Assembly: GCA_947652115.1 (NCBI GenBank)
Contig: OX393572.1
Coordinates: 9,436,611 to 9,500,610, forward strand
Source: Blastomussa wellsi
Lineage: Eukaryota; Cnidaria; Anthozoa; Scleractinia; Plerogyridae
Length of the DNA stretch: 64,000 bases
Reading direction: 5' to 3'
Shown here one piece after another: positions 1 through 64,000 of the stretch; positions within the stretch are counted from its first letter, which is position 1, and each line of letters opens with the position of its first letter. The notes under the pieces were generated by a model. The model ran no database searches. It saw only the letters and a list, made by a program, of their open reading frames with translations, and was not told the DNA's origin. The position numbers and the translations under genes were made by a program.

Positions 1-55
1 GGTTCGGCAAGAGTTTCGAAAAAAACTGGCGGCGTCCAGCACAAATTTGTACTAA
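1..55 (+). pseudogene. 3' end of a family-C (coiled-coil/hydrophobic) gene
   Basis: The first 55 bases read in one frame (from base 2) as a basic tail, KKLAASSTNLY then stop. This closely matches the C-terminal tail KKLTASTTNLN-stop of the two minus-strand C genes ending at 51289 and 52338. The bases after the stop (CTTTGAGAC) are also conserved. It is the end of another copy of the same element, cut by the window edge. The function of the family is unknown. Confidence 0.7.
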
Positions 56-117
56 ACTTTGAGACAAAAAAAAACAAAAATCTTTGTCTGTTTTAAAAAG
101 TAGATAACGCGTAACGT

Positions 118-180
118 TGTGTGATGTTGTCACGCGTGACGTTGTCTGATTGTGTCACGCGTGACGTTGCGTGACTGGTC
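118..180. repeat. Tandem units with the palindrome TCACGCGTGA
   Basis: The 10-bp perfect palindrome TCACGCGTGA occurs at 130-139 and 155-164, 25 bp apart, within units of the form TCACGCGTGACGTTG. Degenerate units lie on both sides. The same palindrome lies just beyond the stop codon of both C genes at 51243-51252 and 52270-52279. It is therefore an element-associated site and not random sequence. Whether it is a protein-binding site, an origin or a chance hotspot is unknown. Confidence 0.6.
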
Positions 181-775
181 ACACACAGGGGCAAAACCCT
201 TGTCGGATGGTGCTCGGTGGCTGTTTGTTGCATGGCCTTTGCCAGGCGGCTGTCAATTCCCATTTTACCTCTGGGAGCGAGGTTTGAAATCCCGCGGGGG
301 GATTTCTGAGCTCCCTCCTGTTACCAGTAGGGCCCAGGCGGGCTCAACCCGAGGGCAATGTCCCACTGGAAGGACTTCCCCTATACCCGGTAATTCACCA
401 TCCGCACAAGCCGTTATGACGGGATTCAGACCGGGGCCAGCGGTCACCTCCCTTGGCTTCACCAGAATTTGTGGACTAACACGTTCATGGCAAGTTCGCT
501 TATATACTGAGACCAGTCTGGCGTTTAGCTGTTTGGCTCATCAAGTATTTTATTTAATGATACAAAATAAAGAATAAATGTTTTGCTTACCTTTCTCGTT
601 GTATTTTGTCGTTGTTTTCCGTTGTTTTGATTACGTGAGTAGAGAAAACAGGTCTAATTCCTGTACGTATTCGTAGTCGGAGCTCTCAGCGAAATGAATC
701 CATCTACCATCAATCAATCAATCAGTCAGTCAGTCAGCAGATCACGAACGATGCATACAGTAGTACTTGGAACTC
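181..775. other. No recognisable gene
   Basis: An open frame at 152-577 is Pro/Gly/Arg rich with no family resemblance and is probably non-coding. A (CAAT)/(CAGT) microsatellite lies at about 704-738. Nothing else is recognised. Confidence 0.5.
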
Positions 776-1272
776 TTATGCGTCCTTGCGCACTTCATAA
801 AGATCGGCGATATACTTGATTATGTTACCAAAAGGATCCTCTCCATAGTGCTTACGCCACAACCACTCCTTTAGGTAGCTTTCGAAGAGATCTTTGGATG
901 TTCCTCTACGGGGCATACTTCGTTTTATTCCCCACCATGTATTTTCAATGCGCTGCGTGTGCGCACCTGTGTCTGGGTCTATGAAGTTTAGGCTATGGTT
1001 AACTATGAGGCGACTATAGCCCTCGTCATTGCGGCAATCGTAAGCTTTTCACATGTCGCTCATCACGCGTGTTCCAGGCAATATTTGAGCGCGAATGGTT
1101 GGCAAGAGAGTATCTTTATCCCTGCTCTCTACGAAATAGTATTATTTCAGGCATCTCGTGGACACTTGTTTGACGACGCGAGCAGGTTGTGTTCCTTGTA
1201 CCACTGTATGCACCAGCCGTGTTCTGAGATTATACAGAACAGCTTGAACAGATTTATGGACGTCAACGACAT
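776..1272 (-). pseudogene. Merlin / IS1595-like (ISXO2-type) DDE transposase relic
   Basis: On the minus strand a continuous frame from about 1050 down to the stop at 776-778 reads VNHSLNFIDPDTGAHTQRIE, then a NTWWGIKRSMPRRG segment and FESYLKEWLWRKHYGEDPFG. This is the characteristic C-terminal part of the DDE domain of IS1595/Merlin transposases (N-H-[SK]-x-x-F-x-x-P-x-x-G-x-H-T-x-x-I-E). Further upstream, in other frames, are LLPTIRAQILPGTRVMSDM, the preceding DDE segment, and KEHNLLASSNKCP, resembling the N-terminal zinc-ribbon region. Frameshifts separate the three blocks and the middle is shortened, so the gene is dead. No terminal repeats were located. The family assignment is strong for the last 90 codons. 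Confidence 0.8.
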
Positions 1273-1944
1273 AACAGTACACAAGAAACGGGAAACGACG
1301 AAAAATTGACGAAGACCGGACGCCACAAAAAAACAGAAGATAACTTAGAAAAATGAAGCAAAATATAGGTTGATAATTTGTGGTGTAGTGGTATAGATGA
1401 TGGACTGGTAATCCGACAACGGTCTTGAAGGTAGGTGAAGGCTTGCTGTGGTAAAAAAAAAAGAAAAAAGAAGAAATATTCGACTGGAATCTGGGCAGAG
1501 AAATGCGGAGTAGAAGAGAGGGAAATAAGAAGAAGAAAAAGGGTGAAAGGGAAGGAGAAGGAGAGAGCAGAGAAGACCATTTTTATTCAAACTGTAAGTA
1601 GCAATTAACGATGTATGTATTCAAATCCTTAGGGGATATCTATTGTTTAAAAAGACAATAAAGCGCATGCATAATTAAGCATTCAGCATGCATAATAGAT
1701 GTATGGGGCTGTGCGGAAATTTTTCCGTCTCAACTTCTGTGGCGGAAAAAGAACTTTCAGCTGGCTGGGCCTAAGATTTTTCTCAATTCAGCCTCTGGTT
1801 TGCCAAAGTCGTAACCGTGAGCGGTCAGCCATTTTGTAATCCGATGGCCTGGGGGACAAAGACTTCAAATTGGTCACGTTGTTTGAGCGTCTCGGTTCAC
1901 ATTATTTTTTATAAACATTCCGCTGTAGTCGATTTCATCAAACG
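1273..1944. other. Intergenic; polypurine tract
   Basis: An A/G-rich tract at about 1449-1580 produces long spurious Ser/Phe-rich frames on the minus strand. No gene is recognised. Confidence 0.5.
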
Positions 1945-2437
1945 TTGGGTCGCCGAGGCACGTTTCCGTTTCGTAAACGGTCGATGCCATTTTTTCGACA
2001 CTTAGAATTTTTTTTGGGCTATCATCGAATTTTTTTACCCACAAATTGTTAGTCAATGACAAGAATCGAACCCTGAACCTCTGACAAGCCAACATCCCTA
2101 TTTCACCAGTACACTACCACTACACTACCAGGCCAATCCGCCAAATCCCCACAAAATTTCGTTATAAAACAAGACTTTCTTAGTATATATATTTTACTTA
2201 TAGTATTGCCCCACCCAACAAATAAAGCTAACCGCAAGCACACCAGTGTGAAATTGAACAATTAAGCATTTGGTAAGTGTGTATTAGTCTATCACCAGTT
2301 TCGACCTAGTCCAGGCCTAAACTAGAGCGGATATAGCATCGTCCATTCCGAAAAGCTTGGTTACCAATTATGGCATCGACCGTTAAAAAATGGCACCGAC
2401 CGTTTACGAAACGGAAATTAGCGTCGCCGAGGAAGTG
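1945..2437. repeat. Inverted repeat pair around a tRNA-like segment
   Basis: The segment 1945-1998 is repeated in inverse orientation at 2375-2437. Both arms contain TTTCCGTTTCGTAAACGGTC followed by a T-run, and both can be read as FRFVNGRCHF. The arms flank about 380 bp that contain the tRNA-like sequence at 2053-2134. The right arm overlaps the 3' part of the open frame 2306-2848, so the end of that frame may be repeat-derived. Confidence 0.6.
2053..2134 (-). repeat. tRNA-derived SINE head or tRNA pseudogene
   Basis: Read on the minus strand the segment has a type 2 RNA polymerase III promoter layout. A D-arm/A-box-like GGTAGTGTAGTGGTAGTGT is followed about 45 bases later by a B-box-like GGTTCGATTCT. 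The acceptor and anticodon stems do not pair convincingly, so a working tRNA is unlikely. It lies inside the inverted-repeat pair 1945-2437. Confidence 0.5.
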
Positions 2438-2848
2438 TGTGTCTCCATTTTTCCAGCACGAGAAGCACAATCCATTCCGTTTACAGACGCTGCATTTTTT
2501 ACAAACCGTAGCCTTGAAAATTTGTTCACGTCTGCTACAGAAAGGAGCGCCTCGTAGTTCCTTGTGAATTTTATCCCAGCCAAGAGATAACCTTTGCTTA
2601 ATCTTTAAGGTAAGATACTCCTTGTATATCTTTTCCCTTAACTTGAAAATAATAACCTCAACTTGAAAATAATTCTGGCACGCAAATTCGCATATATCCA
2701 GTGCAGACATTTCGTCTACAACATACTCCTTGCATAATATTTCAATTGACGCCGCTAGTTCTTGTTCTAATATTCCAATTAACGCCGCTTGCTTTGGTTC
2801 TAAATTCTGCATCGTTGCTGGTCCTATTTCCTTTGCAGCCATCGACAA
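2306..2848 (-). CDS. Hypothetical Cys-rich protein of the MSQLW-type element family
   Basis: An open frame of 180 codons. The N-terminal 90 residues are helical (LEPKQAALIGILEQELAASI). The middle carries SLGWDKIHKELRGAPFC, which resembles GWDEVHDELLQAPFC at the end of the small A proteins at 50812 and 51838. It is followed by a Cys cluster (CKKCSVCKRNGLCFSC) that could bind zinc. The last 40 residues overlap an inverted repeat. Together with the neighbouring frame at 2903-3085 it forms a diverged copy of the module seen at 50.8-54.9 kb. The function is unknown. The motif similarity is visible, but a real full-length product is inference. Confidence 0.45.
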   Translation of the reverse strand: MSMAAKEIGPATMQNLEPKQAALIGILEQELAASIEILCKEYVVDEMSALDICEFACQNYFQVEVIIFKLREKIYKEYLTLKIKQRLSLGWDKIHKELRGAPFCSRREQIFKATVCKKCSVCKRNGLCFSCWKNGDTHFLGDANFRFVNGRCHFLTVDAIIGNQAFRNGRCYIRSSLGLD

Positions 2849-2902
2849 CTTTGCGTGCGAGAAAATAATTGTGTTGATTTAATCTCTAATTGTTGCGTGA
2901 CT

Positions 2903-3085
2903 TCAGGTATTCAAATTGAGGGCCATCAGCTCGTGCAAAACAAGTTCATATTTTTTCTTTACCTTTTTCTTTTTGCGTATATTGGCCGCTGTCTTAGCGG
3001 GAGCCCGCCGCAATAAACGCGTAGTCGGTAGTCGCACAAAACTCCCCTGCCACAGCTGCGACATGGTGCGGGCTTTTTCGCTCAA
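2903..3085 (-). CDS. Small basic MSQLW-family protein (A homologue)
   Basis: About 53 residues starting at an internal Met. It reads MSQLWQGSFVRLPTTRLLRR, then a lysine-rich stretch and a terminal LVLHELMALN. The same layout (MSQLWYGSF, P-T-x-R-x-L-R-R-A, Lys-rich middle, a W/Y-x-x-x-x-H-x-E-L motif) is found in the duplicated A genes at 50812-50979 and 51838-52006. Conservation of the N-terminal block between distant copies on opposite strands argues that it is a real coding family. The high Lys/Arg content suggests nucleic-acid binding (inference). The product is unnamed. Confidence 0.55.
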   Translation of the reverse strand: MSEKARTMSQLWQGSFVRLPTTRLLRRAPAKTAANIRKKKKVKKKYELVLHELMALNLNT

Positions 3086-3264
3086 TTTTTGAGTTGAAAA
3101 TATAAATATTATAGAAAAAATATTATAGAAAACGTTGCTTAGAGTACTATATAGTTACAAATTATTACATTCGCTTAATAAAATTTAGCATAGGGTTCTG
3201 TATTAAGTTAATATTGCGTTTATAGGGTGACGCAGTGCTGGTTGCTGGTTATCAAGACAGCTAT

Positions 3265-4175
3265 TCAATTTCCGCTATTTTCGATTTTCCATTGAACATT
3301 TAGTTTTTGTTTGAATTGATTACTTAGTGGGAATTTTTCCATAATTTTACAGTCATAGATATACTTTTTCATTAGTGTTATGAAAATGCCAAATTTCCAC
3401 CTCAGAAGATGTTGTGATCCTATGGATAGCGTGAAATCATTAAAAAGGATCTGCTGCTTAGTCATATTAAATTGCGATTTCTGTACGTTGTTGAACCATG
3501 CCATCATTTCATGGTAAAAGTCCTCGACAACAGAGCAAGCCAGGAAAGTGTGTTCAAGGGAATCTGGACCTTTGCAAAAGAAACATTCATCATCTGGTTT
3601 GATTTTGTATCTTTTAAGTTCCTTTTTGGTTACTAGTATCTTATGGAATAGTTTGAAAGAAAATTGTCTTAACTTATTGTCTGCCGACATCTTTGATATA
3701 TCCTTAAATAAGTTATTCCATTTGTTGGCGAAGGAGGGGTAATGTTTGGACCATGATTGAATCGATGTTGGTTCTGTTTCCCATTTCGCTTGGAAGAGTG
3801 AGTAATAATCCTTGCACCGCATTTGGGACAAAAGGATGGTTTTCCCTTCGGCCAGCTGGTATACATCGGTTTCTTCTATGATTGATTCTGCAGGTTTTGG
3901 AAAAGTCATAGCTTTTAATTTAAGACTTTTGGGAATTGCAAAATTCCCAAATTGACTTCAATGTTATATTTAATCTTGAATTCTTCATAAGAAAGATATT
4001 TGCCGGTATTGTTAAGAAGATCTTGTACAAAGTATACCCCACGCTCGCTCCAGGTTTTCCAGTACAAAGATTTCCCTTCGATAGTGATACCTTGGTTGTT
4101 CCATATAATTAAGTCACCTTTGAAGTATTCATCCTTAGCCATTAAATGTGATGACTGGAAGTTAAGACTACCCAC
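3265..4175 (-). mobile_element. LINE C-terminal fragment with zf-RVT-type zinc knuckle
   Basis: Two minus-strand frames (4175-3915, then 3909-3265) are separated by a frameshift. They encode the region downstream of the reverse transcriptase of an L1/Tx1-like LINE. The first contains YFKGDLIIWNNQGITIEGKS and a WSERGVYFVQDLL segment. The second contains FKLFHKILVTKKELKRYKI followed by CFFCKGPDSLEHTFLAC, a C-x2-C-x7-H-x4-C knuckle as in zf-RVT domains. The reverse transcriptase itself is absent, so the copy is 5'-truncated at about 4175, where a C/T-rich telomere-like stretch begins. A related 3' fragment lies at 13383-13785 on the other strand. Confidence 0.85.
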
Positions 4176-4216
4176 CCCACCCTATCCTATCCCTAACCTA
4201 CCCTATCCTGTACTGG
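4172..4216. repeat. Degenerate telomere-like CCCTA-rich tract
   Basis: This short tract is built from CCCTAT, CCCTAAC and CCCTACC words, so its minus strand contains TTAGGG-like words. It lies exactly at the 5' truncation point of the LINE fragment 3265-4175. It could be filler captured during LINE integration or interstitial telomeric sequence. It is too short to decide. Confidence 0.4.
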
Positions 4217-4692
4217 ACCCTGCCCTTTACATGTAAGAAAAGAAAATGTTAATTATTTACAAATTTTACTATCCGAAAATGGTTTATTTGGGGTTAATCA
4301 AGCTACTTTTGATGAAGTAACGAAATAATGACGTAATTGCAATGTCAGTGAAATATTTTAATGAATTCTCACCCGTGGTCACTCGTGTTCATTTGTGGTC
4401 ACTCGTGTGTACTTTTAGACACGACCGTGATTACCTCTCAGGTTGTTTTGCTATATTTGTCAAGCAACAGCAGCCAGAAATAAAGGTCACTTTAATTTTT
4501 CACATGACGTATTACCGTCACAGAACAGATCCAGACAAACTGGATCTTGATCAGTTCAATGTACACAGCTTGATAAACGTTCTACAGAGATGTCAATTAA
4601 TCAAATTTATGCGAGTCTCACGACAATCAGTACTCCTCGTGTACTGCCCAAGCACTGAATAAGATAACATTCTGTTGACGTTTAGGACAAGA
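4217..4692 (-). other. Probable TRMT112 3' UTR and downstream sequence
   Basis: This lies immediately downstream of the TRMT112 stop codon at 4693-4695. A minus-strand AATAAA (plus TTTATT at 4283-4288) is the nearest candidate polyadenylation signal. Plus-strand frames here show no family resemblance. The UTR extent is inference. Confidence 0.35.
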
Positions 4693-4791
4693 TCAAACTT
4701 CATCTTCATTCAACATGTTAGGGATTCCATTTTTGATTGGAAATATTTTCCCTGATTCTGGACAGACTAGTGATCCTTCTTCCACTTCCAC
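4693..4791 (-). CDS. TRMT112: TRMT112, last coding exon (exon 4)
   Basis: The exon reads [17 protein letters not shown] then [19 protein letters not shown] (32 residues). It matches the C-terminal exon of TRMT112, whose human counterpart begins VEVIEG, contains CPESGR and ends with IPNML plus an acidic tail. The splice acceptor is TTGTTCAG before base 4791 and the phase is 0. TRMT112 is a small zinc-binding-fold protein that stabilises and activates methyltransferases such as METTL5, BUD23, TRMT11, ALKBH8 and HEMK2 in tRNA, rRNA and release-factor modification. The preceding exon is at 33265-33357, so intron 3 is 28473 bp. The reading frame is intact and the acidic end LNEDEV is typical. Confidence 0.9.
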
Positions 4792-5171
4792 CTGAACAAG
4801 AAAAAGATATACAATAATGATTGACGGCAGCAAAAAAATGTAATTTGCACAGTAACATTGTTAATTATGTATACATTCTGTCTTCCAAAAGTCACAAATT
4901 AGCACCCAAAGAGACCATTTTCATCAATCCACAGGGCTAGTAGAAAACTCTAAACGAGTGATCAATGAAAATTGACAATATTTGACACCAAAACCCAGTC
5001 AAGAGTATTGATTCCAACAATAACTACCGACAACAATTAATTTTTTTTTATTTATTTATTACAATTTATGGATTAAAAACCAAAGGATGACCCGTAAAGG
5101 AGTCCTAGACCCCATATCAAAACAGATCACCTAAACTATATATATATATAGTATATACTGATCTACCAATC
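4792..5171. other. TRMT112 intron 3, 3' end; no feature
   Basis: AT-rich intronic sequence with a (TA)n run at about 5137-5155. No gene is recognised. Confidence 0.5.
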
Positions 5172-5434
5172 GTGGGAGGCGCAGTGGCCTAATGGTTAGT
5201 GCGCTGGATTTCGGATCGGACGGTCCGGGTTCGAGCCTCTAGCCGGGGCACTGTGTTGCGTTCTTGGGCAAGACACTTTACTGTCACAGTGCCTCTCTTC
5301 GCCCAGGTGGGCACCGGCGAATTTACTGCTGGCGGATAACCCTGCGATGGACTAGTATCCCATCCAGGGGGGGAGTAGAAATACTCCGGGATAAGCTCCG
5401 GCCTGATGGGCCACTAGGCTCGAATACCTTTTTA
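5172..5434 (+). repeat. tRNA-derived SINE (family 1), copy 1
   Basis: The head is tRNA-like, with an A-box in GGCCTAATGGTTAGTGCG and a B-box GGTTCGAGCCT at 5228-5238. The body that follows begins TTCTTGGGCAAGACACTTTA and contains GCGATGGACTAG and CATCCAGGGGG. It ends near CTTTTTAC. Copies 2 (10942-11245) and 3 (44216-44497) share head and body. This copy has a shortened middle, lacking the GTATAAATGGGTACC block complete in copy 2. The conserved body resembles the widely shared eumetazoan SINE domains (V/Nin-DC type). That last point is from memory and unverified. Confidence 0.85.
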
Positions 5435-7239
5435 CTGAAATACCAACAGGTTCCCCAATATTGATTTTAATTGTATTTCCGTGATCGAATCTGTGTAGGA
5501 TACTGATTTCAACATCCAAAAAGTAAATCTAAATCTCTTTTCCGTCGCCATGCTTTTGTCATCAAATAATTTCAAGGTGGGTCAAAAACTGCTCGTGGTG
5601 GGACCCGGGGCTAGTTGAGCTATGACATCAAAATGGTAATTGAAAATGGTAAAGTAAAAAACTGGTTAACTGTAAATAAGACATGAAATTCTTTCACTAA
5701 TGTGTGATCAGATTTGCATATACCTTTAAAGAACTATAGATTAGAAAGAATTTAAGATTTTTCTCTTGATCGTACGTGGATCGAAGAATAAAAAAATTAC
5801 TGAATTGAATATAAACTCCGGAGGTTTAGAAAATGAATTCCTAGCAATATAAAGTAAAAAGGAGATACACGACAACCATTTTTTTTTGGTTTTCAGGACA
5901 ATACTTGCTTCGGTTTAACTTATCTTGACCGAAAATACCGCGGCTTCACTGTGGCTGAGTCACCCGGTAGTTTTAAAACACCGACCCACCGGCAGTCCGA
6001 TATTTTTAAAGTTCGAAATACCTTAGGTTATCCAAAATATGTGTTAAGCGATTCAGACGAGCGCCGTAGATTTGAAAGCGACTAGAGAATTGTTCACAAA
6101 CTGCAAGCCGAACAAGCTTTCGCCGCAACTGATGCAAATTCCCGCAACAGGTTCGACGTGTCAAGTAACGCAAGAACTGTCACGCAGGAAAAGCCATTTC
6201 ACCGAAAATATGGTGTCAAAAATCATGGCCCAGCACAAACGAAGGGTTGGATTTGGATTTGCTCTGTTTGGGTAAGGTATTCTCATTTGCAAATAAACTT
6301 TATAAAAAGTTTGGGCTGCCGGTCATTTAGCCACAGCGAAGAATAACAGGTTTACACAATAAATACAGACAAGTTACAATGCCTTTCACTGGATTCGAAA
6401 AAATACTGCCTTGAGCTCTTACAGAGATCATCTACAGAAAATATAAAATAGAAATTTCAAACTACTCCGAGAAAATATTATTTGGGTAATCTATTTCCCC
6501 TTCCTTTTGTGTGAAACAGAACGCGCGACGGCCAAGAAAATTAATTTCGTTGTTTTCTCCTACACAGGAATTGTGATTGCTGTTAATCCTGTGCTGTTGC
6601 TGTCGAAAGCCAGTATTTGTTTTTGAAGTATAGTGGCCATTTGACCCGTAAAAATCCCGCGAAAATAAATAAAGCGGCTGTGGAAAAACACCATGGCTGC
6701 GACAAACGTACGAGATGGACCGATCAGATAGCATGTGCGAGGGCACCACTTGTCATTTCATGATCAGTTTCGCTTTAAAATTATCAAAGGTGGCCATGGA
6801 AAAGCTTGAGAATCCTAAAACAAAATACGCAGTGAACTAAAAGAAAACAGTACAGTTTTCCAATATTAATTATATAGCTACATCAAACTCCATTATTGTG
6901 AACAGATGCATTTTTATTAATTTTTGCCAACTGTAGCGGTAATTTGAGATGATAAATTCACTTTTTTTACAAATGATGGTTGCGCGAAAAAGCCCGATAT
7001 CGAACCACTTTGCGTTCATCACTGATTCCTTTCTGTTAATTTTGAAGTTTTTATCCATTTGGCTTTACTTCTCTGATATTTTTTGGCTGATACGTCGGAG
7101 AAAAACCTGAAAGATTCCTTCTTGTTGTACAAAACGGGCGCCGATCCGAATACACGAAACGTCATGCGAAGCTCATGTGAGGGATGTCATTTGACTTTGG
7201 ACGGGGTGGTGTTTTGGCGATAGCGGGAATGCCATCGTA
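5435..7239. other. Intronic sequence, nothing recognised
   Basis: Open frames here (6072-6346, 6462-6749, 6870-7058) have no family resemblance and no consistent splice structure. No repeat of another part of the window was noticed. Confidence 0.5.
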
Positions 7240-8150
7240 ATATACACTGAATGCAAATATGGCGGATCATTCGGTTGTCGCCTGGTACGAGTCGCATGAA
7301 AGCGAGGCTAGTCAGTCTTCGATGCTTTGTTTTGAGCAGAAAGTCTTGCTTCGTTGTCGATTTGGTTCGTTTTGTTTCGCACTACCTACGCGTTTTTGTG
7401 TTTCTGAATGCCTCGAGAAGGGATAGAAATCTTTCACCGTTTACCTCTAAGGGAAAATACTGGATTAATACAATTCGTTGAGCCGAAGAAAAGAAGTCAC
7501 GATCGCCGCAGGAACTAAAGTTTGTTTGCTACATCATCATTTCAGTACAGGAGGTCTTAGAAAAGTCGGTTAAATGACGAGCTCATGTGGTGCCTGGTGA
7601 TGTTCCAACACGATTTGCATGGCCAGAACCTTCCCCAAGGTCAAGAAAAGCTCCTCTTAATGTATCAATGGAAGAAGTTGTTTACGACCGCGTCCACTCG
7701 CACGGAATTGCACGAAACAAATACTGCGGTGTAATAACCAAGCGAATGAACTTTAACTGCCGCGTCATTGAAACCATTGAGCCAAATGACAACGACTCGG
7801 AGATGAATGCGATCTCTTACACATTTTCTAAGATCTTCCAGGCTGAACAGTTCCTTTGGCGATCGTGAGCTCCATTGCACGTGTTTTCTTTGTCTGTTTT
7901 CCCCTCAAAGGTGAACGGGGAAACTGAAAAAAAAAAACACTTTCTCTGTAATGGAAGATTTTACTCCCTTCTGTTGGCATCCAGGAACACAAAAACGCGA
8001 AGGGAGTCCGAAACAAAACGAAGCAAGACTTTCTGGTCAAGAAAGACTGACTAGCCCCGCTTTCATGCGACTCGTCCCCGGCGACAACCAAGTGCTCCGC
8101 CATATTTGCATTCGGTGTATTGGACTCAGTTATTCCAGAAAAACCTGCAT
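7240..8150. repeat. Inverted duplication, arms 7240-7480 and about 7900-8135
   Basis: The arms are imperfect reverse complements. Both read from a shared ATGGCGGA start: MADHSVV at 7259 on the plus strand and MAEHLVV on the minus strand in the right arm, each followed by a conserved ESHES block. Between them, at about 7576-7868, an open frame contains VPGDVPTRFAWPEPSPRSRK. This is reminiscent of the VPTxF motif that ends THAP domains, but it is too short to assign. The layout suggests a transposon remnant or a local inverted duplication. No exact terminal repeats or target duplication were identified. Confidence 0.5.
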
Positions 8151-8496
8151 GCATTGTCTGTTTGTTCTAAGGAAACTTTACAGCAGGTAATAAAACTGTA
8201 TTTATAGTGGAATGTTTGTGTTGAATGCGCGCTCTACGACTGGCGTTTGCAGTTCGTCGGACATGCTGTATCGACAGAAGGAAAAGCTTTTGAATCGACC
8301 GTCTTTTGCCTGAATTACACCACTGGGTGTTTCACTAAGGTGGATTTTTAGATGCCATGTCAGTAATACAAACCATTTAGATTTTCATAGTGACAGAGAG
8401 TTCACTGAAATCGTATTCCGATTGTCTGGTTAATACTTTTGCCGAATATCGCTTCTCAGTTTATACGGTCTTTCTAATTATCATCCCAGTATTGTT
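8151..8496. other. Intronic, nothing recognised
   Basis: No coding or repeat signal was noticed. The 9 bp at 8488-8496 are the left target duplication of the adjacent MITE. Confidence 0.5.
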
Positions 8497-8821
8497 CAAT
8501 CTCGTCCCATAGCCCTTTTCGTTTATCTTAGCCGGCGGGGCCTTGGCACGAGAAACTATGGGCTCTGCAGACATACGATTTCTAGTCCGAGATTCTAGGA
8601 CTTCCGGACTTCATAAATATAGCATTGAAGTTACTTCATGTTGTGTGTTGTAATATGGAGGCCGTCGAACATTTTGACTTCCGTTTAAGATTTCTTTGTT
8701 CTCAACAGCCAATAAAAAAAATCGAATTATTTTGAAAATCGTATGTCCCCAGAGCCCTTCGTTTTTCGTGCCAAGGCCCTGCCAGCTAAGAGAAACGAAA
8801 AGGGCTGTGGGGACGAGAAGG
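8497..8821. mobile_element. MITE copy 1 (CTCGTCCCCATAGCCC family), 9-bp TSD
   Basis: A 325-bp element with terminal inverted repeats of about 80 bp, beginning CTCGTCCCATAGCCCTTTTC and ending with its reverse complement GGGGACGAGAAGG. The flanks are AGTATTGTT (8488-8496) and AGTATAGTT (8822-8830), a 9-bp target duplication with one mismatch. The core has CCGAGATTCTAGGACTTCC and an AATAAAAAAA run and no coding capacity. A 9-bp duplication with long TIRs suggests a Mutator-like non-autonomous element (inference). Confidence 0.85.
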
Positions 8822-8835
8822 AGTATAGTTTTACT

Positions 8836-9155
8836 CATTCTCGTCCCCATAGCCCTTTTCGTTTCTCTTAGCCGGCAGGGCCTTGGCACGAAAAACGAAG
8901 GGCTCTGGAGACATACGATTTCAAGTCCGAGATTCTAGGACTTCCGGACTTCATAGCATTGATGTTTCTTCATGTTGTGTGTTGTGATATGGAGGCCGTC
9001 GAACATTTTGACTTCCGTTTAAGATTTCTTTGTTCTCAACAGCCAATAAAAAAATCTGAATTTTTTGGAAAATCGTATGTCCCCAGAGCCCTTCGTTTTT
9101 CGTGCCAAGGCCCTGCCGGCTAAGAGAAACGACAAGGGCTATGGGGACGAGAATG
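8836..9155. mobile_element. MITE copy 2 (CTCGTCCCCATAGCCC family), 9-bp TSD
   Basis: A 320-bp second copy in the same orientation as copy 1. It begins CATTCTCGTCCCCATAGCCC and ends GGGGACGAGAATG. Perfect 9-bp duplications AGTTTTACT lie at 8827-8835 and 9156-9164. Its left target duplication overlaps the right target duplication of copy 1 (8822-8830), so it inserted into the edge of the older insertion. Terminal inverted repeats are about 80 bp and there is no coding capacity. Confidence 0.9.
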
Positions 9156-9173
9156 AGTTTTACTTACCTGGGA

Positions 9174-9336
9174 CGGACTCGTATCAGTCACCATTTACGG
9201 GTTCAGGGAATGAGAGAGCATTGGGTACTAGGGAAGACTGCGGCGCGCGGAGTGTCCCGCGCACCTCAATCTTTACAAGTTTCCAATCCTTTCTCATTTC
9301 CTGAACCCGTAAATAGCTACTGGGTACGAGTCTGCT
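9174..9336. mobile_element. Palindromic MITE of 163 bp
   Basis: Terminal inverted repeats of about 40 bp: the left arm contains ATTTACGGGTTCAGGGAATG and the right arm its complement CATTTCCTGAACCCGTAAAT. They enclose a G/C-rich core that includes GCGGCGCGCGGAGTG. The 7-bp direct repeat CCTGGGA at 9167-9173 and 9337-9343 flanks it and is the probable target duplication. It begins only 10 bp after the target duplication of the preceding MITE, so three elements are stacked in 850 bp. Confidence 0.75.
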
Positions 9337-9522
9337 CCTGGGAGTATATAGTTAAAAGATTCGCTGCAACTTTGCTTTGAAATTGGAAGTTACATGAAAA
9401 AGTTTTAGGTTCAAAGGTGTGCGATAATCCTCTGAAACAGGATGAATCAAAGGGAATAGAGTTTCTTACGTTATTTGAATTCAATCAATCAACCTTTATT
9501 CAAACACGAAATCTTATCATAA

Positions 9523-9757
9523 AAATGGTCTTCCTAGGAGTCGTGTAAAAAATTACACGATACATACAAGCTGCAATTTCATTGGTTATTGATCGATAGT
9601 ATCCTAATTCTGATTGGTGTGAAATACACCGCTCGTCTACCCATCCATCCATCCATCCACTGAATAGCAACATACGTCGGTACGCCGACTGAGAGTTATT
9701 TCTTTAAAAAAAATTACTCAAAAATGGTCTTCCTAGGAGTCGTGTAAAAAATTACAA
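9523..9757 (-). repeat. About 200-bp module in the LINE 3' UTR bounded by a 36-bp duplication
   Basis: The sequence AATGGTCTTCCTAGGAGTCG with its flanks (about 36 bp) occurs at 9523-9558 and again at 9720-9757. Between them are about 197 bp with a (CATC)n microsatellite and the palindromic CGTCGGTACGCCGACTG. The same module is present, in inverse orientation and at the same point of the LINE 3' UTR, in the copy at 28070-28510. It therefore belonged to a LINE subfamily before these copies dispersed. Confidence 0.7.
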
Positions 9758-10941
9758 AGAACAAATTAACTATATCATCAGAATCACATTACATTAACTA
9801 ACAAACTAATTAACTAACCTTCCATAAAAACCTATGTAATAAAAATTTCTCTAATATACAGTGCACTAAAAATCATCTTTCCCAATTAGTGCGGTTTTAA
9901 ACAGTTTTAAACTAGGTAGGTGTCTGATTTCCGATGGGATCTTGTTCCACAGGACAGACCCTCTGTAGTGCAGGCTACCTTTTGCGTATTCCGTTCTTGG
10001 TCTTGAGACATAGTAATTTATCTCAGAGTTTCTAAGATTGTGTGCGTGTACGGCTGATGTGTTGGTAATACATAATCACAGCCAGTTGTTTAAGTCTTTC
10101 ATTTTCCAAACTTTCCCAGCCAAGCTCATCCAACAAAATACTTGAGCGAGTTTCGTACTTTGAAAAGGTAAGAATTCTGGCAGCCCTATTTTGCAGTTTT
10201 TGGATTTTATCCAATAAACCCTTGCCGATATTGCCCCATAAAGTAACACAGTAATTGAAATAAGGCACAACAAGTGCGTTATACTTGTTCATTCTCGTAT
10301 CAAATGGTATAGTTGAGCTTACACGCTTTAAGATTGCTAGACCAGCGGAAATTTTCTTTGAGGTAGCATTTATGCGTGGACGCCAATTGAGAGATTCGTC
10401 CTTAGTTTTCTTGATATTAAGAATTAATTAAAAAAATAGTTCATTTTGTGTTCAAGGATATATGGATCTTCCGCAGATGAGGTAAGAGTCGTATCATCTG
10501 CATACATTTTGGGTTTTGAGAACAAATTACATGAACAAAAGCTCGTTAATACAAATAGTAAACAGCAGAGGTCCTAGGATAGAACCCTGCGGAATACCGC
10601 ATGTCACATTACAGAAATCCATCAATAAAGGTTTGCTGCTTTCGGTCAGATAAGTAGGACCTAAACCATTTAAAAGAAAGGCAATCGACCCCATAGAGTT
10701 TAAGCTTCCCAAATAGAATAGCATGGTCCATGGTGTCAAACGCCTTCTTCAAATACAGAAAAATCACACCACTGAGTGAGGTGTTTGCTATCAATATTCC
10801 AGAGCCATTCGTTGGTCATCTCAAGTAAAGCTGTTTCAGTAGAAAACATGGGTCTGAAACCAGACTGTGATTCAGTTAACAAAAGATTACTATTTAAATA
10901 TTCATAGAGTTGCTTAAAAACAATTTTTTCAATTAGTTTAC

Positions 10942-11245
10942 GGTGGGAGGCGCAGTGGCCTAATGGTTAGTGCGCTGGACTCTGGATCGGACGGTCCGGG
11001 TTCGAGTCCTGGCCGGGCCACTGCGTTGTGTTCTTGGGCAAGACACTTTACTCTCACAGTGCCTCTCTTCACCCAGGTGTATAAATGGGTACCGGCGAAT
11101 TTACTGCTGGGGGGTAACCCTGCGATGGACTAGCATCCCATCCAGGGGGGAGTAGAAATACTCTCTGTCGCTTCATGCTACAGAAACCGGGATAAGCTCC
11201 GGCCTGATGGGTCACTAGGCCCGACTGCAGACTTACCTTTTTACC
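10942..11245 (+). repeat. tRNA-derived SINE (family 1), copy 2, nested in the LINE
   Basis: This is the most complete of the three copies. It has the tRNA-like head with B-box GGTTCGAGTCC, the body with TTCTTGGGCAAGACACTTTA, CCCAGGTGTATAAATGGGTA and CGCTTCATGCTACAG, and the tail CTTTTTACC. It interrupts the reverse transcriptase frame of the LINE 9480-12118. Removing it together with one copy of the 4-bp TTAC (10938-10941 / 11246-11249) restores the RT frame around the NYRPISVLPVV motif. It therefore inserted after the LINE did. Confidence 0.9.
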
Positions 11246-12295
11246 TTACTTACTACAGGCAGAACTGAAATGGGTCTATAGTTATTAGGATCAGTCTTTG
11301 CATCCTCTTTAAATATTAGAGTAACTTTAGCTATTTTCCAGGAATTTGGAAATATTCCAGTGGTAATAGAGATATTTATTATATAGGTTAAACTATGTGT
11401 AACTACGGGTGCTGCTTCCTTTAGTAGACGCGCAGAAATATTATCTAGGCCACTGGCTTTGTTACCTGGTATTTTCTGGATTAATTCGAAAATCTCCTGG
11501 CTTGATATTTCTGTTAAGCTAAAGATTAGTTCCGTTGGAGCAATATAGTCAGTATATTTACTGGATGTATCCTAAATTTGAGAGGCTGGAGAAGGCCCTA
11601 GTCGTGAAAAATGAGTGTTAAGTATGTTACTGATTTCAATGGGGTCAGAAGTTATTGTATCCTCTGTTTCAATCTGAGTAATCTTAGTAGATTTGGATTC
11701 ATTACCAATTAGTCTGTTAATTCCGCTCCAGGTATTCTTTATATTTCTGCAGTTTTCCTTAAAAAATGCATTGTAATAATTAATTTTAGCATTTTTAATT
11801 TCATAATTGACTTTATTCTTTAGGTGTCTATAGGAAGTCCAATTTACATCTGTCGGGAACCTTGAGGCTATTTTTTTGAGTTTGTCTCTTTGGAACATTA
11901 GTTTTTTTTAGCTCTGGAGTAATCCACGGAGAGGAGATGCCTCTCACTCTCCTTTTCTTTAGTGGTGCGTGATAATCAGCAATCTCTAAGAACATGTGTT
12001 GCCATATATCCCAGGCAACATCAGGGTTATCCTCCAGTTCAATCACATGCCAAGGGACCATTAATAAATCATGTCGAAAATTATCAGGAAAAAAGTTCTT
12101 AAAGCATCTGCTCATTACAATCTTTGGACTATTTATATGGATTATTTATATAGAAAGTTGGAATTTTGAAAGGCAAATTTACGAGTTTGCATTCGCAAAA
12201 TGTTCACTGGCTAACATTTTCAAATCGACAAACGTTACATATCTCTTCCAAGCTTCAGTTGCCAGTATTATCAAGATGAGTTGTCCGTGACGTAG

Positions 12296-12740
12296 CTCCT
12301 TTGAACACGATACTTTCGTTTCTTTGTATCATGATACTTGAATTCTTGAAGTGTTTTAACATGATACTTTTTTTTCAGCAAACACCACGAGATAGATGAT
12401 AGCTGCTTTTCTTTCCATCATAAAACGAATTACAGCATAAATGTTAATATTTTAAACTTTACAGCTTCTTTCAAGTAACGGCCTTAAATGAGATGAAGTA
12501 GTTTTTCCGCATGAAGAAGCCTTTGTTTCGCGATTGATTTACCACACACGAAAACTAATAAACGGATCAAATCAAAGAACATCTCTTTCGAAATACTTTT
12601 AAAAACGTAGTATATTTGTTCCCTGGTTGTTACGATATTTGCGCCGAAAATCCCGGTGGAAGGTTTTGCATATTTAATTACCATGAAGTATTTAACAGAG
12701 CTGGTACTTTTGCGATGAAAGTTACTGTACCGGAGTTACT
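12296..12740 (+). repeat. Dispersed repeat R1, copy 1
   Basis: AT-rich sequence with repeated GATACTT words and a block from CAAACACCACGAGATAGATG to the GTTCCCTGGTTGTTACGA region. It matches 59690-60110 in the same orientation, and 28960-29400 and 42530-43290 in inverse orientation. It has no coding capacity. The class is unknown; it may be a long non-autonomous DNA transposon or an untranslated part of a larger element. Confidence 0.6.
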
Positions 12741-13264
12741 GTACCGTTTTGATCAACAAAGGATTCTTTGGAAACTGTTTCCAAGGTGCTTAACTGAGAA
12801 AAATGATAAGTACACACGTCTTTAAAACTTGCTTCAAAAAGCACTTGAATTCGTTTGTCAGTGCAAGAGTTGGGTAACGGCACGGAGACGATGAGAAGGT
12901 AAATGTTAATTATCAAATGGCTCAACAACGGCGCATGCGTCCTACCACATTGTATTCTACCGACAGAAAAGGCACGTGACGTTCCAGTCAATCATTCTGG
13001 CCGCTGTCCAAGAGAAGCGGAAGCTCTTGGAGATCCACTAACGTAGACTAAACTTCTACGCATGCTTTAAGAGCACCGTGCTTTGTTCTAGAAACTACAA
13101 CAAGGAAAGCAGAGGGTCTTCCAAAGCAAATATATACCTTGCTCATGTGAAACAGAACGAAGGTTTACCGCGAGTTTTACATTTCACCTTTCGTTTCTCC
13201 TTTTCACCAAATTCTGGCTATTGATAGCATGAGGAAAACTGTTCATCATTTGTTCCACGACCGA
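12741..13264. other. Intronic; short match to 63555-63655
   Basis: The segment 13050-13135 (CGCATGC, CTTTGTTCTAGAAACTACAA, ATATATACC) resembles 63555-63655, so it is part of another dispersed repeat. Nothing else is recognised. Confidence 0.4.
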
Positions 13265-13382
13265 AGGGGCGTGGGTCTATTCTTGATTTAACGTCACAAA
13301 TTGATTTGCATCGCATCAAGTCTTTGTAAATATGCATGCAAATCAGTTTGTGGCGTCAAATCAAGAATAGACCCACGCCCCT
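13265..13382. mobile_element. Foldback MITE, 118 bp
   Basis: Nearly perfect inverted repeat arms of about 46 bp begin AGGGGCGTGGGTCTATTCTT and end with the complement AAGAATAGACCCACGCCCCT, around a short ATGCATG-containing loop. It abuts the LINE fragment starting at 13383. No clear target duplication is seen. Confidence 0.8.
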
Positions 13383-13785
13383 TTTGAATCTTCTATATGG
13401 TATTATTGAAGACAACCGCCTAAACAAGTTAACTAATCACCTCTTACTTATTGCGAAACATTATATATACAGCTGCAGCATCAATGAAGAACCTTTGTCC
13501 ATAAGTGTATATAAAACACTAGTAACAAATAAAGCGGAAATAGAAAAACAAATTTCAATAAGTTCTAATTCACCTGAACGTTACTTTAATAAATAGGAAC
13601 CCCTAATTGACAAGAAGTTCTTAATTTAATTTTAGATATGTCTTTCATTTCAATCTACTTTTTTAGATTAGGATGTAAGTGCGCTGTATCGTATCGTAAT
13701 ATCTGTAAGTGGTATTTGTAGAATATTGTAAATTGTAATGTAAGTGTTGTAAATCTAAATAAAAAAACACGAAAAAAGAAATCCC
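13383..13785 (+). mobile_element. LINE 3' fragment with poly(A)-like tail
   Basis: The 13383-13597 frame (NLLYGIIEDNRLNKLTNHLL, AKHYIYSCSINEEPL, NSPERYFNKW) has the same layout as the very C-terminus of the LINE at 3265-4175 (LMKKYIYDCKIMEKFPL). It is followed by about 170 bp of 3' UTR and a terminal AATAAAAAAACACGAAAAAA. It is 5'-truncated. The tail directly abuts the DNA polymerase relic beginning at about 13790, so the LINE probably inserted at the edge of that gene. Confidence 0.75.
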
Positions 13786-14138
13786 AATCGTCACGAACGT
13801 CATCAGAAGTTGGGAGATCGTAGCATACAAGATGTGTACGAAGCCACTCAAGAACGCGTGAATCTTCTCAAGCAAGCAGGCTACCCATGTGGTGACCAGG
13901 TGAGAGTGTGAATGGAACCGACTGAAAAAAGAAGATGAACGTGTGCGTGCCTTCGTCGACTCTCTTGATCTTGTCTCTCGCTTGGAACCGCGGGACGCTT
14001 TCTTTGGTAGTAGAACCACTGCCATCAAGCTGTACATTGTGACTGCTGAAAACGAAAAGATCTAGTATGTGGCACTGTAGTCTTTTTAAATTTTTCTGAT
14101 TGATTGTTATAGTGTAAATAGTTTCATTGCTCTCTTGG

Positions 14139-14413
14139 AGGTTGGTTGGTCGCATCTTCGATATGCTTTAATGTGACTGCGCGATGCAGTTAAGAGCTAT
14201 ATGGCTATGTGTGCCTTTCATCAATTGACTGGGTAACCGCGCGATGCAGTTCCAGTCAAGACCCACATTTGACCCTTGCTCGCCATAGAGTCTCCAGTAG
14301 CTCAGTGGTTAGAGCATCCGACTCGATCACGGAGGGTCGTGGGTTCAAATCCCATCTGGGAATCGGATTTTTTCCGAGTTTCCGTTGACGCCATTTCAAT
14401 GTTGATTTATTTC
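14139..14413 (+). repeat. tRNA-derived SINE (family 2) with 17-bp target duplication
   Basis: A tRNA-like unit at 14288-14362 has GTAGCTCAGTGGTTAGAGCA (A-box/D-arm), an anticodon-like arm and GGGTTCAAATCCC (B-box/T-arm), followed by a tail with CGGATTTTTTCCGAGTTTCC. The forward translation is the PVAQWLEHPTRSRR-type peptide. About 140 bp precede the tRNA unit and contain GCGCGATGCAGTT twice. The whole is flanked by a perfect 17-bp repeat TTTCATTGCTCTCTTGG (14122-14138 and 14414-14430). The acceptor stem has a mismatch, so it is not a working tRNA gene. Confidence 0.8.
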
Positions 14414-14430
14414 TTTCATTGCTCTCTTGG

Positions 14431-14460
14431 ATTATTATTATTATCATTATTATTATTACA
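14431..14460. repeat. (ATT)n microsatellite
   Basis: A short run of ATT trinucleotides directly after the right target duplication of the SINE. Confidence 0.8.
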
Positions 14461-15065
14461 TTGAAATCTTCGTAGCCTGTTTCACCCCCTGTTAGGTTTG
14501 ACTTAAACTGTACCAAGAGGGACTCGGCCAACTGCAACCTGACCAAGTAATGTATTTCGATACGGATTCCATCATCTATTCCTACAAAGATCAACCGACT
14601 CTACCGCTGGGCGATTACCTGGGAGTACCTGGGAGACTTCACCAACGAGTTGGACCAGGACGACCACATCGCCGAGTTTGCCTCCGCGGGTCCTAAAAAT
14701 TACAGCAAGTTGGAATGTAAAGTGCGTCGCTTTACACTCGTGAACGAGAACAACTGAACTTTGAACTGCTAAAAGAAAACGTCATCCGCGAGGTCATCGC
14801 TCCCTTGAAAAAGCCTCGAGAAATCCCAGTCTTCAACCCGCACAAGATCACACGGGATGCCCAGGCTAAGCAGTTGGAAACGTTCACAGAACTCAAACGG
14901 TACAAACTCGTCTTTGACAAGCGCGTTGTGGACAGGAGGAATTTCTTCTCGTACCCGTACGGATACCTACGCCCAGACCCCGTGGCAGAGGAAATGGAAC
15001 GAGAATTAAGTGCCATGTGGGATGAACAGGATGAAGTCAATGACGAACTCTTATGTCAATTGTAA

Positions 15066-16530
15066 ATAGCTCCCTCACAAAACTCACGTCCATGCACTAC
15101 GCTCAGTTAAACAAAACACACTGTCTCCCTCGTATTCCCCCTCACACACACACTCAACTTGCTTGTAATATTTCTTTCCGGGTGCTTGGCCACTGAGGGT
15201 CAGCACACGCCCTAGAGAATACACTTTTTTTAAAACTAGTAGTAATCAAAGATTAGGAGTGCGTTCAACGATTTCCATTCACTTGGCATCATTTCGATTT
15301 GGTTTCCAGAAATTCAAGCTTTCATTAATACTGAAATCAACATTTTAAAAATCATTATGAAACTCTTAACATAACTGTGGTTGATGAACATGATTTTTCC
15401 GATTTATTCATACAAATACAATATTTGGAGCTTTTTGCATTGCGTGACACCGCTATTCACAAATAACAAAGTTGCAGTCAGTGTTTCGAAAACCGCAGAC
15501 TGTGCATGACAAATATCATTTCTTTGTCGCTCAACAAATGTAAACAATTTAACGCAGCAAACGCACATGCAAGCTAAAATGCAAACATAAAATTCACGAT
15601 TACAAACATTGTCACGGCACCGATCGAAATCTGCTGTTATATATTCGCACCAGGAGTTGTACAATCTTCGCTACAAGGTTCTTCTTGGATAACAATAAGG
15701 CTGATTTGAAAAGTAGAGCGTCACAACACTACGCGGACAGAAGTTGAATCTCCAATGAAAAGCAGCCGAGTTTTATAATGAGATCAGTGGGTTGCTAGGG
15801 CGAATTGCAGCATCTGTTTCCTAGAAAACACACCAGCAGTAGGTAGGCTTCTGATGTTCCGATAAGTAGCTTCAATCATCTTTGCCAGTGATAGCCCAAA
15901 TAAATCAATACAACTGCGAAAAAAGTTAGACAAAATCGAAAAACACTCGAAGGGACTCGAAAATAACGTATACAACGCAACTTACCTGAGAACACTCCGA
16001 ACAAAAGAAGAAGCACAGTCCAGAATTCGACAACAATTCGCAAAAGCACAGTCAAGAACTCAACAATCTGCCAAGACGCGAAACAAGAACGTGAAACTCG
16101 ATTCCGCTGCAAACGAAGCACAGCTACGAAGCACATGGTCGACGGAAATGACGTCATTCGCCCCTGAAGAATTTTTCGGGGTGGTCAAATTGGTGTGATA
16201 CATGAATCGCCCAAAAATCTCGATTTCGACAGCATTAGGAAGGCGTTCTGTCGAACGCAATTACACTTTCCGGTTGTCGCGTGGTTTTCCCAATTCCAGT
16301 CCGAAAATCCAAAATGGCAGACTCCCGCGGCAAGAAAATCCAAGATAGCGGACTCCCGTGAACAAAAGTCCAACATGGCGGACTCCCGTGCGTTTTTCAT
16401 GACGTCATCTTGCCACCTCCACCCTTCCAATTGGCTGTTGACTGATGACATTTTTGAAGATGGCGACCACTCGTGAGAAATGGTCATGTGTCCCAAATCC
16501 TGGCTTCTGATTGGTTAGTGCTAAAACCGA
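15066..16530. other. Intronic; short tandem GGCGGACTCCCGTG repeats
   Basis: No gene is recognised. At about 16312-16392 three units of about 30 bp (AAATCCAAAATGGCAGACTC-like, then AACATGGCGGACTCCCGTG) occur in tandem, giving a repetitive frame at 16195-16476 that is probably not coding. An unusual number of short frames on both strands is explained by moderate GC content. Confidence 0.5.
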
Positions 16531-17010
16531 CTGGGCCTTACTACTTGTTGGTATGTGTATTCTTGATTTAAGCAAAACACTGATGTATGATTTCCATTAT
16601 AATTACATTAAAAATAAATGTAAGAATAAAGCCAAATTACTTTTCACAGATACAGTTTATGTTATGAAATTCAAACTAAAGATGTGTATAAAGATTTTTG
16701 GAAAAATAAAGATAAATTTGACAATAGTGAATGTCCTGAAGACAGTAAATTTTATGATAGGACAAATACAAAGGTCATTGGAAAATTTAAAGATGAAACA
16801 CCAGATCAAATAATAACAGAATTCATTAAATTGAGATCAAAAATGTATTCATATATCAAAGACAATAATGAAAACCATAAAACTGTGAAAGGTATTCGAA
16901 AAAACGTCATTAAAAAGATATTAAACATGAAAATTACAAAAATACTCAATTCAATAATCAACAAATGTATCACAAAATGAAAACAATCAGATCTGATAAT
17001 CATGCTACGT
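16531..17010 (+). pseudogene. Polinton/Maverick DNA polymerase B, C-terminal fragment
   Basis: The frame starts [12 protein letters not shown], then KAKLLFTDT (motif C, with the DS lost by a small deletion/frameshift at about 16655). After the shift come [33 protein letters not shown] and LRSKMYSYIKDNNENHKTV. A final shift gives MYHKMKTIRSDNHAT. These are the thumb-side landmarks of Polinton polymerase B. Exonuclease and most of the palm are absent, so the element is truncated on this side at about 16530. In the parent element the enzyme replicates the transposon DNA by protein priming. Confidence 0.85.
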
Positions 17011-17204
17011 AAAAATGCTATGCAATTTTCAGTTTGAGCTTTTTGATATTGATTTTGGAGATTGTTAAGCTCTTGATTGAATCTCATTTGAAGTTCTTTT
17101 ATTTTTGAATTTAATTTATTTTGAAGAACTGATTCTTGATTTTGATAATCTACAAACAGTTGTCTTATTTGGTTTTGTCTCAGTAATTCTCTATTCATTA
17201 TCAA
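17010..17204 (-). CDS. Small coiled-coil protein of the Polinton (fragment)
   Basis: The minus-strand frame starts MIMNRELLRQNQIRQLF and continues with heptad-like Gln/Asn/Leu-rich sequence (NKLNSKIKELQMRFNQELNN). It ends where the frame runs antisense into the polymerase fragment. The coiled-coil reading is from composition. It converges on the polymerase gene and is 8 bp from the end of the integrase gene. Its function is unknown. Confidence 0.4.
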
Positions 17205-17211
17205 TTATAGT

Positions 17212-20200
17212 TTAGATTATTTTCAAGTCTCCCAATGTAATCAAACTGTTGAAATCATCACTACATCCTTTCCATTTTACCAAAGCAAGTTTCTTCTTGT
17301 AATCTCTCCTGATGACTTTATCGATTCCAAAAATATCTTGTTCGGCCTTTAATAGCTCAGGTTCATAAAAACTTCTCTTCATTATTGAGATCTTTTAACT
17401 TGTAAGTAATTGGATTCGTATATTGGATCTCACCAATTGTGAATAATTCTTCTGTCCAATTTGGTGTGTATCCTTTGTGAAACACCTTTCTTTTGTACTT
17501 ACTTATTCTGACTTTGTCACCCACTTTGAACTTTGGTTTTGATGACGATTCCATATTACCATACAGATTGAAATACACTATTCCTTCATTCTTCTTTTTA
17601 GATGCCTCTACAGGTGTCATTTTTATTGAACTGCGCTTAGTGTTTCTATGCTTTCTAATATTTCCGGTAGTATGTCCAAATACTGTGTATTACCTTGAAC
17701 AGTAGCCTCCTACGCAGGCGTTATTAGGGTATTGCGTTGCCACTTCTCCTCACTAACGCCTGCTTAACCGCGACCAACATTCTTTTCCCATTGTCTCTCG
17801 CCAGACAAACTAACCAATCAGCATTGTCTGTAGGCATTCAAAACGATCGTTATAAAATTTCCCGCGAATCCGTTCTTCGCGGCGCTGTTGGATACAATAC
17901 TCTGGTGTATTTCGATGGTTGAAACACCAAAATATTATTTATTGTGAATACAAGAGGTGAGCGTGCGAGTCTGATTCTGTCATAAGTTGGAAGGGTTAAT
18001 ATTTTGGGAAGGCTGATCTCTCTCCCATGAACACAACAGTGGATCAGAAATATTTATTTCAACGCTATAAAATGCTACAAAAGACTTCGCCAACTCGAAA
18101 ACGCAAAGCGGAATTAATTTAGAAATCATCAAAGAGGTCCACATCCGTGGTATTTACGAGCAAACAAATCGAAGGGTAAAAGTGGAAAGAGCCAGTCAAG
18201 GCGAATACAACTTCACCGCGCTGAATCATTCATTCGACAAACTTGCCACAGAACGATTTAAAACGGCCAGCGCTGATGGGTTAACGTGGCCGAACACAGT
18301 TTTCGCGCACGCTCTGCAGTCGTTGGTGCTGATGCTAGGCAGCGCGCGCACAAGGATAACTCAACAACAAATATGGAGCCGAAAGAGTGATGAGTTTTTG
18401 TTCCAAGACGGTTTTATATGAGGCATTTTTTTTCTTAAAACGATAGTATGTTGTAAACTTAAAATGGTATGTCAAATTTGGCGGGTTTTTCAGTGTTACA
18501 GTGAGTTCCGTCAGAACCCAGTTAAATGCAGCACATGCGTAGTTAGTCAAAAAATAGAGATTGAACGCTTAGGCCCAGTCGTTCCGAAATACGCGTATTT
18601 CTCGAAACCCGCTCGCTAGAATTTCACCAAATTTGGCAGGAAAATACTTCAGGAAACAAAACGTTTTGAAATTTGACAGAGGAAATTGTAAATAATGGAG
18701 TTATCTTTCAAGGAAGGATAGCTAAAAATCGGTATGTTAAAATTACTTTAGAATAGTGTCCGCATGTGGGTATTGTGACAGGTTTGCTTGAGGCAAACGA
18801 TAGAGAAAATCTAACGACTGAATTTTCCGCAAATATACAAAACCCGATTTTAAATAGATGTTTATATCCAGTCACGTTACCATGGCAACAGCGCACACGT
18901 CAGCGTAACTATGAAAATTCGAAAGTCTATCCTTTTAACTTTTGTCCTGCCAATTTTGGGGAACTAGAGTTCAACGGTTTTAGAATAAAAGGCAAATGCA
19001 ACACAGGTTTAAAAAACTGTGTTCGGCCACCTTAAAAGGCTGGCTTAAAAATATGTCCAACTTCTGCTTTCGGTAGTTCATTGGCCCTTTGATTTGAGGC
19101 CTCCATTTGCTTAAAATTGGGTTTGAACAACCGACGATTATGAACGGCGCACACACTTGAAATAATATTTTTCCGAACACCAAAATCGCTACGCAGTCGT
19201 TTAAAGTCTGAAACGTGGAAACTTTGACCCATAGGCTAGCTTTTCATTTGGCTGAACTTCAGTAATTCGTTGCTGGATTATACGTCTTTTTGCGTAGCTG
19301 TGGGGAAAAATATGAAAACTGAAAATCAATGAGACTGTCGAACACACTGAAGGCAAAGCTTGATAACAAACGACTTGCCGTAGCCAGTTGATAAATTAAG
19401 GAGTGTATCTCTCTTCCCTTCAGTAAATAAGTTTCCCTTCGCAAATTCAGAACTTGCTTTCATCTAAAATGAATTTACCAGAGAAATCTCTGACTTGGGG
19501 AAAATCAATCGTCCCTGGCAGGTTTCATCTCATCGCGTGTCTCGCGGCGGGAGATGCGTCGTGGGTATTTTAGTTGGTAAAATCTGATTGGCTAAGCGGC
19601 GGTCAAGATGAAGGTCGGCTTTCCGGATTTAAGTAGGCAAAATCTGATTGGCGAAGCGGCGGAAAGGAATGTTGGCCTCGGTCAAGCAGACGTTAGTGGG
19701 GACAAGTGTAACGCAATCCCCTAATAACGCCTGCGCAGGAGACTACTTGAACAGTAAATTGTTTCCACATTTTGGTCTTAATGGTTCGATTCCATCTTTC
19801 ACAAACAGATGACTTCTCCTCGTTTTCAATTGAATATATTTTTATACCAGATTTCTCTAATAAGTCTTTGAGATGTTTGTTATAAAATTATTTACCCTTG
19901 TCAACCCATAAATATTGTGGTTTTCTGCGCTCTTTAAACAGTTTTTTGAATGCTTCTGTTGCACATTTTTTTGTCTTTTTAATGGTATAATCCAACCATA
20001 TTTACTGAATACATCTAAAACCATGAGAAGATGTTTATAGCCTTTATTCCATTTACTGAACTGTTGCATTTCAACTAAATCAGCACACCCATATCTCATC
20101 AATATGATTCACAATAACACGCCGTCGAGCAAAGTTACACTTTATTGGTTTATGCACTTCATCAGCTAATTTTTGTTGCCAATTTACTTCAGATCCTACT

Positions 20201-20375
20201 TTATGCGTAATAGGAGTTGCTTTCTCCAAAGAGTAATCAATTGCTTTCTTTTGCAATTTTGGATCTCTCATAAACTCAGAAGCATAGTATCTTGCTGATT
20301 CAGCACCTTTTTTTGTGCTAAATAGGGTATACCCTTTGATATAAATAATTCAGTTTCTGCATCTGCAACAGAAGA
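17212..20375 (-). pseudogene. Polinton integrase (rve DDE + chromodomain), split by a transposon
   Basis: Reading on the minus strand, the N-terminal block has ESARYYASEFMRDPKLQKK (about 20290-20240). Next is a linker with HKPIKCNFARRRVIVNHIDE, then the catalytic core ADLVEMQQFSKWNKGYKHL (first Asp). WVDKGK follows at about 19890-19915 (second Asp) and CERWNR at 19786-19803 (catalytic Glu). After the insertion 17703-19745 the frame resumes with the SSIKMTPVEA and FKVGDKVRISKYKRKVFHKG segments. It ends in a chromodomain-like FGIDKVIRRDYKKKLALVKW and a stop at 17212-17214. At least three frameshifts besides the insertion show it is dead. The enzyme integrates Polinton ends into host DNA. Confidence 0.88.
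17703..19745. mobile_element. 2043-bp TIR transposon nested in the integrase, 9-bp TSD
   Basis: The termini TAGCCTCCTACGCAGGCGTT and, reverse-complemented, TAGTCTCCTGCGCAGGCGTT continue as inverted repeats for about 85 bp. Perfect 9-bp duplications CTTGAACAG lie at 17694-17702 and 19746-19754. Removing the element and one duplication makes the integrase frame continuous. The right end carries two copies of AATCTGATTGG plus AAGCGGCGG words. Interior frames (18182-18421, 18766-19035) show no transposase signature, so it is probably non-autonomous. TSD length and TIRs fit a Mutator-like element (inference). Confidence 0.92.
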
Positions 20376-21907
20376 TAAAATTCTGCCCCCGTCTTGCGAG
20401 GGCAAAATACACAAAATTTAATTGAAACCCAAAACCAGATGATTGAGAAAAAGAAGCAAAGAAGTAGCGAGGTTACCGAGAGAAAGAGAGCAGGAAAACG
20501 GCCGACCGGCAAAGTGATTGTCAAAGAATACATCAAGTAAGAGGGAAATATGGTCATCACAATTTTTATGTCCAGTACATTTATTTGGTGAATTTTTAAG
20601 ACTTGAACCTAGATTTACGTTTTCTCCAATAGAATAGTGCATCTAGTCACAGGCGTACAAGCTGGGGGTCAAGGGGGCTGCAGGTCCCCCAGCTTAGAAA
20701 ATTGATGACATTTTTCGTTCAAAATTCTCCCAGTTCAGAGAACAGAAGTTGGAAGAAAACTAACCAGAACAACCCTGACTGTCTGTGTCAAGCAAGTGTT
20801 CAGACAGATTTTTCATTTTGTGCTTCTTGTGTGCCACCATTGCAACCTACTAGCGCTTACAAGTTTTTCAGCCAATAATTTTTGAATAATATGTGAGAGT
20901 TTTAATAAGCGTCCAAACTGTAAAAGTCTAGTTTTTATTGTAATTTTTGGGCATTTTCATACCGGTTTTACACTCACACATTTGGGGCACTGTACATAAT
21001 TGTTCCGGGTTCGGAAATCACAGCCCCTCCCCCCCTTCCCCTCCCAAGTCAGCAAGTGCCCGTATGTCTAAGGCTACCCCAGACTTTGATTTTGTTGCAT
21101 TTTTTGCAAATATGAAACAGTCTTAGGAAAAATGATATAATGTATAAACAGGGCTTGAAAGAAAACCTTTAATTATTATTTATAACTTTCCCTTCAGACA
21201 AGCTGCTCTCAAATTTTGTTTACCCTGGGAAAGACTAGTTTTTTTATTTTTGAATTGGAAGACAGCCATAGGACCTTCTCCATTGAGTAAGTGAGATGGA
21301 AAAGTCTGGACACAGCTTTTTATGCCTGATGAAGCATTTTCTATTCTTCCAAATTCTACTAAAAATGTGCTTACCAATTTGCAGTTGAAATCTGCAATTA
21401 GTATTACAATGTTTACAATGTGGTCACTCAAGAAACTTATCAATTACCAGTTTATGCAATTATTCCAGAATTTTTCCCAGATCCACTCCTTGACCACCAA
21501 AATCAGTGTAATGACAGATGTAATACCCTATCCTGTATAACAATAATAATTATTATTATTGTGTCACACAAGTGTTTACTTTTCATCTGTTTGGATAGGA
21601 CATACATGTAAATCATATGAGCAGCTGATATCTTCTGTGCACTCCCATTGGTTATTATAGCTGAAACATAGTCCTCATTGTATTTGATAGTCCTGCAAGT
21701 AACTATTTGGTTACGGATATCCACTTGAGTGGTTATGGCTAAAATTTATTCACCTCAACATAATATTATAATTGTGCTGTATTTTATTTTTGCAGGTCCT
21801 GCAGTTGGCCAAATGGTATCAGACTGAAACCAACACATGCCATAAAGTGAAAAATAAAATAAATTTGAAATCCATTTTATCCTTGTTTGTTTTGTATTGT
21901 TTTCAAG
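20376..21907. other. Interrupted or unrecognised part of the Polinton
   Basis: At about 20376 the integrase frame stops abruptly against GC-richer DNA with no visible coding similarity. The segment includes a C-run (21023-21050) and (ATT)n runs at about 21541-21562. Short frames have no family resemblance. It probably contains one or more later insertions plus decayed Polinton sequence; no ends were found. Confidence 0.4.
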
Positions 21908-22440
21908 TTACTGAGTTATCTTAATTTCAGCCCACACCTTTTGACAGCTTATCGTGGAAAGTTCAGTGTGCAGTATTGTAGGATAATTTCGGTCACGTTT
22001 TGTTTTGGTTGATCTGTAAATTAATTCAAAGTACTGCGTGACTGGATTGGAAGACCCTACCATATGACCTACAAATAACTGCTTATGAATAATGGCCTGA
22101 TCATGTACATTAGCATCCAACAGTGATTTAGGTACAAATAAGAATTCAGAATCTTTCTTATTCATACCCTTTCTTATTCATATATTTATGAATATAATCT
22201 TCAAGGTCAGTATATGAATAATACCATTAAGAAAAGTAATTGTTTCCCAATTTTTACCACCATCAACACTATAATATTTGATAGTCTTATTTTCATATTA
22301 AGGTGTAATATAATGCCACGAATATGTCATTGCTATTCGATGAACAGCCATTTCATGTCTCATATCACTTGATAATTTCAATACAGGATTAAATTTTATC
22401 GTGAACTCATCAGCTTCACTCATACCAACTTTCTGTCTAT
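21908..22440 (-). pseudogene. Polinton structural-type protein, decayed
   Basis: Minus-strand blocks: MSEADEFTIKFNPVLKLSSD, MRHEMAVHRIAMTYSWH, then TIKYYSVDGGKNWETITFLN (about 22430-22210). After frameshifts comes an open 85-codon frame (21908-22165) with FVPKSLLDANVHDQA. The first part is the beta-rich 'IKYSxDGGxxWxxITF' type that I associate with a conserved capsid/penton-neighbour gene in cnidarian Polintons. The precise role (minor capsid versus fibre base) is inference. It lies just downstream of, and in the same direction as, the gene at 22441-23577. Confidence 0.5.
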
Positions 22441-23577
22441 TCTAATAGATTACATATTCGTTGATCAGATTGTTTAGTTGATCATTATTGATGACCAAGA
22501 TTTTGTTCAATGTATGGGCTATTATTTTGTGAAAACTCTTGTTTAACACCATCGTTACAAGCTAAATACTACCTCCAAGGAGCTCCAAACGATCCGAGAT
22601 CTTTTGGATTATTGTAATACATTACACCACTTCCTATCTTTTTGAATGTTTTAGATGTTCTATGAATTGGAATCACACTCAATCTATTGAGATCATCAAA
22701 ACCCCATCAAATACTATTTTGGATAATTGATTGTATTTCTTTTTACTATTGAATCTCTTGGTAAGCAGATCAAGAGTATCAAAATCAACTTGCTTGTCAT
22801 ACACTTTTTGTCCATCTTTGTGAGCTATAAGTTTGAGCTGACCATATAATTTTGGAATGTTAATAAATAAATTGCAATAGGTATGTTTGATAGCGTCTAT
22901 CTTATACACATTTCTCTTTTTCTGTGTGTAAATACCTTTACCGATTTTTATTGTTTTAGCACCTTCTGGTATAAGACCTATTCTGTTTCTATATTTTTGT
23001 AGCAGTTCAATTTGAGCAGTCAAATAATCAATTTTTTCTTTATTTTTTGTTTCACTTTTCTTTGATTTTGATAAATTCCCTTTGTTACTACTGAGTGTTT
23101 TGATTTTTGCTCCTATTTCAGCATCATACACCTCAATATCCAAACTTTCGTGGATATGATCTTCTACATGTAGTATTTGTGATGGTGGTTGAAACCCTGT
23201 TTAATCAAAGTTTCCATCTCATCTTGATTAAATCCTTTATCCAAATGAGATTGCATCATCTCTGGTTTATAACTAATAGGCAATTTTGTTGTTTCTGATG
23301 TTGTCGATTCAGGTAATTGATTTAAAATTACAAGATCTTTCAATCTGCTTGTTATTTTTTTTTTGATTTTTTTTGAAGTTGTTCAATTAATTCATCTTGT
23401 TTTTCATTGATACTCTTTTTTTTACCTCCTTCTGGTTGGTTGGTTTTAATAATTCAGAAGTATTATAATAAGTATCTTGTTTTAATATTTTGTCAGTTTA
23501 ATGTCTCAAACCTTGTTTGTTGTTTGACCAGCATCAATTTGTGACATAATAAGTTTTTTAGTTTTTTCAATATCCAT
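22441..23577 (-). pseudogene. Conserved cnidarian-Polinton protein of unknown function, frameshifted
   Basis: It starts MDIEKTKKLIMSQIDAGQ at 23577. A long open part (23143-22679) contains TKNKEKIDYLTAQIELLQKY, a GLIPEGAKTIKIGKGIYTQ block, KLYGQLKLIAHKDGQKVYDK and LLTKRFNSKKKYN. It then passes through frameshifts to VIPIHRTSKTFKKIGSGVMY and YYNNPKDLGS, ending at about 22500 with LNKILVINNDQLNNLI. The block order matches a large structural-region protein common in coral Polintons that I cannot name. It is divergent from the ATPase gene, with starts 40 bp apart at 23577 and 23618, suggesting a shared promoter. Confidence 0.6.
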
Positions 23578-23617
23578 TATATCAATACGTTATATAATTA
23601 TCTTAACTTATTTTCAT

Positions 23618-24195
23618 ATGGAAATACCTAATTATGATTCGAATAATGGTTACAAACACCTGTATCCATTTATGCCAAAAGCCACTTTCAGATTATTAAT
23701 TTGTGGAAACAGTGGTTCAGGAAAAACGAATTTGCTTTGTCATGTTCTGCAATCTCCATTAGTCTATTATGATCAAATTTACTTAAATGCTAAGAATCTT
23801 GACCAAGACAAGTATAAATCGTTGGTGAACGGCATGGATGAAATTAGCAAAAATGTTGGATATGATGTATTGAAATTATTGAGAGTATAGTGATATTTGA
23901 TGATTTCGTTACTGAAAAGAATCAGAAACCATTGACTACTTTATTCAAGGTCGTCATAATGTTCGGAGCTATTACGGTTGCCCAAAATCAATCAGAATCA
24001 ACTGTAGCCATTTTTGTTTGTACGATTTTCTAAGCAATAGAGAGAGAAATTTGATAGCACAAGAACTTGGAATTGACAAAGATAAATATGTTAAAGCAAC
24101 TAGCAAACCATCTTCACTATGTTCTGTTGATAAACCCATGAAGACCGTCAAGAGAATTTTTACAGAAATATTTAATATATTAAGACTAGGGGTTT
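23618..24195 (+). pseudogene. Polinton genome-packaging ATPase (HerA/FtsK type)
   Basis: The frame starts MEIPNYDSNNGYKHLYPFMP. Walker A GNSGSGKTN is at residues 30-38. Then come an IYLNAKNLDQDKY segment, Walker B IVIFDDFV at 23887-23910 in a shifted frame, CPKSIRINCSHFCLYDF, and the C-terminal RERNLIAQELGIDKDKY with KPMKTVKRIFTE. Two or more frameshifts and a short deletion between Walker B and the sensor region make it non-functional. The family packages DNA into the capsid of Polinton-type elements. It is the most secure Polinton marker here. Confidence 0.9.
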
Positions 24196-25328
24196 CAATG
24201 TGAAAGTAAGTGCTGGCGTTAGAGCTGGAGGAAAAAGGCTGAACAGCTAAGGGAAATTTTTAAACGGCTAGCTGTGAACACTTCGACCCGCATTTCGAAT
24301 GTAATCATTTCATGAGTGCGTAACGCAATGACTTTAAAAAACATCTCCCTGGTCAGAACACTGCAGCTTAGAGTTGGTGCCGATTTTCCAATTATGGAAA
24401 TTTATGGAAATGACATTTCCATGTGCTGAGTATTTGTCTTTCTATTTTAGCGTGAACATATTTTCATGTCGTCGGCCGTGCATAGATTTGCAATATTAAT
24501 TAGCACCCAGCGCGATTTTAAGACAAGTGATATCTTAAGTTCCGTAACACGTCTTAAGTTAATTGGGACAGAAAATAGTCTGCCTTTGCAAGACAGAATT
24601 TGCGAAAAAGTTCTTTTGTATTGACTCGAAACTCTCAACCGCTAAATGTATTGAGTGTTAACAACTGGTCAAAATTTTGCTAAAGTGTGCATTATCATTT
24701 CGCTGACAAATAAATTCATCAAGTGCCGCGAGGACACAAGACGCTTTCAGTTTGAAGCCTGAGAATTGAATTTAAAGACGTTTCCCTGAAAAACTGAAGA
24801 TGATGGCAGTGAAAGAGCAATAACTTCACCGTTTTTCTTTCCATCCAGAAATCTTTCTCGCAAACTTGGAGCAAACAGACAGTGTATTCCCACAGGAGAT
24901 AAAAACGCTTGATATTTGCATATTTCTAATCGGCAAAAATTGATCGTACAGGAAAGCAGCCTAACACAAATTGATATCTTTTCCTGCTCGAGATTCATCA
25001 TTAACTGTTCGTGACCTTGATGAATAATTTACAAGCAAATGACGACATTTACAAAATGCTGATCTACTTGTTTTATGTCACAAATTGGCAACGTCAATGG
25101 CATCTCGAAAGCGTCTGACAGTGTGCGTAAAATTCTCATGTGCAAAGTGATCTCAGGCGTGGATCCCGGATGATGTGACAGCCTTGTGATGTGCGCATGA
25201 TTGTTGTTTCAATTGTCCCAGATAATAGTCTACTGCACAGGCTTCGAGTCTTGCATCCGAAAAAGTTTTGGATATTTTGCCCTATTGAAAAGAACAGTGT
25301 GCTGCCTCGCTAACGCTCGCCAGCAATA
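24196..25328. other. Probable insertion between ATPase and fibre genes
   Basis: About 1.1 kb of composition unlike its AT-rich neighbours, without Polinton coding similarity. Its edges carry related words in opposite orientation: TGCTGGCGTTAGAGC near 24211, and GCTAACGCTCGCCAGCA near 25309-25325. This hints at a TIR element. No target duplication was found. Confidence 0.35.
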
Positions 25329-27225
25329 ATGGGAATATTCAATGAACACACATTTAGTGATAATAATAATAATGACACTCAAAGAGGATTACCTGGCCAA
25401 GAAGGTGATAAAGGCATCGGTTTCAAATTGACTTGACACTCAGGATGATTCCAAAATTGCTGATGATAATGACAAAATAGCTAAAGATCTCAAAAGTGCT
25501 GTTAATAAAGAGTATTTGAACGCTAAATTTCTTAAAATAGACAAAGATGGTGTTTATCTTGATTTGAAACAAAAAGTGATCAAAAATACAGAACCATATC
25601 ATGATGATTTATTTGGAAATGATGATTAGGTCAGTAAATCTTATGTTGATCACGAGATTACTAAAAATGGTAATGCACTGTTATTAGACGTAAGCAGAAC
25701 CATGACTCGAAATTTAAATATGGGAGGTAAAATCATTACTAATCTCACTTGCAAGTTCATTACAAGATGATTCAGCTTTGACTTTAGGCAGTGCACAAGC
25801 TGTGTTTTTACCTCATAACGGAAGCAGAGCCTTGACTGGAAATTTAAATATGGATAATTATGAAATCATTTATCTCAAACGATTTGTTGAATTTCCAGAT
25901 GTGGATCAATTAGGTCGTGTCATTGATTTCAGTTATTTCAAAACAGGAAGAAACAAAACTAAACAATTGATCAATAAAGTCAGTGCAAAATCATTACAAA
26001 TTGACGGAAGTAAACCAATGACTGGAAATTTAAACATGAACAACGAAAAAATTACCGGTACTAACTTAGCTGAACCTGTATTAAACAGAGATGCAGTTAA
26101 TATACGTTTTCTTGATAAATCAATCATCAACAATAATGCATCAATCATAAATGGTTATAAAAATATGTCGATGGTCAAATGAAACATGCAGTGCAAAGTA
26201 CAAACAAACATAATGCTTTTCAGTATGTGATGGATAATCCACAAGATCATTTCAGTGATGAAGACGATATAGTATTAGAAGGCATTGGTAAAACTGACAA
26301 GGATTATCATAAAATCAACAACGAGACAAATGAATTGAAACTTAAACTCAATTCACGTGGTTACTATAGTTCCAGAGTGGGAATAAACATGTATCCATTG
26401 AAAACAGGCGAATACAGTCTTGTTTATGAATTATATTTTTCAAATTCTATTGATAGTTCTAAAGTTGAAATATCAGCTGTCAGCAGTATTGAAACTGTTT
26501 CCAAAGTAACAACAAATGTGTTTAGTGATCATAGTGGAAGTATCATTCATATTCATAACTACAACAACATTGCTCCAAATTATCTTATGATAGATATGGT
26601 TCTCAAAAACAAATCAGGTGTAGAGTATACAAAATAGTTTTTACGATATGTATTGTTGTTTATGGTATTTCTGGATACCAAAACGATGTTGATACGAGTG
26701 TTTGGGACAGAGTTTATGAAATAGTTAATAATACTGTTGTGTTAACACCTGTTGAAGTTAAAGATCCTATTAACCCACAGAACCCTGTTACAAAGAAAGT
26801 GTTTGATGACCAACTTGAACCTGTGCTTTTTACTGCAGTGATTTTATTCATAATAATGAATCAACGGTAAAATTTGCAGCTAAATTAACAGATAAATCAA
26901 TTATGTCTGACCTATCTGATCTTGCTATTGAGAATAATAAATTAGTTGTAAAGAAATCAGGGATCTATGAAATTCATTTCAGAGACTTTTACAAAAAAGC
27001 TAAACCCTCTCAGAATATATAAATTCCAGTTTTTTTACATGGTACAAATAAAATTCCAGAACAAAGAGGCTATTTGCAGCCGATCACAAAATTGAACCAT
27101 ACTGCTGTTGGTTCTGATGTTATATGGCTTCCAATCACATTATTCTTTGTTACACAACTGACAGAATCAGAGCACAAGGTACCCTGTTTGATGGCAGAGA
27201 TTACTGTAGTATGTTTATTTGAAAA
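25329..27225 (+). pseudogene. Polinton fibre-like protein (collagen-like start, GNLNM repeats)
   Basis: It starts MGIFNEHTFSDNNNNDTQR and continues with the collagen-like triplets GLPGQEGDKG (25386-25415). It then carries repeats of the type [S]R-x-[ML]T-x-NLNM-x-x-x-I at about 25700, 25830 and 26010, as in phage tail-fibre and Polinton fibre proteins. An open 152-codon section (26179-26637) follows, with GYYSSRVGINMYPLKTGEYS. After a shift the blocks VYGISGYQNDVDTSVWDRV and, further on, KSGIYEIHFRDFYKK follow, in three or more frames. A surface-attachment role is inferred from the repeat type. The gene is broken by at least four frameshifts or stops. Confidence 0.75.
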
Positions 27226-27248
27226 TTGAAATAAATATCTAAACCATA

Positions 27249-27691
27249 TATGAAAACACCAAAGTCAATTTATAATTTCAATCACACTAATGAGAATTTA
27301 CCAGAATCCGAAATATCAGAATTGAAAGCATTATATCGATATTATCATAAAAATATTGGTTGTTCAAGCAGACCTATAAATATTTTAAGAAAGTTAATTT
27401 AGCTTGTAACATTGGATCAGCAGCTTTAGTTACCGGTATATCAGGTGGTATTACAATGAATCCTATTGTTCTTGGAACAATGTCAGGTGCTGGCCTGAGG
27501 CAAAGAATTTTAAACGCAAAATGGAAATGTCTAAATTTGCGTTTACGACATATGAAAAAATATTGACCGATATACGATCTTTTTTGAGAGGATTAGAATT
27601 TAATAATGAACAGTTTTTGGACAACATTAAATTACTTGACGTGGTCATCATCGATATGTGCCCACTTTCAGATAAATTTGAAAAGAAATAG
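27249..27691 (+). pseudogene. Small hydrophobic-segment Polinton protein, frameshifted
   Basis: It starts MKTPKSIYNFNHTNENLPE. A shift at about 27360 leads to KQTYKYFKKVNLACNIGSAA with a Gly-rich hydrophobic stretch (LVTGISGGITMNPIVLGTMS). A second shift leads to FAFTTYEKILTDIRSFLRGL and DVVIIDMCPLSDKFEKK, with a stop at 27689-27691. I recognise this order from coral Polinton loci but know no function; membrane association is inference. It follows the fibre gene by about 25 bp on the same strand. Confidence 0.6.
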
Positions 27692-27705
27692 AATATGATA
27701 TTCAT

Positions 27706-27938
27706 TTAAAGGAGATTCCTAATTTTATCACCTATTAAATCCATAATCTGTTTCCAATATTGCTCGTAGATGTGCAATGTCTTTTTTGATTTTGTTATCA
27801 CAATTATTTTGTATCTAACACCTAACATTTTAAAATTTTTTCTTAAAACAAAATTAATGCTGATCATTCTTTTATGATCACCATTAATCTGAGGAAGTAT
27901 TTTACCAATTTCTTTAAAATCTGATGTATTTTCTCTCT
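27706..27938 (-). pseudogene. Decayed Polinton gene end, minus strand
   Basis: An ATG-less open frame of about 76 codons on the minus strand, with SDFKEIGKILPQINGDHKR, an INFVLRKNFKMLGVRYK segment and a C-terminal YEQYWKQIMDLIGDKI before the stop at 27706-27708. It converges on the preceding gene with only 14 bp between the stops. Low-complexity composition and placement suggest Polinton coding DNA. No family name can be given. It marks the last recognisable Polinton sequence on this side. Confidence 0.45.
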
Positions 27939-28069
27939 GTTGTTAAACAGCACATATAAATTATATTTTACACATACCATTCATTTTATTTTCCAGATGA
28001 TATTTTCTATCGTATACATATTTTTGCGTGATTTTCTATTTATTTTTATGAAAATCGAAGTATTCAGTA

Positions 28070-28510
28070 GCGACTTGGTAACCATGCACTGGGTCTGTCC
28101 TGTGGAACAAGATCCCATCGGAAATCAGACACCTTCCTAGTTTAAAACTATTTATAACCGCACTAATTGCGAAAGATGATTTTTAGTGCACTGTATATTA
28201 GAGAAATTTTTATTACATAGGTTTTTATGGAAGGTTAGTTAATTAGTTTGTTAGTTAATGTAATGTTATTCTGATGATATAGTTAATTTGTTCTTTGTAA
28301 TTTTTTACACGACTCCTAGGAAGACCATTTTTGAGTAATTTTTAAAAAAAAAATAACTCTTAGTCGGCGTACCGACGTATGTCGCTATTCAGTGGATGGA
28401 TGGGTGGATGGATGGATGGATGGGTAGACGAGCGATGTATTTCACACCAATCAGAATTAGGATACTATCGATCAATAACCAATGAAATTGCAGCATGTAT
28501 GTATCGTTTA
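28070..28510 (+). mobile_element. LINE 3' UTR copy, inverted relative to 9480-9970
   Basis: From about 28073 (ATGCACTGGGTCTGTCC) to 28507 the sequence is the reverse complement of about 9565-9965 with few differences. It includes GATCCCATCGGAAATCAGAC, the GACTCCTAGGAAGACCATTT block, the palindromic GTCGGCGTACCGAC and the (GGAT)n run. It is truncated on both sides: no RT coding remains, and the terminal AATAAAGGTTGATTG tail is missing. Confidence 0.85.
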
Positions 28511-28959
28511 ATTTTGTATCAATATTTGTTTCGGATTCGAGGGACGGCCATCTTTATTTTCGTATAAACTTGGCCTTATTGGGCGGTGTTGGCATGATGT
28601 CTATATTTCCAGCACTCGGTGTTTGTGTAGCTCTGGTGTAAAACGTTGTGTGTGGGTTTTAAGCGGAAAACTGTTCGGATATTTTCAAGGTGGTGAAGAT
28701 GGTACTAGCATGTGAAATTTTACATGCTGCGAGCAGTCTAATTTGGCGGCTTTGGGTTGAGGGATTGTTTTTTCATTGCGGTTAGTTGTGAATAAGAGAC
28801 ATGTTGAATTTTAAAATGTTTCTGATTGAAGTAACGATAGCTTTAATTTTGGTTAAATTTGAAGTTGCGGATGTACGCAGCTTGCTATTTCTCAGAGATG
28901 AGTTGCTTGAAATCAGTAGAGCTGAGAGATCAGACATGATCAGAGACTTTGCTTCAGGA
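28511..28959. other. Intronic, nothing recognised
   Basis: No coding or repeat similarity was noticed. A frame at 28801-29034 overlaps the R1 repeat and is probably spurious. Confidence 0.45.
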
Positions 28960-29440
28960 CATAGTAGATGTCATACGGCATTTAAGAATTTGAAGGTAGG
29001 GAGGCCACATACTCAAGAACGCAGGGTACAGTAATTCCGGAGAAACAGCTTTCATTGCAGACGTACCAGCTCTGGTAAATATTTCACCGTTCGTAATTAA
29101 TATGCAAAACCTTTCACCAGGATTTTCGTTACAAATTTCGTAACAACCAGAGAACAATGTACTAACTGTACTATGTTTTAAAAACCCTTTGGAAAGATAT
29201 ATTTTTTCCATTTGACCCGTTTATTGTCTTTCGATAAAATACTTTGATGCGTGTTTAATAAATCACAAAATATGACGCTTTGTGTTGATAATCAGCGATA
29301 CAGAAAACAAAGTATCATGTTTCAACATTTCGAAGAAAAACAAAAGTATCGTATTACAAATAAACAAAAGTATCGTGTTACCGCTGTCAAGAATCACGTT
29401 TGGTGTTGCATTCTGCACTGTCCTTTGAGTCTGAGTTTTT
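28960..29440 (-). repeat. Dispersed repeat R1, inverted copy
   Basis: The segment 29040-29260 is the reverse complement of about 12560-12740 (CCAGCTCTGGTAAATA, AATATGCAAAACC, GTAACAACCAG). The segment 29290-29400 has the AAAGTATCATG/AAGTATCGTGTTACC words seen at 43160-43270. It ends next to the TIR element beginning at about 29458. Confidence 0.6.
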
Positions 29441-29457
29441 CATTTTCAGGTAGAAAT

Positions 29458-30848
29458 AGCTTTGTTACAGCAGTTACCGATCACACCCGCCCTCCAACAA
29501 TTTTTTCTTGTTTGAAAATTAAGTTTTGATGGACGTCAATCATCCGTGTTTATGTCTTGAATGATTGCATGCGCCAGTTTCGATTTGCTCTTTTATCACC
29601 AAACACAACAACAAGACGACAATATTCTAACCTTTTGTGAACTATTTCCATGATTTGATGAGTATTTCAAAACAGCGTCTAAACATTTAAGCAATAGGGC
29701 GTAACTCGACTTCCACAGAGCAAGCAAATATGAATAAATACAAAATTTCTTTCAAGCTAGAGCGTAATATCGTGACAAAACAAAAAGCCGGCCACTAAAA
29801 AGCGACTGCTCTTGCCAAAGCATCACGCCAAATAGTTATGGAAACCAACTATTTTCGAAGTGGTTCATTCCAAGAATGAAAGTATCTATCTTTCTTATTG
29901 CAGCTATATAAGATATAACACGACTGTGTCGACAACGAATTACCTGAATATCGACTCGTTACTCGGGCTCGCCGAGTTGTAATTTCGGCATTATTTTCTT
30001 TTTCCACGTTCAGTCACAAATCGCAGTGTGGGCTTTAAAGCGCATGCGTCGAGTAGGTGAGCATAGAAAGCAGAAGTTGTTTGAAAGTTTATTGTAGCAC
30101 GGATTCCATGACTTCAAGGGAGCTGAAATCACATAGAAATGAACACGCCGTTCACGGTAGGCCCACGCGAAAGGTCGTTGAGCATGTTCGGAACGGGTCA
30201 GTCCGCATGCCTTACAAGAGATCAATTTACGAGCGAACATTTGTGAGTGATCCGTGTACATGTCAATAAACAAAAGTTGAAATACACGAGTTTCAAATTA
30301 TAAAGTGCAAAGTTATAACTTTGCCGGGGTGGGCAATCAAGTCAGCGGAAGTCAGAGGCTCAAACTATCTCTGCATTTCAATTTTACAAACCAGAAATGA
30401 TATGGAAACTACTATAAATATGCAAATTCACAGGCAACCATTCAATCTTGTCACATTCATGTAGGTATAAAACACTTTCATAGCTGTACATAAGGTGACA
30501 CAGAGTTATCGCGGTTTTGTAATTAATCTATATTTATACATAAAAATCACGTTTCAGTGAAAAAGAGCAGCCCGAGTGCACGCAGTCATGCGTCTAGTTT
30601 CATGAAATTTGTGCGTTACGCATGATCATTTTTCTTTTTTTGCAATTTCACCGACAATATTCAGGACTTGAGCTCTGTTTCTCTTTCCAAAGGGTGAAAA
30701 ACAGCTGCCGGAAAGCCGAATGTCACTCCACGGCTTGAATGAAACCTACTACTGTCATGGAAACAGATGATTGACGTCCATCGAAACTCATTTTTCAAAC
30801 GGAAAAACCATTGTTGGAGGGCGGGTGTGATCGGTAACAGCTGTAATT
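29458..30848. mobile_element. About 1.39-kb non-autonomous TIR element
   Basis: The left end (29466-29551) contains GTTACCGATCACACCCGCCC and GATGGACGTCAATCATC. The right end (30765-30836) is its reverse complement with about 85% identity over roughly 85-100 bp. The interior has short frames only and an ACATGTCAATAAACAAAAG segment. No exact target duplication could be fixed, so the end coordinates are approximate. Confidence 0.65.
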
Positions 30849-31419
30849 AGAATTGGCATTTAGTCGCAACAAGCGATAGGTGGGTATGTCTTCACAACAT
30901 TGTAATGCCGTGTAGTAATGAGTAGCGTTAGAAGAGAGTTTAAAAGCATTGATATTTTCTAAAGATTTGTGGTATGGAATCCCTCAAATATTGCTGCAGG
31001 CTTTGTGGCGGCAAGTGTAACCGCAAAGTAATCAAATTAGACCTTAAGGCATCACACCCAAGTTAGTGACGTACATCAATCCAATCAGGTTTGGGGTTGC
31101 ATCAAGAAACCAGTGAAATTGTCAATCCATTCCCCAGAGCCCGTTTTTCGTGATGCTGAAATTCCATTTTTATCAAAAAATTTCTGATTACTGCAGTTTT
31201 TACAGATATATTATTCATGGGCGACAGGAAAGTTTCGTTGTTCACATGAATTCGCTAGTCAAACGTATTTTGCGTTGCGCTCATTTACTTAAAATGCACA
31301 CGCCGTCAGCAAAAGGCCCAACACTAAATTGGTCATTGAGCGTTCTTTTGTATCGGGCTAGTTTTGCTGACCAAAAAAAATACCCAATACGTCCACATCA
31401 AAACTGAAAAAATAACTCT
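30849..31419. other. Intronic, nothing recognised
   Basis: No coding similarity was seen. Short words (CACGCCGT, GGTCATTGAGCG) recall 30145-30190 inside the preceding element and may reflect another decayed copy. Confidence 0.35.
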
Positions 31420-31429
31420 CGCACGCATT

Positions 31430-31481
31430 GCGTGCCTATGTTTATGATAAGATTCCCTGTTTAAATAAAGATTGATTGACT
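31430..31481 (+). mobile_element. LINE 3' tail
   Basis: The sequence ATGATAAGATTCCCTGTTTA followed by AATAAAGATTGATTGACTG is the same 3' terminus as that of the LINE at 9480-9535 (AATAAAGGTTGATTGATTG). Almost nothing else of the LINE is present. The tail abuts the Polinton-type coding sequence starting at 31482, so this is an extremely 5'-truncated LINE insertion. Confidence 0.65.
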
Positions 31482-31600
31482 GTACCACAATTTTTACAGA
31501 TATTAGCAGTCTTGTCTTTGATGATGTCTTGTTTACCACAACAAGGATAATTTTTGTGTTGTCGGTTTTTGCAATTCAGCATGTCAAATGATCTTGACGG
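31482..31600 (-). pseudogene. Zinc-ribbon-like fragment of a Polinton-type gene
   Basis: The minus strand reads SRSFDMLNCKNRQHKNYPCC, then GKQDIIKDKTANICKNCG. Two CxxC-like pairs (C-x8-CC and CKNC) indicate a zinc ribbon. The frame is cut at 31482 by the LINE tail. AT-rich composition and the divergent gene at 31838 fit a Polinton or related element. Confidence 0.5.
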
Positions 31601-31837
31601 ATTAATTCTTGATGGATTATCTCATTAAAACTCATTATAATAACTTATACGCGGTATTTATATTGATATATCTAAATATTTTGTAAGAAGTATATGATTT
31701 GATTTTTCTGTATTACAGTGCTCGATACAATAAAGTAGAGCACAATATATATTGAAAATAGAAAAAGACTACACTTTTAACCCGACAAGCCTGTTTCGTG
31801 ATCGCTCACTCTTCAGGGGATTTTAATGAAAATAATT

Positions 31838-32077
31838 ATGGAACAAAAGGTAGTTCGATTTAATGATGTAATTGATGTTTACACATACTCGAGAAAAAAA
31901 TTGATAAAATATGAAAGATTTCGTATTGTTTATTATGATGATATTGGCATTCAAAAGCGCATTTTATGGGAAAAAAGTATACCTGCAGGTAACAAAGTTG
32001 ATATAAATGAGATAAAAGTACCATTCTGGAAAAAGATGTCATTTTGGGAGAAGTTTAAATTAATCTGTTATATATAA
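31838..32077 (+). CDS. Small hypothetical protein of a Polinton-type fragment
   Basis: A continuous frame reading MEQKVVRFNDVIDVYTYSRK, an FRIVYYDDIG segment, EKSIPAGNKVDINEIKVPFW and a hydrophobic/basic end. It is preceded by CGACAAGCCTGTTTCGTGAT and a CTCTTCAGGGG block that I know as a common coral repeat sequence, so it belongs to a multicopy element. The function is unknown. An alternative upstream Met at 31826 is possible. Confidence 0.45.
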   Translation: MEQKVVRFNDVIDVYTYSRKKLIKYERFRIVYYDDIGIQKRILWEKSIPAGNKVDINEIKVPFWKKMSFWEKFKLICYI

Positions 32078-32143
32078 TAAACAGGACTTATTGTTTATAC
32101 GAGAAGAAATTAAATGAAAATAAAAATATAAATGTTGTTATGA

Positions 32144-32560
32144 CTAAAAATGGAAGAACAGTTCAAATATCTGTTTGTGTCATGCGGACTGAAATCTGAA
32201 AAAGGTGGCCAAGTTCAAATTAAAAAAGAAGCTAAAAATATATTGGTGCCAATCGATGATGATGATGATCCTGGAAGCTTTTCTCAAGACTTAAAACATA
32301 TTTTGGGACATTTTGATGCTAAAAAAAACAGCTTCTGCTGTCAGGTCAAAAACACCGATTCAAGCTGATGTTTCAACTGGCTGGAAGTTATTGAAAGATT
32401 CATTGAAACCACACATGTTTCAAAGCAAACTGCTAAACAGGAAGTTGAAAGGATTAAAAATGAATATGCCCTTAACAGAGCACAAGGTGGGAAAAATTGT
32501 TCAACAAATGGCGCATCGACAGAGGATACTTATCGCCACCAGCATTTTTAAAAATATTTA
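32144..32560 (+). pseudogene. Further decayed Polinton-type coding sequence
   Basis: AT-rich, with frames reading FKYLFVSCGLKSEKGGQVQI, an acidic DDDDDPGSFSQDL run and, in another frame, KQEVERIKNEYALNRAQGGK. It lies on the same strand as, and directly after, the small gene at 31838. The composition resembles the Polinton region. No domain was recognised. Confidence 0.35.
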
Positions 32561-33264
32561 ATGTAATCTAATTATATGAAACGATATGATTATTCTTGGT
32601 TTTTTATACTTTGCAGACAAAAATATTTTTACGACATCACTATATTGAACAACATTTCAAAACAGGTAAACACCGAAGAACTAAAACTATATGGCAAAAC
32701 ACTTTGTTCAGCCATCCATTGGAGAAAAACAAATGAACATAGCTGATGCGTGACATCGTGACAAAAATAGAATTTATCAACAATTTTTCTAATGTAAAAG
32801 ACTTGGGGAAAGTGCCTGGCATTGTGATTTGTCTGAAGCATCAAGCAGAGTTTGAAAAAAGATATAGTTCAACATAATGGAGTGAATGTATTTCTTGAGC
32901 GTACAAAACAATTCGCTATTCAAACCATATTATACATTTGCATGGATATATAATACTGTATTGTATAACAATGGCCATTCCATGACTCATCTCAAAGGGA
33001 AAAATCCCTGTTCTTTCGATGAATGTAAATACTTCCTGTCACACAATGCATTTTAACACTCTCAGATGAAAATGATATTTTTAGCCTTGAGAATGCACTT
33101 TGGCATTTTTGTTATCGAAAACGCGAGAGAGCATTTTTGCTTGTTTACGGGCTTGTTGGTGAGCAAAAAAGGCCATTATGTGCTCAAACCACCATCTCCT
33201 ATACTACTCATACAAACTTCAAATTAAAAGCCTATCACTGCCACAGAATTCATTCAAAATATAC
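32561..33264. other. TRMT112 intron 3, 5' end
   Basis: This lies just downstream of the exon 3 donor (minus strand). No repeat or second gene was noticed. Confidence 0.5.
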
Positions 33265-33357
33265 CTCCAGCAGAATATGATGTGCTTTTCTTAGAAATTC
33301 TTCATCCTTTTCATAGTCTGGGATTAATTCTTCTGGCAGACCTTCAGATCGGCCAAC
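33265..33357 (-). CDS. TRMT112: TRMT112, exon 3
   Basis: The exon reads VGRSEGLPEELIPDYEKDEE then FLRKAHHILLE (31 residues). It matches TRMT112 exon 3, in which a P-x-x-x-x-x-Y-E-x-[ND]-E-x-F-L-[RK]-x-x-H-x-[LI]-L-L-E pattern precedes the exon junction. The acceptor is CCACAG before 33357 and the donor GAG|GTATAT at 33264. Phase 0 on both sides joins it directly to exons 2 and 4. Another AG upstream (CTTTTCAG at about 33391) would break the frame. In TRMT112 this helical part contributes to the partner-methyltransferase interface. It is flanked by introns of about 28 kb on each side. Confidence 0.9.
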
Positions 33358-33568
33358 CTGTGGTTATCAGAATAATGTCTCCAATCACAAGCTGAAAAGC
33401 ACTATTAATTATATTATATAAGTATATTGCATTTCCTGAGTTCCGATTGGTTTAGAGGCAATGGTATATGAGTTCATATACCATTGACCTACAAATATGG
33501 TAGGTGTACGTGTATAAGAATGCATTTTTCGCAATGTTTGTACAATATTTTTTGGGCGCTTTGAATAA

Positions 33569-33678
33569 AACAATTATTCCAATTATTGGATATGAGATGG
33601 TTATAGCCAACTCGGCACTACGTGCCTCGTTGGCTATCTGCCATCTCGTATCCAACGCGTACTTGTGGAATAATTGTT
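33569..33678. mobile_element. Foldback MITE, 110 bp
   Basis: The arms AACAATTATTCCAATTATTG and, reverse-complemented, AACAATTATTCCACAAGTAC lead into GATATGAGATGG and a core stem TAGCCAAC..GGCACTACGTGCC..GTTGGCTA. It lies about 210 bp upstream of exon 3 (in transcript sense), in intron 2. Confidence 0.75.
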
Positions 33679-33709
33679 AAATAAGGGTTAAATTTGAACT
33701 GCAATAGGG

Positions 33710-34243
33710 AGACAATCTCAGATATGTACATGAACATGTACATCACGTAAAGCCATGCGAAATGAGGACACATTGTGGCAGGTACATTAATGCTCCTTTT
33801 GAGCAAACTGGGAAACAGTTTTTGTCGACACAAAATGTTTCTGAAACAAAAAAAAATTCATTTTTTGTGTTCTCAGGCAAACAGGGAAACATTTGTGTCC
33901 GCAATAACATGTCCTCATTTGCCACGGCCTTTAGGATGGTCATCTACATAGGTGACAGTGCTCATGCAGGTCCCCCCCCAACCCCGCCTACTCCCAGCCT
34001 GTATTGACTTTGGGTATACCGGTAACTACTATTTGCTTGGCAAATATGCGCAGACAGAAATTTCAATTGAATGTTTTGCTTTAAGCTCAGTAACATGATA
34101 CTTTTTGATTTCTCAATAATATATTTAAGATGTGTTTCTTTTTCAAGACCGGAGATAACTGGTAGAACGTTAAATATCTGATGCAAGTATTGAAAGTAAA
34201 CAGCTTTGCTTTACCGAGTTTCCTGCACTGGTGGAAATGAAAC
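33710..34243. repeat. Dispersed repeat R3, copy without insertion
   Basis: It shares long stretches with 60957-62930, including GAGCAAACTGGGAAACA, GCCACGGCCTTTAGGATGGT, ACTCCCAGCCTGTA and TATTTGC-TTGGCAAATATG. The end resembles 62860-62925 (GGTAAACAGCTTT, AGTTTCC, GCAC). In this copy the position of the 910-bp insertion of the other copy is uninterrupted (about 34017-34030). It is non-coding. Confidence 0.7.
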
Positions 34244-34348
34244 ACCTCACACACTAATAAACAACTATTAGATGAGTTTTCTCGTGATATCCAGAATTAT
34301 CAAGGACAAGGTAAGTAGGGGGAAACAGAGACTGACTTTTTTGAATTA

Positions 34349-34475
34349 TTTAATCAAGGAAACATTAAAGTTTATACATAAGTGCCTTAGAGCTTTAGCG
34401 ATTTAGGCCATTAGCGAGTTAGAAGATGACAGACCAAACATCATCCCAATAGTGCAACCTGCACTGAATACTGGT
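34349..34475. repeat. Solo terminus of the AGTGCAGAGTGCACTATTG family
   Basis: It resembles the right arm of the element at 58500-59376: AACATTAAAGTTTA, GTGCCTTAGAGC, then CATCCCAATAGTGCAACCTG. No partner arm lies nearby. Confidence 0.55.
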
Positions 34476-34910
34476 AATCTGAGGTTCTCATAGAATTTCG
34501 ATGGAATACCGGTATCTCATTCTAGGTGGCTGAACACATTTTTGGAACATTTGAGTGCCAGTACTTCATCATGATGTCACAATTTAAATGCTAAGAGCTG
34601 ATGAGCCCATATTTGGCATACATAATTACACAATACCACTGAAGTCTATTTGTGAAGTTGTTTTTTGCCACCTGAAATGACTAAAGTAAACAGATGTTTC
34701 TGTGTCAAACAAGGCCAAGCTAGCCTGATTCTCAGACATCTGAGGTCAGTCGCTGAACCTCGATTTTTCGCTGCCTTGAAATCGTTTTACCTTTAGTTTA
34801 CTGGTAATTTGCTTCTGAACCAGTCTATTTCTTAGTTCATACTGTCTTGCTTTCTCCAGGAGGCACTCTAATACAAAAATAATTATAAATAAACAGGCCG
34901 TGGCATCGTC
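34476..34910. other. Intronic, nothing recognised
   Basis: No coding or repeat similarity was seen. Confidence 0.45.
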
Positions 34911-35240
34911 TTAAGGTGGCTCAAAACAGTTTCCAACACTATCCAAGACTTAGATTCTGATGAGTCATTATAACCACTCTTTATCAGTTGATGCTACAAT
35001 CATGGTATCAAAAAACTGCCAAATTATTGGTAAACACGTTATTATCATTTTCCTGACATAATAGGTTACCATAGAAACAATATGACCTGCTAAAAACACC
35101 CTTAATTTTAGCTTTAACTGCTAATAACTCAAAAACAAGCTCGGAAACCCCCATTTTTTATTATCGAATTTTGATAAGCATGATGCAACTTTTTGCAAAG
35201 TGTAAAACAATTATGTGGAGAGGGTTCAGAGCCACCTTAA
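34911..35240. mobile_element. MITE with TTAAGGTGGCTC termini, 330 bp
   Basis: It begins TTAAGGTGGCTCAAAACAG and ends GGTTCAGAGCCACCTTAA, giving 12-bp inverted termini that include TTAA. There is no coding capacity. TTAA at both ends fits piggyBac- or Kolobok-type target choice (inference). Confidence 0.8.
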
Positions 35241-35251
35241 ATTTTCGAAAG

Positions 35252-35339
35252 TTAAGGTGGCTCTGAACCCGCTCCACAGAATTTTTTTAAACTTTGCATC
35301 AAATTCGGAGGTGCTGGAAACTGTTTTGAGCCACCTTAA
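35252..35339. mobile_element. 88-bp internally deleted, inverted copy of the preceding MITE
   Basis: It starts TTAAGGTGGCTCTGAACCC (complement of the preceding element's right end) and ends GGAAACTGTTTTGAGCCACC plus TTAA (complement of its left end). It is therefore the same family in opposite orientation with the middle lost. It is separated from the full copy by only 11 bp. Confidence 0.8.
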
Positions 35340-35692
35340 ATCGAAACAAATTACAAGCTAATCAAGCGGCAACTTTGCGAAAATTCACGTCACATGAGAT
35401 TTTGGTTAGCTCAATACCAAGATGATATACTTGTTGAATTAGAAATTTGGTCTCTACAAGAATTAATAATTATGATCGAAAATGTCACAGACAACTCTTA
35501 CTTCGAAGTCGGTGGCATTTCCTCAGAAGATAATATTCACCATTCACACAAGCACGTTGTCAAACCTCACCATATATTAAGCTCCATATATTTTTGTAAT
35601 GTTAAGAAAATAGGCAAATAAATGATGAAATGATGATAAAACAAATCAACGCCGGTGGAATAGCCCACTTTGGAAAATACCAGAATACTCTT
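35340..35692. other. Intronic, nothing recognised
   Basis: A 75-codon frame at 35394-35621 has no family resemblance. Confidence 0.4.
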
Positions 35693-35787
35693 TGTTGTCC
35701 CCCCAAAATTTTACATAAGCATTGTTTCCAGTTTCTCGAGGGACTTGCAGTGGTCCCAAGAGAAAACAAAAACAATGCTTATGCAAA
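35693..35787. mobile_element. Foldback MITE around CCCAAGAGAAAC
   Basis: The arms TTTTACATAAGCATTGTTTC and, reverse-complemented, TTTGCATAAGCATTGTTTTT enclose CTCGAGGGACTTGCAGTGGT and CCCAAGAGAAAAC. The resulting hairpin makes the plus and minus translations mirror each other. It matches a foldback family I know as frequent in corals. Confidence 0.7.
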
Positions 35788-35919
35788 CCTGATGTTAACC
35801 TTAGTTTACCGGTAACCTTTTTCGTTGATTTGGCAACACGCTGCAAACAAAAGTGTTAAACTGTACGTCAGCTTCTCACGAGTAATATATTCCATATTGG
35901 ATGCTTCAGTGAATTTCGC

Positions 35920-35972
35920 GAGAAACAAGAGGCTTCTCGAGAGAAACAAGGCACGTCTCGCGAGAAACGAGA
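35920..35972. repeat. TCTCGCGAGAAAC-type cluster (short)
   Basis: Four related words occur within about 50 bp: TTCGCGAGAAAC, TCTCGAGAGAAAC, TCTCGCGAGAAAC and a GAAACGAGA end. A longer array of the same motif is at 56075-56212. Confidence 0.6.
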
Positions 35973-36849
35973 TAACATGTGGATCACACAAACTGCATTG
36001 CAGTCCTTGTGTAAGAATTATCTTTGTACTGATTCGTTTGGAAACAGGCATTGATCATAATGTATGAAGGGTGCAGAGTTTTAGATTGGCACATTCAAAG
36101 TTTTATGCTTGTCTTGACTTGCCAGCTCAGTAACATTTCATGTGTATTTTACGGCACACGTAACCCTAACCGACTACAGATGTGAATAATGCCAAGAGGT
36201 TAATTCAAGGAATGTATTTCATTATTTTACCAGGTGAAAGAAGAACAAGTGGACAAATTAAACTACAAAGCTAAGTAGCTATATCTGTTTCCTTGTCAAT
36301 CAGTTGGCCACAAAAGCTAATGTATATTCAAGTGAAAGGCAATCAGTTTACAAGACCTATACTACACATGGAAATTTTGTAAAATGTCTATATCAGTGAA
36401 GCATTAATAGCCATTAAACTTTTTAATTGTTTGAGCTAAGTATTTTGGCTTCTGTATGTTTGTCTAGTTAGCTACATGGTTAAAGAGCTGGCTGCTATTT
36501 AAATCTTGCCTTTGAAGGGGGGTATGGAAATTTTAAAGAACTATACAATATCAATAAATTTCTCTTTTCAGTCTAAAGCAAACAAACAAATAAACAACAT
36601 CAAATTTTGGTTTTATATAATTCATACATTATTCTTAGGAAAGAGGTTTTCAGTCAGATTTATTAGAAAAAACTTATTGCAAATGTTTGTTTGTTTGTGA
36701 GATATCAATACTTATGACATCTTTGTACAGAAATGTTGACCAGGGATCCATTGGTAAATCTGTTCTCAATCAATCATTTAAAGGACTGTTAATGGGATTT
36801 TTATGGTGTGCAGCAGGAATTGTTTACCCCTTGAAAGTAAGAGGATTTC
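35973..36849. other. Intronic, nothing recognised
   Basis: No coding or repeat similarity was seen. Confidence 0.45.
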
Positions 36850-37215
36850 AAATTTCATGGCCAATGAAAATGCTTTGAAAAGGTATAGATAAAAGTAGCA
36901 AAAAGATTTTCATGGGCCATTAAAAACTCCCCGTTAATGGTGTTTTCAGGGACCCCATTGGTTGCTTGGTAGCAGGGGCCATGAATTTTGCACCCAATTA
37001 AATTCCCATGAAATAAACACCATGAAAATCGGGTGACGAATTTCATGGATGTTTTTTAAACCCAATGAAAATGCCATTAAACTACATTTCATGATCCATT
37101 AAAATTTGATGGCTTTTTCATGGTTTGTCCATCTTCTATAAATCAGAATAGGAATTTCATGAGCCATGAAATAGAGGATTTTAAGAGGATTTCCATGGCA
37201 TTAAATTTTTTACTG
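36850..37215. repeat. Region enriched in TTTCATGG / CCATGAAA / CCATTAAA words
   Basis: At least ten words of the type TTTCATGG, CATGGCC, CCATGAAAT or GCCATTAAA occur on both strands in about 360 bp, with no fixed period. This may be a decayed palindromic array or simple-sequence expansion. It is non-coding. Confidence 0.5.
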
Positions 37216-37722
37216 GTATTCAGAAATGAAAAACCCCTGAATTTACCCTGCTAAAAACATATTTAAAACTTGTTTTGGTTTCATAGTGCAACTATTTGAT
37301 TTTAGATTACTCCCCATTATACAAAATAAAGCAAGCATTTAATTAAAAAAAGCAAAACTGGTTGAAAGCAAATTTAAAAAGATTTCATAGAGACAAATAA
37401 TTTTCATGAACTGCAAGAGACATATGACTGTCAACTCCTTTTGTACATGAACAAGAAACAGATTTATCCAAAGGAATTCACTCTTCATACTTCATTTGAA
37501 CCCTTTATTCACAAGCAAGCATGTTATTTGTAACCGTGTTCGTTTTAGAGTTTGCCTTTAATCTTTCACAAGACACCATGTTAAGATTCTCTGTCCCTTC
37601 CGGAGCTCTCTACACATTGATTGACAGGGATCCTGAGTGTACAGCAAACAATACAGAGCAGATTTCTTCATCAATTTTAAATTCTCCTCTACATTGAACC
37701 AGACTTCTGTAGTTATGATCAA

Positions 37723-37888
37723 TAGGCCATTTCCGAGTTCTCTTTTGCCTCAGTGCGAAACCATTCATATGAAAATGTGCTTTACCTGCATTTTCATTCT
37801 CATGCAAAATGAGCTCCTTTCCATATGAATAGTTTCCCACTTAGACTCGTTTTCAAACAGAGGGAAAAGGGAACTCGGAAATGGCCTA
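37723..37888. mobile_element. MITE with TAGGCCATTTCCGAGTTC termini, 166 bp
   Basis: It begins TAGGCCATTTCCGAGTTCTC and ends GGGAACTCGGAAATGGCCTA (about 26 bp of imperfect TIR). The interior contains further self-complementary sequence (CATTCATATGAAAATG, CCTTTCCATATGAATAG). The target duplication is unclear. Confidence 0.75.
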
Positions 37889-39099
37889 TTCAAAACAAGT
37901 GAAATACACTGCACAAAATCACAAACTACTCTTCATGTATGTAATGGGAACATCAAGCATGAATTATGTTGAGTATTAATTTTTTACGATGTTAGCCAAT
38001 CAGGTTTGATTCTAACAATGCCTACTGTCTAAGCAACCAGTGAGAGCACGGTCACCAGATTCTGGAGAAACAGCAGGATACTGAAACACTTTTCCGCTTT
38101 AGGCAATAGTAGACAGGCTGGAGGCCCCTGGCATTAAAGAATGAGATTTTGTCACAGTTTGAATTTTTAAAAAATTAAAAAGATTTGTATGGAAAAAGTT
38201 GTTAGAGGGCAAGACCAAATTGTGGCACAGAAGATGAATAGTAAAATAATGCTCGCGATCAAGGGTAAGAGCAAGGGCATTTATTGAATGATTTTCTGTC
38301 CTTCGATAATTTTAAATCAGTTTGACATTCACACTACATTTTTTGGACTATGCATGCGTTATTGCTGCAATTCCTAAACACTGGAAAACTGCAATCCTCA
38401 ACACCCCCTTAGCCTATCCAATTACACCTCAATAAATTATATAGAATTAGCCAAGCCTAAAAGCAGAGCTCCATGTTTCTGATGGTTCTTAAGGGGAAGA
38501 ATCCTAACTACAAAACGGTTGCTATAGATGAATTAACTTCTAATCATCATATCTTGGGTTCCCTTTCAATTCTAGGATTAGATATTTCCATGCTTGTTCT
38601 ATTGGAGGCTGCTTTCACTTTTGGCAGTTTTGACCATATTTGGAAACTCACGTGACCATTACACATAAATGCTTAAAAACGGAGCAATTCTATATAACGA
38701 GGCTGAGTGGCTCAGCCTTTCAATCACAATTCCCAACGAGACAATTTTATTGGTTGAGAACTGAACTCAACTGGTTTTCTTTGGTGTGGCATGATCTGAA
38801 TTTGTCTCTTCTTATAATTAAAAAAAAAAGAATTAAATATTATCTAGAACCTTGTGAATAAAATTGCTCCTTTGTCGTTTGGGTGCTAACAATAGAAATA
38901 CACGGAAATAGAGGAAGATACATGTAACTGTCGTGCATTATTCTGCGAAATTACAGAATTTCCTTGCGGCAAACGGCTTGACAATAACAAACAACATGCC
39001 AAGTTTCAGCAAGCTTGAACAGGCGTGCTTTCCTGGTTCGCCCACATTTCGACAGTCATAGTCATAGTCATAGTCATTCGACAGTCAACCATTCCGGAT
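37889..39099. other. Intronic, nothing recognised
   Basis: Frames at 38473-38861 lack family resemblance. A short tandem of GTCATA units lies at about 39055-39080. Confidence 0.45.
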
Positions 39100-39370
39100 T
39101 GTAAACTTTCCTCATATGGACAGCAACATCCCAGCCAATCCGGCCTATGGTGTTTACATATCTCAATTGGTGCGATATGCTAGAATTTGCTCATCCAAAT
39201 TGGACTTTATAGACAGGCTTCGTAGTCTTTCTTCACGTCTTCATCACCAAGGCTTCAACACTACTGCGCTTCTCAAATCGTTTAATAAATTCTTCAAGCG
39301 ACACGGTGAAATCATTCGCGTTAAATATGACATTACACTTCGGGAATTGAGATCAGCGGTTTGTGATTGA
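39100..39370 (+). mobile_element. C-terminal fragment of a reverse-transcriptase element
   Basis: The frame SNIPANPAYGVYISQLVRYA, then RICSSKLDFIDRLRSLSSRL and LLKSFNKFFKRHGEIIRV, ends at a stop at 39368-39370. The motif P-x-x-P-[AS]-[YF]-G-V-[YF]-[IV]-S-Q-L-[VI]-R-[YF]-[AG]-R is the conserved segment downstream of the RT in a retroelement family widespread in invertebrates. Its clade name I cannot state with confidence. Everything upstream is missing. Confidence 0.7.
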
Positions 39371-40147
39371 GAACCAACAACGTATCCTTTGCTTGTTTGT
39401 AATTGTTACGTCGTCTTTGTAACTCTAATTCATTTATACGCGCTGCTTCTGGGTCCTTCATTTGGATTTGAAGGCGGGCGCGCATATTTTCATATGTGGT
39501 GCGCGTGTTTGGTTTTTTTAGTTGGCGTGTGTGCTTAGTTCGCAATTTAATGGTTTAATTTATTTTTCATTGTTTTCCTTATTACTTTTTCTTGTCAGTA
39601 ACTGTGCTCACATCGTGGGTGGCTCCACCTGAAATGTTCTGCAATTGGTATAAGATTTAAAGGCACCAAAACCAATTGTGGAATTACAAGCATTTTAGGC
39701 ATCCTACTGATGAATGGTTATGGCAGTTAGATATTTATTACAGGAGCCAACATTGAGATTGTGGTCTGTCGCCTTTGAATTGAAGTCATACCTAAACATC
39801 GTTATTCGTCTTTTGTTTGGATTCTTAGCCCATGAAGCCAAATACTTAAATAATTGATGTGTTCAGCACTGTCTGTTTGAGCTTTCATGTCGTGTTTGTG
39901 CGTGGTCTTGAATTTTTATGATTTGTGTATAAATTTCTGTTTAAAATTGTTTAACTTGCATGGGAATAGATTATTAGTGGTATATATTGTATTCGAGGTC
40001 ATTAATTCCACATAAAAAAACAGGGCTCACAATTAAAAAGAAAAATTTGCGGAGCTTCCGTTTCCGTTACTCCGGCATGGCTGTTTAAAATTAAAGCCAA
40101 TAAAATGCTAGGCTCGCTCTGTGTTTAAAACTCAGTGAGCTTACATC
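39371..40147. other. Probable 3' part of the retroelement, then intronic DNA
   Basis: No coding similarity was seen. The 3' end of the element could not be located. Confidence 0.35.
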
Positions 40148-40364
40148 TTTTTTGGATGAAACCAAAGCGAATGGATCAATTGCATTCAGAAGCAAAATCT
40201 GTAGTATGGATTTGCGTAGATTCCATTGGATAAAAAGCCATGACATCATAATTTTTTTGTGATGTCATAACGTTTACAGAATTGCAAATTTCAATAAAAT
40301 CAATACTGCAGATTTTGCATCTGAATGCAATTTATCCATTCGCTTTGGTTTCATCCAAAAAATA
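40148..40364. mobile_element. Foldback MITE with about 57-bp arms
   Basis: The left arm TTTTTTGGATGAAACCAAAG continues GCGAATGGATCAATTGCATT. The right arm is its complement (AATGCAATTTATCCATTCGC, then CTTTGGTTTCATCC), nearly perfect over about 57 bp. The loop includes ATGACATCATAATTTTTTTG. Confidence 0.85.
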
Positions 40365-41232
40365 GTCTTGTGGTAGGGGGGGATGAGAGTGGGAAAGAAC
40401 TTGTGTGGAGCACACTGCCTAAAACACCGGTTATCTATGTTACTTTTTGTATATCCCAAGGTATATATAAGTTTCAGAAGTCATCATACCATAATTGTAG
40501 TGAATTTTGCACATTAATTTTTTTAATTAATGAAAAAGTTAATGAATGAAATTACTTACAGTTTCTGAAGGATGATGGTGAGCTTCTTAAAGCTGAACAC
40601 CCACATTTAGAGCATTCAGTGTCCATTTTGGTGAATATTTGAAAATTTGTAAAATGCATCTAGCTCCACAAAACAATAAATGAACGTCTTCAGAAGCTGG
40701 CAATTCAAGAATCCCACCATCTTGAAAATTTAATGTCAACATACAGGTCATGAAAACAAAAGCACCGGAAGGCAAGGTCCCGTGTCAGTTCTACGTCGAG
40801 GTAAGAAAAAGCGTGGAAATGATTACCAGATGGAATCAGTTGAAAACACGCAGAGTGCTAATCTTTTTAAAGGAGAAAAACTGTCCACTGAAACATCATA
40901 TGAACGGCATATAATTTCTTCTCAGGCTGCATTCATTTTACTCTCCAAAGACAACAAGATGTCTCAACCACAACCAATCAAGACGAGGATTGAACTGTAA
41001 AGTATAGACTGTTTTGCTCTAACAAGAGTTAAAAAATCCAAAACTTCTTGAACATCCTTGAAATCGTCCTTGAATGAAACATGTATTTCTTTCTGGTTAT
41101 GCTTGACTGACGTTTTGACACATGATGCTCCAATTTGCATACAAAATGAGATATAAAAGTGTTTCTGGTTCCGGTTCCATTTCTTTTTTATTTCGGCAAA
41201 TAAATTGGTTTAGTTCAAAATGGATGTAACAA
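40365..41232. other. Intronic, nothing recognised
   Basis: No coding or repeat similarity was seen. Confidence 0.45.
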
Positions 41233-41379
41233 AGTGGCAATTGAACTTCGTGTCGTGCAATTTTGGTCTGAAATCATACTTGTGATTTCAAATCGAACAC
41301 GCGCTGCTCGCTCGTTTGATTTTGAAATCACGCGTATGATTTCAGACCAAATTGCACTCCACTTAGTTCAATTACCACT
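41233..41379. mobile_element. Foldback MITE, 147 bp, about 63-bp arms
   Basis: The left arm AGTGGCAATTGAACTTCGTG and TTGGTCTGAAATCATACTTG pairs with the right arm CGTATGATTTCAGACCAAAT and AGTTCAATTACCACT. The loop contains CGCGCTGCTCGCTCG. Confidence 0.85.
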
Positions 41380-41619
41380 ATTAATCAAGTTCTTTTCTAT
41401 TGTTGAAACAGAAGATATTATGGCAAATGGCAGCAACAGAATAAGAACATGCTCTTTCATGACTATTCGATGATTAAATTTAATTCTTGTTTCTCATTTG
41501 AATGAAAATTAAATTTCCTTTTTGAATGAAAAACGAAAGCTTTTCTTTTTTTAATTTTTAATCAGATATCTTTAACTTTCTTCCATTTATCTCCAGCATT
41601 GAATTCCATAGGTTTTCCG

Positions 41620-41890
41620 TAAGAAAACAAACTATCATGTACTGTATCATGTTACATATCTTTACGAGGAAAACAAATGTACAGTATCAGATTACAAAAT
41701 CCTACTCTTTGCTAAAAAGCTAAAGTATCAAACTTTGGCGCAAAGTTACAAACGTTTACTGCTTTAAGGTCTTATTGTAATTAAAATAAACGATTAACAT
41801 CAAACACCACGGTTAAAATTAAAATCTGGCTTGACTAAAACTGAGAAACCATTTTTATATTGCCTGGATCGACGTCACTGTCAGATGACC
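41620..41890. repeat. Dispersed repeat R2, copy 1
   Basis: The block TCTTATTGTAATTAAAATAA, then CCACGGTTAAAATTAAAA and CTTGACTAAAACTGAGA, matches the reverse complement of 62400-62640. The copies lie on either side of TRMT112 exon 2. Confidence 0.65.
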
Positions 41891-42529
41891 GCGTGCATGA
41901 CGTTTCAATCCGAGATATTCCTAAATTACGCACGTAATTTAGTTGTTTCTTTGATTTTGTACTATCCGCCATTTTGGTTATTGGAGGGAAGAAGCTGGAG
42001 TGATCAGTCTGTGTGTTACAAAGCAATAAAGAGTGCTGCACTGTTCACAACCTGCCTTGAGGACGTGAGCGCTTGTTTCAGCCGGACCAGCTTGCTAACT
42101 CATATAGCTGAGCTCAAATCAATCGCATAGAGCATTTGAAGTTGAATTTAGTTATTGATAAGTTTCACTGTTGTAGCGACTTCGCAATTTGAAGGGTAAG
42201 AAATAAATACTTTGAAGGTAAGAAATAAAGCTTCATCTAATCAAGTTTAAAGCTTACATAATGATTTTGTTGATGGAGTATAGAGCCTTGTGGTCTTGCA
42301 CAATGTTTTCCTCAAAGCCAAAGAATTATTGCATTGTGTAAAAGGAAATTTTTGGTCGACTGTCTTCACTCTGCACTATCTGAGATTGTCTCACTAGTTG
42401 TTGCTGTTAAATCATAGTTCTCTTTCGTCCGGTAAAGTTTGAAATTTAGGCATTACTACCAACAATTTAAGGTCAATTTTTCAAGAGTGGAGGTTCCCTT
42501 TAAACACCGTGAAAATGGCTTCCAAAGAG
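41891..42529. other. Intronic; small tandem of TTTGAAGGTAAGAAATAAA
   Basis: Two adjacent 21-bp units at about 42190-42232. A 99-codon frame at 41831-42130 overlaps repeat R2 and is considered spurious. Confidence 0.45.
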
Positions 42530-43290
42530 ACCTTTGTTCATCAAAACGCCAGTTCTGGTAAATAACTCTTGGACCATTCGTAATTAAACATGCAAAATCT
42601 TCCACTGGGGTTTTTGGTGCAAATTTTGTAAAAGCCAGGGAATAAACATGTCAGCTGATCTTTTTATTTGATCAGTTTACTATTTTTTGGGAAAAGATAT
42701 TTGCGTGTTAAAACATGAAGCTGTGTGTTGAAAATAATTCATGCGTGGAAAAACAAGAAAAGATATATCTCCTCATCTCATCTGAAGGTATGTTACTTAC
42801 AAGAATAAATATTTATGTTATAATAATATACATGAAAAAAATTAGTTGATTGTGATTGGCTGAAAGCAGTGCAGTTAAAGTGTAACACCAGTGCAAAAAG
42901 TGTAACACCAGTGCAAATTACACATCGAAGTTCTGGATTACGGTTGCAAATGTTTTAAATGAACCCACTTTTAGTTTGTACAACTAGCATTATCAGCTGA
43001 TCTTTAATTTGCACTTGCGAGTTTTTCGAAAAACTCACTCGTGCAAATTAATCCCAAATTGAACTCGAAACCGTATGATTACATATACTAAATTAGTTTT
43101 ATTATTGAAAGTAAAGCAGCTACCATCTATGTCGCAGTGTTGGCAGAAAAAAACAAAGTAACATGTTACAACATTTGCAAGGAAAGCAAAAGTATCGCGT
43201 TAGAAACAAAGAAAAGTATATTGTGTTACCGCCATAAAGAAAAGGCCAATTATCATGTTTGGTGTTTCAAAGTTTATTAAGGTGTCATCA
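42530..43290 (-). repeat. Dispersed repeat R1, inverted copy 2
   Basis: The segments 42545-42790 and 43140-43290 match the inverted R1 copy at 29040-29400 (CCAGTTCTGGTAAATA, AAACATGCAAAATCTTCCAC, AAGTATCGCGTTAGAAA). The intervening 350 bp contain a 20-bp tandem (AGTGTAACACCAGTGCAAA twice at about 42878-42917), absent from the other copies, so this copy carries an insertion. Confidence 0.6.
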
Positions 43291-44119
43291 GTTGCCAGTC
43301 CCATTGCATTCTTCACTATCCTTCGAGTCTCTGAGTTTGTTTATCATGATCTGATTGTTGACCCGATCCACGTTTTGTCAATGCCCCCCCAGCTACAAAG
43401 GGCATATTATAAAAAATCATTTTAACTGACTAAAGATCGAACGCTCTCAGGAGGTTTCAATGATATTTTTGTGGAAATTGAATGATAATCAATGAGCTTC
43501 TGAACGTGTGGTAGCAGTTTTTTAAACAACTGTGCCCACGAGTCAAGATTTTTATAGTATATGTGCTGAAGCTAAGAGAATTCGTCCACTACAATTTAAC
43601 CAAAGCATTATTTTGAATCGCTTGGCGGTTCTAAAATGTCCTTCAAGGGTATTGAAGAAATCAAGAAATTTGGTCCCATCGCCCATGGTTGGCTTGCATC
43701 AAGAAATAGCCTATCAGGAATCCCCTTATACCAGCACTTGAAGTCTAGCCAACCAGCTGTTTTTCTGCCCCTTATGATGTCTCACATGGCTGTCATTCTG
43801 AATTTCTCATCTCTTGCAAGAGGGGCATACAGGGGTATTGTTATGACCAGTGATTAGGAATAGGTTTCCTTGTATTTTTTATTGATTAGAAGAGCAAAGA
43901 TTCAGAAAACCAATTACGTCTATTGAGTGCGAAAAGTTTGAAGAAAGTTGGGTGTCAGACTTAAGTCGAAGAAAATGGACATAAGTGCTGAAAGTCTTTG
44001 ATCAGTGGATGGTTGAGAGAAATGAAGCAGTAATTAAACTGAGTTACAGTCACTGTGGTGAGCCATTGATAAACGAGAATCTAGCAGCTGGATTTCGTCT
44101 TGGCCCGATTAATGCGAAG
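43291..44119. other. Possible decayed N-terminal part of the DUF3504 gene
   Basis: Frames at 43532-43857 and around 43985-44110 (KVFDQWMVERNEAVIKLSYS) lie on the same strand directly before the recombinase relic but show no certain match. They may be its decayed beginning. Confidence 0.25.
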
Positions 44120-44592
44120 TTAGCAAAGAAGACGGACAAGAATATCAAGGAAAGACTATATGAAATGATAATAATAATAATAATAATAATGATACAAGAT
44201 TTATACCATGCCAGTGGGAGGTGTGGGAAGCGCAGTGGCCTAATGGTTAGTGCGCTTGTCTCCAGATCGAGTGGTCTGGGGGGTTCAAGCCCTGCCTGGG
44301 TACATTGTGTTGTGTTCTTGGGCAAGACACTTTACTCTCACGGTGCCTCTCTCCACCCAGGTGTATAAATGGGTACTGGCGATGGACTAGCGTACCATCC
44401 AGGGGGGAGTAGAAATACTCCTAGTCGCTTCATGCTACGGAAACTGGAGATAAGCGCCGGCCTGATGAGCCACTTTGGCTCAAATGTAGACTTTACCTTA
44501 GAAAAGAAGATGGACAAGAATGTCCAGGAAAGACTTTATATGAAATGATAATAATGATAATAATAATTATAAAAGACTTACACCGTCCCAGT
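44120..44592. repeat. 95-bp direct repeats flanking the SINE
   Basis: Bases 44120-44215 (from TTAGCAAAGAAGACGGACAA to CCATGCCAGT) and 44498-44592 (from TTAGAAAAGAAGATGGACAA to CCGTCCCAGT) are direct copies with about 15% divergence including an (ATA)n stretch. They exactly border the SINE at 44216-44497. The right copy is the coding one (KKDGQECPGKTLYEM). Confidence 0.8.
44216..44497 (+). repeat. tRNA-derived SINE (family 1), copy 3
   Basis: It has the tRNA-like head (GCGCAGTGGCCTAATGGTTA, then GGTTCAAGCCCTG as B-box) and the same body as copies 1 and 2 (TTCTTGGGCAAGACACTTTA, CCCAGGTGTATAAATGGGTA, CGCTTCATGCTACGG). It lacks part of the GGCGAATTTACTGCTGG block, a deletion between GGGTACTGGCG and ATGGACTAGCG. 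Confidence 0.9.
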
Positions 44593-46419
44593 ATCCTAAT
44601 GTTCAAAGGGGATTTACAAAACATGAAAAAATCAAGTAGTATTCAAACGTTTTTACGTGTGAATTAAGGCTGTGAAATCTGAGAGAAATGTGACTTTGAT
44701 TGACAAAACAGGTTGTAAATTGAGAAGTTTGAATTCCGCTTTTCAAATGAAAGAAAAAGCTGGACAAGGAATAGGTACAGTTGTCAACAAGGCTAATCTT
44801 ATTACGGAGGAACAAGAAAACTATTTGTGGGAAAACAGGTTTTCAGGGAGTGAGAACGGAGAGCTGCTTTGCCATACTTTTGAACGGGCTTTTTGCATTC
44901 AGTTTGCTCTAAGGGATGGGAAGGAACAAAGGAATTTGAGATTTAACAACTCTCAGTTATCGTTCCAACATGACGAATCGGGTAATGAATTATTACAGTA
45001 TATGGAGAATATCAGTAAAACTAACAATGGTGGATTGAGCCATTTGCGTACCAAAAGGAAAGTTGTTCAGGCATATAAGAATTTAACCAATGTAGAGCGT
45101 TGCCCAGTTGAGCTGTATAAGAAATACTTGCCTCACGTGCCAAAAGAAATCAGTGACAACGCAGTCTATTTGCGGGTTTTGTCCAAGCCAAAAGGGGACT
45201 TATGCAGAGCTTGACGTTGTGACCTGTGGGGTCACCAATGCGACTGGATTTGGTCCGCTGGCGACTAACTTTTCACATGTGGTCGCCAGTGTGGCCACCG
45301 CGATTTCAAGCTATCATTTCCTAAGATCCATGACGAAATGAATGAATGTTAATTGTAAACCACGACAAATGTAATTTCTCATCACTTTCATGTAAAAAGT
45401 CGTCTAAACCGCCTTAACTATAATTACTATTGTGAAATCAGTTATCTTCATGTTTGGTTGAAAGCATTCCGGAAGTGCCATTTGTTCCTAAAATGAGATT
45501 TTTGCAAAAAGAAAATTCTTTACCACTTGATTGTAAACTATGGTCTATCCATTTCAACCGAAATAACATTCGTTTTCACAATGCAATTAGCGGTATGTAG
45601 TAGGAAAATAGGGAGTTAATTTAATTTAAGAAAGCTTGCATTATGATTGACCAGAAACTGAATGCATGTGCCGACTGTATATTTGTCGTAGCTTCTCATG
45701 AATAAAACTATAGTTTTCTTTTTCATTGCCAATATTTTGTAGTTCCTAAAGAGCATGTGAAAGAATAAAATGCATTGATAGTAGATCGTAAACGGCCGAA
45801 ACACAAACCTCAGACACACGCATTAGCATTTTGTGTTTTGTTTTGTTGGAGACATCGGATTTCTTCTTGTCTTGCGGTAAGACCCGAAAACTTTCGCATT
45901 CTCTCCAGTCAAGCTATTTTTAGGTTTCCCAAAAAGCGGTTAGTATTTTGGTCATATGTCAATTTAACTTTTCTTCCAATCATGCAATGTATCTCAAGTT
46001 TTAACAAAAATAGCCCGCTTTTGACTTTCAACATTTGTATTTATTCCCGCTTGTGATTGAATTCAATTACCGTATTTAGCACGTCAGCACGCTACCGATT
46101 TTTCTGCCCGGCGTGACTCGTCAAGATGGATGCTTCAAAGACTTCGACTTGAAAAAAGGTTGACTTGAAACAAACTGCTTTAACGGCCAAAAAAAGAAAG
46201 ATGATCAAACCAAATTGAATAAGGAAGGCGTATTTCAGCGTTGAAATTATTTTTATGTTCACTACGACTTACTTTCAAATGTACCGGTAACTTTTTGTTT
46301 GGTTTGGTTTGTACAGAAAATACAAGGAAGAGACTAAAGGGTTCCAAAAACGATTGAATACAAGCTTGCATGCCGTTTTGAACTCTTCCAATTCCCACCG
46401 GTTGCAAATCGAAATTATA

Positions 46420-46549
46420 GTTTTACACACACGCACATGGAATTGCCACGTGCAGTAGCCACAAATTAATGAACACGGAAACCTGTTTTACACACACGCA
46501 CATGGAATTGCCACGTGCAGTAGCCACAAATTAATGAACACGGAAACCT
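46420..46549. repeat. Perfect 65-bp tandem duplication
   Basis: Two identical 65-bp units (46420-46484, 46485-46549) start GTTTTACACACACGCACATG and end ACACGGAAACCT. The absence of mismatches indicates a recent event or an assembly artefact. They lie in the gap of the DUF3504 relic. Confidence 0.9.
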
Positions 46550-46915
46550 GTGGAAACTTTCAAGAAAAAAGAAAATTTTTGGTGACCAAATCTTAAAACG
46601 TAGGAGCCATCTGGCCCCAAGGTTTTTTTTCTAAAGTCAAGCCCTGTTATGGTATTACAATAAAGCAATGGGGAGGGAAACATTAGGAAATGTAGTAAAG
46701 ATTATCATGCAAAGGCATTTTACAAATCACTCACTTCGGCCAAGTTGTGCACACGGCTGTACGAAGGTGGTGTGCCAGAACAAGTTATTGTACAAAACAC
46801 TGGTCACCGATCATGTGATGGGGTTAGGGAGTAAAAGTGTACCTGATCAACACTTAAAAGAAAAGAGAGTGATATCTTGCAGGGAGCGACTCCTAAGAAG
46901 GCTGAAATAGATGGC

Positions 46916-47587
46916 AAGGAAAAAGATGAAAAACTGTTAACAATGCTGTTGAGCAAAAATATGGTGAACAAAGAGAAGAAACAGGGTCCTAAAATCGTCA
47001 TTTCCCACAAGTAAGAAAGATTGCCACTGTTAGATGTGCACTAAATAAACTGTGAAATGTTTGTGTCTATATGTCTGGAATGGTACTTTCTAAGTTCAGA
47101 TGTACATTAAAAACATTTTGACATTCACAAATTTTAAAAAAAATTACTGAGCAGAGAAAGAAATGAAGGTGATACCACAGTCAGTCAGCCAACTACAATA
47201 TTTAGCCAACTACAATATTTAGTGTCTTAGCTCGTTTAGGATTACCCCTGATAATTCCCCTGCTACCAAAACGGACCGCCACCATTTTCCTCAGACACTT
47301 GGACTAGGCTGAACATTACTCAGGGTTATTTCTCAAGGCTGAAATCGCCAATGTAATGCAGAGAAAGAACAATACGATATTATGAAGGTCAGTAATTATT
47401 TCTATAAAACATATGGCAGCACAAATTATGAGAACACTTGCAAGACTGATTCCCAAGTCCTTGGGTCCATTTAATTTCCCGGTGGAAAGGAAAGAATTCG
47501 ATTTCCGGTGACAAATGAGCATACCTTGTTTAACATGTGACCATTGCCGTTGTTTTGAATAGACCATATTCACGATAGCTGCCATTT
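46916..47587. other. Intronic, nothing recognised
   Basis: No coding or repeat similarity was seen, apart from a 16-bp tandem (ATTTAGCCAACTACAAT) at about 47190-47220. Confidence 0.45.
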
Positions 47588-47738
47588 AACAAATAGATGT
47601 GAGCTTGTTGTGGTACGTCCTCTAACTAATCAACCACAAATTTCTTCATCACATTGTCTGCCCAAAAATTTGACAATGTCATGAAGAAATTTGTGGTCAA
47701 TTAGAGGATGTACCACAACAAGCTTACATCTATTTGTT
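47588..47738. mobile_element. Foldback MITE, 151 bp
   Basis: The arms AACAAATAGATGTGAGCTTG, continuing TTGTGGTACGTCCTCTAA, and their complement at the right end pair over about 68 bp around CACATTGTCTGCCC. Confidence 0.85.
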
Positions 47739-48464
47739 GACGATCCCATTCAACGCGTTTCACGTCAAACTTTGGAGTTCCCCTTCACAGATTAATTCAA
47801 TCCCAATCCATGTTCATCTTGAAAACAAATTTGATGATTTCCTCCTCTACAGAGTCCCTTTGGATGGAATTTCTGCAGTTATGGTAAAAGATGGTTTTCA
47901 TATTGTAATGCAAATTAGCCACATTGTCTGCCAGGGGGTTAAACATTGAAATAATGCTGTTACTCGGAAATTCGGACGGTCTAAATAGTGAAGTATCCCA
48001 CAGTAAAGCCACATTTGAGAGCCAAATTATGGAATAATGATTTCATTATAAGGTTACCTTGACTTTTTAACTACGCAAGCCGTTTTCTTTTCTATAAAGA
48101 GCCAAAATTGCATTAAACTTAGAATATTTAAACCACAAAACAGAAACCAAAGCATGGCTATGAAAAAAAATTATCAGACATAATAAGGAACCAGCTGAAA
48201 TTTGTCGATTTAGGCTTGTTTGCCCCCACACAAATCACATGAATAATTTGCATTTCAGGAGACTCGAAAGAGTTTCTCACTAGTGTAGTGCTTGTAAAAC
48301 GATGCAGGATTACAGAAAAGTGCTTACGATAATTCGGTCAAAGTATGAATAGACTTAAAACTCATTTGTTGGGCAATACTTTAAGAATGTTAATGACGTC
48401 ATAGCAGTTACCATGCCAACACCCCGCCAGTGACAAAAGACATCCAAAATTTCAGTTTTTGGCA
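47739..48464. other. Intronic, nothing recognised
   Basis: A 71-codon frame at 47734-47949 has no family resemblance. Confidence 0.45.
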
Positions 48465-48775
48465 ATTATCTTTAAAACTAAGTCGGTGACCTGCCATTTT
48501 TATTTCTTTATTTAAAAGCTCCCTTAATTCTACATCTTTTTTTTTTTATTTTTTTTATCTTTTTTTATTTTATTTTTTTTTTTTTATTGAAAATATATAT
48601 ATAAAAAAAAAATTATCTAGTGGAAATTTAATTGTATTGAAAAAGGCGTTTTATAAATTGCAAGAAATTCCACTGGATAATTTTTGCCCAAACTTTTCTA
48701 TTTGAATCAGCATATTGATTGTTAATCGCATGCAAAAAATCAAGGTAGGTCACCGAGTTAATTTTCGAGATAAAA
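48465..48775. mobile_element. TIR element with poly(T) core
   Basis: The left end (TATCTTTAAAACTAAGTCGG and GTGACCTGCC) is the complement of the right end (GGTAGGTCACCGAGTTAATT and TTCGAGATA). An inner inverted pair (AATTATCTAGTGGAAATT and GAAATTCCACTGGATAATT) and a T-rich low-complexity core at 48531-48600 follow. The end coordinates are approximate. Confidence 0.65.
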
Positions 48776-49262
48776 AGAAATGTTTTTCGCACGTTTCATT
48801 TCCGGTTTAGCGAATTTCAGATGTAGCGCACGCATCTTTAATGGAAATTTGGATCCAAAGATGACGCGAGCTATGAAAGCGCGCGTGCGCAGCTGAAAAC
48901 CCTTCCGAGCCTCCTTCAATGAGGAAAAAAACATGGCGGCTATCGTGAATAAAGTCATTTCTGTTGCCCATTGATCGCTTAGTTGTGCCTAAATAGTTCC
49001 GTTTAGAGGGACAGCCGAGAGATACTGGGGACAACTTTCCGACTCGGCTGGCTCTCGGAAAATTCTCGGTGAATTCAATATGGCGTCTCATTCCTGGCTC
49101 GTTTCTCTACTTCAATAAGCTCGCATCGAGGAAGAAAGGAGAATAATAAGAAGAAAAGTATGTTTTCTAATATACTAGTTTGAAATCCTAATCCATGAGT
49201 ACTTAGAGGCTCGTTTGCAAAGCGTTCATATGAGATCGTGTAAGATGGAGGCAGCTTACGTA
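48776..49262. other. Intronic, nothing recognised
   Basis: Two ATGGCGGCT/ATGGCGTCT words occur, but no supported gene. Confidence 0.4.
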
Positions 49263-49800
49263 CTTTGTCCCTCTAAGCGGTACTATGTAATAAGGTAGTA
49301 CTGCTCAGAGGGTCAAACTTCATATATAAGTATATGACCTCCATTAAGCCTTACTTTGGATTTTATTGAACAATCACAGGCTTTTCTGTTTAGGTTTCTA
49401 CTAGGTCAGAGATTATCAGAACATTTTTGGGCATAAAATATAATTATTGTGTCTGGTCTGTTGACTTGTCCCTCTAAGCGGTACTATGTAATAAGGTAGT
49501 ACCGCTCAGAGGGTCAAACTTCATATATAAGTATATGACCTCCATTAAGTCTTACTTTGGATTTTATTGAACAATCACAGGCTTTTCTGTTTAGGTTTCT
49601 ACTAGATCAGAGAATATCAGAACATTTTGGGGCATAAAATATATTTTTATCTTATCTGTTCTGTTGACTTGTCCCATAAGCATATTGGATTTTATTACAT
49701 AATTATAAGCTTTGCTGTCAAGGTTTGTGCTAGCTCAGGACATAGTAAAAATCCTATAATTCTATAAATGGTCAAAACAGGCCAATGTTCTGTAACTTTC
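49263..49800. repeat. Tandem 201-bp repeat, each unit headed by a 44-nt hairpin
   Basis: Units 49265-49465 and 49466-49666 are about 96% identical. A third, shorter and strongly diverged unit follows (TTGGATTTTATTACATAATT, about 49685-49760). Each full unit begins CCCTCTAAGCGGTACTATGT and AATAAGGTAGTACCGCTCAG AGGG, a nearly perfect stem of about 19 bp with a short loop. There is no coding capacity. Confidence 0.85.
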
Positions 49801-50366
49801 TTTGCAAGTCCAGTCTGATATACATTAAATTGCTAATAAAAAAAGTTAATTATTCTTTCTGAATGTTGTCTTGTTTCTCAGGGTGGCACTGCGTTGAAAA
49901 TGTTATCATCTGGTGTGCATTCAAACCTTGCTGTTAAGGACAAAAATATTCGTTCAAATATGAAAGGCCACCCAAATGGTTGTAGGCAATAAACACTGGG
50001 TATTTGTTTCATTCAATGGCATTCATATTTTTTTTACAATTATCACTCCTCCAACAACTTCTTAGATATATGAAGGTAAGGAGGGAGAGCAAGAATAAAA
50101 CATTCAATTAATAGGATGTTGATGTCTTCAAAAATGGTGATATAAAAATTGAGAGGACTGTACCAGTATGCTTGCCGTAACTGCAGAAAACACTTTGCCT
50201 GTTGTTTATTTTTTGGGGTGTTTAGCTAGATGGATAAAACGATCATTTGACCAATACACAGGTAAAAAAAATAAATTGAAACAAAGCCAATGTAAATCTT
50301 GAGCCTAAATAATATTATGGCGACTTACATTTCAGTTTGTAGAATTTCTCAGCAGGGAGCAACTCC
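49801..50366. other. Intronic, nothing recognised
   Basis: No coding or repeat similarity was seen. Confidence 0.45.
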
Positions 50367-50531
50367 AGTAGTAATACTGGGGTTTAATGAATACCACCTC
50401 GTCACTCAACCGTTTATATATCTTCGCCCAAGTGAAAGAAGCTTGCTTTTTGCTCGCTTCTTTCACTTGGGCGAAGATATATAAACGGTTGAGTTCCGAG
50501 GTTGTATTCATTAAACCCCAGTATTACTACT
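50367..50531. mobile_element. Foldback MITE, 165 bp, about 74-bp arms
   Basis: The left arm AGTAGTAATACTGGGGTTTA, continuing to CTTCGCCCAAGTGAAAGAAG, is almost perfectly complementary to the right arm around a short TTGCTTTTTGC loop. It lies about 280 bp before the first A gene. Confidence 0.9.
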
Positions 50532-50811
50532 TGTAGAAGAACAACCCTGTCAGGTTCGAACAATTTTGAGAGAGGAAAATCTGCGGCAACCAAATTCAAG
50601 CAGCACAGACAACAAAATATTTTTTTTCAAAGAAACTCGCTTTGCAGGTTCAAACAATTTGACAGAAGCGTCGGCTTCCAAAAATACGAGGAGCAAACAA
50701 CTGCGAGTGGTTGCTGCGAAATCGGAAAAAGAACTGCGGCAAAAAGTGCGACAGAAATTATTGCGCGCAGCACAACCGGCAAATAAAAAAAAGAATGTAA
50801 AAGCCGGCGCC

Positions 50812-50979
50812 ATGTCGCAGCTGTGGTATGGGAGTTTTGACCGACCACCGACTATGCGGGCATTGCGGAGGGCACACGCAGCGGTCAAAGAAAAAGCGGA
50901 GAGAAAAGAAATGGGTTGGGATGAGGTGCATGATGAACTGTTACAGGCTCCTTTTTGTGAAAAACTTTCAGAGTGCTGA
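50812..50979 (+). CDS. Protein A, copy 1 (small, basic, MSQLW family)
   Basis: 55 residues: MSQLWYGSFDRPPTMRALRR, a Lys/Glu-rich middle and GWDEVHDELLQAPFCEKLSE. The Met was chosen because the homologue at 2903-3085 starts at the same residue. An in-frame upstream extension from 50566 exists (SSTDNKIFFFKETRF), but it contains repeat-like sequence and is not conserved in copy 2. The function is unknown; the Arg-rich N-terminus suggests nucleic-acid binding (inference). It is followed by B after 36 bp. Confidence 0.55.
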   Translation: MSQLWYGSFDRPPTMRALRRAHAAVKEKAERKEMGWDEVHDELLQAPFCEKLSEC

Positions 50980-51015
50980 AATTTTGTCTTTTCAGCACTC
51001 AGGAATGTAAACAAC

Positions 51016-51252
51016 GTGACTGTTGCCAAGGAAAGACATAATATTTTAAAGGTTGAAAGTATAAGAGAAAGCGTCATGTTTTTGTTGTTAATTCATATCA
51101 TCGCATATGCAATAGATGAACTTTCTTCGCCGCCCCTGCTGAATGATGTTAGAAGAATAACATACGAGTGTGTTCAGGCTATTGAAGAGGCACAGAAACG
51201 AGCTTCGATTAACCCAAAAGACAACTCTTGCAATATGGCCGGTCACGCGTGA
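51016..51252 (+). CDS. Protein B, copy 1 (78 residues, one hydrophobic helix)
   Basis: It reads MTVAKERHNILKVESIRESV, then MFLLLIHIIAYAIDELSSPP, giving one hydrophobic segment at residues 20-34. An amphipathic part with LNDVRRITYECVQAIEEAQK follows, and it ends CNMAGHA. The stop is at 51250-51252, overlapping the TCACGCGTGA palindrome (51243-51252). The protein sequence is the same in copy 2. The function is unknown. It converges on the C gene, with 36 bp between the stop codons. Confidence 0.5.
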   Translation: MTVAKERHNILKVESIRESVMFLLLIHIIAYAIDELSSPPLLNDVRRITYECVQAIEEAQKRASINPKDNSCNMAGHA

Positions 51253-51288
51253 CAGATGCGTCAATTTTTTATAATTTTGTCTCAAAGT

Positions 51289-51826
51289 TTAGTTCAAATT
51301 TGTGGTGGACGCCGTCAGTTTTTTTCGAAGCTCTTCACGAAGCTCTTGGCGAACCTGTTTTTTTATCATTTCAATATCCGGCGAATCGGACAGCTTCGCG
51401 AAGTTTTCCCGCAGCTTTTCTTTGAGTTCACGATAATTCTGCATTTCACGAGAGATCAGTTTGAATTCAGCGTCGGAAACATTGTTATTATCAAGAGCTT
51501 GAGAGACAGTTTTTTATCGAGTCATGCTTTGCCAGGGCCAGAGCTTGAATTTTTGTGTGCTTTTTAATTTTCCTTTCAAGCTTCTTGTTTACAACAGACA
51601 GGCCTGTGGAAGCAAACCCAAGGAGGGCGGCAATTCCAGCAACAGGCGCACCGACCAAACTTCCGAGGCCAGTAACAGAAGATGCGATGGCCCCGGAAGA
51701 AAGGAAGGCACTTGTAACGCCAAGAGATACCACGGAATAGTGAATCATTTTGTGAGCTTTCTTGTATTTTTTCAATACAAGCCTCCGGTGTTCAGCCTCA
51801 TCGGCAATTTCTTTTTCAATTTTATA
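51289..51826 (-). pseudogene. Protein C, copy 1 (coiled coil, Gly/Ala-rich hydrophobic region), truncated
   Basis: On the minus strand, KIEKEIADEAEHRRLVLKKY, then KKAHKMIHYSVVSLGVTSAF, a glycine/alanine-rich hydrophobic hairpin (GLGSLVGAPVAGIAALLGFA) and NKKLERKIKKHTKIQALALA. A one-base shift in an A-run follows at about 51515. The C-terminal coiled coil is SDAEFKLISREMQNYRELKE and SDSPDIEMIKKQVRQELREE, with a stop at 51289-51291. The start of the gene is lost at the tandem-duplication junction. I recognise the pattern from many coral gene models; the function is unknown. The hydrophobic hairpin suggests membrane insertion (inference). Confidence 0.65.
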
Positions 51827-51838
51827 AAAGCTGGCGCC

Positions 51839-52006
51839 ATGTCGCAGCTGTGGTATGGGAGTTTTGACCGACCACCGACTATGCGGGCATTGCGGAGGGC
51901 ACACGCAGCGGTCAAAGAAAAAGCGGAGAAAAAAGAAATGGGTTGGGATGAGGTGCATGATGAACTGTTACAGGCTCCTTTTTGTGAAAAACTTTCAGAG
52001 TGCTGA
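51839..52006 (+). CDS. Protein A, copy 2
   Basis: It is the same 55-residue protein as at 50812-50979 except for one Arg to Lys change in the basic middle. It starts at MSQLWYGSF and ends CEKLSEC. Upstream sequence derives from the C gene of copy 1, not from the native upstream region of copy 1, which supports the Met at 51839 as the true boundary of conserved coding. Confidence 0.55.
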   Translation: MSQLWYGSFDRPPTMRALRRAHAAVKEKAEKKEMGWDEVHDELLQAPFCEKLSEC

Positions 52007-52042
52007 AATTTTGTCTTTTCAGCACTCAGGAATGTAAACAAC

Positions 52043-52279
52043 GTGACTGTTGCCAAGGAAAGACATAATATTTTAAAGGTTGAAAGTATAAGAGAAAGCG
52101 TCATGTTTTTGTTGTTAATTCATATCATCGCATACGCAATAGATGAACTTTCTTCGCCGCCCCTGCTGAATGATGTTAGAAGAATAACATACGAGTGTGT
52201 TCAGGCTATTGAAGAGGCACAGAAACGAGCTTCGATTAACCCAAAAGACAACTCTTGCAATATGGCCGGTCACGCGTGA
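52043..52279 (+). CDS. Protein B, copy 2
   Basis: 78 residues, identical in sequence to copy 1 at 51016-51252. The only nucleotide difference noticed is silent (GCATAC versus GCATAT, near 52133). The stop again lies within the TCACGCGTGA palindrome (52270-52279). Confidence 0.5.
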   Translation: MTVAKERHNILKVESIRESVMFLLLIHIIAYAIDELSSPPLLNDVRRITYECVQAIEEAQKRASINPKDNSCNMAGHA

Positions 52280-52337
52280 CAGATGCGTCAATTTTTTATA
52301 ACAGAGAGAGAGATTTTTGTGTTTTTTGTCTCAAAGT

Positions 52338-52929
52338 TTAGTTCAAATTTGTGGTGGACGCCGTCAGTTTTTTTCGAAGCTCTTCACGAAGCTCTTGGCG
52401 AACCTGTTTTTTTATCATTTCAATATCCGGCGAATCGGACAGCTTCGCGAAGTTTTCCCGCAGCTTCTCTTTGAGTTCACGATATTTCTGCATTTCACGA
52501 GAGATCAGTTTGAATTCAGCGTCGGAAACATTGTTATTATCAAGAGCTTGAGAGACAGTTTTTTATCGAGTCATGCTTTGCCAGGGCCAGAGCTTGAATT
52601 TTCGTGTGCTTTTTAATTTTCCTTTCAAGCTTCTTGTTTACAACAGACAGGCCTGTGGAAGCAAACCCAAGGAGGGCGGCAATTCCAGCAACAGGCGCAC
52701 CGACCAAAATTCCGAGGCCAGTAACAGAAGATGTGACGGCCCCGGAAGAAAGGAAGGCACTTGTAACGCCAAGAGACACCACGGAATAGTGAATCATTTT
52801 GTGGGCTTTCTTGTATTTTTTCAATACAAGCCTCCGGTGTTCAGCCTCATCGGCAATTTCTTTTTCAATTTTGCTGATCTCAGTAAGCCGGAAATTTTCT
52901 GGGGTTTTTTCAAGGGGAAGCTCTGGATT
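52338..52929 (-). pseudogene. Protein C, copy 2 (longest copy)
   Basis: The frame continues further upstream than in copy 1 and includes LPLEKTPENFRLTEISKIEK before the EADEAEHRR-type coiled coil. It then has the Gly/Ala-rich hydrophobic hairpin (residues about 50-95 of the visible part), NKKLERKIKKHTKIQ, and a C-terminal coiled coil ending in KKLTASTTNLN at 52338-52340. It has the same one-base shift at the AAAAAAC run near 52560 as copy 1, so the shift predates the duplication. No clear ATG was found: the frame remains open to 53538, but that part is antisense to gene D and probably not coding. Confidence 0.6.
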
Positions 52930-53155
52930 AGGAGAGCGCACTTTTTTTTTTGGTTTTCGGCAACCAAATTTCCGCACAAACGCGCATGCATGCAAGAACA
53001 TCGGATTTTTTCTCCAACACCCAAATTTTCGCACAAGCAGCTTTGTATGGTCTCCGAGATTGGCAAGCAAATACCACTTTTCCAGCAAATACGCAAGCAA
53101 AGACGCATGCAAAGGTCGCCCAATTAAAGAAAGGGTTGCCGGAAGTATACAAAAA

Positions 53156-54564
53156 ATGTCTTCGCAACAGCTAGTGGATTTCGACAACGGAACAGTGGTT
53201 CCACAACCTTCCAATATTGTAGCTTTGTTTTTCTCCGGGGCCAAAAACGAAGCCACAACACCCCTCGCAACACCCGCTGCAAACGACGAAAAACAGGAAG
53301 TTGCAGCGACGAACGTCGACGACGCGACCAAACAAACCTTCGAAAGCATGGCCAAAGACGAAGCCACAACACCCCTCACAACACCCGCTGCAAACGACGA
53401 AAAACAGGAAGTTGCAGCGACAAACGTCGACGACGCGACAAGACAAACCTTCGAAAGCATGGGTCTGCGGTGCGAGAAATCTGTTGCGGCCCAAAAGCAA
53501 TCTGCGTACGAAAGCAATCTTCTGGCCGACATCGCCAAGGTCGACTATCTGGCAGGGAACCTCGGCCACATGAATCTGCGGCCATTGGCTGGTCTTCCGC
53601 CTTTCGTCAACGACATCTTCGTATTTGGCTATCTTTCCAGAGAGGAGTGCGTCTACAAGAGAGGAAAAATCTCCTGCACTGAGGGCCCACAAGGTGTGGC
53701 AAAAACTGTCGTGGCAAACATCGCAATAGCATTGGAAAATGTCCTGGAGAAACGCTACACAACAAACATCGTCCACACAGTGGGGCAAGGGAAAGCGGAA
53801 AACAGCGCAATCCGCGCCACCATCGAGAGAATCGAGAAAAACACCTGGCACAGGGCAAAAAGAAGCTGGTTTGATCTACACCCCGAGGAAGAGATCGCCG
53901 GCTATTTCTTGGCGAAATGGAAGAGTTGCACCAGGCGCTGCCGGTTTTCGCAAATCATCTGGTCGGGGGCTTCGGCTACGATATCTACTCCATCGACTAC
54001 ACACAAGACTTTTCGGGCACTTTGGATCGCAAAGCTCTTGTGGACTACCTTGGATTCGAAACGGCAGGGAGTTTGTCCGCCGCAATGGGAGAAAATAGCC
54101 CCTGGCTCCTGGACAACACCGCTAGCGTCGGGGAGCACTGCTGCACCTGGCTCGAGACCACAGAACAACAAGAAACCACAGCCACCCGAAACAAGATCTA
54201 CAACAAAGTCGTTTCGAATTTTGAGGCAGGAGAAATCCGCGAGCCTGTTGGTGGGCACCTGGCAGAATACGCCGACTGCCCCAACCAGCGGCTCCGCCAA
54301 ACATCCTTCCACCCAGACGTGCAAGCCCGAGGTTGTACTCGAATCAAAACCACTTTGTACGGCCTCCCACTCGACGAACTATCGAACAAGAAAGCTTCCG
54401 CCTGCATTGAGAAAGTCTTGGCGCAGGTTTCTGTCGACGCCGAACAACAAGCTCTCTTTGTGGTCCAACCACCCAGCAAGCAGTGGCAAAACCTCGCCGC
54501 CACCTCGCGAAACCTCGCGGCCGGTGCGTACCGAAAAGCTTTATCTTGCAAAGAAGTTTTTTAA
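53156..54564 (+). pseudogene. Protein D, about 470 residues, one frameshift; possible replication initiator
   Basis: It starts MSSQQLVDFDNGTVVPQPSN, then two 37-residue tandem repeats and LRPLAGLPPFVNDIFVFGYL, an EGPQGVAKTVVANIAIALEN block and RIEKNTWHRAKRSWFDLHPE. The frame shifts at about 53917. The C-terminal half has VGGFGYDIYSIDYTQDFSG, a CTWLETTEQQ block, TRNKIYNKVVSNFEAGEIRE, VQARGCTRIKTTLYGLP and ALFVVQPPSKQW, ending at 54562-54564. The order D-x-x-x-D strand, K-[IV]-Y-[ND]-K, then R-x-[EK]-x-x-L is reminiscent of Rep_trans/gene II-type rolling-circle initiators. This is a weak inference; no histidine pair of an HUH motif was found. It is divergent from C by about 230 bp. Confidence 0.5.
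53240..53461 (+). repeat. In-frame 111-bp tandem duplication in gene D
   Basis: Units 53240-53350 and 53351-53461 encode 37 residues each. They differ at a few positions, for example K-N-E versus K-D-E, PLAT versus PLTT and ATKQ versus ATRQ. The frame is kept, and the segments are low-complexity (Ala/Thr/Asp), suggesting a disordered linker. Confidence 0.9.
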
Positions 54565-54875
54565 TAAATGTTTACAACGCATCATAAAAACTTCGCTAAA
54601 ACAATGTTTCTACCTACAGAGACCGAATGACGGTTTAAAATCACCGATTTGCGCCAAATAGAACCAGAGATATCATTTTTTCTGCCATGACAATCAATTA
54701 GAAAACAAGTCTCACCGAGGTGTGCCGAAAGACTGCAACTTTACCTCACATAAAAGTTAATAAATGTTCATGACACATCATAAAAACCTCCATAGAACAT
54801 TGTTTCTACCTATAAGGATCGTTTCACCGTTTAAATCACCGATTTACGCCGAATAGAACCAGAGATATCATTATT
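54564..54875. repeat. Two diverged direct repeats after gene D
   Basis: Segments 54564-54675 and 54758-54870 share TAATAAATGTT, CATCATAAAAAC, ACAATGTTTCTACCTA, AAATCACCGATTT and GAATAGAACCAGAGATATCA, about 80% identical with a 195-bp period. They could form the 3' end of the A-B-C-D element. AATAAA in each unit may serve as a polyadenylation signal. Confidence 0.7.
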
Positions 54876-56074
54876 TTCGCGACTTGCCACGACTAGCCGG
54901 CATGTGTCAAAATTATAATGGAATGAAGTTCCAGTGAATTCAATGGACTCGCTGGCCTGGGAAAAAAAGAATTGACATAAGCAACATCGCAAAAAAACTT
55001 AAAAAATGTCAAATGTCAAATAAATCGAAAAACATTCTATTTGCCGTGACTCAAAAGATAACAAACAATTAGCAGGAGACTCGACGGCGCGTGCCTTAGA
55101 CAAAAGCTGTCTCCCGCAAACTTGTTTGACAAGACAACCTTTTTACAAACAAATCATTTCATCTCGATTTTTGTCAAATAGACATGAAGTGACTCTTCCG
55201 AGGTCTTGAATTATCGATAAGCTGACGTTTCTTAAATAATTGTTAAAAGAGCGTGTGAATCATGGCTGGGTAGTTCTGTTAAAGTAAACAAAATCCCCCG
55301 TCTATTTGTCTCGAACTACCGAATGAATAATGAATGAATAATGCAAAAATCAAAATAAAAGAAGTTGAAATTATCGAGTTCTTTTCCGGGAATTTGCCGG
55401 GCCAGAATGCACGTGTTCGACGTGCTGTGTTTCCAGACTTTTCCTTCCGCCGAAATTGGAATTGACCAAAGAAATTTACTTTCATCTGATGAAAGTAATT
55501 CTTATCTGCATAAAGAAAAACCAAAATTCAAGCCGAACGACAAATAAACAGCTAGTTGAAAGCAGCCAAACAAGTCCGATAAGTCCGTCACAGCGATTAG
55601 GCGACATCTCAACAACTCGTCAAGTCGACTGTTTGATGAAAGTAAAAGTTTTCCGAAAAGCGAAGGTGCTACTAACACAAAATGTTTTAGCTCTAACCTA
55701 TGTAATTTACGAAGAAGTCAGTTGAGTTGATTTTATGCCACTGAATGAATGTTGAACATGCACAGTGTAGTCAATTAAATCAGGCGCGTCGCGGCACCGA
55801 TACCGATATCGAGTGGCGACCAAGTTTCATTTCAATTTAAGCAGTTTAAGAACAGGCAAAACAAATGTCGCTCAATACATGTATGTAAACATTGCCCACT
55901 GAGCAGTAACAATAAAACTCCAGTCGCACATCCCCCATGCTTACCTCACCGAAAAAATAAACCAACAATACATGCTCGCTCAACAATTTTTCCAATGCAC
56001 GCGAACAACTGTTTGCACAGAAGCAGTTTATTTTGTTTCTCCAAAAAAACGTCAAGTGGTACTTGCAGTGCACT
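54876..56074. other. Intronic, nothing recognised
   Basis: Frames at 55279-55725 lack family resemblance. Confidence 0.45.
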
Positions 56075-56212
56075 CGCGAGAAACGAGAAATTTCTCGAGA
56101 CAGTTCTCGTTTCCTGTGATACGAGTCTCGTTTCTCGCGATACGAGTCGCGTTTCTCGCGATACGAGTCACGTTTCTCGCGATACGAGTCGCGTTTCTCG
56201 CGAGACGGTGGT
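56075..56212. repeat. 21-bp tandem array with TTTCTCGCGA motifs
   Basis: About five units of CGTTTCTCGCGATACGAGTC occur in tandem, bordered by ACTCGCGAGAAACGAGA on the left and TTTCTCGCGAGACGG on the right. The array therefore carries the palindrome TCTCGCGAGA at or near both ends in opposite polarity. The minus frame gives a REKRDSY repeat, probably not a protein. Confidence 0.85.
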
Positions 56213-57017
56213 AACTTACATTTGAGCGGTACTGTAATAACGTCATAACTTGGCCAATATTTTTCCAATTAATTTGATTTTTTGACACCAAAATTAAAAG
56301 CAATTAAAATTGTATCCCCCCTCCCATTTGTGACCTGATTGACCACCCCAAGAACTTTTGAAACTTTCTTGTCATCTACATACATATATGTAGTATGCAA
56401 CATAACTGAAACCATCCACCACATTGAAAGCTGCAAAAGATATAGTTGACGGGTATACCTACAATACTGTGCAAAAGTAATGCAAACGAAATCGTCGAAA
56501 TTGGAAACTTTTTGGGGCTTTTCGGCGAAAACGTAACAACTATTTGATCCAAGCAAACTTGTCGCAAATTACTTGTCATTTTGTTTCACCTATTGTTTTT
56601 TAACCTCACAAAATTCTGTACAATATTCCTTTTGCTTCGAAAAGCGACTTCGAAAGTTCAAACGAAAAGTTGTGTTGTTCGACAAATGGCTTCGAAATTT
56701 CCAGCGAAATAGTATGTCTTTTTTTGCTGGTTTCTCGTGGTTTCGATAGACAAACTTGCTATTAAAGTTTGAAATTCCCACGATTGAATTTGCAGCTGTT
56801 AACAATCCAGTGAAATGCTAAGCTTGAGAATTAATTGTCAACTGTATAATTATGTGAAATTTATACTTTACTTCCTCACTGCAGTTCAAAATGTTGTTTT
56901 GCTGAAAAAGAAGGTATCATAGTTCTTACAAAGCTGCTTTTCGAAGGGTTTCTGCCTTTCTGCAGTGTTGTTCATCAAACCGTACGTCTTTCGCTTTCTA
57001 ATACTCGCACAGTAATC
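56213..57017. other. Intronic, nothing recognised
   Basis: No coding or repeat similarity was seen. Confidence 0.45.
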
Positions 57018-57350
57018 ATGCCAAAAATGTCCGACTACACACTCACTCGAAGAATAGAACATCTTTACAAGCAAGACCTCCATCCAGCTGAGATATTTCA
57101 GTCGTTAAAAAAAGGTCTTCTCATCAGCTTTTCTAGTGTTACACGGATCGTCAAAAAGTATCGGCTCACAGGCTCCCTGGCAAATCTAGCCCGTTTTTGG
57201 AAGACCAACGAAGTTATGTGTAGAAACAAAAGCTTTTATAGATCAACAGATGCACCAAAAGATGAGATGACTAGCAAGCAGGTCAAGAAGAAGCTGGCAA
57301 AGTATGGAGATTTTCCCTTCCTCTTCAGCTGCGATGCGAAATATATTTAA
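57018..57350 (+). pseudogene. Tc1-like transposase, N-terminal fragment
   Basis: It starts MPKMSDYTLTRRIEHLYKQD, then LHPAEIFQSLKKGLLISFSS and VTRIVKKYRLTGSLANLAR, the paired helix-turn-helix DNA-binding region of Tc1-type transposases. A GRPTK-like linker is degenerated to FWKTNEVMCRNK, followed by DEMTSKQVKKKLAKYG. The DDE catalytic domain is absent and the frame ends soon after. No flanking inverted repeats were identified. Confidence 0.85.
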
Positions 57351-58499
57351 CACTTAACAAATTAAAATTGACACCCAGAGTGGTCCATTTTAATCAATAT
57401 GTCTGTGTGATGCAAGATGCATACCGCAGGTCAAGTCACTGTGGGCAAACAAGTTTTTGAGTCAACATGGTGAACCTCTCACATGGCATGGCGAGCACAT
57501 CCAACACCAGTTGCTTGAATCAACATTTAAATAATTGAAGAGTGGATATGAATGCACTCAACGAATTTGAATGTATTCACAATGTTTCAAACAAAGGAAG
57601 GATTTAGTTTGAAAGGTAAGATGTTCGAAGACGTGTCCTGCTCGATCGGCACATTTTTATGCAAGAAGCAATAAAGCTTACTTGAGATGAATCATTGGTT
57701 GCCATTATTCAGGAGTATCAATAAAGTTGTTTGCTCCCAACAGGAAATGAAATGTTACATAGAATAAACATTTTGGCTATAAAAGCTCTGTCTCATTTCT
57801 GCATTGTTTTTTTTGGGGAAGTGGGTGGCAAGGCGGCTTCTATAAACACTGGTAAACACAGTATGCAGATTTGATTGCAATCTGAATTTTTGCTTCCCCA
57901 CAGGTTTAGCGCCGAGTTTTAGCAATCATTATTGTGCCCAAGTAATGCTCCAAGTGCAGTGATCTGTTTGCCACAATGGAAATAGTTCTTTTTATAAAAT
58001 CTCAAATGAACGTCTTAGTTTCGCTTTCATGCCAAGTTCAACTTGTGCAGTTTAGAACATGCCCTTACAGTAGATATGTTTCGCCCTGAAATTTCGCTTC
58101 TTCTAACTTTGATACTTTTCTGTTTCGTTACATTGAAAATTCGCTATTTCGAATTTTGTTGTCTCAAATTTTCTAAGAAGTTCGCAACTTTTTTGCAACG
58201 AACTGAAATGAAACGTGGTCCGACATTTCGACAAATATTCACGAACACCAAGAAAGAATTTCAACTAATTTTGTTTGCATTACTTTTTCACAGTACCATG
58301 CTATATAATTATTATGCAATGGTTGGATGCAGGAGACCACACAACAAAGAAAAGAACTTCTTGGCTTGTTTATTGTCGGATCTCTTGATAAAGAAATCCT
58401 TGTCCAGATGTCACTCTAACTGTTCTTAAACCAAATTGATTGCAAGACTGACACTATTTTGCCCTTTTGGTAAGTTATAAAATATATGGTGATAGACCA
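57351..58499. other. Intronic, nothing recognised
   Basis: No DDE catalytic sequence follows the transposase fragment. A 128-codon frame at 58043-58429 has no family resemblance. Confidence 0.45.
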
Positions 58500-59376
58500 T
58501 TTTTAGTGCAGAGTGCACTATTGCGATGTTTTGTGGGCTATCGTCTTCTAACCCGCTAAGTCACTAAATCGCCAAACACTAATAAAGCTATAAGGCACTA
58601 ATGTGTAAACATAACGTTTGTTTATTAATTAACCCATTGACTTCGGGAGATTTTTGAAAAAAAAAACGTGTTTTTTAGACATTTTGAACATTTGCTGGTC
58701 AGTTATAGTCTAAATATGCTTCAAATTGCTCCAAAATGCATTTGCAGAATGAAGGCATGCCAGGTTTTTCACTAGTATCGCATTTAACGATATTTTAGCT
58801 CGGGCATGCGCACACATCAAAATTTCAAGATAGTTTTTGGATGAGAAAGTGACCCACGTCTTTAGGCTTTTCGATTTCTTTATTTTATTTTTCGCTTTTC
58901 CTTTCTCCTTTCCTCGTATCTTTTTGATGCTTTTGTTGGCCTTTTACTGGGCTTGCTTTTGGTTCAAGAATTGCCACAAAAGCATCATTGAGACGGGAAA
59001 TACTGAACATGGAGTAGCCAAGGGTAAGTCAGGGAAATTTTCCTCCTAGTTGTTGGGCGGAAAATTCTAAGCGTTGTCCTGCATTTTTCAAGCTCCATTG
59101 GCCCAATCAATATCATCTGGAAAGCTCTTTCCCTTCTGTAGAACTGGGATAAATGGGATTCCTATTTTGGTCAAAGCTGATGATGTCAAAAGCGGAACAA
59201 AGGTCAAGGTCTGTCACGGCCGGTTACGGTCGGTTTAGGAGTCAATGGGTTAATTAATTAAACAAACATTAAAGTTTACACATTACCGCCTTATAAAGTT
59301 TGTGACTTAGCGACTTAGTGGGTTAGAAGACAGCGGCCACAACACATCATCCCAATAGTGCACTCTGCACTAAAAA
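58500..59376. mobile_element. 877-bp non-autonomous element with about 140-bp TIRs
   Basis: It begins TTTTTAGTGCAGAGTGCACT and ends with the complement AGTGCACTCTGCACTAAAAA. The arms 58500-58650 and 59238-59376 are complementary with moderate divergence (blocks GGGCTATCGTCTTCTAACCC, TAAGGCACTAATGTGTAAAC and TTAATTAACCCATTGACT). The interior has no transposase. Single copies of the terminus are at 34349-34475 and 63764-63889. Confidence 0.8.
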
Positions 59377-59689
59377 CTACTTGAAATAATTTAGGAAAAA
59401 TTACAAACTTTCCCACAAAGTGCTATTGTTTGGATTCTTCAACAATGCTGTTGGTCCATTTACAAAAAATGTCAACATTCTTTGTTCCCAATTTACGTTT
59501 TGATTGGTTAAGTTTGATCCAAGTTGCCCGGTTTGATTAGTAAATTTGTAATTCGTGCTTGGAAAGATCACTTGAGCTGCTCTGACTGTAAATAACTGTA
59601 AAAATCAACCTATGTAAAGACTCAGAGACTCGAAGGATAGTGTAACATGGTACTGACAAAAACGGTATCTTAATACATGTTAAAACACC
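59377..59689. other. Intronic, nothing recognised
   Basis: No coding or repeat similarity was seen. Confidence 0.45.
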
Positions 59690-60110
59690 AAACATGATGC
59701 TTAGCCTTGAATTAAATAGAAGTATTAACAATGGTAACACAATACTGTTTTTTGTGCAAACACCATGACATAGATGGTAGCTCCTTTGCTTTCAATGATA
59801 AAATGAATTACAACATAAATATCAATATTTTACAAATAGTTTCTAATAAATAATGGACCTTCAGATGAGATGAAGAGATAATAGATTGTCTTGATTTTCC
59901 ACTGGCACATGACTGATTTTGAACACAAAGCTTAAGGTTTCATGATTTATTACACACACATGAAAGTCTTTTCTCAAAAGATAAAAAAGAGATCAAATGG
60001 AAAAACTTCTCTTTCGAAATGGCTTTTTTTACATGCAATACAGCTGGAATATTTGTTCCCGGGTTGTTAGAAATTTCACAATGAAAACCCCTACAGCGAG
60101 GGGCTTGCCA
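59690..60110 (+). repeat. Dispersed repeat R1, copy 4
   Basis: It matches 12340-12720 in the same orientation: GCAAACACCATGACATAGAT, AATGAATTACAACATAAAT, CTCTTTCGAAATGGCTTTT and TATTTGTTCCCGGGTTGTTA. Confidence 0.65.
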
Positions 60111-60825
60111 TCCCTACCCCCTTCACAAGGATACAGGTAATTAACTATGTAATAGGACTACGTGATCTTTAATATTTGGAAATAACTGGATGAAAAAATT
60201 CTGATGACAGAGGAATTGTTTTGAATCAAATATTTCCAAATTGGACAAGCATGTAGTCCTCTTTCTTATTAATTAATATATTAATATATTATAGCTATAG
60301 TCAGTCAATCCAGCATTGTCAGCAACTGTTATCCTTGAAGAAATGCCGACTGAAACACTGAATGTTGAAAACTTTTTAAATTTTAATGCCTTGTTTATCA
60401 CACAAAGGACAAAAATTATTTTTATACACAAATGGAAATTTTCTCTGTCACAAACTTAAACCGGTAATTTAAATCAGTAATTTAAGCTGCACCTTCACTT
60501 TTGGTAAATTGACCACACATCGAGAAACAATTATTTATGTCCAGAACAGGAAAAGCCTACTATTAGTATAAGCATTATATGTAAACATAGCATGTGCATT
60601 AGCAACTCACTCAAACCAACAACTTTACAAATTAAACAAAACTTAATAAACAGCTATGCAATTTTATTCACCCGGGTTTACCATCACCATAAAGTAACCA
60701 CTGGGAACGAAAATATAGCTAGCACTTTTTCCCCAGTATCAGGCTTTGACATATAGGCATGCGAGTTGCCCCTAACTAATGTCCATGCCCCTATATCTGT
60801 TTACACACACTGTATTTAGACTTAC
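60111..60825. other. TRMT112 intron 2, 5' end; nothing recognised
   Basis: AT-rich intronic sequence directly downstream (in transcript sense) of the exon 2 donor. Confidence 0.45.
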
Positions 60826-60927
60826 TTGCTGGGCTGCTTTTATTAGAGCACTCCATTCCAGTTTCGGTATCACATGAGAGATGAAGTCAGGATTAAAGTC
60901 CACTTCATTTACAACAACGTTTATCAC
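60826..60927 (-). CDS. TRMT112: TRMT112, exon 2
   Basis: The exon reads VINVVVNEVDFNPDFISHVI then PKLEWSALIKAAQQ (34 residues), matching TRMT112 exon 2. There the pattern V-[ED]-F-N-P-[ND]-F-x-x-x-[MV]-I-P-K-[VL]-E-W-x-A is the family hallmark. The acceptor is GTGCATTAG before 60927, behind a pyrimidine-rich tract. The donor CAA|GTAAGT at 60825 is a perfect consensus. Phase 0 on both ends fits exons 3 and 4. Exon 1, expected to encode an MKLLTHN-type start, was searched for on the minus strand between 60928 and 64000 and not found. Confidence 0.93.
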
Positions 60928-61229
60928 CTAATGCACAACAAAAAGTAACTAGTGAGATGATCTCAGATAGTGCAGAGTGTTATCTACAACTTTACATGCC
61001 GTGGCAAACGAGGACACATTGTTGCTCCTTTTGAGCAAACTGGGAAACAATTTTTGCAAACACAATATGTTTCTGTTGCGCATATAGATGGGCAGAAAGG
61101 AAAACAATTCTGTCTGTAGCGTTTCTTCATTTGCCACGGCCTTTAGGATGGTCATCTGCATAGGTGAGAGTACTCATGCAGGCCCCCTATCCCCCCACCC
61201 ACTCCCAGCCTGTAGTAACGTTGGTTATA

Positions 61230-62139
61230 CCGTAAACACCCGCAGACAAGCCACACCCTGAATTTAGCAACTAAAATTTTGGAAAAACAAGTTTTTTGAA
61301 AGAAATCAAACGAAATCCAAGGTCGAGCCTTGAGACGTTCATCGAACGTAAACGCATCATAACATTGAAACGGAAAATACTTCAAAGTCTTACCCACAAT
61401 TTTAGCGCTTTAATATAATGGAACTTTGAAATATGATTGATCTTTTTCTAGCATTTGTCGACAGCAATTTCTTCTTTCAACACTGTTTTTCCCTAGATTT
61501 TTGCGTGACAACAACGTCGAACGTTGCGAAACGTTCGTAGCTTAATAACCTGGCATTAGCTCGGACGTGTTTGTTTGTTGCTTACAAGTGAAACAAGACA
61601 GAGGGGTTGGCTATCATATGTACAAAGAGATTTGGAAGCCATTTGTCGGAGATAAACTTGTAGCACAAAGAGAGTTTTGTAATCAGTTCGACAAATTTGC
61701 TATCAAAGTGCTGAACAACGAGGAAACAGTGGGCCATCTACTGCGGACACTCGAGAATAGCGTGGTATTTTCATGCTCGTAGGGGATCGTCGTCGACGCT
61801 GCAAACAGCTTTGCAGGGAATGGAAATTCTGTGCTGTGCAACGTTTTTCTGTTCGAGAAAAGTGACTATAAACCGCTTGGAGGATTTGTTTACGAAGATG
61901 GTTTAATGCTTTTAGCGGCAGCAACAAATGTAAGCGCCGTAATATTAAAAGCAGTACGCTTACATCAAACACGGCTCTTGTAGGAGTCAAGCAATGACCA
62001 GCACTCTCTTGCAGTTTTCTGTCAATTCACTGAAATTCACGGCACCTTTTTCAAATGTTCCCGCAGATATGCCGCACCCCCTGATTTTGAGCAACGATTT
62101 TTGGAAAAAAAGGTGCGGCTTATCTGCGGGTGTTTACAG
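61230..62139. mobile_element. 910-bp TIR transposon with HIRAN-like gene, TA target
   Basis: It begins CCGTAAACACCCGCAGACAA and ends, reverse-complemented, CTGTAAACACCCGCAGATAA. The TIR similarity continues into GCC[A/G]CACC. It is flanked by TA on both sides (61228-61229 and 62140-62141). It carries the HIRAN-like frame 61588-61929 and an internal GCCGCACC/CGCAGATA subrepeat near 62070. The empty site is preserved in the R3 copy at about 34017-34030. Confidence 0.75.
61588..61929 (+). pseudogene. HIRAN-domain-like protein fragment
   Basis: The frame DRGVGYHMYKEIWKPFVGDK, LVAQREFCNQFDKFAIKVLN and EETVGHLLR follows the HIRAN pattern: G-[YF]-H-x-Y, W-x-P, G-E/D-x-L, R-E-x-x-N-x-x-D-x-[FY]-A-[IV]-x-V, then VGH[LV]-R. 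A frameshift at about 61780 leads to RRRCKQLCREWKFCAVQ and KPLGGFVYEDG. HIRAN domains bind 3' ends of single-stranded DNA in HLTF-type proteins. In invertebrates, short stand-alone versions occur in repeats. Non-functional here. Confidence 0.6.
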
Positions 62140-62399
62140 TAATCATATTATTTGCTTTGCCAAATATGAGCAGACAGAAACTTTAGATATTTTGCTTACT
62201 TTTTTATTTGACTTTCTTAAATATTTTTTTAATGCCCAATACACAAATTTGATTTCCAAGTGTAATATGTTTTGCTTAGCGTAGAGACTGGAGGGCTTTT
62301 CATGATCTAAGCAGTGTATATGTGCACTTGTCTTTCATTCCGGGCACAAAAACGAAAAGACGCCACTTTCTCAACAACACAATTTCAAGTATATTTATC

Positions 62400-62640
62400 T
62401 TACTCCTGATACTACAGTGACGTCTTCCACGGCAAGATAAAAATTGTATCTCAGACGTTTTAGTCAAGACAGCTTTTTGATTTTAACCGTGGTTATGACG
62501 TAAATCTTAGTTTATTTTAATTGCAATAAGACATTCAAGCAGCAAACTTGATTGTCAACGTTTGCAACTTGATACTTTTGTTTGTTTCCTGCAAACGTGA
62601 TACTTTAGATTCTCGAAAACATATTAAAAGATGTGTTTCT
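62400..62640. repeat. Dispersed repeat R2, inverted copy
   Basis: It is the reverse complement of 41640-41890 over blocks TTTTAGTCAAGACAG, GATTTTAACCGTGGTTA, TTTATTTTAATTGCAATAAG and ACTTGATACTTTTG. Confidence 0.65.
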
Positions 62641-62941
62641 CTTTTTCAAGGCCGTAAATAACTGGTAACTGATGTAAAAATTGAAAGAGAAAAAATTTCG
62701 TTTCATTCAAAAAGCAAGAACGAATTTAATTATCGAATAGTCATGGAATAGTACATTCTTTTTCCGTTCCAACCATTATGTTAAAACCACTTAAAATTTT
62801 CTTTATATACAACTGAGGATATCGATTTACCTACATGTAGGAAGCGTTTTAACGGAAAGTATTGAAGGTAAACAGCTTTTCTTGACTGAGAGTTTCCAGC
62901 ACCGGTGAAAACTAAATACCTCAAACAATAATTAAATTTAT

Positions 62942-63370
62942 TTGCGGTTTTTGGAAGGCACCACGGAGTCTGCAGCAATATTTGGGAATTTTTCTTGCTT
63001 CAAACTTCATAAAGTCTTATCCAAACATCAATGTTCTGACTCTTCTTTTTCAGTGAACTATCCATTAATGCAAAAGGTTAAACCCTGGCAGAGACTTAGC
63101 GGTAACGCAAGTTCTGGAGGTGCTTGGCAATGTGCAACAATACCTGTACCTTCAAATTTAGCAAGTTTACCGTACTGCGACAAAGTCGGGGGAAAGCTTG
63201 AAGAAAGTTTGCACGTGTGTCCATTAAAAGGAGAAATAGACAAGACGCTGGAGAGAAATAATACGCTTTATTTGAACCCTGAAAAACACATAACTTTCAA
63301 AACTGCAGAAAAACTCTCTTTACACAAGCTTGGGTTATTCCACACAAAAGATACGCAACCACAATACTGA
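62942..63370 (+). CDS. Unassigned open frame of 142 codons
   Basis: One continuous frame with Cys and Lys spread through it (LPYCDKVGGKLEESLHVCPL, KTAEKLSLHKLGLFHTKDT). No domain is recognised and no neighbouring exon is seen. It follows the end of repeat R3 and may be chance or part of a repeat. Confidence 0.15.
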   Translation: MRFLEGTTESAAIFGNFSCFKLHKVLSKHQCSDSSFSVNYPLMQKVKPWQRLSGNASSGGAWQCATIPVPSNLASLPYCDKVGGKLEESLHVCPLKGEIDKTLERNNTLYLNPEKHITFKTAEKLSLHKLGLFHTKDTQPQY

Positions 63371-63763
63371 ATATGGGTAAAGTGTCAATACCCAAAATAA
63401 GTCAAAATATTCCCCCTCACCGACTAAAATCAGAGTGTATTAGAACGAATGTGCCTCACACAAGGAAGAGTACAAGATAGATCTTGTGTGATTCCGTATT
63501 TGCGTACGTTAACTTCCATCTTGTAGTGTGCAGTAAAGTAACACAAACTAATCTTCTGTGCATGCGTTGGGAGCAAATCGCTTTGTTCTAGGAACTGTAA
63601 AGATAGTACCACAAGGAGGGTATGGTGTTTTCTGAAACATATATATACTTTTTGATGTTCAAGGGGCACTAGTGCAGATACCAGCGTTTTACTACGTGGT
63701 ACAGTGCACACAGGTTCCTACTAGCCCCCAACCCCCTCCGCAAGACTAATTAATTAGTTGATA
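63371..63763. other. Intronic; partial match to 13050-13135
   Basis: 63555-63655 resembles 13050-13135 (TGCATGCG, GCTTTGTTCTAG-AACT, ACATATATATACT). Nothing else is recognised. Confidence 0.4.
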
Positions 63764-63889
63764 TTAATTAATTAAACAAACATTAAAGTTTACACATTAG
63801 TGCCTTATAGCCTTAGTACCTTAGTTCCTTAGTGGTTAGAAGAGGACAGCCCACAACACATCATCCCAATAGTGCACTCTGTACTAAAA
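63764..63889. repeat. Solo terminus of the AGTGCAGAGTGCACTATTG family
   Basis: It matches the right arm of 58500-59376 (TTAATTAAACAAACATTAAA, GTTTACACATTA, ATCATCCCAATAGTGCACTC). The other arm, if present, is outside the visible pairing distance. Confidence 0.7.
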
Positions 63890-64000
63890 AATGTAATTTC
63901 TGGCAGGGCAATTTCAATACAATATTAATGTTCAATCACTTGTACTGTTTACGAAATGTTTAGGGCAAGAAAATTTGCAAGTCTACCTTTGTCAGTCATC

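Follow-up and report, generated by a model that had tools for sequence, protein, structure and literature searches.

The window analysed here, a 64,000-nt stretch of the genome of the coral Blastomussa wellsi, carries four genes, termed A to D, and raises the question of what kind of mobile element they belong to and how such an element is copied. A sequence-only reading had taken all four as one gene set of an unclassified element spanning 50800–54875. The following features were located in the window.

50367–50531, no strand: terminal imperfect palindrome of 165 nt (two 76-nt arms, 13-nt spacer), the left element end
50696–50980, plus: A copy 1, Cys-rich frame, overlapped by a basic frame at 50812–50976
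51076–51249, plus: B copy 1, 58 aa, with a relative in unit L043 (60% over 43 aa)
51494–51823, minus: C copy 1; DNA at 51283–51823 matches the C region of PolB unit L077 at 87% identity
51828–52007, plus: A copy 2, C-terminal part, a product of the tandem duplication
52103–52276, plus: B copy 2
52543–52872, minus: C copy 2; DNA at 52287–52928 is 87% identical to PolB unit L077
52928–52930, no strand: junction at which PolB-unit-like sequence (C) switches abruptly to D-unit-like sequence
53156–54504, plus: D, broken, as compared with the 878-aa homologue P0001
2926–3096, minus: A-related piece from another broken copy (DNA match)
1–104, plus: C-region-related piece truncated where the window begins (DNA match, reverse strand of L077)

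Organization of the locus

The tandem duplication of A, B and C proposed earlier was borne out, with a spacing of 1027–1049 bp and identities of 99% and 97% over 300-nt stretches, as was the gene order of C on the minus strand followed by D on the plus strand. Both window copies of C end early relative to the 212-aa C of L077. D, the larger gene of the earlier reading, is not intact: its frame changes at 53917 (residues 1–196 at 53156–53917 and residues 204–395 in another frame at 53917–54501, P0001 numbering) and its similarity to other copies ends at 54504. Positions 54505–54875 do not resemble any of the D units compared, and no right end of the window element was found. The parts of the proposed element are real, its left end being the palindrome at 50367 and not position 50800. 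The frame by which A had been called a small basic protein and the overlapping Cys-rich frame are both conserved among copies. Of the relatives reported elsewhere in the window, the C and A pieces at 1–104 and 2926–3096 were recovered as DNA matches, and the ORF at 2306–2842 turned out to encode a different protein with only a short stretch in common with the A region. A LINE reading of the element was rejected, the zf-RVT ORF at 3265–3909 being separate. The best reading is that the window holds the left portion of a D-type element, now dead and composite, with PolB-unit-like C joined to D at 52928.

Genes A and C in a Polinton/adintovirus-type unit

Polintons are characterized by terminal inverted repeats and a short target site duplication (TSD). 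One unit of ~15 kb was found to hold A, C, a family B DNA polymerase (PolB), an A32-like ATPase and an rve integrase between two palindromes. In the PolB unit on contig C4, the polymerase matched PF03175 (E 7e-8, 32.2 bits, cut-off 25.8), the integrase PF00665 (E 1e-5, 26.1 bits, under the gathering score of 32.6) and the packaging ATPase PF04665 Pox_A32 (E 1.2e-4, 22.1 bits, slightly below the gathering score of 22.8). The palindrome and A are present at both ends of this unit, the TSD is ATAGG, and a putative capsid-like ORF of 415 aa has 1716 homologues and no Pfam match. Judged by its gene content, the ~15-kb unit is a Polinton/adintovirus-type element. The PolB unit resembles Polinton/Maverick elements and adintoviruses, especially the Stylophora coral adintovirus (StCAV), in its PolB, A32-like ATPase, rve integrase and capsid-like ORF, and also in its inverted ends with a 5-bp TSD, A and C being among its genes. 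No Pfam match to an OTU-like domain or an integrase chromodomain was obtained in the PolB-unit pieces scanned; excerpts of PMC11071296 define adintoviruses by an OTU-like domain with PolB and by an integrase chromodomain, and a coral polinton has already been published, according to excerpts of PMC11071308.

Since A and C are encoded in such a unit, they belong to a known kind of element, and the earlier statement that the gene set does not match Polinton was wrong for these two genes. At least 150 matches to C were found in the genome (best 150 of 837 candidates scored); this and all other genome counts are lower bounds, as only the best candidates were scored and listed. Searches of viral contigs with C and with the capsid-like ORF gave nothing useful.

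Genomic units carrying D

At least 154 matches to D were found in the genome (best 150 of 413 candidates scored), which together with the abundance of C agrees with the earlier view of a repeated family of mobile or viral origin. D units measure 2.4–7.6 kb, or 13.6 kb with an inserted LINE, and D is often present in both long inverted arms of a unit; among the 150 D matches listed, all 26 neighbouring pairs within 12 kb are convergent. D units gave no PolB match, and among the matches listed 2 of 66 PolB loci have a D no more than 12 kb away. Out of 25 palindrome-bounded units, a listed D was present in 6 and a listed C in 8; no unit combined the two and 11 had neither, a tally that rests on the 150 D, 150 C and 100 palindrome matches listed. 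One coherent A-B-C-D element was thus rejected as the rule and, because D units, judged by these listed matches, have no PolB and integrase of their own, they were filed as companions of Polintons, from which they differ further in having D in inverted arms. Members of the proposed set do co-occur at a few loci: in L043, B is followed by a piece of C and then by D, as in the window, and C on the minus strand neighbours D on the plus strand at C2:8381457 and C16:17050820.

The arms differ by 1.5–7% within each of six units, and in L042, which represents a divergent sub-family, they are 93.0% alike and 64–73% alike to other units, so that an assembly artefact was rejected as the source of the inverted arms. 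Runs of 200 N are present at the centre of L039, L041 and L042, which is a caveat on these arms. Substitutions between close D copies are spread over all three codon positions, with the third slightly to twofold higher, and most of these copies therefore look to be decaying; in the divergent copies L042 and L075 third positions are ~2x as changed.

Terminal palindromes and target site duplications

The window palindrome has a computed folding energy of -83.8 kcal/mol versus a mean of -12.4 for 200 shuffles (z -25). Its core has at least 104 matches in the genome and its reversed control none; of the 32 neighbours no more than 35 kb apart among the 100 palindrome matches listed, 25 point inward. 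In 22 ends chosen out of 30 fetched, the two arms were paired in 98.3% of cells versus 36.0–44.2% for slid partners. The arms also co-vary: 25 of 70 pairs had changed on both sides, with 144 such cells versus a shuffled mean of 39.5. TSDs of 5, 6, 5, 5 and 5 bp were read in 5 readable pairs out of 6 tried, comprising three PolB- or C-bearing units and two D units. The same kind of terminal palindrome with a 5–6-bp TSD is common to PolB-type and D-type units, and several units of each family have gene A directly beside it. Such long, hairpin-forming palindromes set both kinds of unit apart from Polinton/Maverick elements, and no report of palindromic Polinton ends was found in those excerpts of the literature that were searched. 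The palindrome core returned nothing useful from viral contigs.

Fold and conserved residues of protein D

In line with the earlier reading of an unclassified element, D gave no usable match in Pfam, PHROGs, NCBIfam or PDB sequences. P0001 matched no Pfam family at E 1, the L044 copy at E 10 matched solely Aldedh (E 9.7), and the best PHROG (E 0.0063) is a family of unknown function. PF02486, which covers Rep_trans initiators and MOBT relaxases, was absent among 25 listed of the 31 families matched by 49 D members; two inovirus records, considered as sources of a Rep_trans sequence, did not match PF02486 either (E 0.01). Two candidate classes were rejected: Cryptons, as no recombinase domain was matched in D in Pfam, and Helitron-type elements, as D has no conserved His-x-His pair. 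D also lacks the combination of HUH nuclease and superfamily 3 helicase typical of a parvovirus-like replicon, having neither this pair nor a helicase match in Pfam. In alignment A3, which covers the N-terminal 507-aa part, His reaches 90% or more in columns 272, 283 and 290, no two of which are two apart. Helitrons and Replitrons are HUH transposons with a replication initiator; D units are similar in being transposons that carry a putative one, and differ in the missing His-x-His, in their long palindromic ends, in their inverted arms and in having a TSD.

In fold searches, the D models matched TBP and all three listed Rep_trans structures, with the TBP chains outscoring the Rep_trans chains; the two folds have a common strand connectivity according to excerpts of PMC4797284. 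HUH proteins were absent among the matches listed, which is uninformative. OB-fold-like matches to RPA, Rim1 and LEF-3 were weak and unusable, and a Foldseek search against viral models gave one match below E 0.001, to the unnamed A0A0X8XCH2 (E 5.8e-4, TM 0.20). The models suggest a two-lobed curved sheet that may correspond to the crescent-shaped one of Rep_trans and MOBT proteins. Among 60 D homologues, counting sequences with a residue at the position, D40 (58/58), D182 (59/59), Y253 (60/60), K255 (59/60) and E302 (59/59) were conserved. By our own strand assignment, these residues would fall on predicted strands 38–48, 177–188, 247–254 (with helix 255–261 next) and 298–306, and excerpts of PMC6499999 place the catalytic residues of Rep_trans/MOBT proteins on corresponding strands. 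D would thus share with them the Tyr, the Lys and three acids. It differs in having no PF02486 match at the sequence level and no T-x-Y-x-G motif, in its long C-terminal part, in the element order of its N-lobe and in its presence in animal genomes.

Proposed replication of D units and alternatives

From the observed anatomy we infer, with a probability of roughly 0.45, that D-type elements are small, non-autonomous Polinton/adintovirus satellites in which D nicks the terminal hairpin and so primes replication. Polinton integrase would insert the D units in trans, and D would be a eukaryotic initiator with the mode of action of Rep_trans rolling-circle proteins. Once extruded as a hairpin, the terminal palindrome would be nicked by the invariant Tyr of D at or near conserved mismatched sites; D would remain on the 5' end, and a Polinton or host polymerase would use the free 3' end as primer to copy the element. 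If one hairpin arm serves as template for the other, the co-variation of the arms from copy to copy would be accounted for. A wider statement is made with more doubt, namely that cnidarian genomes may host hairpin-ended Polinton satellites that replicate by Rep_trans-like strand nicking at palindromic ends and not by protein priming. Equally tentatively, their initiator may be a protein family of its own, and this a third copying route for a eukaryotic DNA transposon, beside HUH nicking and protein priming.

The higher scores of TBP and the missing PF02486 match also suit a rather unlikely reading in which D is a TBP-like DNA binder that does not nick, serving as an end-binding or transcription factor, and the D units are non-autonomous Polintons protein-primed by Polinton proteins, for which the common ends and TSDs would be enough to act on them in trans. 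Against it stand the two Asp, the Tyr, the Lys and the Glu, which hardly vary, lie on Rep_trans-like strands by our assignment and would presumably not be needed by a DNA binder. That A-B-C-D form an element family of their own, with PolB and D units lacking the full set as its deletion derivatives, is improbable: the order kept in L043 and the two further loci where C adjoins D speak for it, and the 25 palindrome-bounded units, the PolB loci and the abrupt switch in similarity at 52928 all speak against it.

The hairpin-capable ends are shared with parvoviruses, and the longest contig was 2.6–4.0 kb for 18 of 50 D proteins of at least 840 aa (P0072 lying outside this tally), which would fit D units descended from a small, free-living DNA virus with hairpin ends and a parvovirus-like life style that captured Polinton ends and is now endogenous. 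Short contigs are, however, also expected where assemblers collapse inverted arms, no capsid gene was recognised in the D units read, and searches of IMG/VR contigs, GTDB genomes, phages and plasmids recovered no D. This origin is considered very improbable. D units also differ from parvoviruses and bidnaviruses in having no His-x-His pair, no helicase match in D and TSDs of 5–6 bp. Bidnaviruses, as described in excerpts of PMC4061559, mix Polinton parts with another replicon, and D units would likewise be such a mixture.

Implications

The co-varying palindromic ends offer a testable handle on the upkeep of such ends. Mobile elements of eukaryotes are not known to us to carry a Rep_trans-like initiator, and no report of one was found in the open literature searched. 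If D does nick the hairpin, it would, to our knowledge, be the first, and D units would be a meeting point of Polintons and nick-primed replicons. This would bear on the origin of bidnaviruses from Polinton and parvovirus parts, as put forward in excerpts of PMC4061559. For corals, many unnamed gene models resembling C and D become recognisable as genes of mobile elements.

Mosaic structure of the window copy

The window element is broken and composite, built from two families that share their ends. The sequence-only reading had proposed one unclassified multi-gene element (A, B, C and D); the multi-gene element proved to be a real finding, but in place of a single new gene set there are two families with common ends. 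Its start, placed at 50800 in that reading, lies earlier, at 50367, where a palindrome marks the left end. The features of the window are as follows.

2306–2842, minus strand, ORF ending in a Cys-rich tail
3265–3909, minus strand, LINE remnant whose ORF carries a zf-RVT domain (E 9.8e-8)
49265–49738, direct repeats of ~201-bp units before the element, unrelated to it
50367–50531, 165-nt terminal imperfect palindrome: two 76-nt arms, 13 nt between, 96% complementary
50696–50980, Cys-rich frame of A, kept among copies
53156, start of D; frame change at 53917
54504, end of similarity to other D copies
54561–54876, direct repeats of 195–196-bp units after the element, unrelated to it
56093–56207, 21-bp tandem array, unrelated to the element

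The folding energy of the palindrome as DNA was -83.8 kcal/mol, which compared with 200 shuffles corresponds to z -25. A search with its core gave a single hit in the window, whereas 100 shuffles gave no hit. The tandem duplication of A-B-C claimed previously was borne out by 300-nt stretches recurring at spacings of 1027 and 1049 bp with 99% and 97% identity. Palindrome and A (50367–50879) matched both L077, a ~15-kb Polinton/adintovirus-type unit with a family B DNA polymerase (PolB), at 79 and 85%, and L040, a unit carrying D, at 85–92%. Further along, 51283–51823 and 52287–52928 matched the C region of L077 at 87% and 52930 to 54504 matched L040 at 91–92%, with an abrupt switch of similarity from the PolB-unit type to the D-unit type at 52928. 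Only residues 1–196 and 204–395 of the 878-aa D homologue P0001 are represented. As similarity to D copies ends at 54504 and the core search gave no second core within the window, the copy is broken and truncated. B, a piece of C and D stand in the same order at locus L043, and neighbouring C (minus) and D (plus) were also seen at C2:8381457 and C16:17050820; C is thus found with D elsewhere, though not as a rule.

Palindromic ends and D units across the genome

In the genome (368 Mb, 124 contigs) the palindrome core had 104 matches with at most 2 mismatches (48 forward, 56 reverse) and its reversed control had none. Among the 100 matches listed, 25 of the 32 neighbouring pairs within 35 kb faced inward, 1 outward and 6 were tandem. 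Scored from the best 150 of 413 D and the best 150 of 837 C candidates, the inward units held a listed D in 6 cases, a listed C in 8, both in none and neither in 11. PolB was found at no fewer than 66 merged loci (best 66 of 1708 candidates), 10 of which had a listed palindrome 0.9–2.7 kb upstream; among the matches listed, 7 PolB loci had a palindrome facing back 10.0–11.4 kb downstream, and D lay within 12 kb of 2 of the 66. Four cores in one orientation lie within ~8 kb at G000:C19:9194977-9203184. The Cys-rich tail of the ORF at 2306–2842 has relatives in L026, L042, L051, L057, L064, L069 and L071, several of which are palindrome-end loci.

A 215-aa D query gave at least 154 genome matches. 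Among the 150 listed, all 26 neighbouring pairs within 12 kb were convergent, with none divergent or tandem; these account for 52 matches, the other 98 being without a listed neighbour. Six palindrome-bounded D units measured 7.6, 7.1, 5.9, 5.3, 2.4 and 13.6 kb from core to core, the last with a LINE in its centre, and carried D at both ends in three and at one end in three, among the matches listed. In six units, the inverted arms within a unit were 93.0–98.5% alike. The arms of L042, of a divergent sub-family, were 93.0% alike and matched other units at 64–73%, so at least in L042 the two arms were inherited together; in the close sub-family the within-unit range (94.6–98.5%) overlaps that between units (87.6–97.6%). 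A was found at both ends of L040 and L042; L041 and L075 hold pieces of it, and the D units L039 and L044 gave no match. The central ORF present in some D units (e.g. 202 aa in L040) had no Pfam match. Runs of exactly 200 N lie mid-unit in inverted D units (L039 4486–4685, L041 4267–4466, L042 5074–5273) and most likely mark places where assembly of the inverted repeats left a gap. Of 50 D proteins of at least 840 aa that were tallied, 18 have a longest contig of 2.6–4.0 kb. This is roughly the length of one arm and would fit either small free molecules or the collapse of inverted arms in other assemblies.

Identity of A and C

Read piecewise, the PolB unit on contig C4 contains A, a 375-aa ORF, PolB (PF03175, E 7e-8), the 212-aa C, a capsid-like ORF, an ATPase of A32 type (E 1.2e-4, slightly below cut-off) and an rve integrase (E 1e-5, also below cut-off), with a second A-like frame and, by visual reading, the terminus of an integrase-like frame at its right end. 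This gene set is that of Polintons/adintoviruses, which assigns A and C to an element type already known. A coral adintovirus/Polinton, StCAV, is already published (PMC11071308) and adintoviruses are defined by OTU and chromodomain (PMC11071296); Pfam detected neither domain in the PolB-unit pieces. The position of C differs between sub-families: at 3 loci it follows PolB by 0.3–1.0 kb on the opposite strand, and at other loci mostly by 4–10 kb on the strand of PolB. Where the capsid and C homologues have a named source, it is a stony coral (Oculina, Desmophyllum), which makes a stony coral the probable host. For one capsid and one C homologue (P0173, P0356) the longest contig measures 15161 bases in both cases and the sources are the same; the two possibly lie on one virus-sized contig.

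Hairpin covariation and target duplications

Of 30 ends fetched, 8 were excluded by eye as truncated, degenerate or duplicate; covariation was evaluated on the other 22, with a palindrome structure derived from the same end sequences. The arms co-vary, with 25 of 70 pairs altered on both sides. Cells changed on both sides numbered 144 against a shuffled mean of 39.5, a test inflated by relatedness, and 98.3% of cells were paired against 36.0–44.2% with slid partners, controls that retain relatedness. Further pair types were not above shuffles (206 of 500). The stem has two short mismatched sites whose orientation is constant in almost every copy; at these sites the arms of L067 are complementary, as if one had been copied from the other. 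At the C19 locus with four cores, L070 and L072 have an outer arm altered at the mismatched site and a truncated inner arm. Target duplications of 5, 6, 5, 5 and 5 bp, two of low complexity (the 6-bp TAATAA and one 5-bp GGGGG), were read at 5 end pairs from three PolB-/C-bearing and two D units, and a sixth pair tried had a degenerate end.

Proposed mechanism and novelty

Common ends, one length class of target duplication, D-bearing inverted arms, co-varying palindromes and conserved residues were observed. In the mechanism proposed, the Polinton integrase would insert D units in trans and D would nick the extruded hairpin, priming replication. Against this mechanism, the same hairpins occur in the PolB unit, in whose pieces D was not seen; the mismatched stem sites show no flipping; and the structural scores, which come from modelling, are middling. 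The PolB family of the composite is already known. Since nothing resembling the D family was found in the available text of the open papers searched, the D family of the composite appears to be new.
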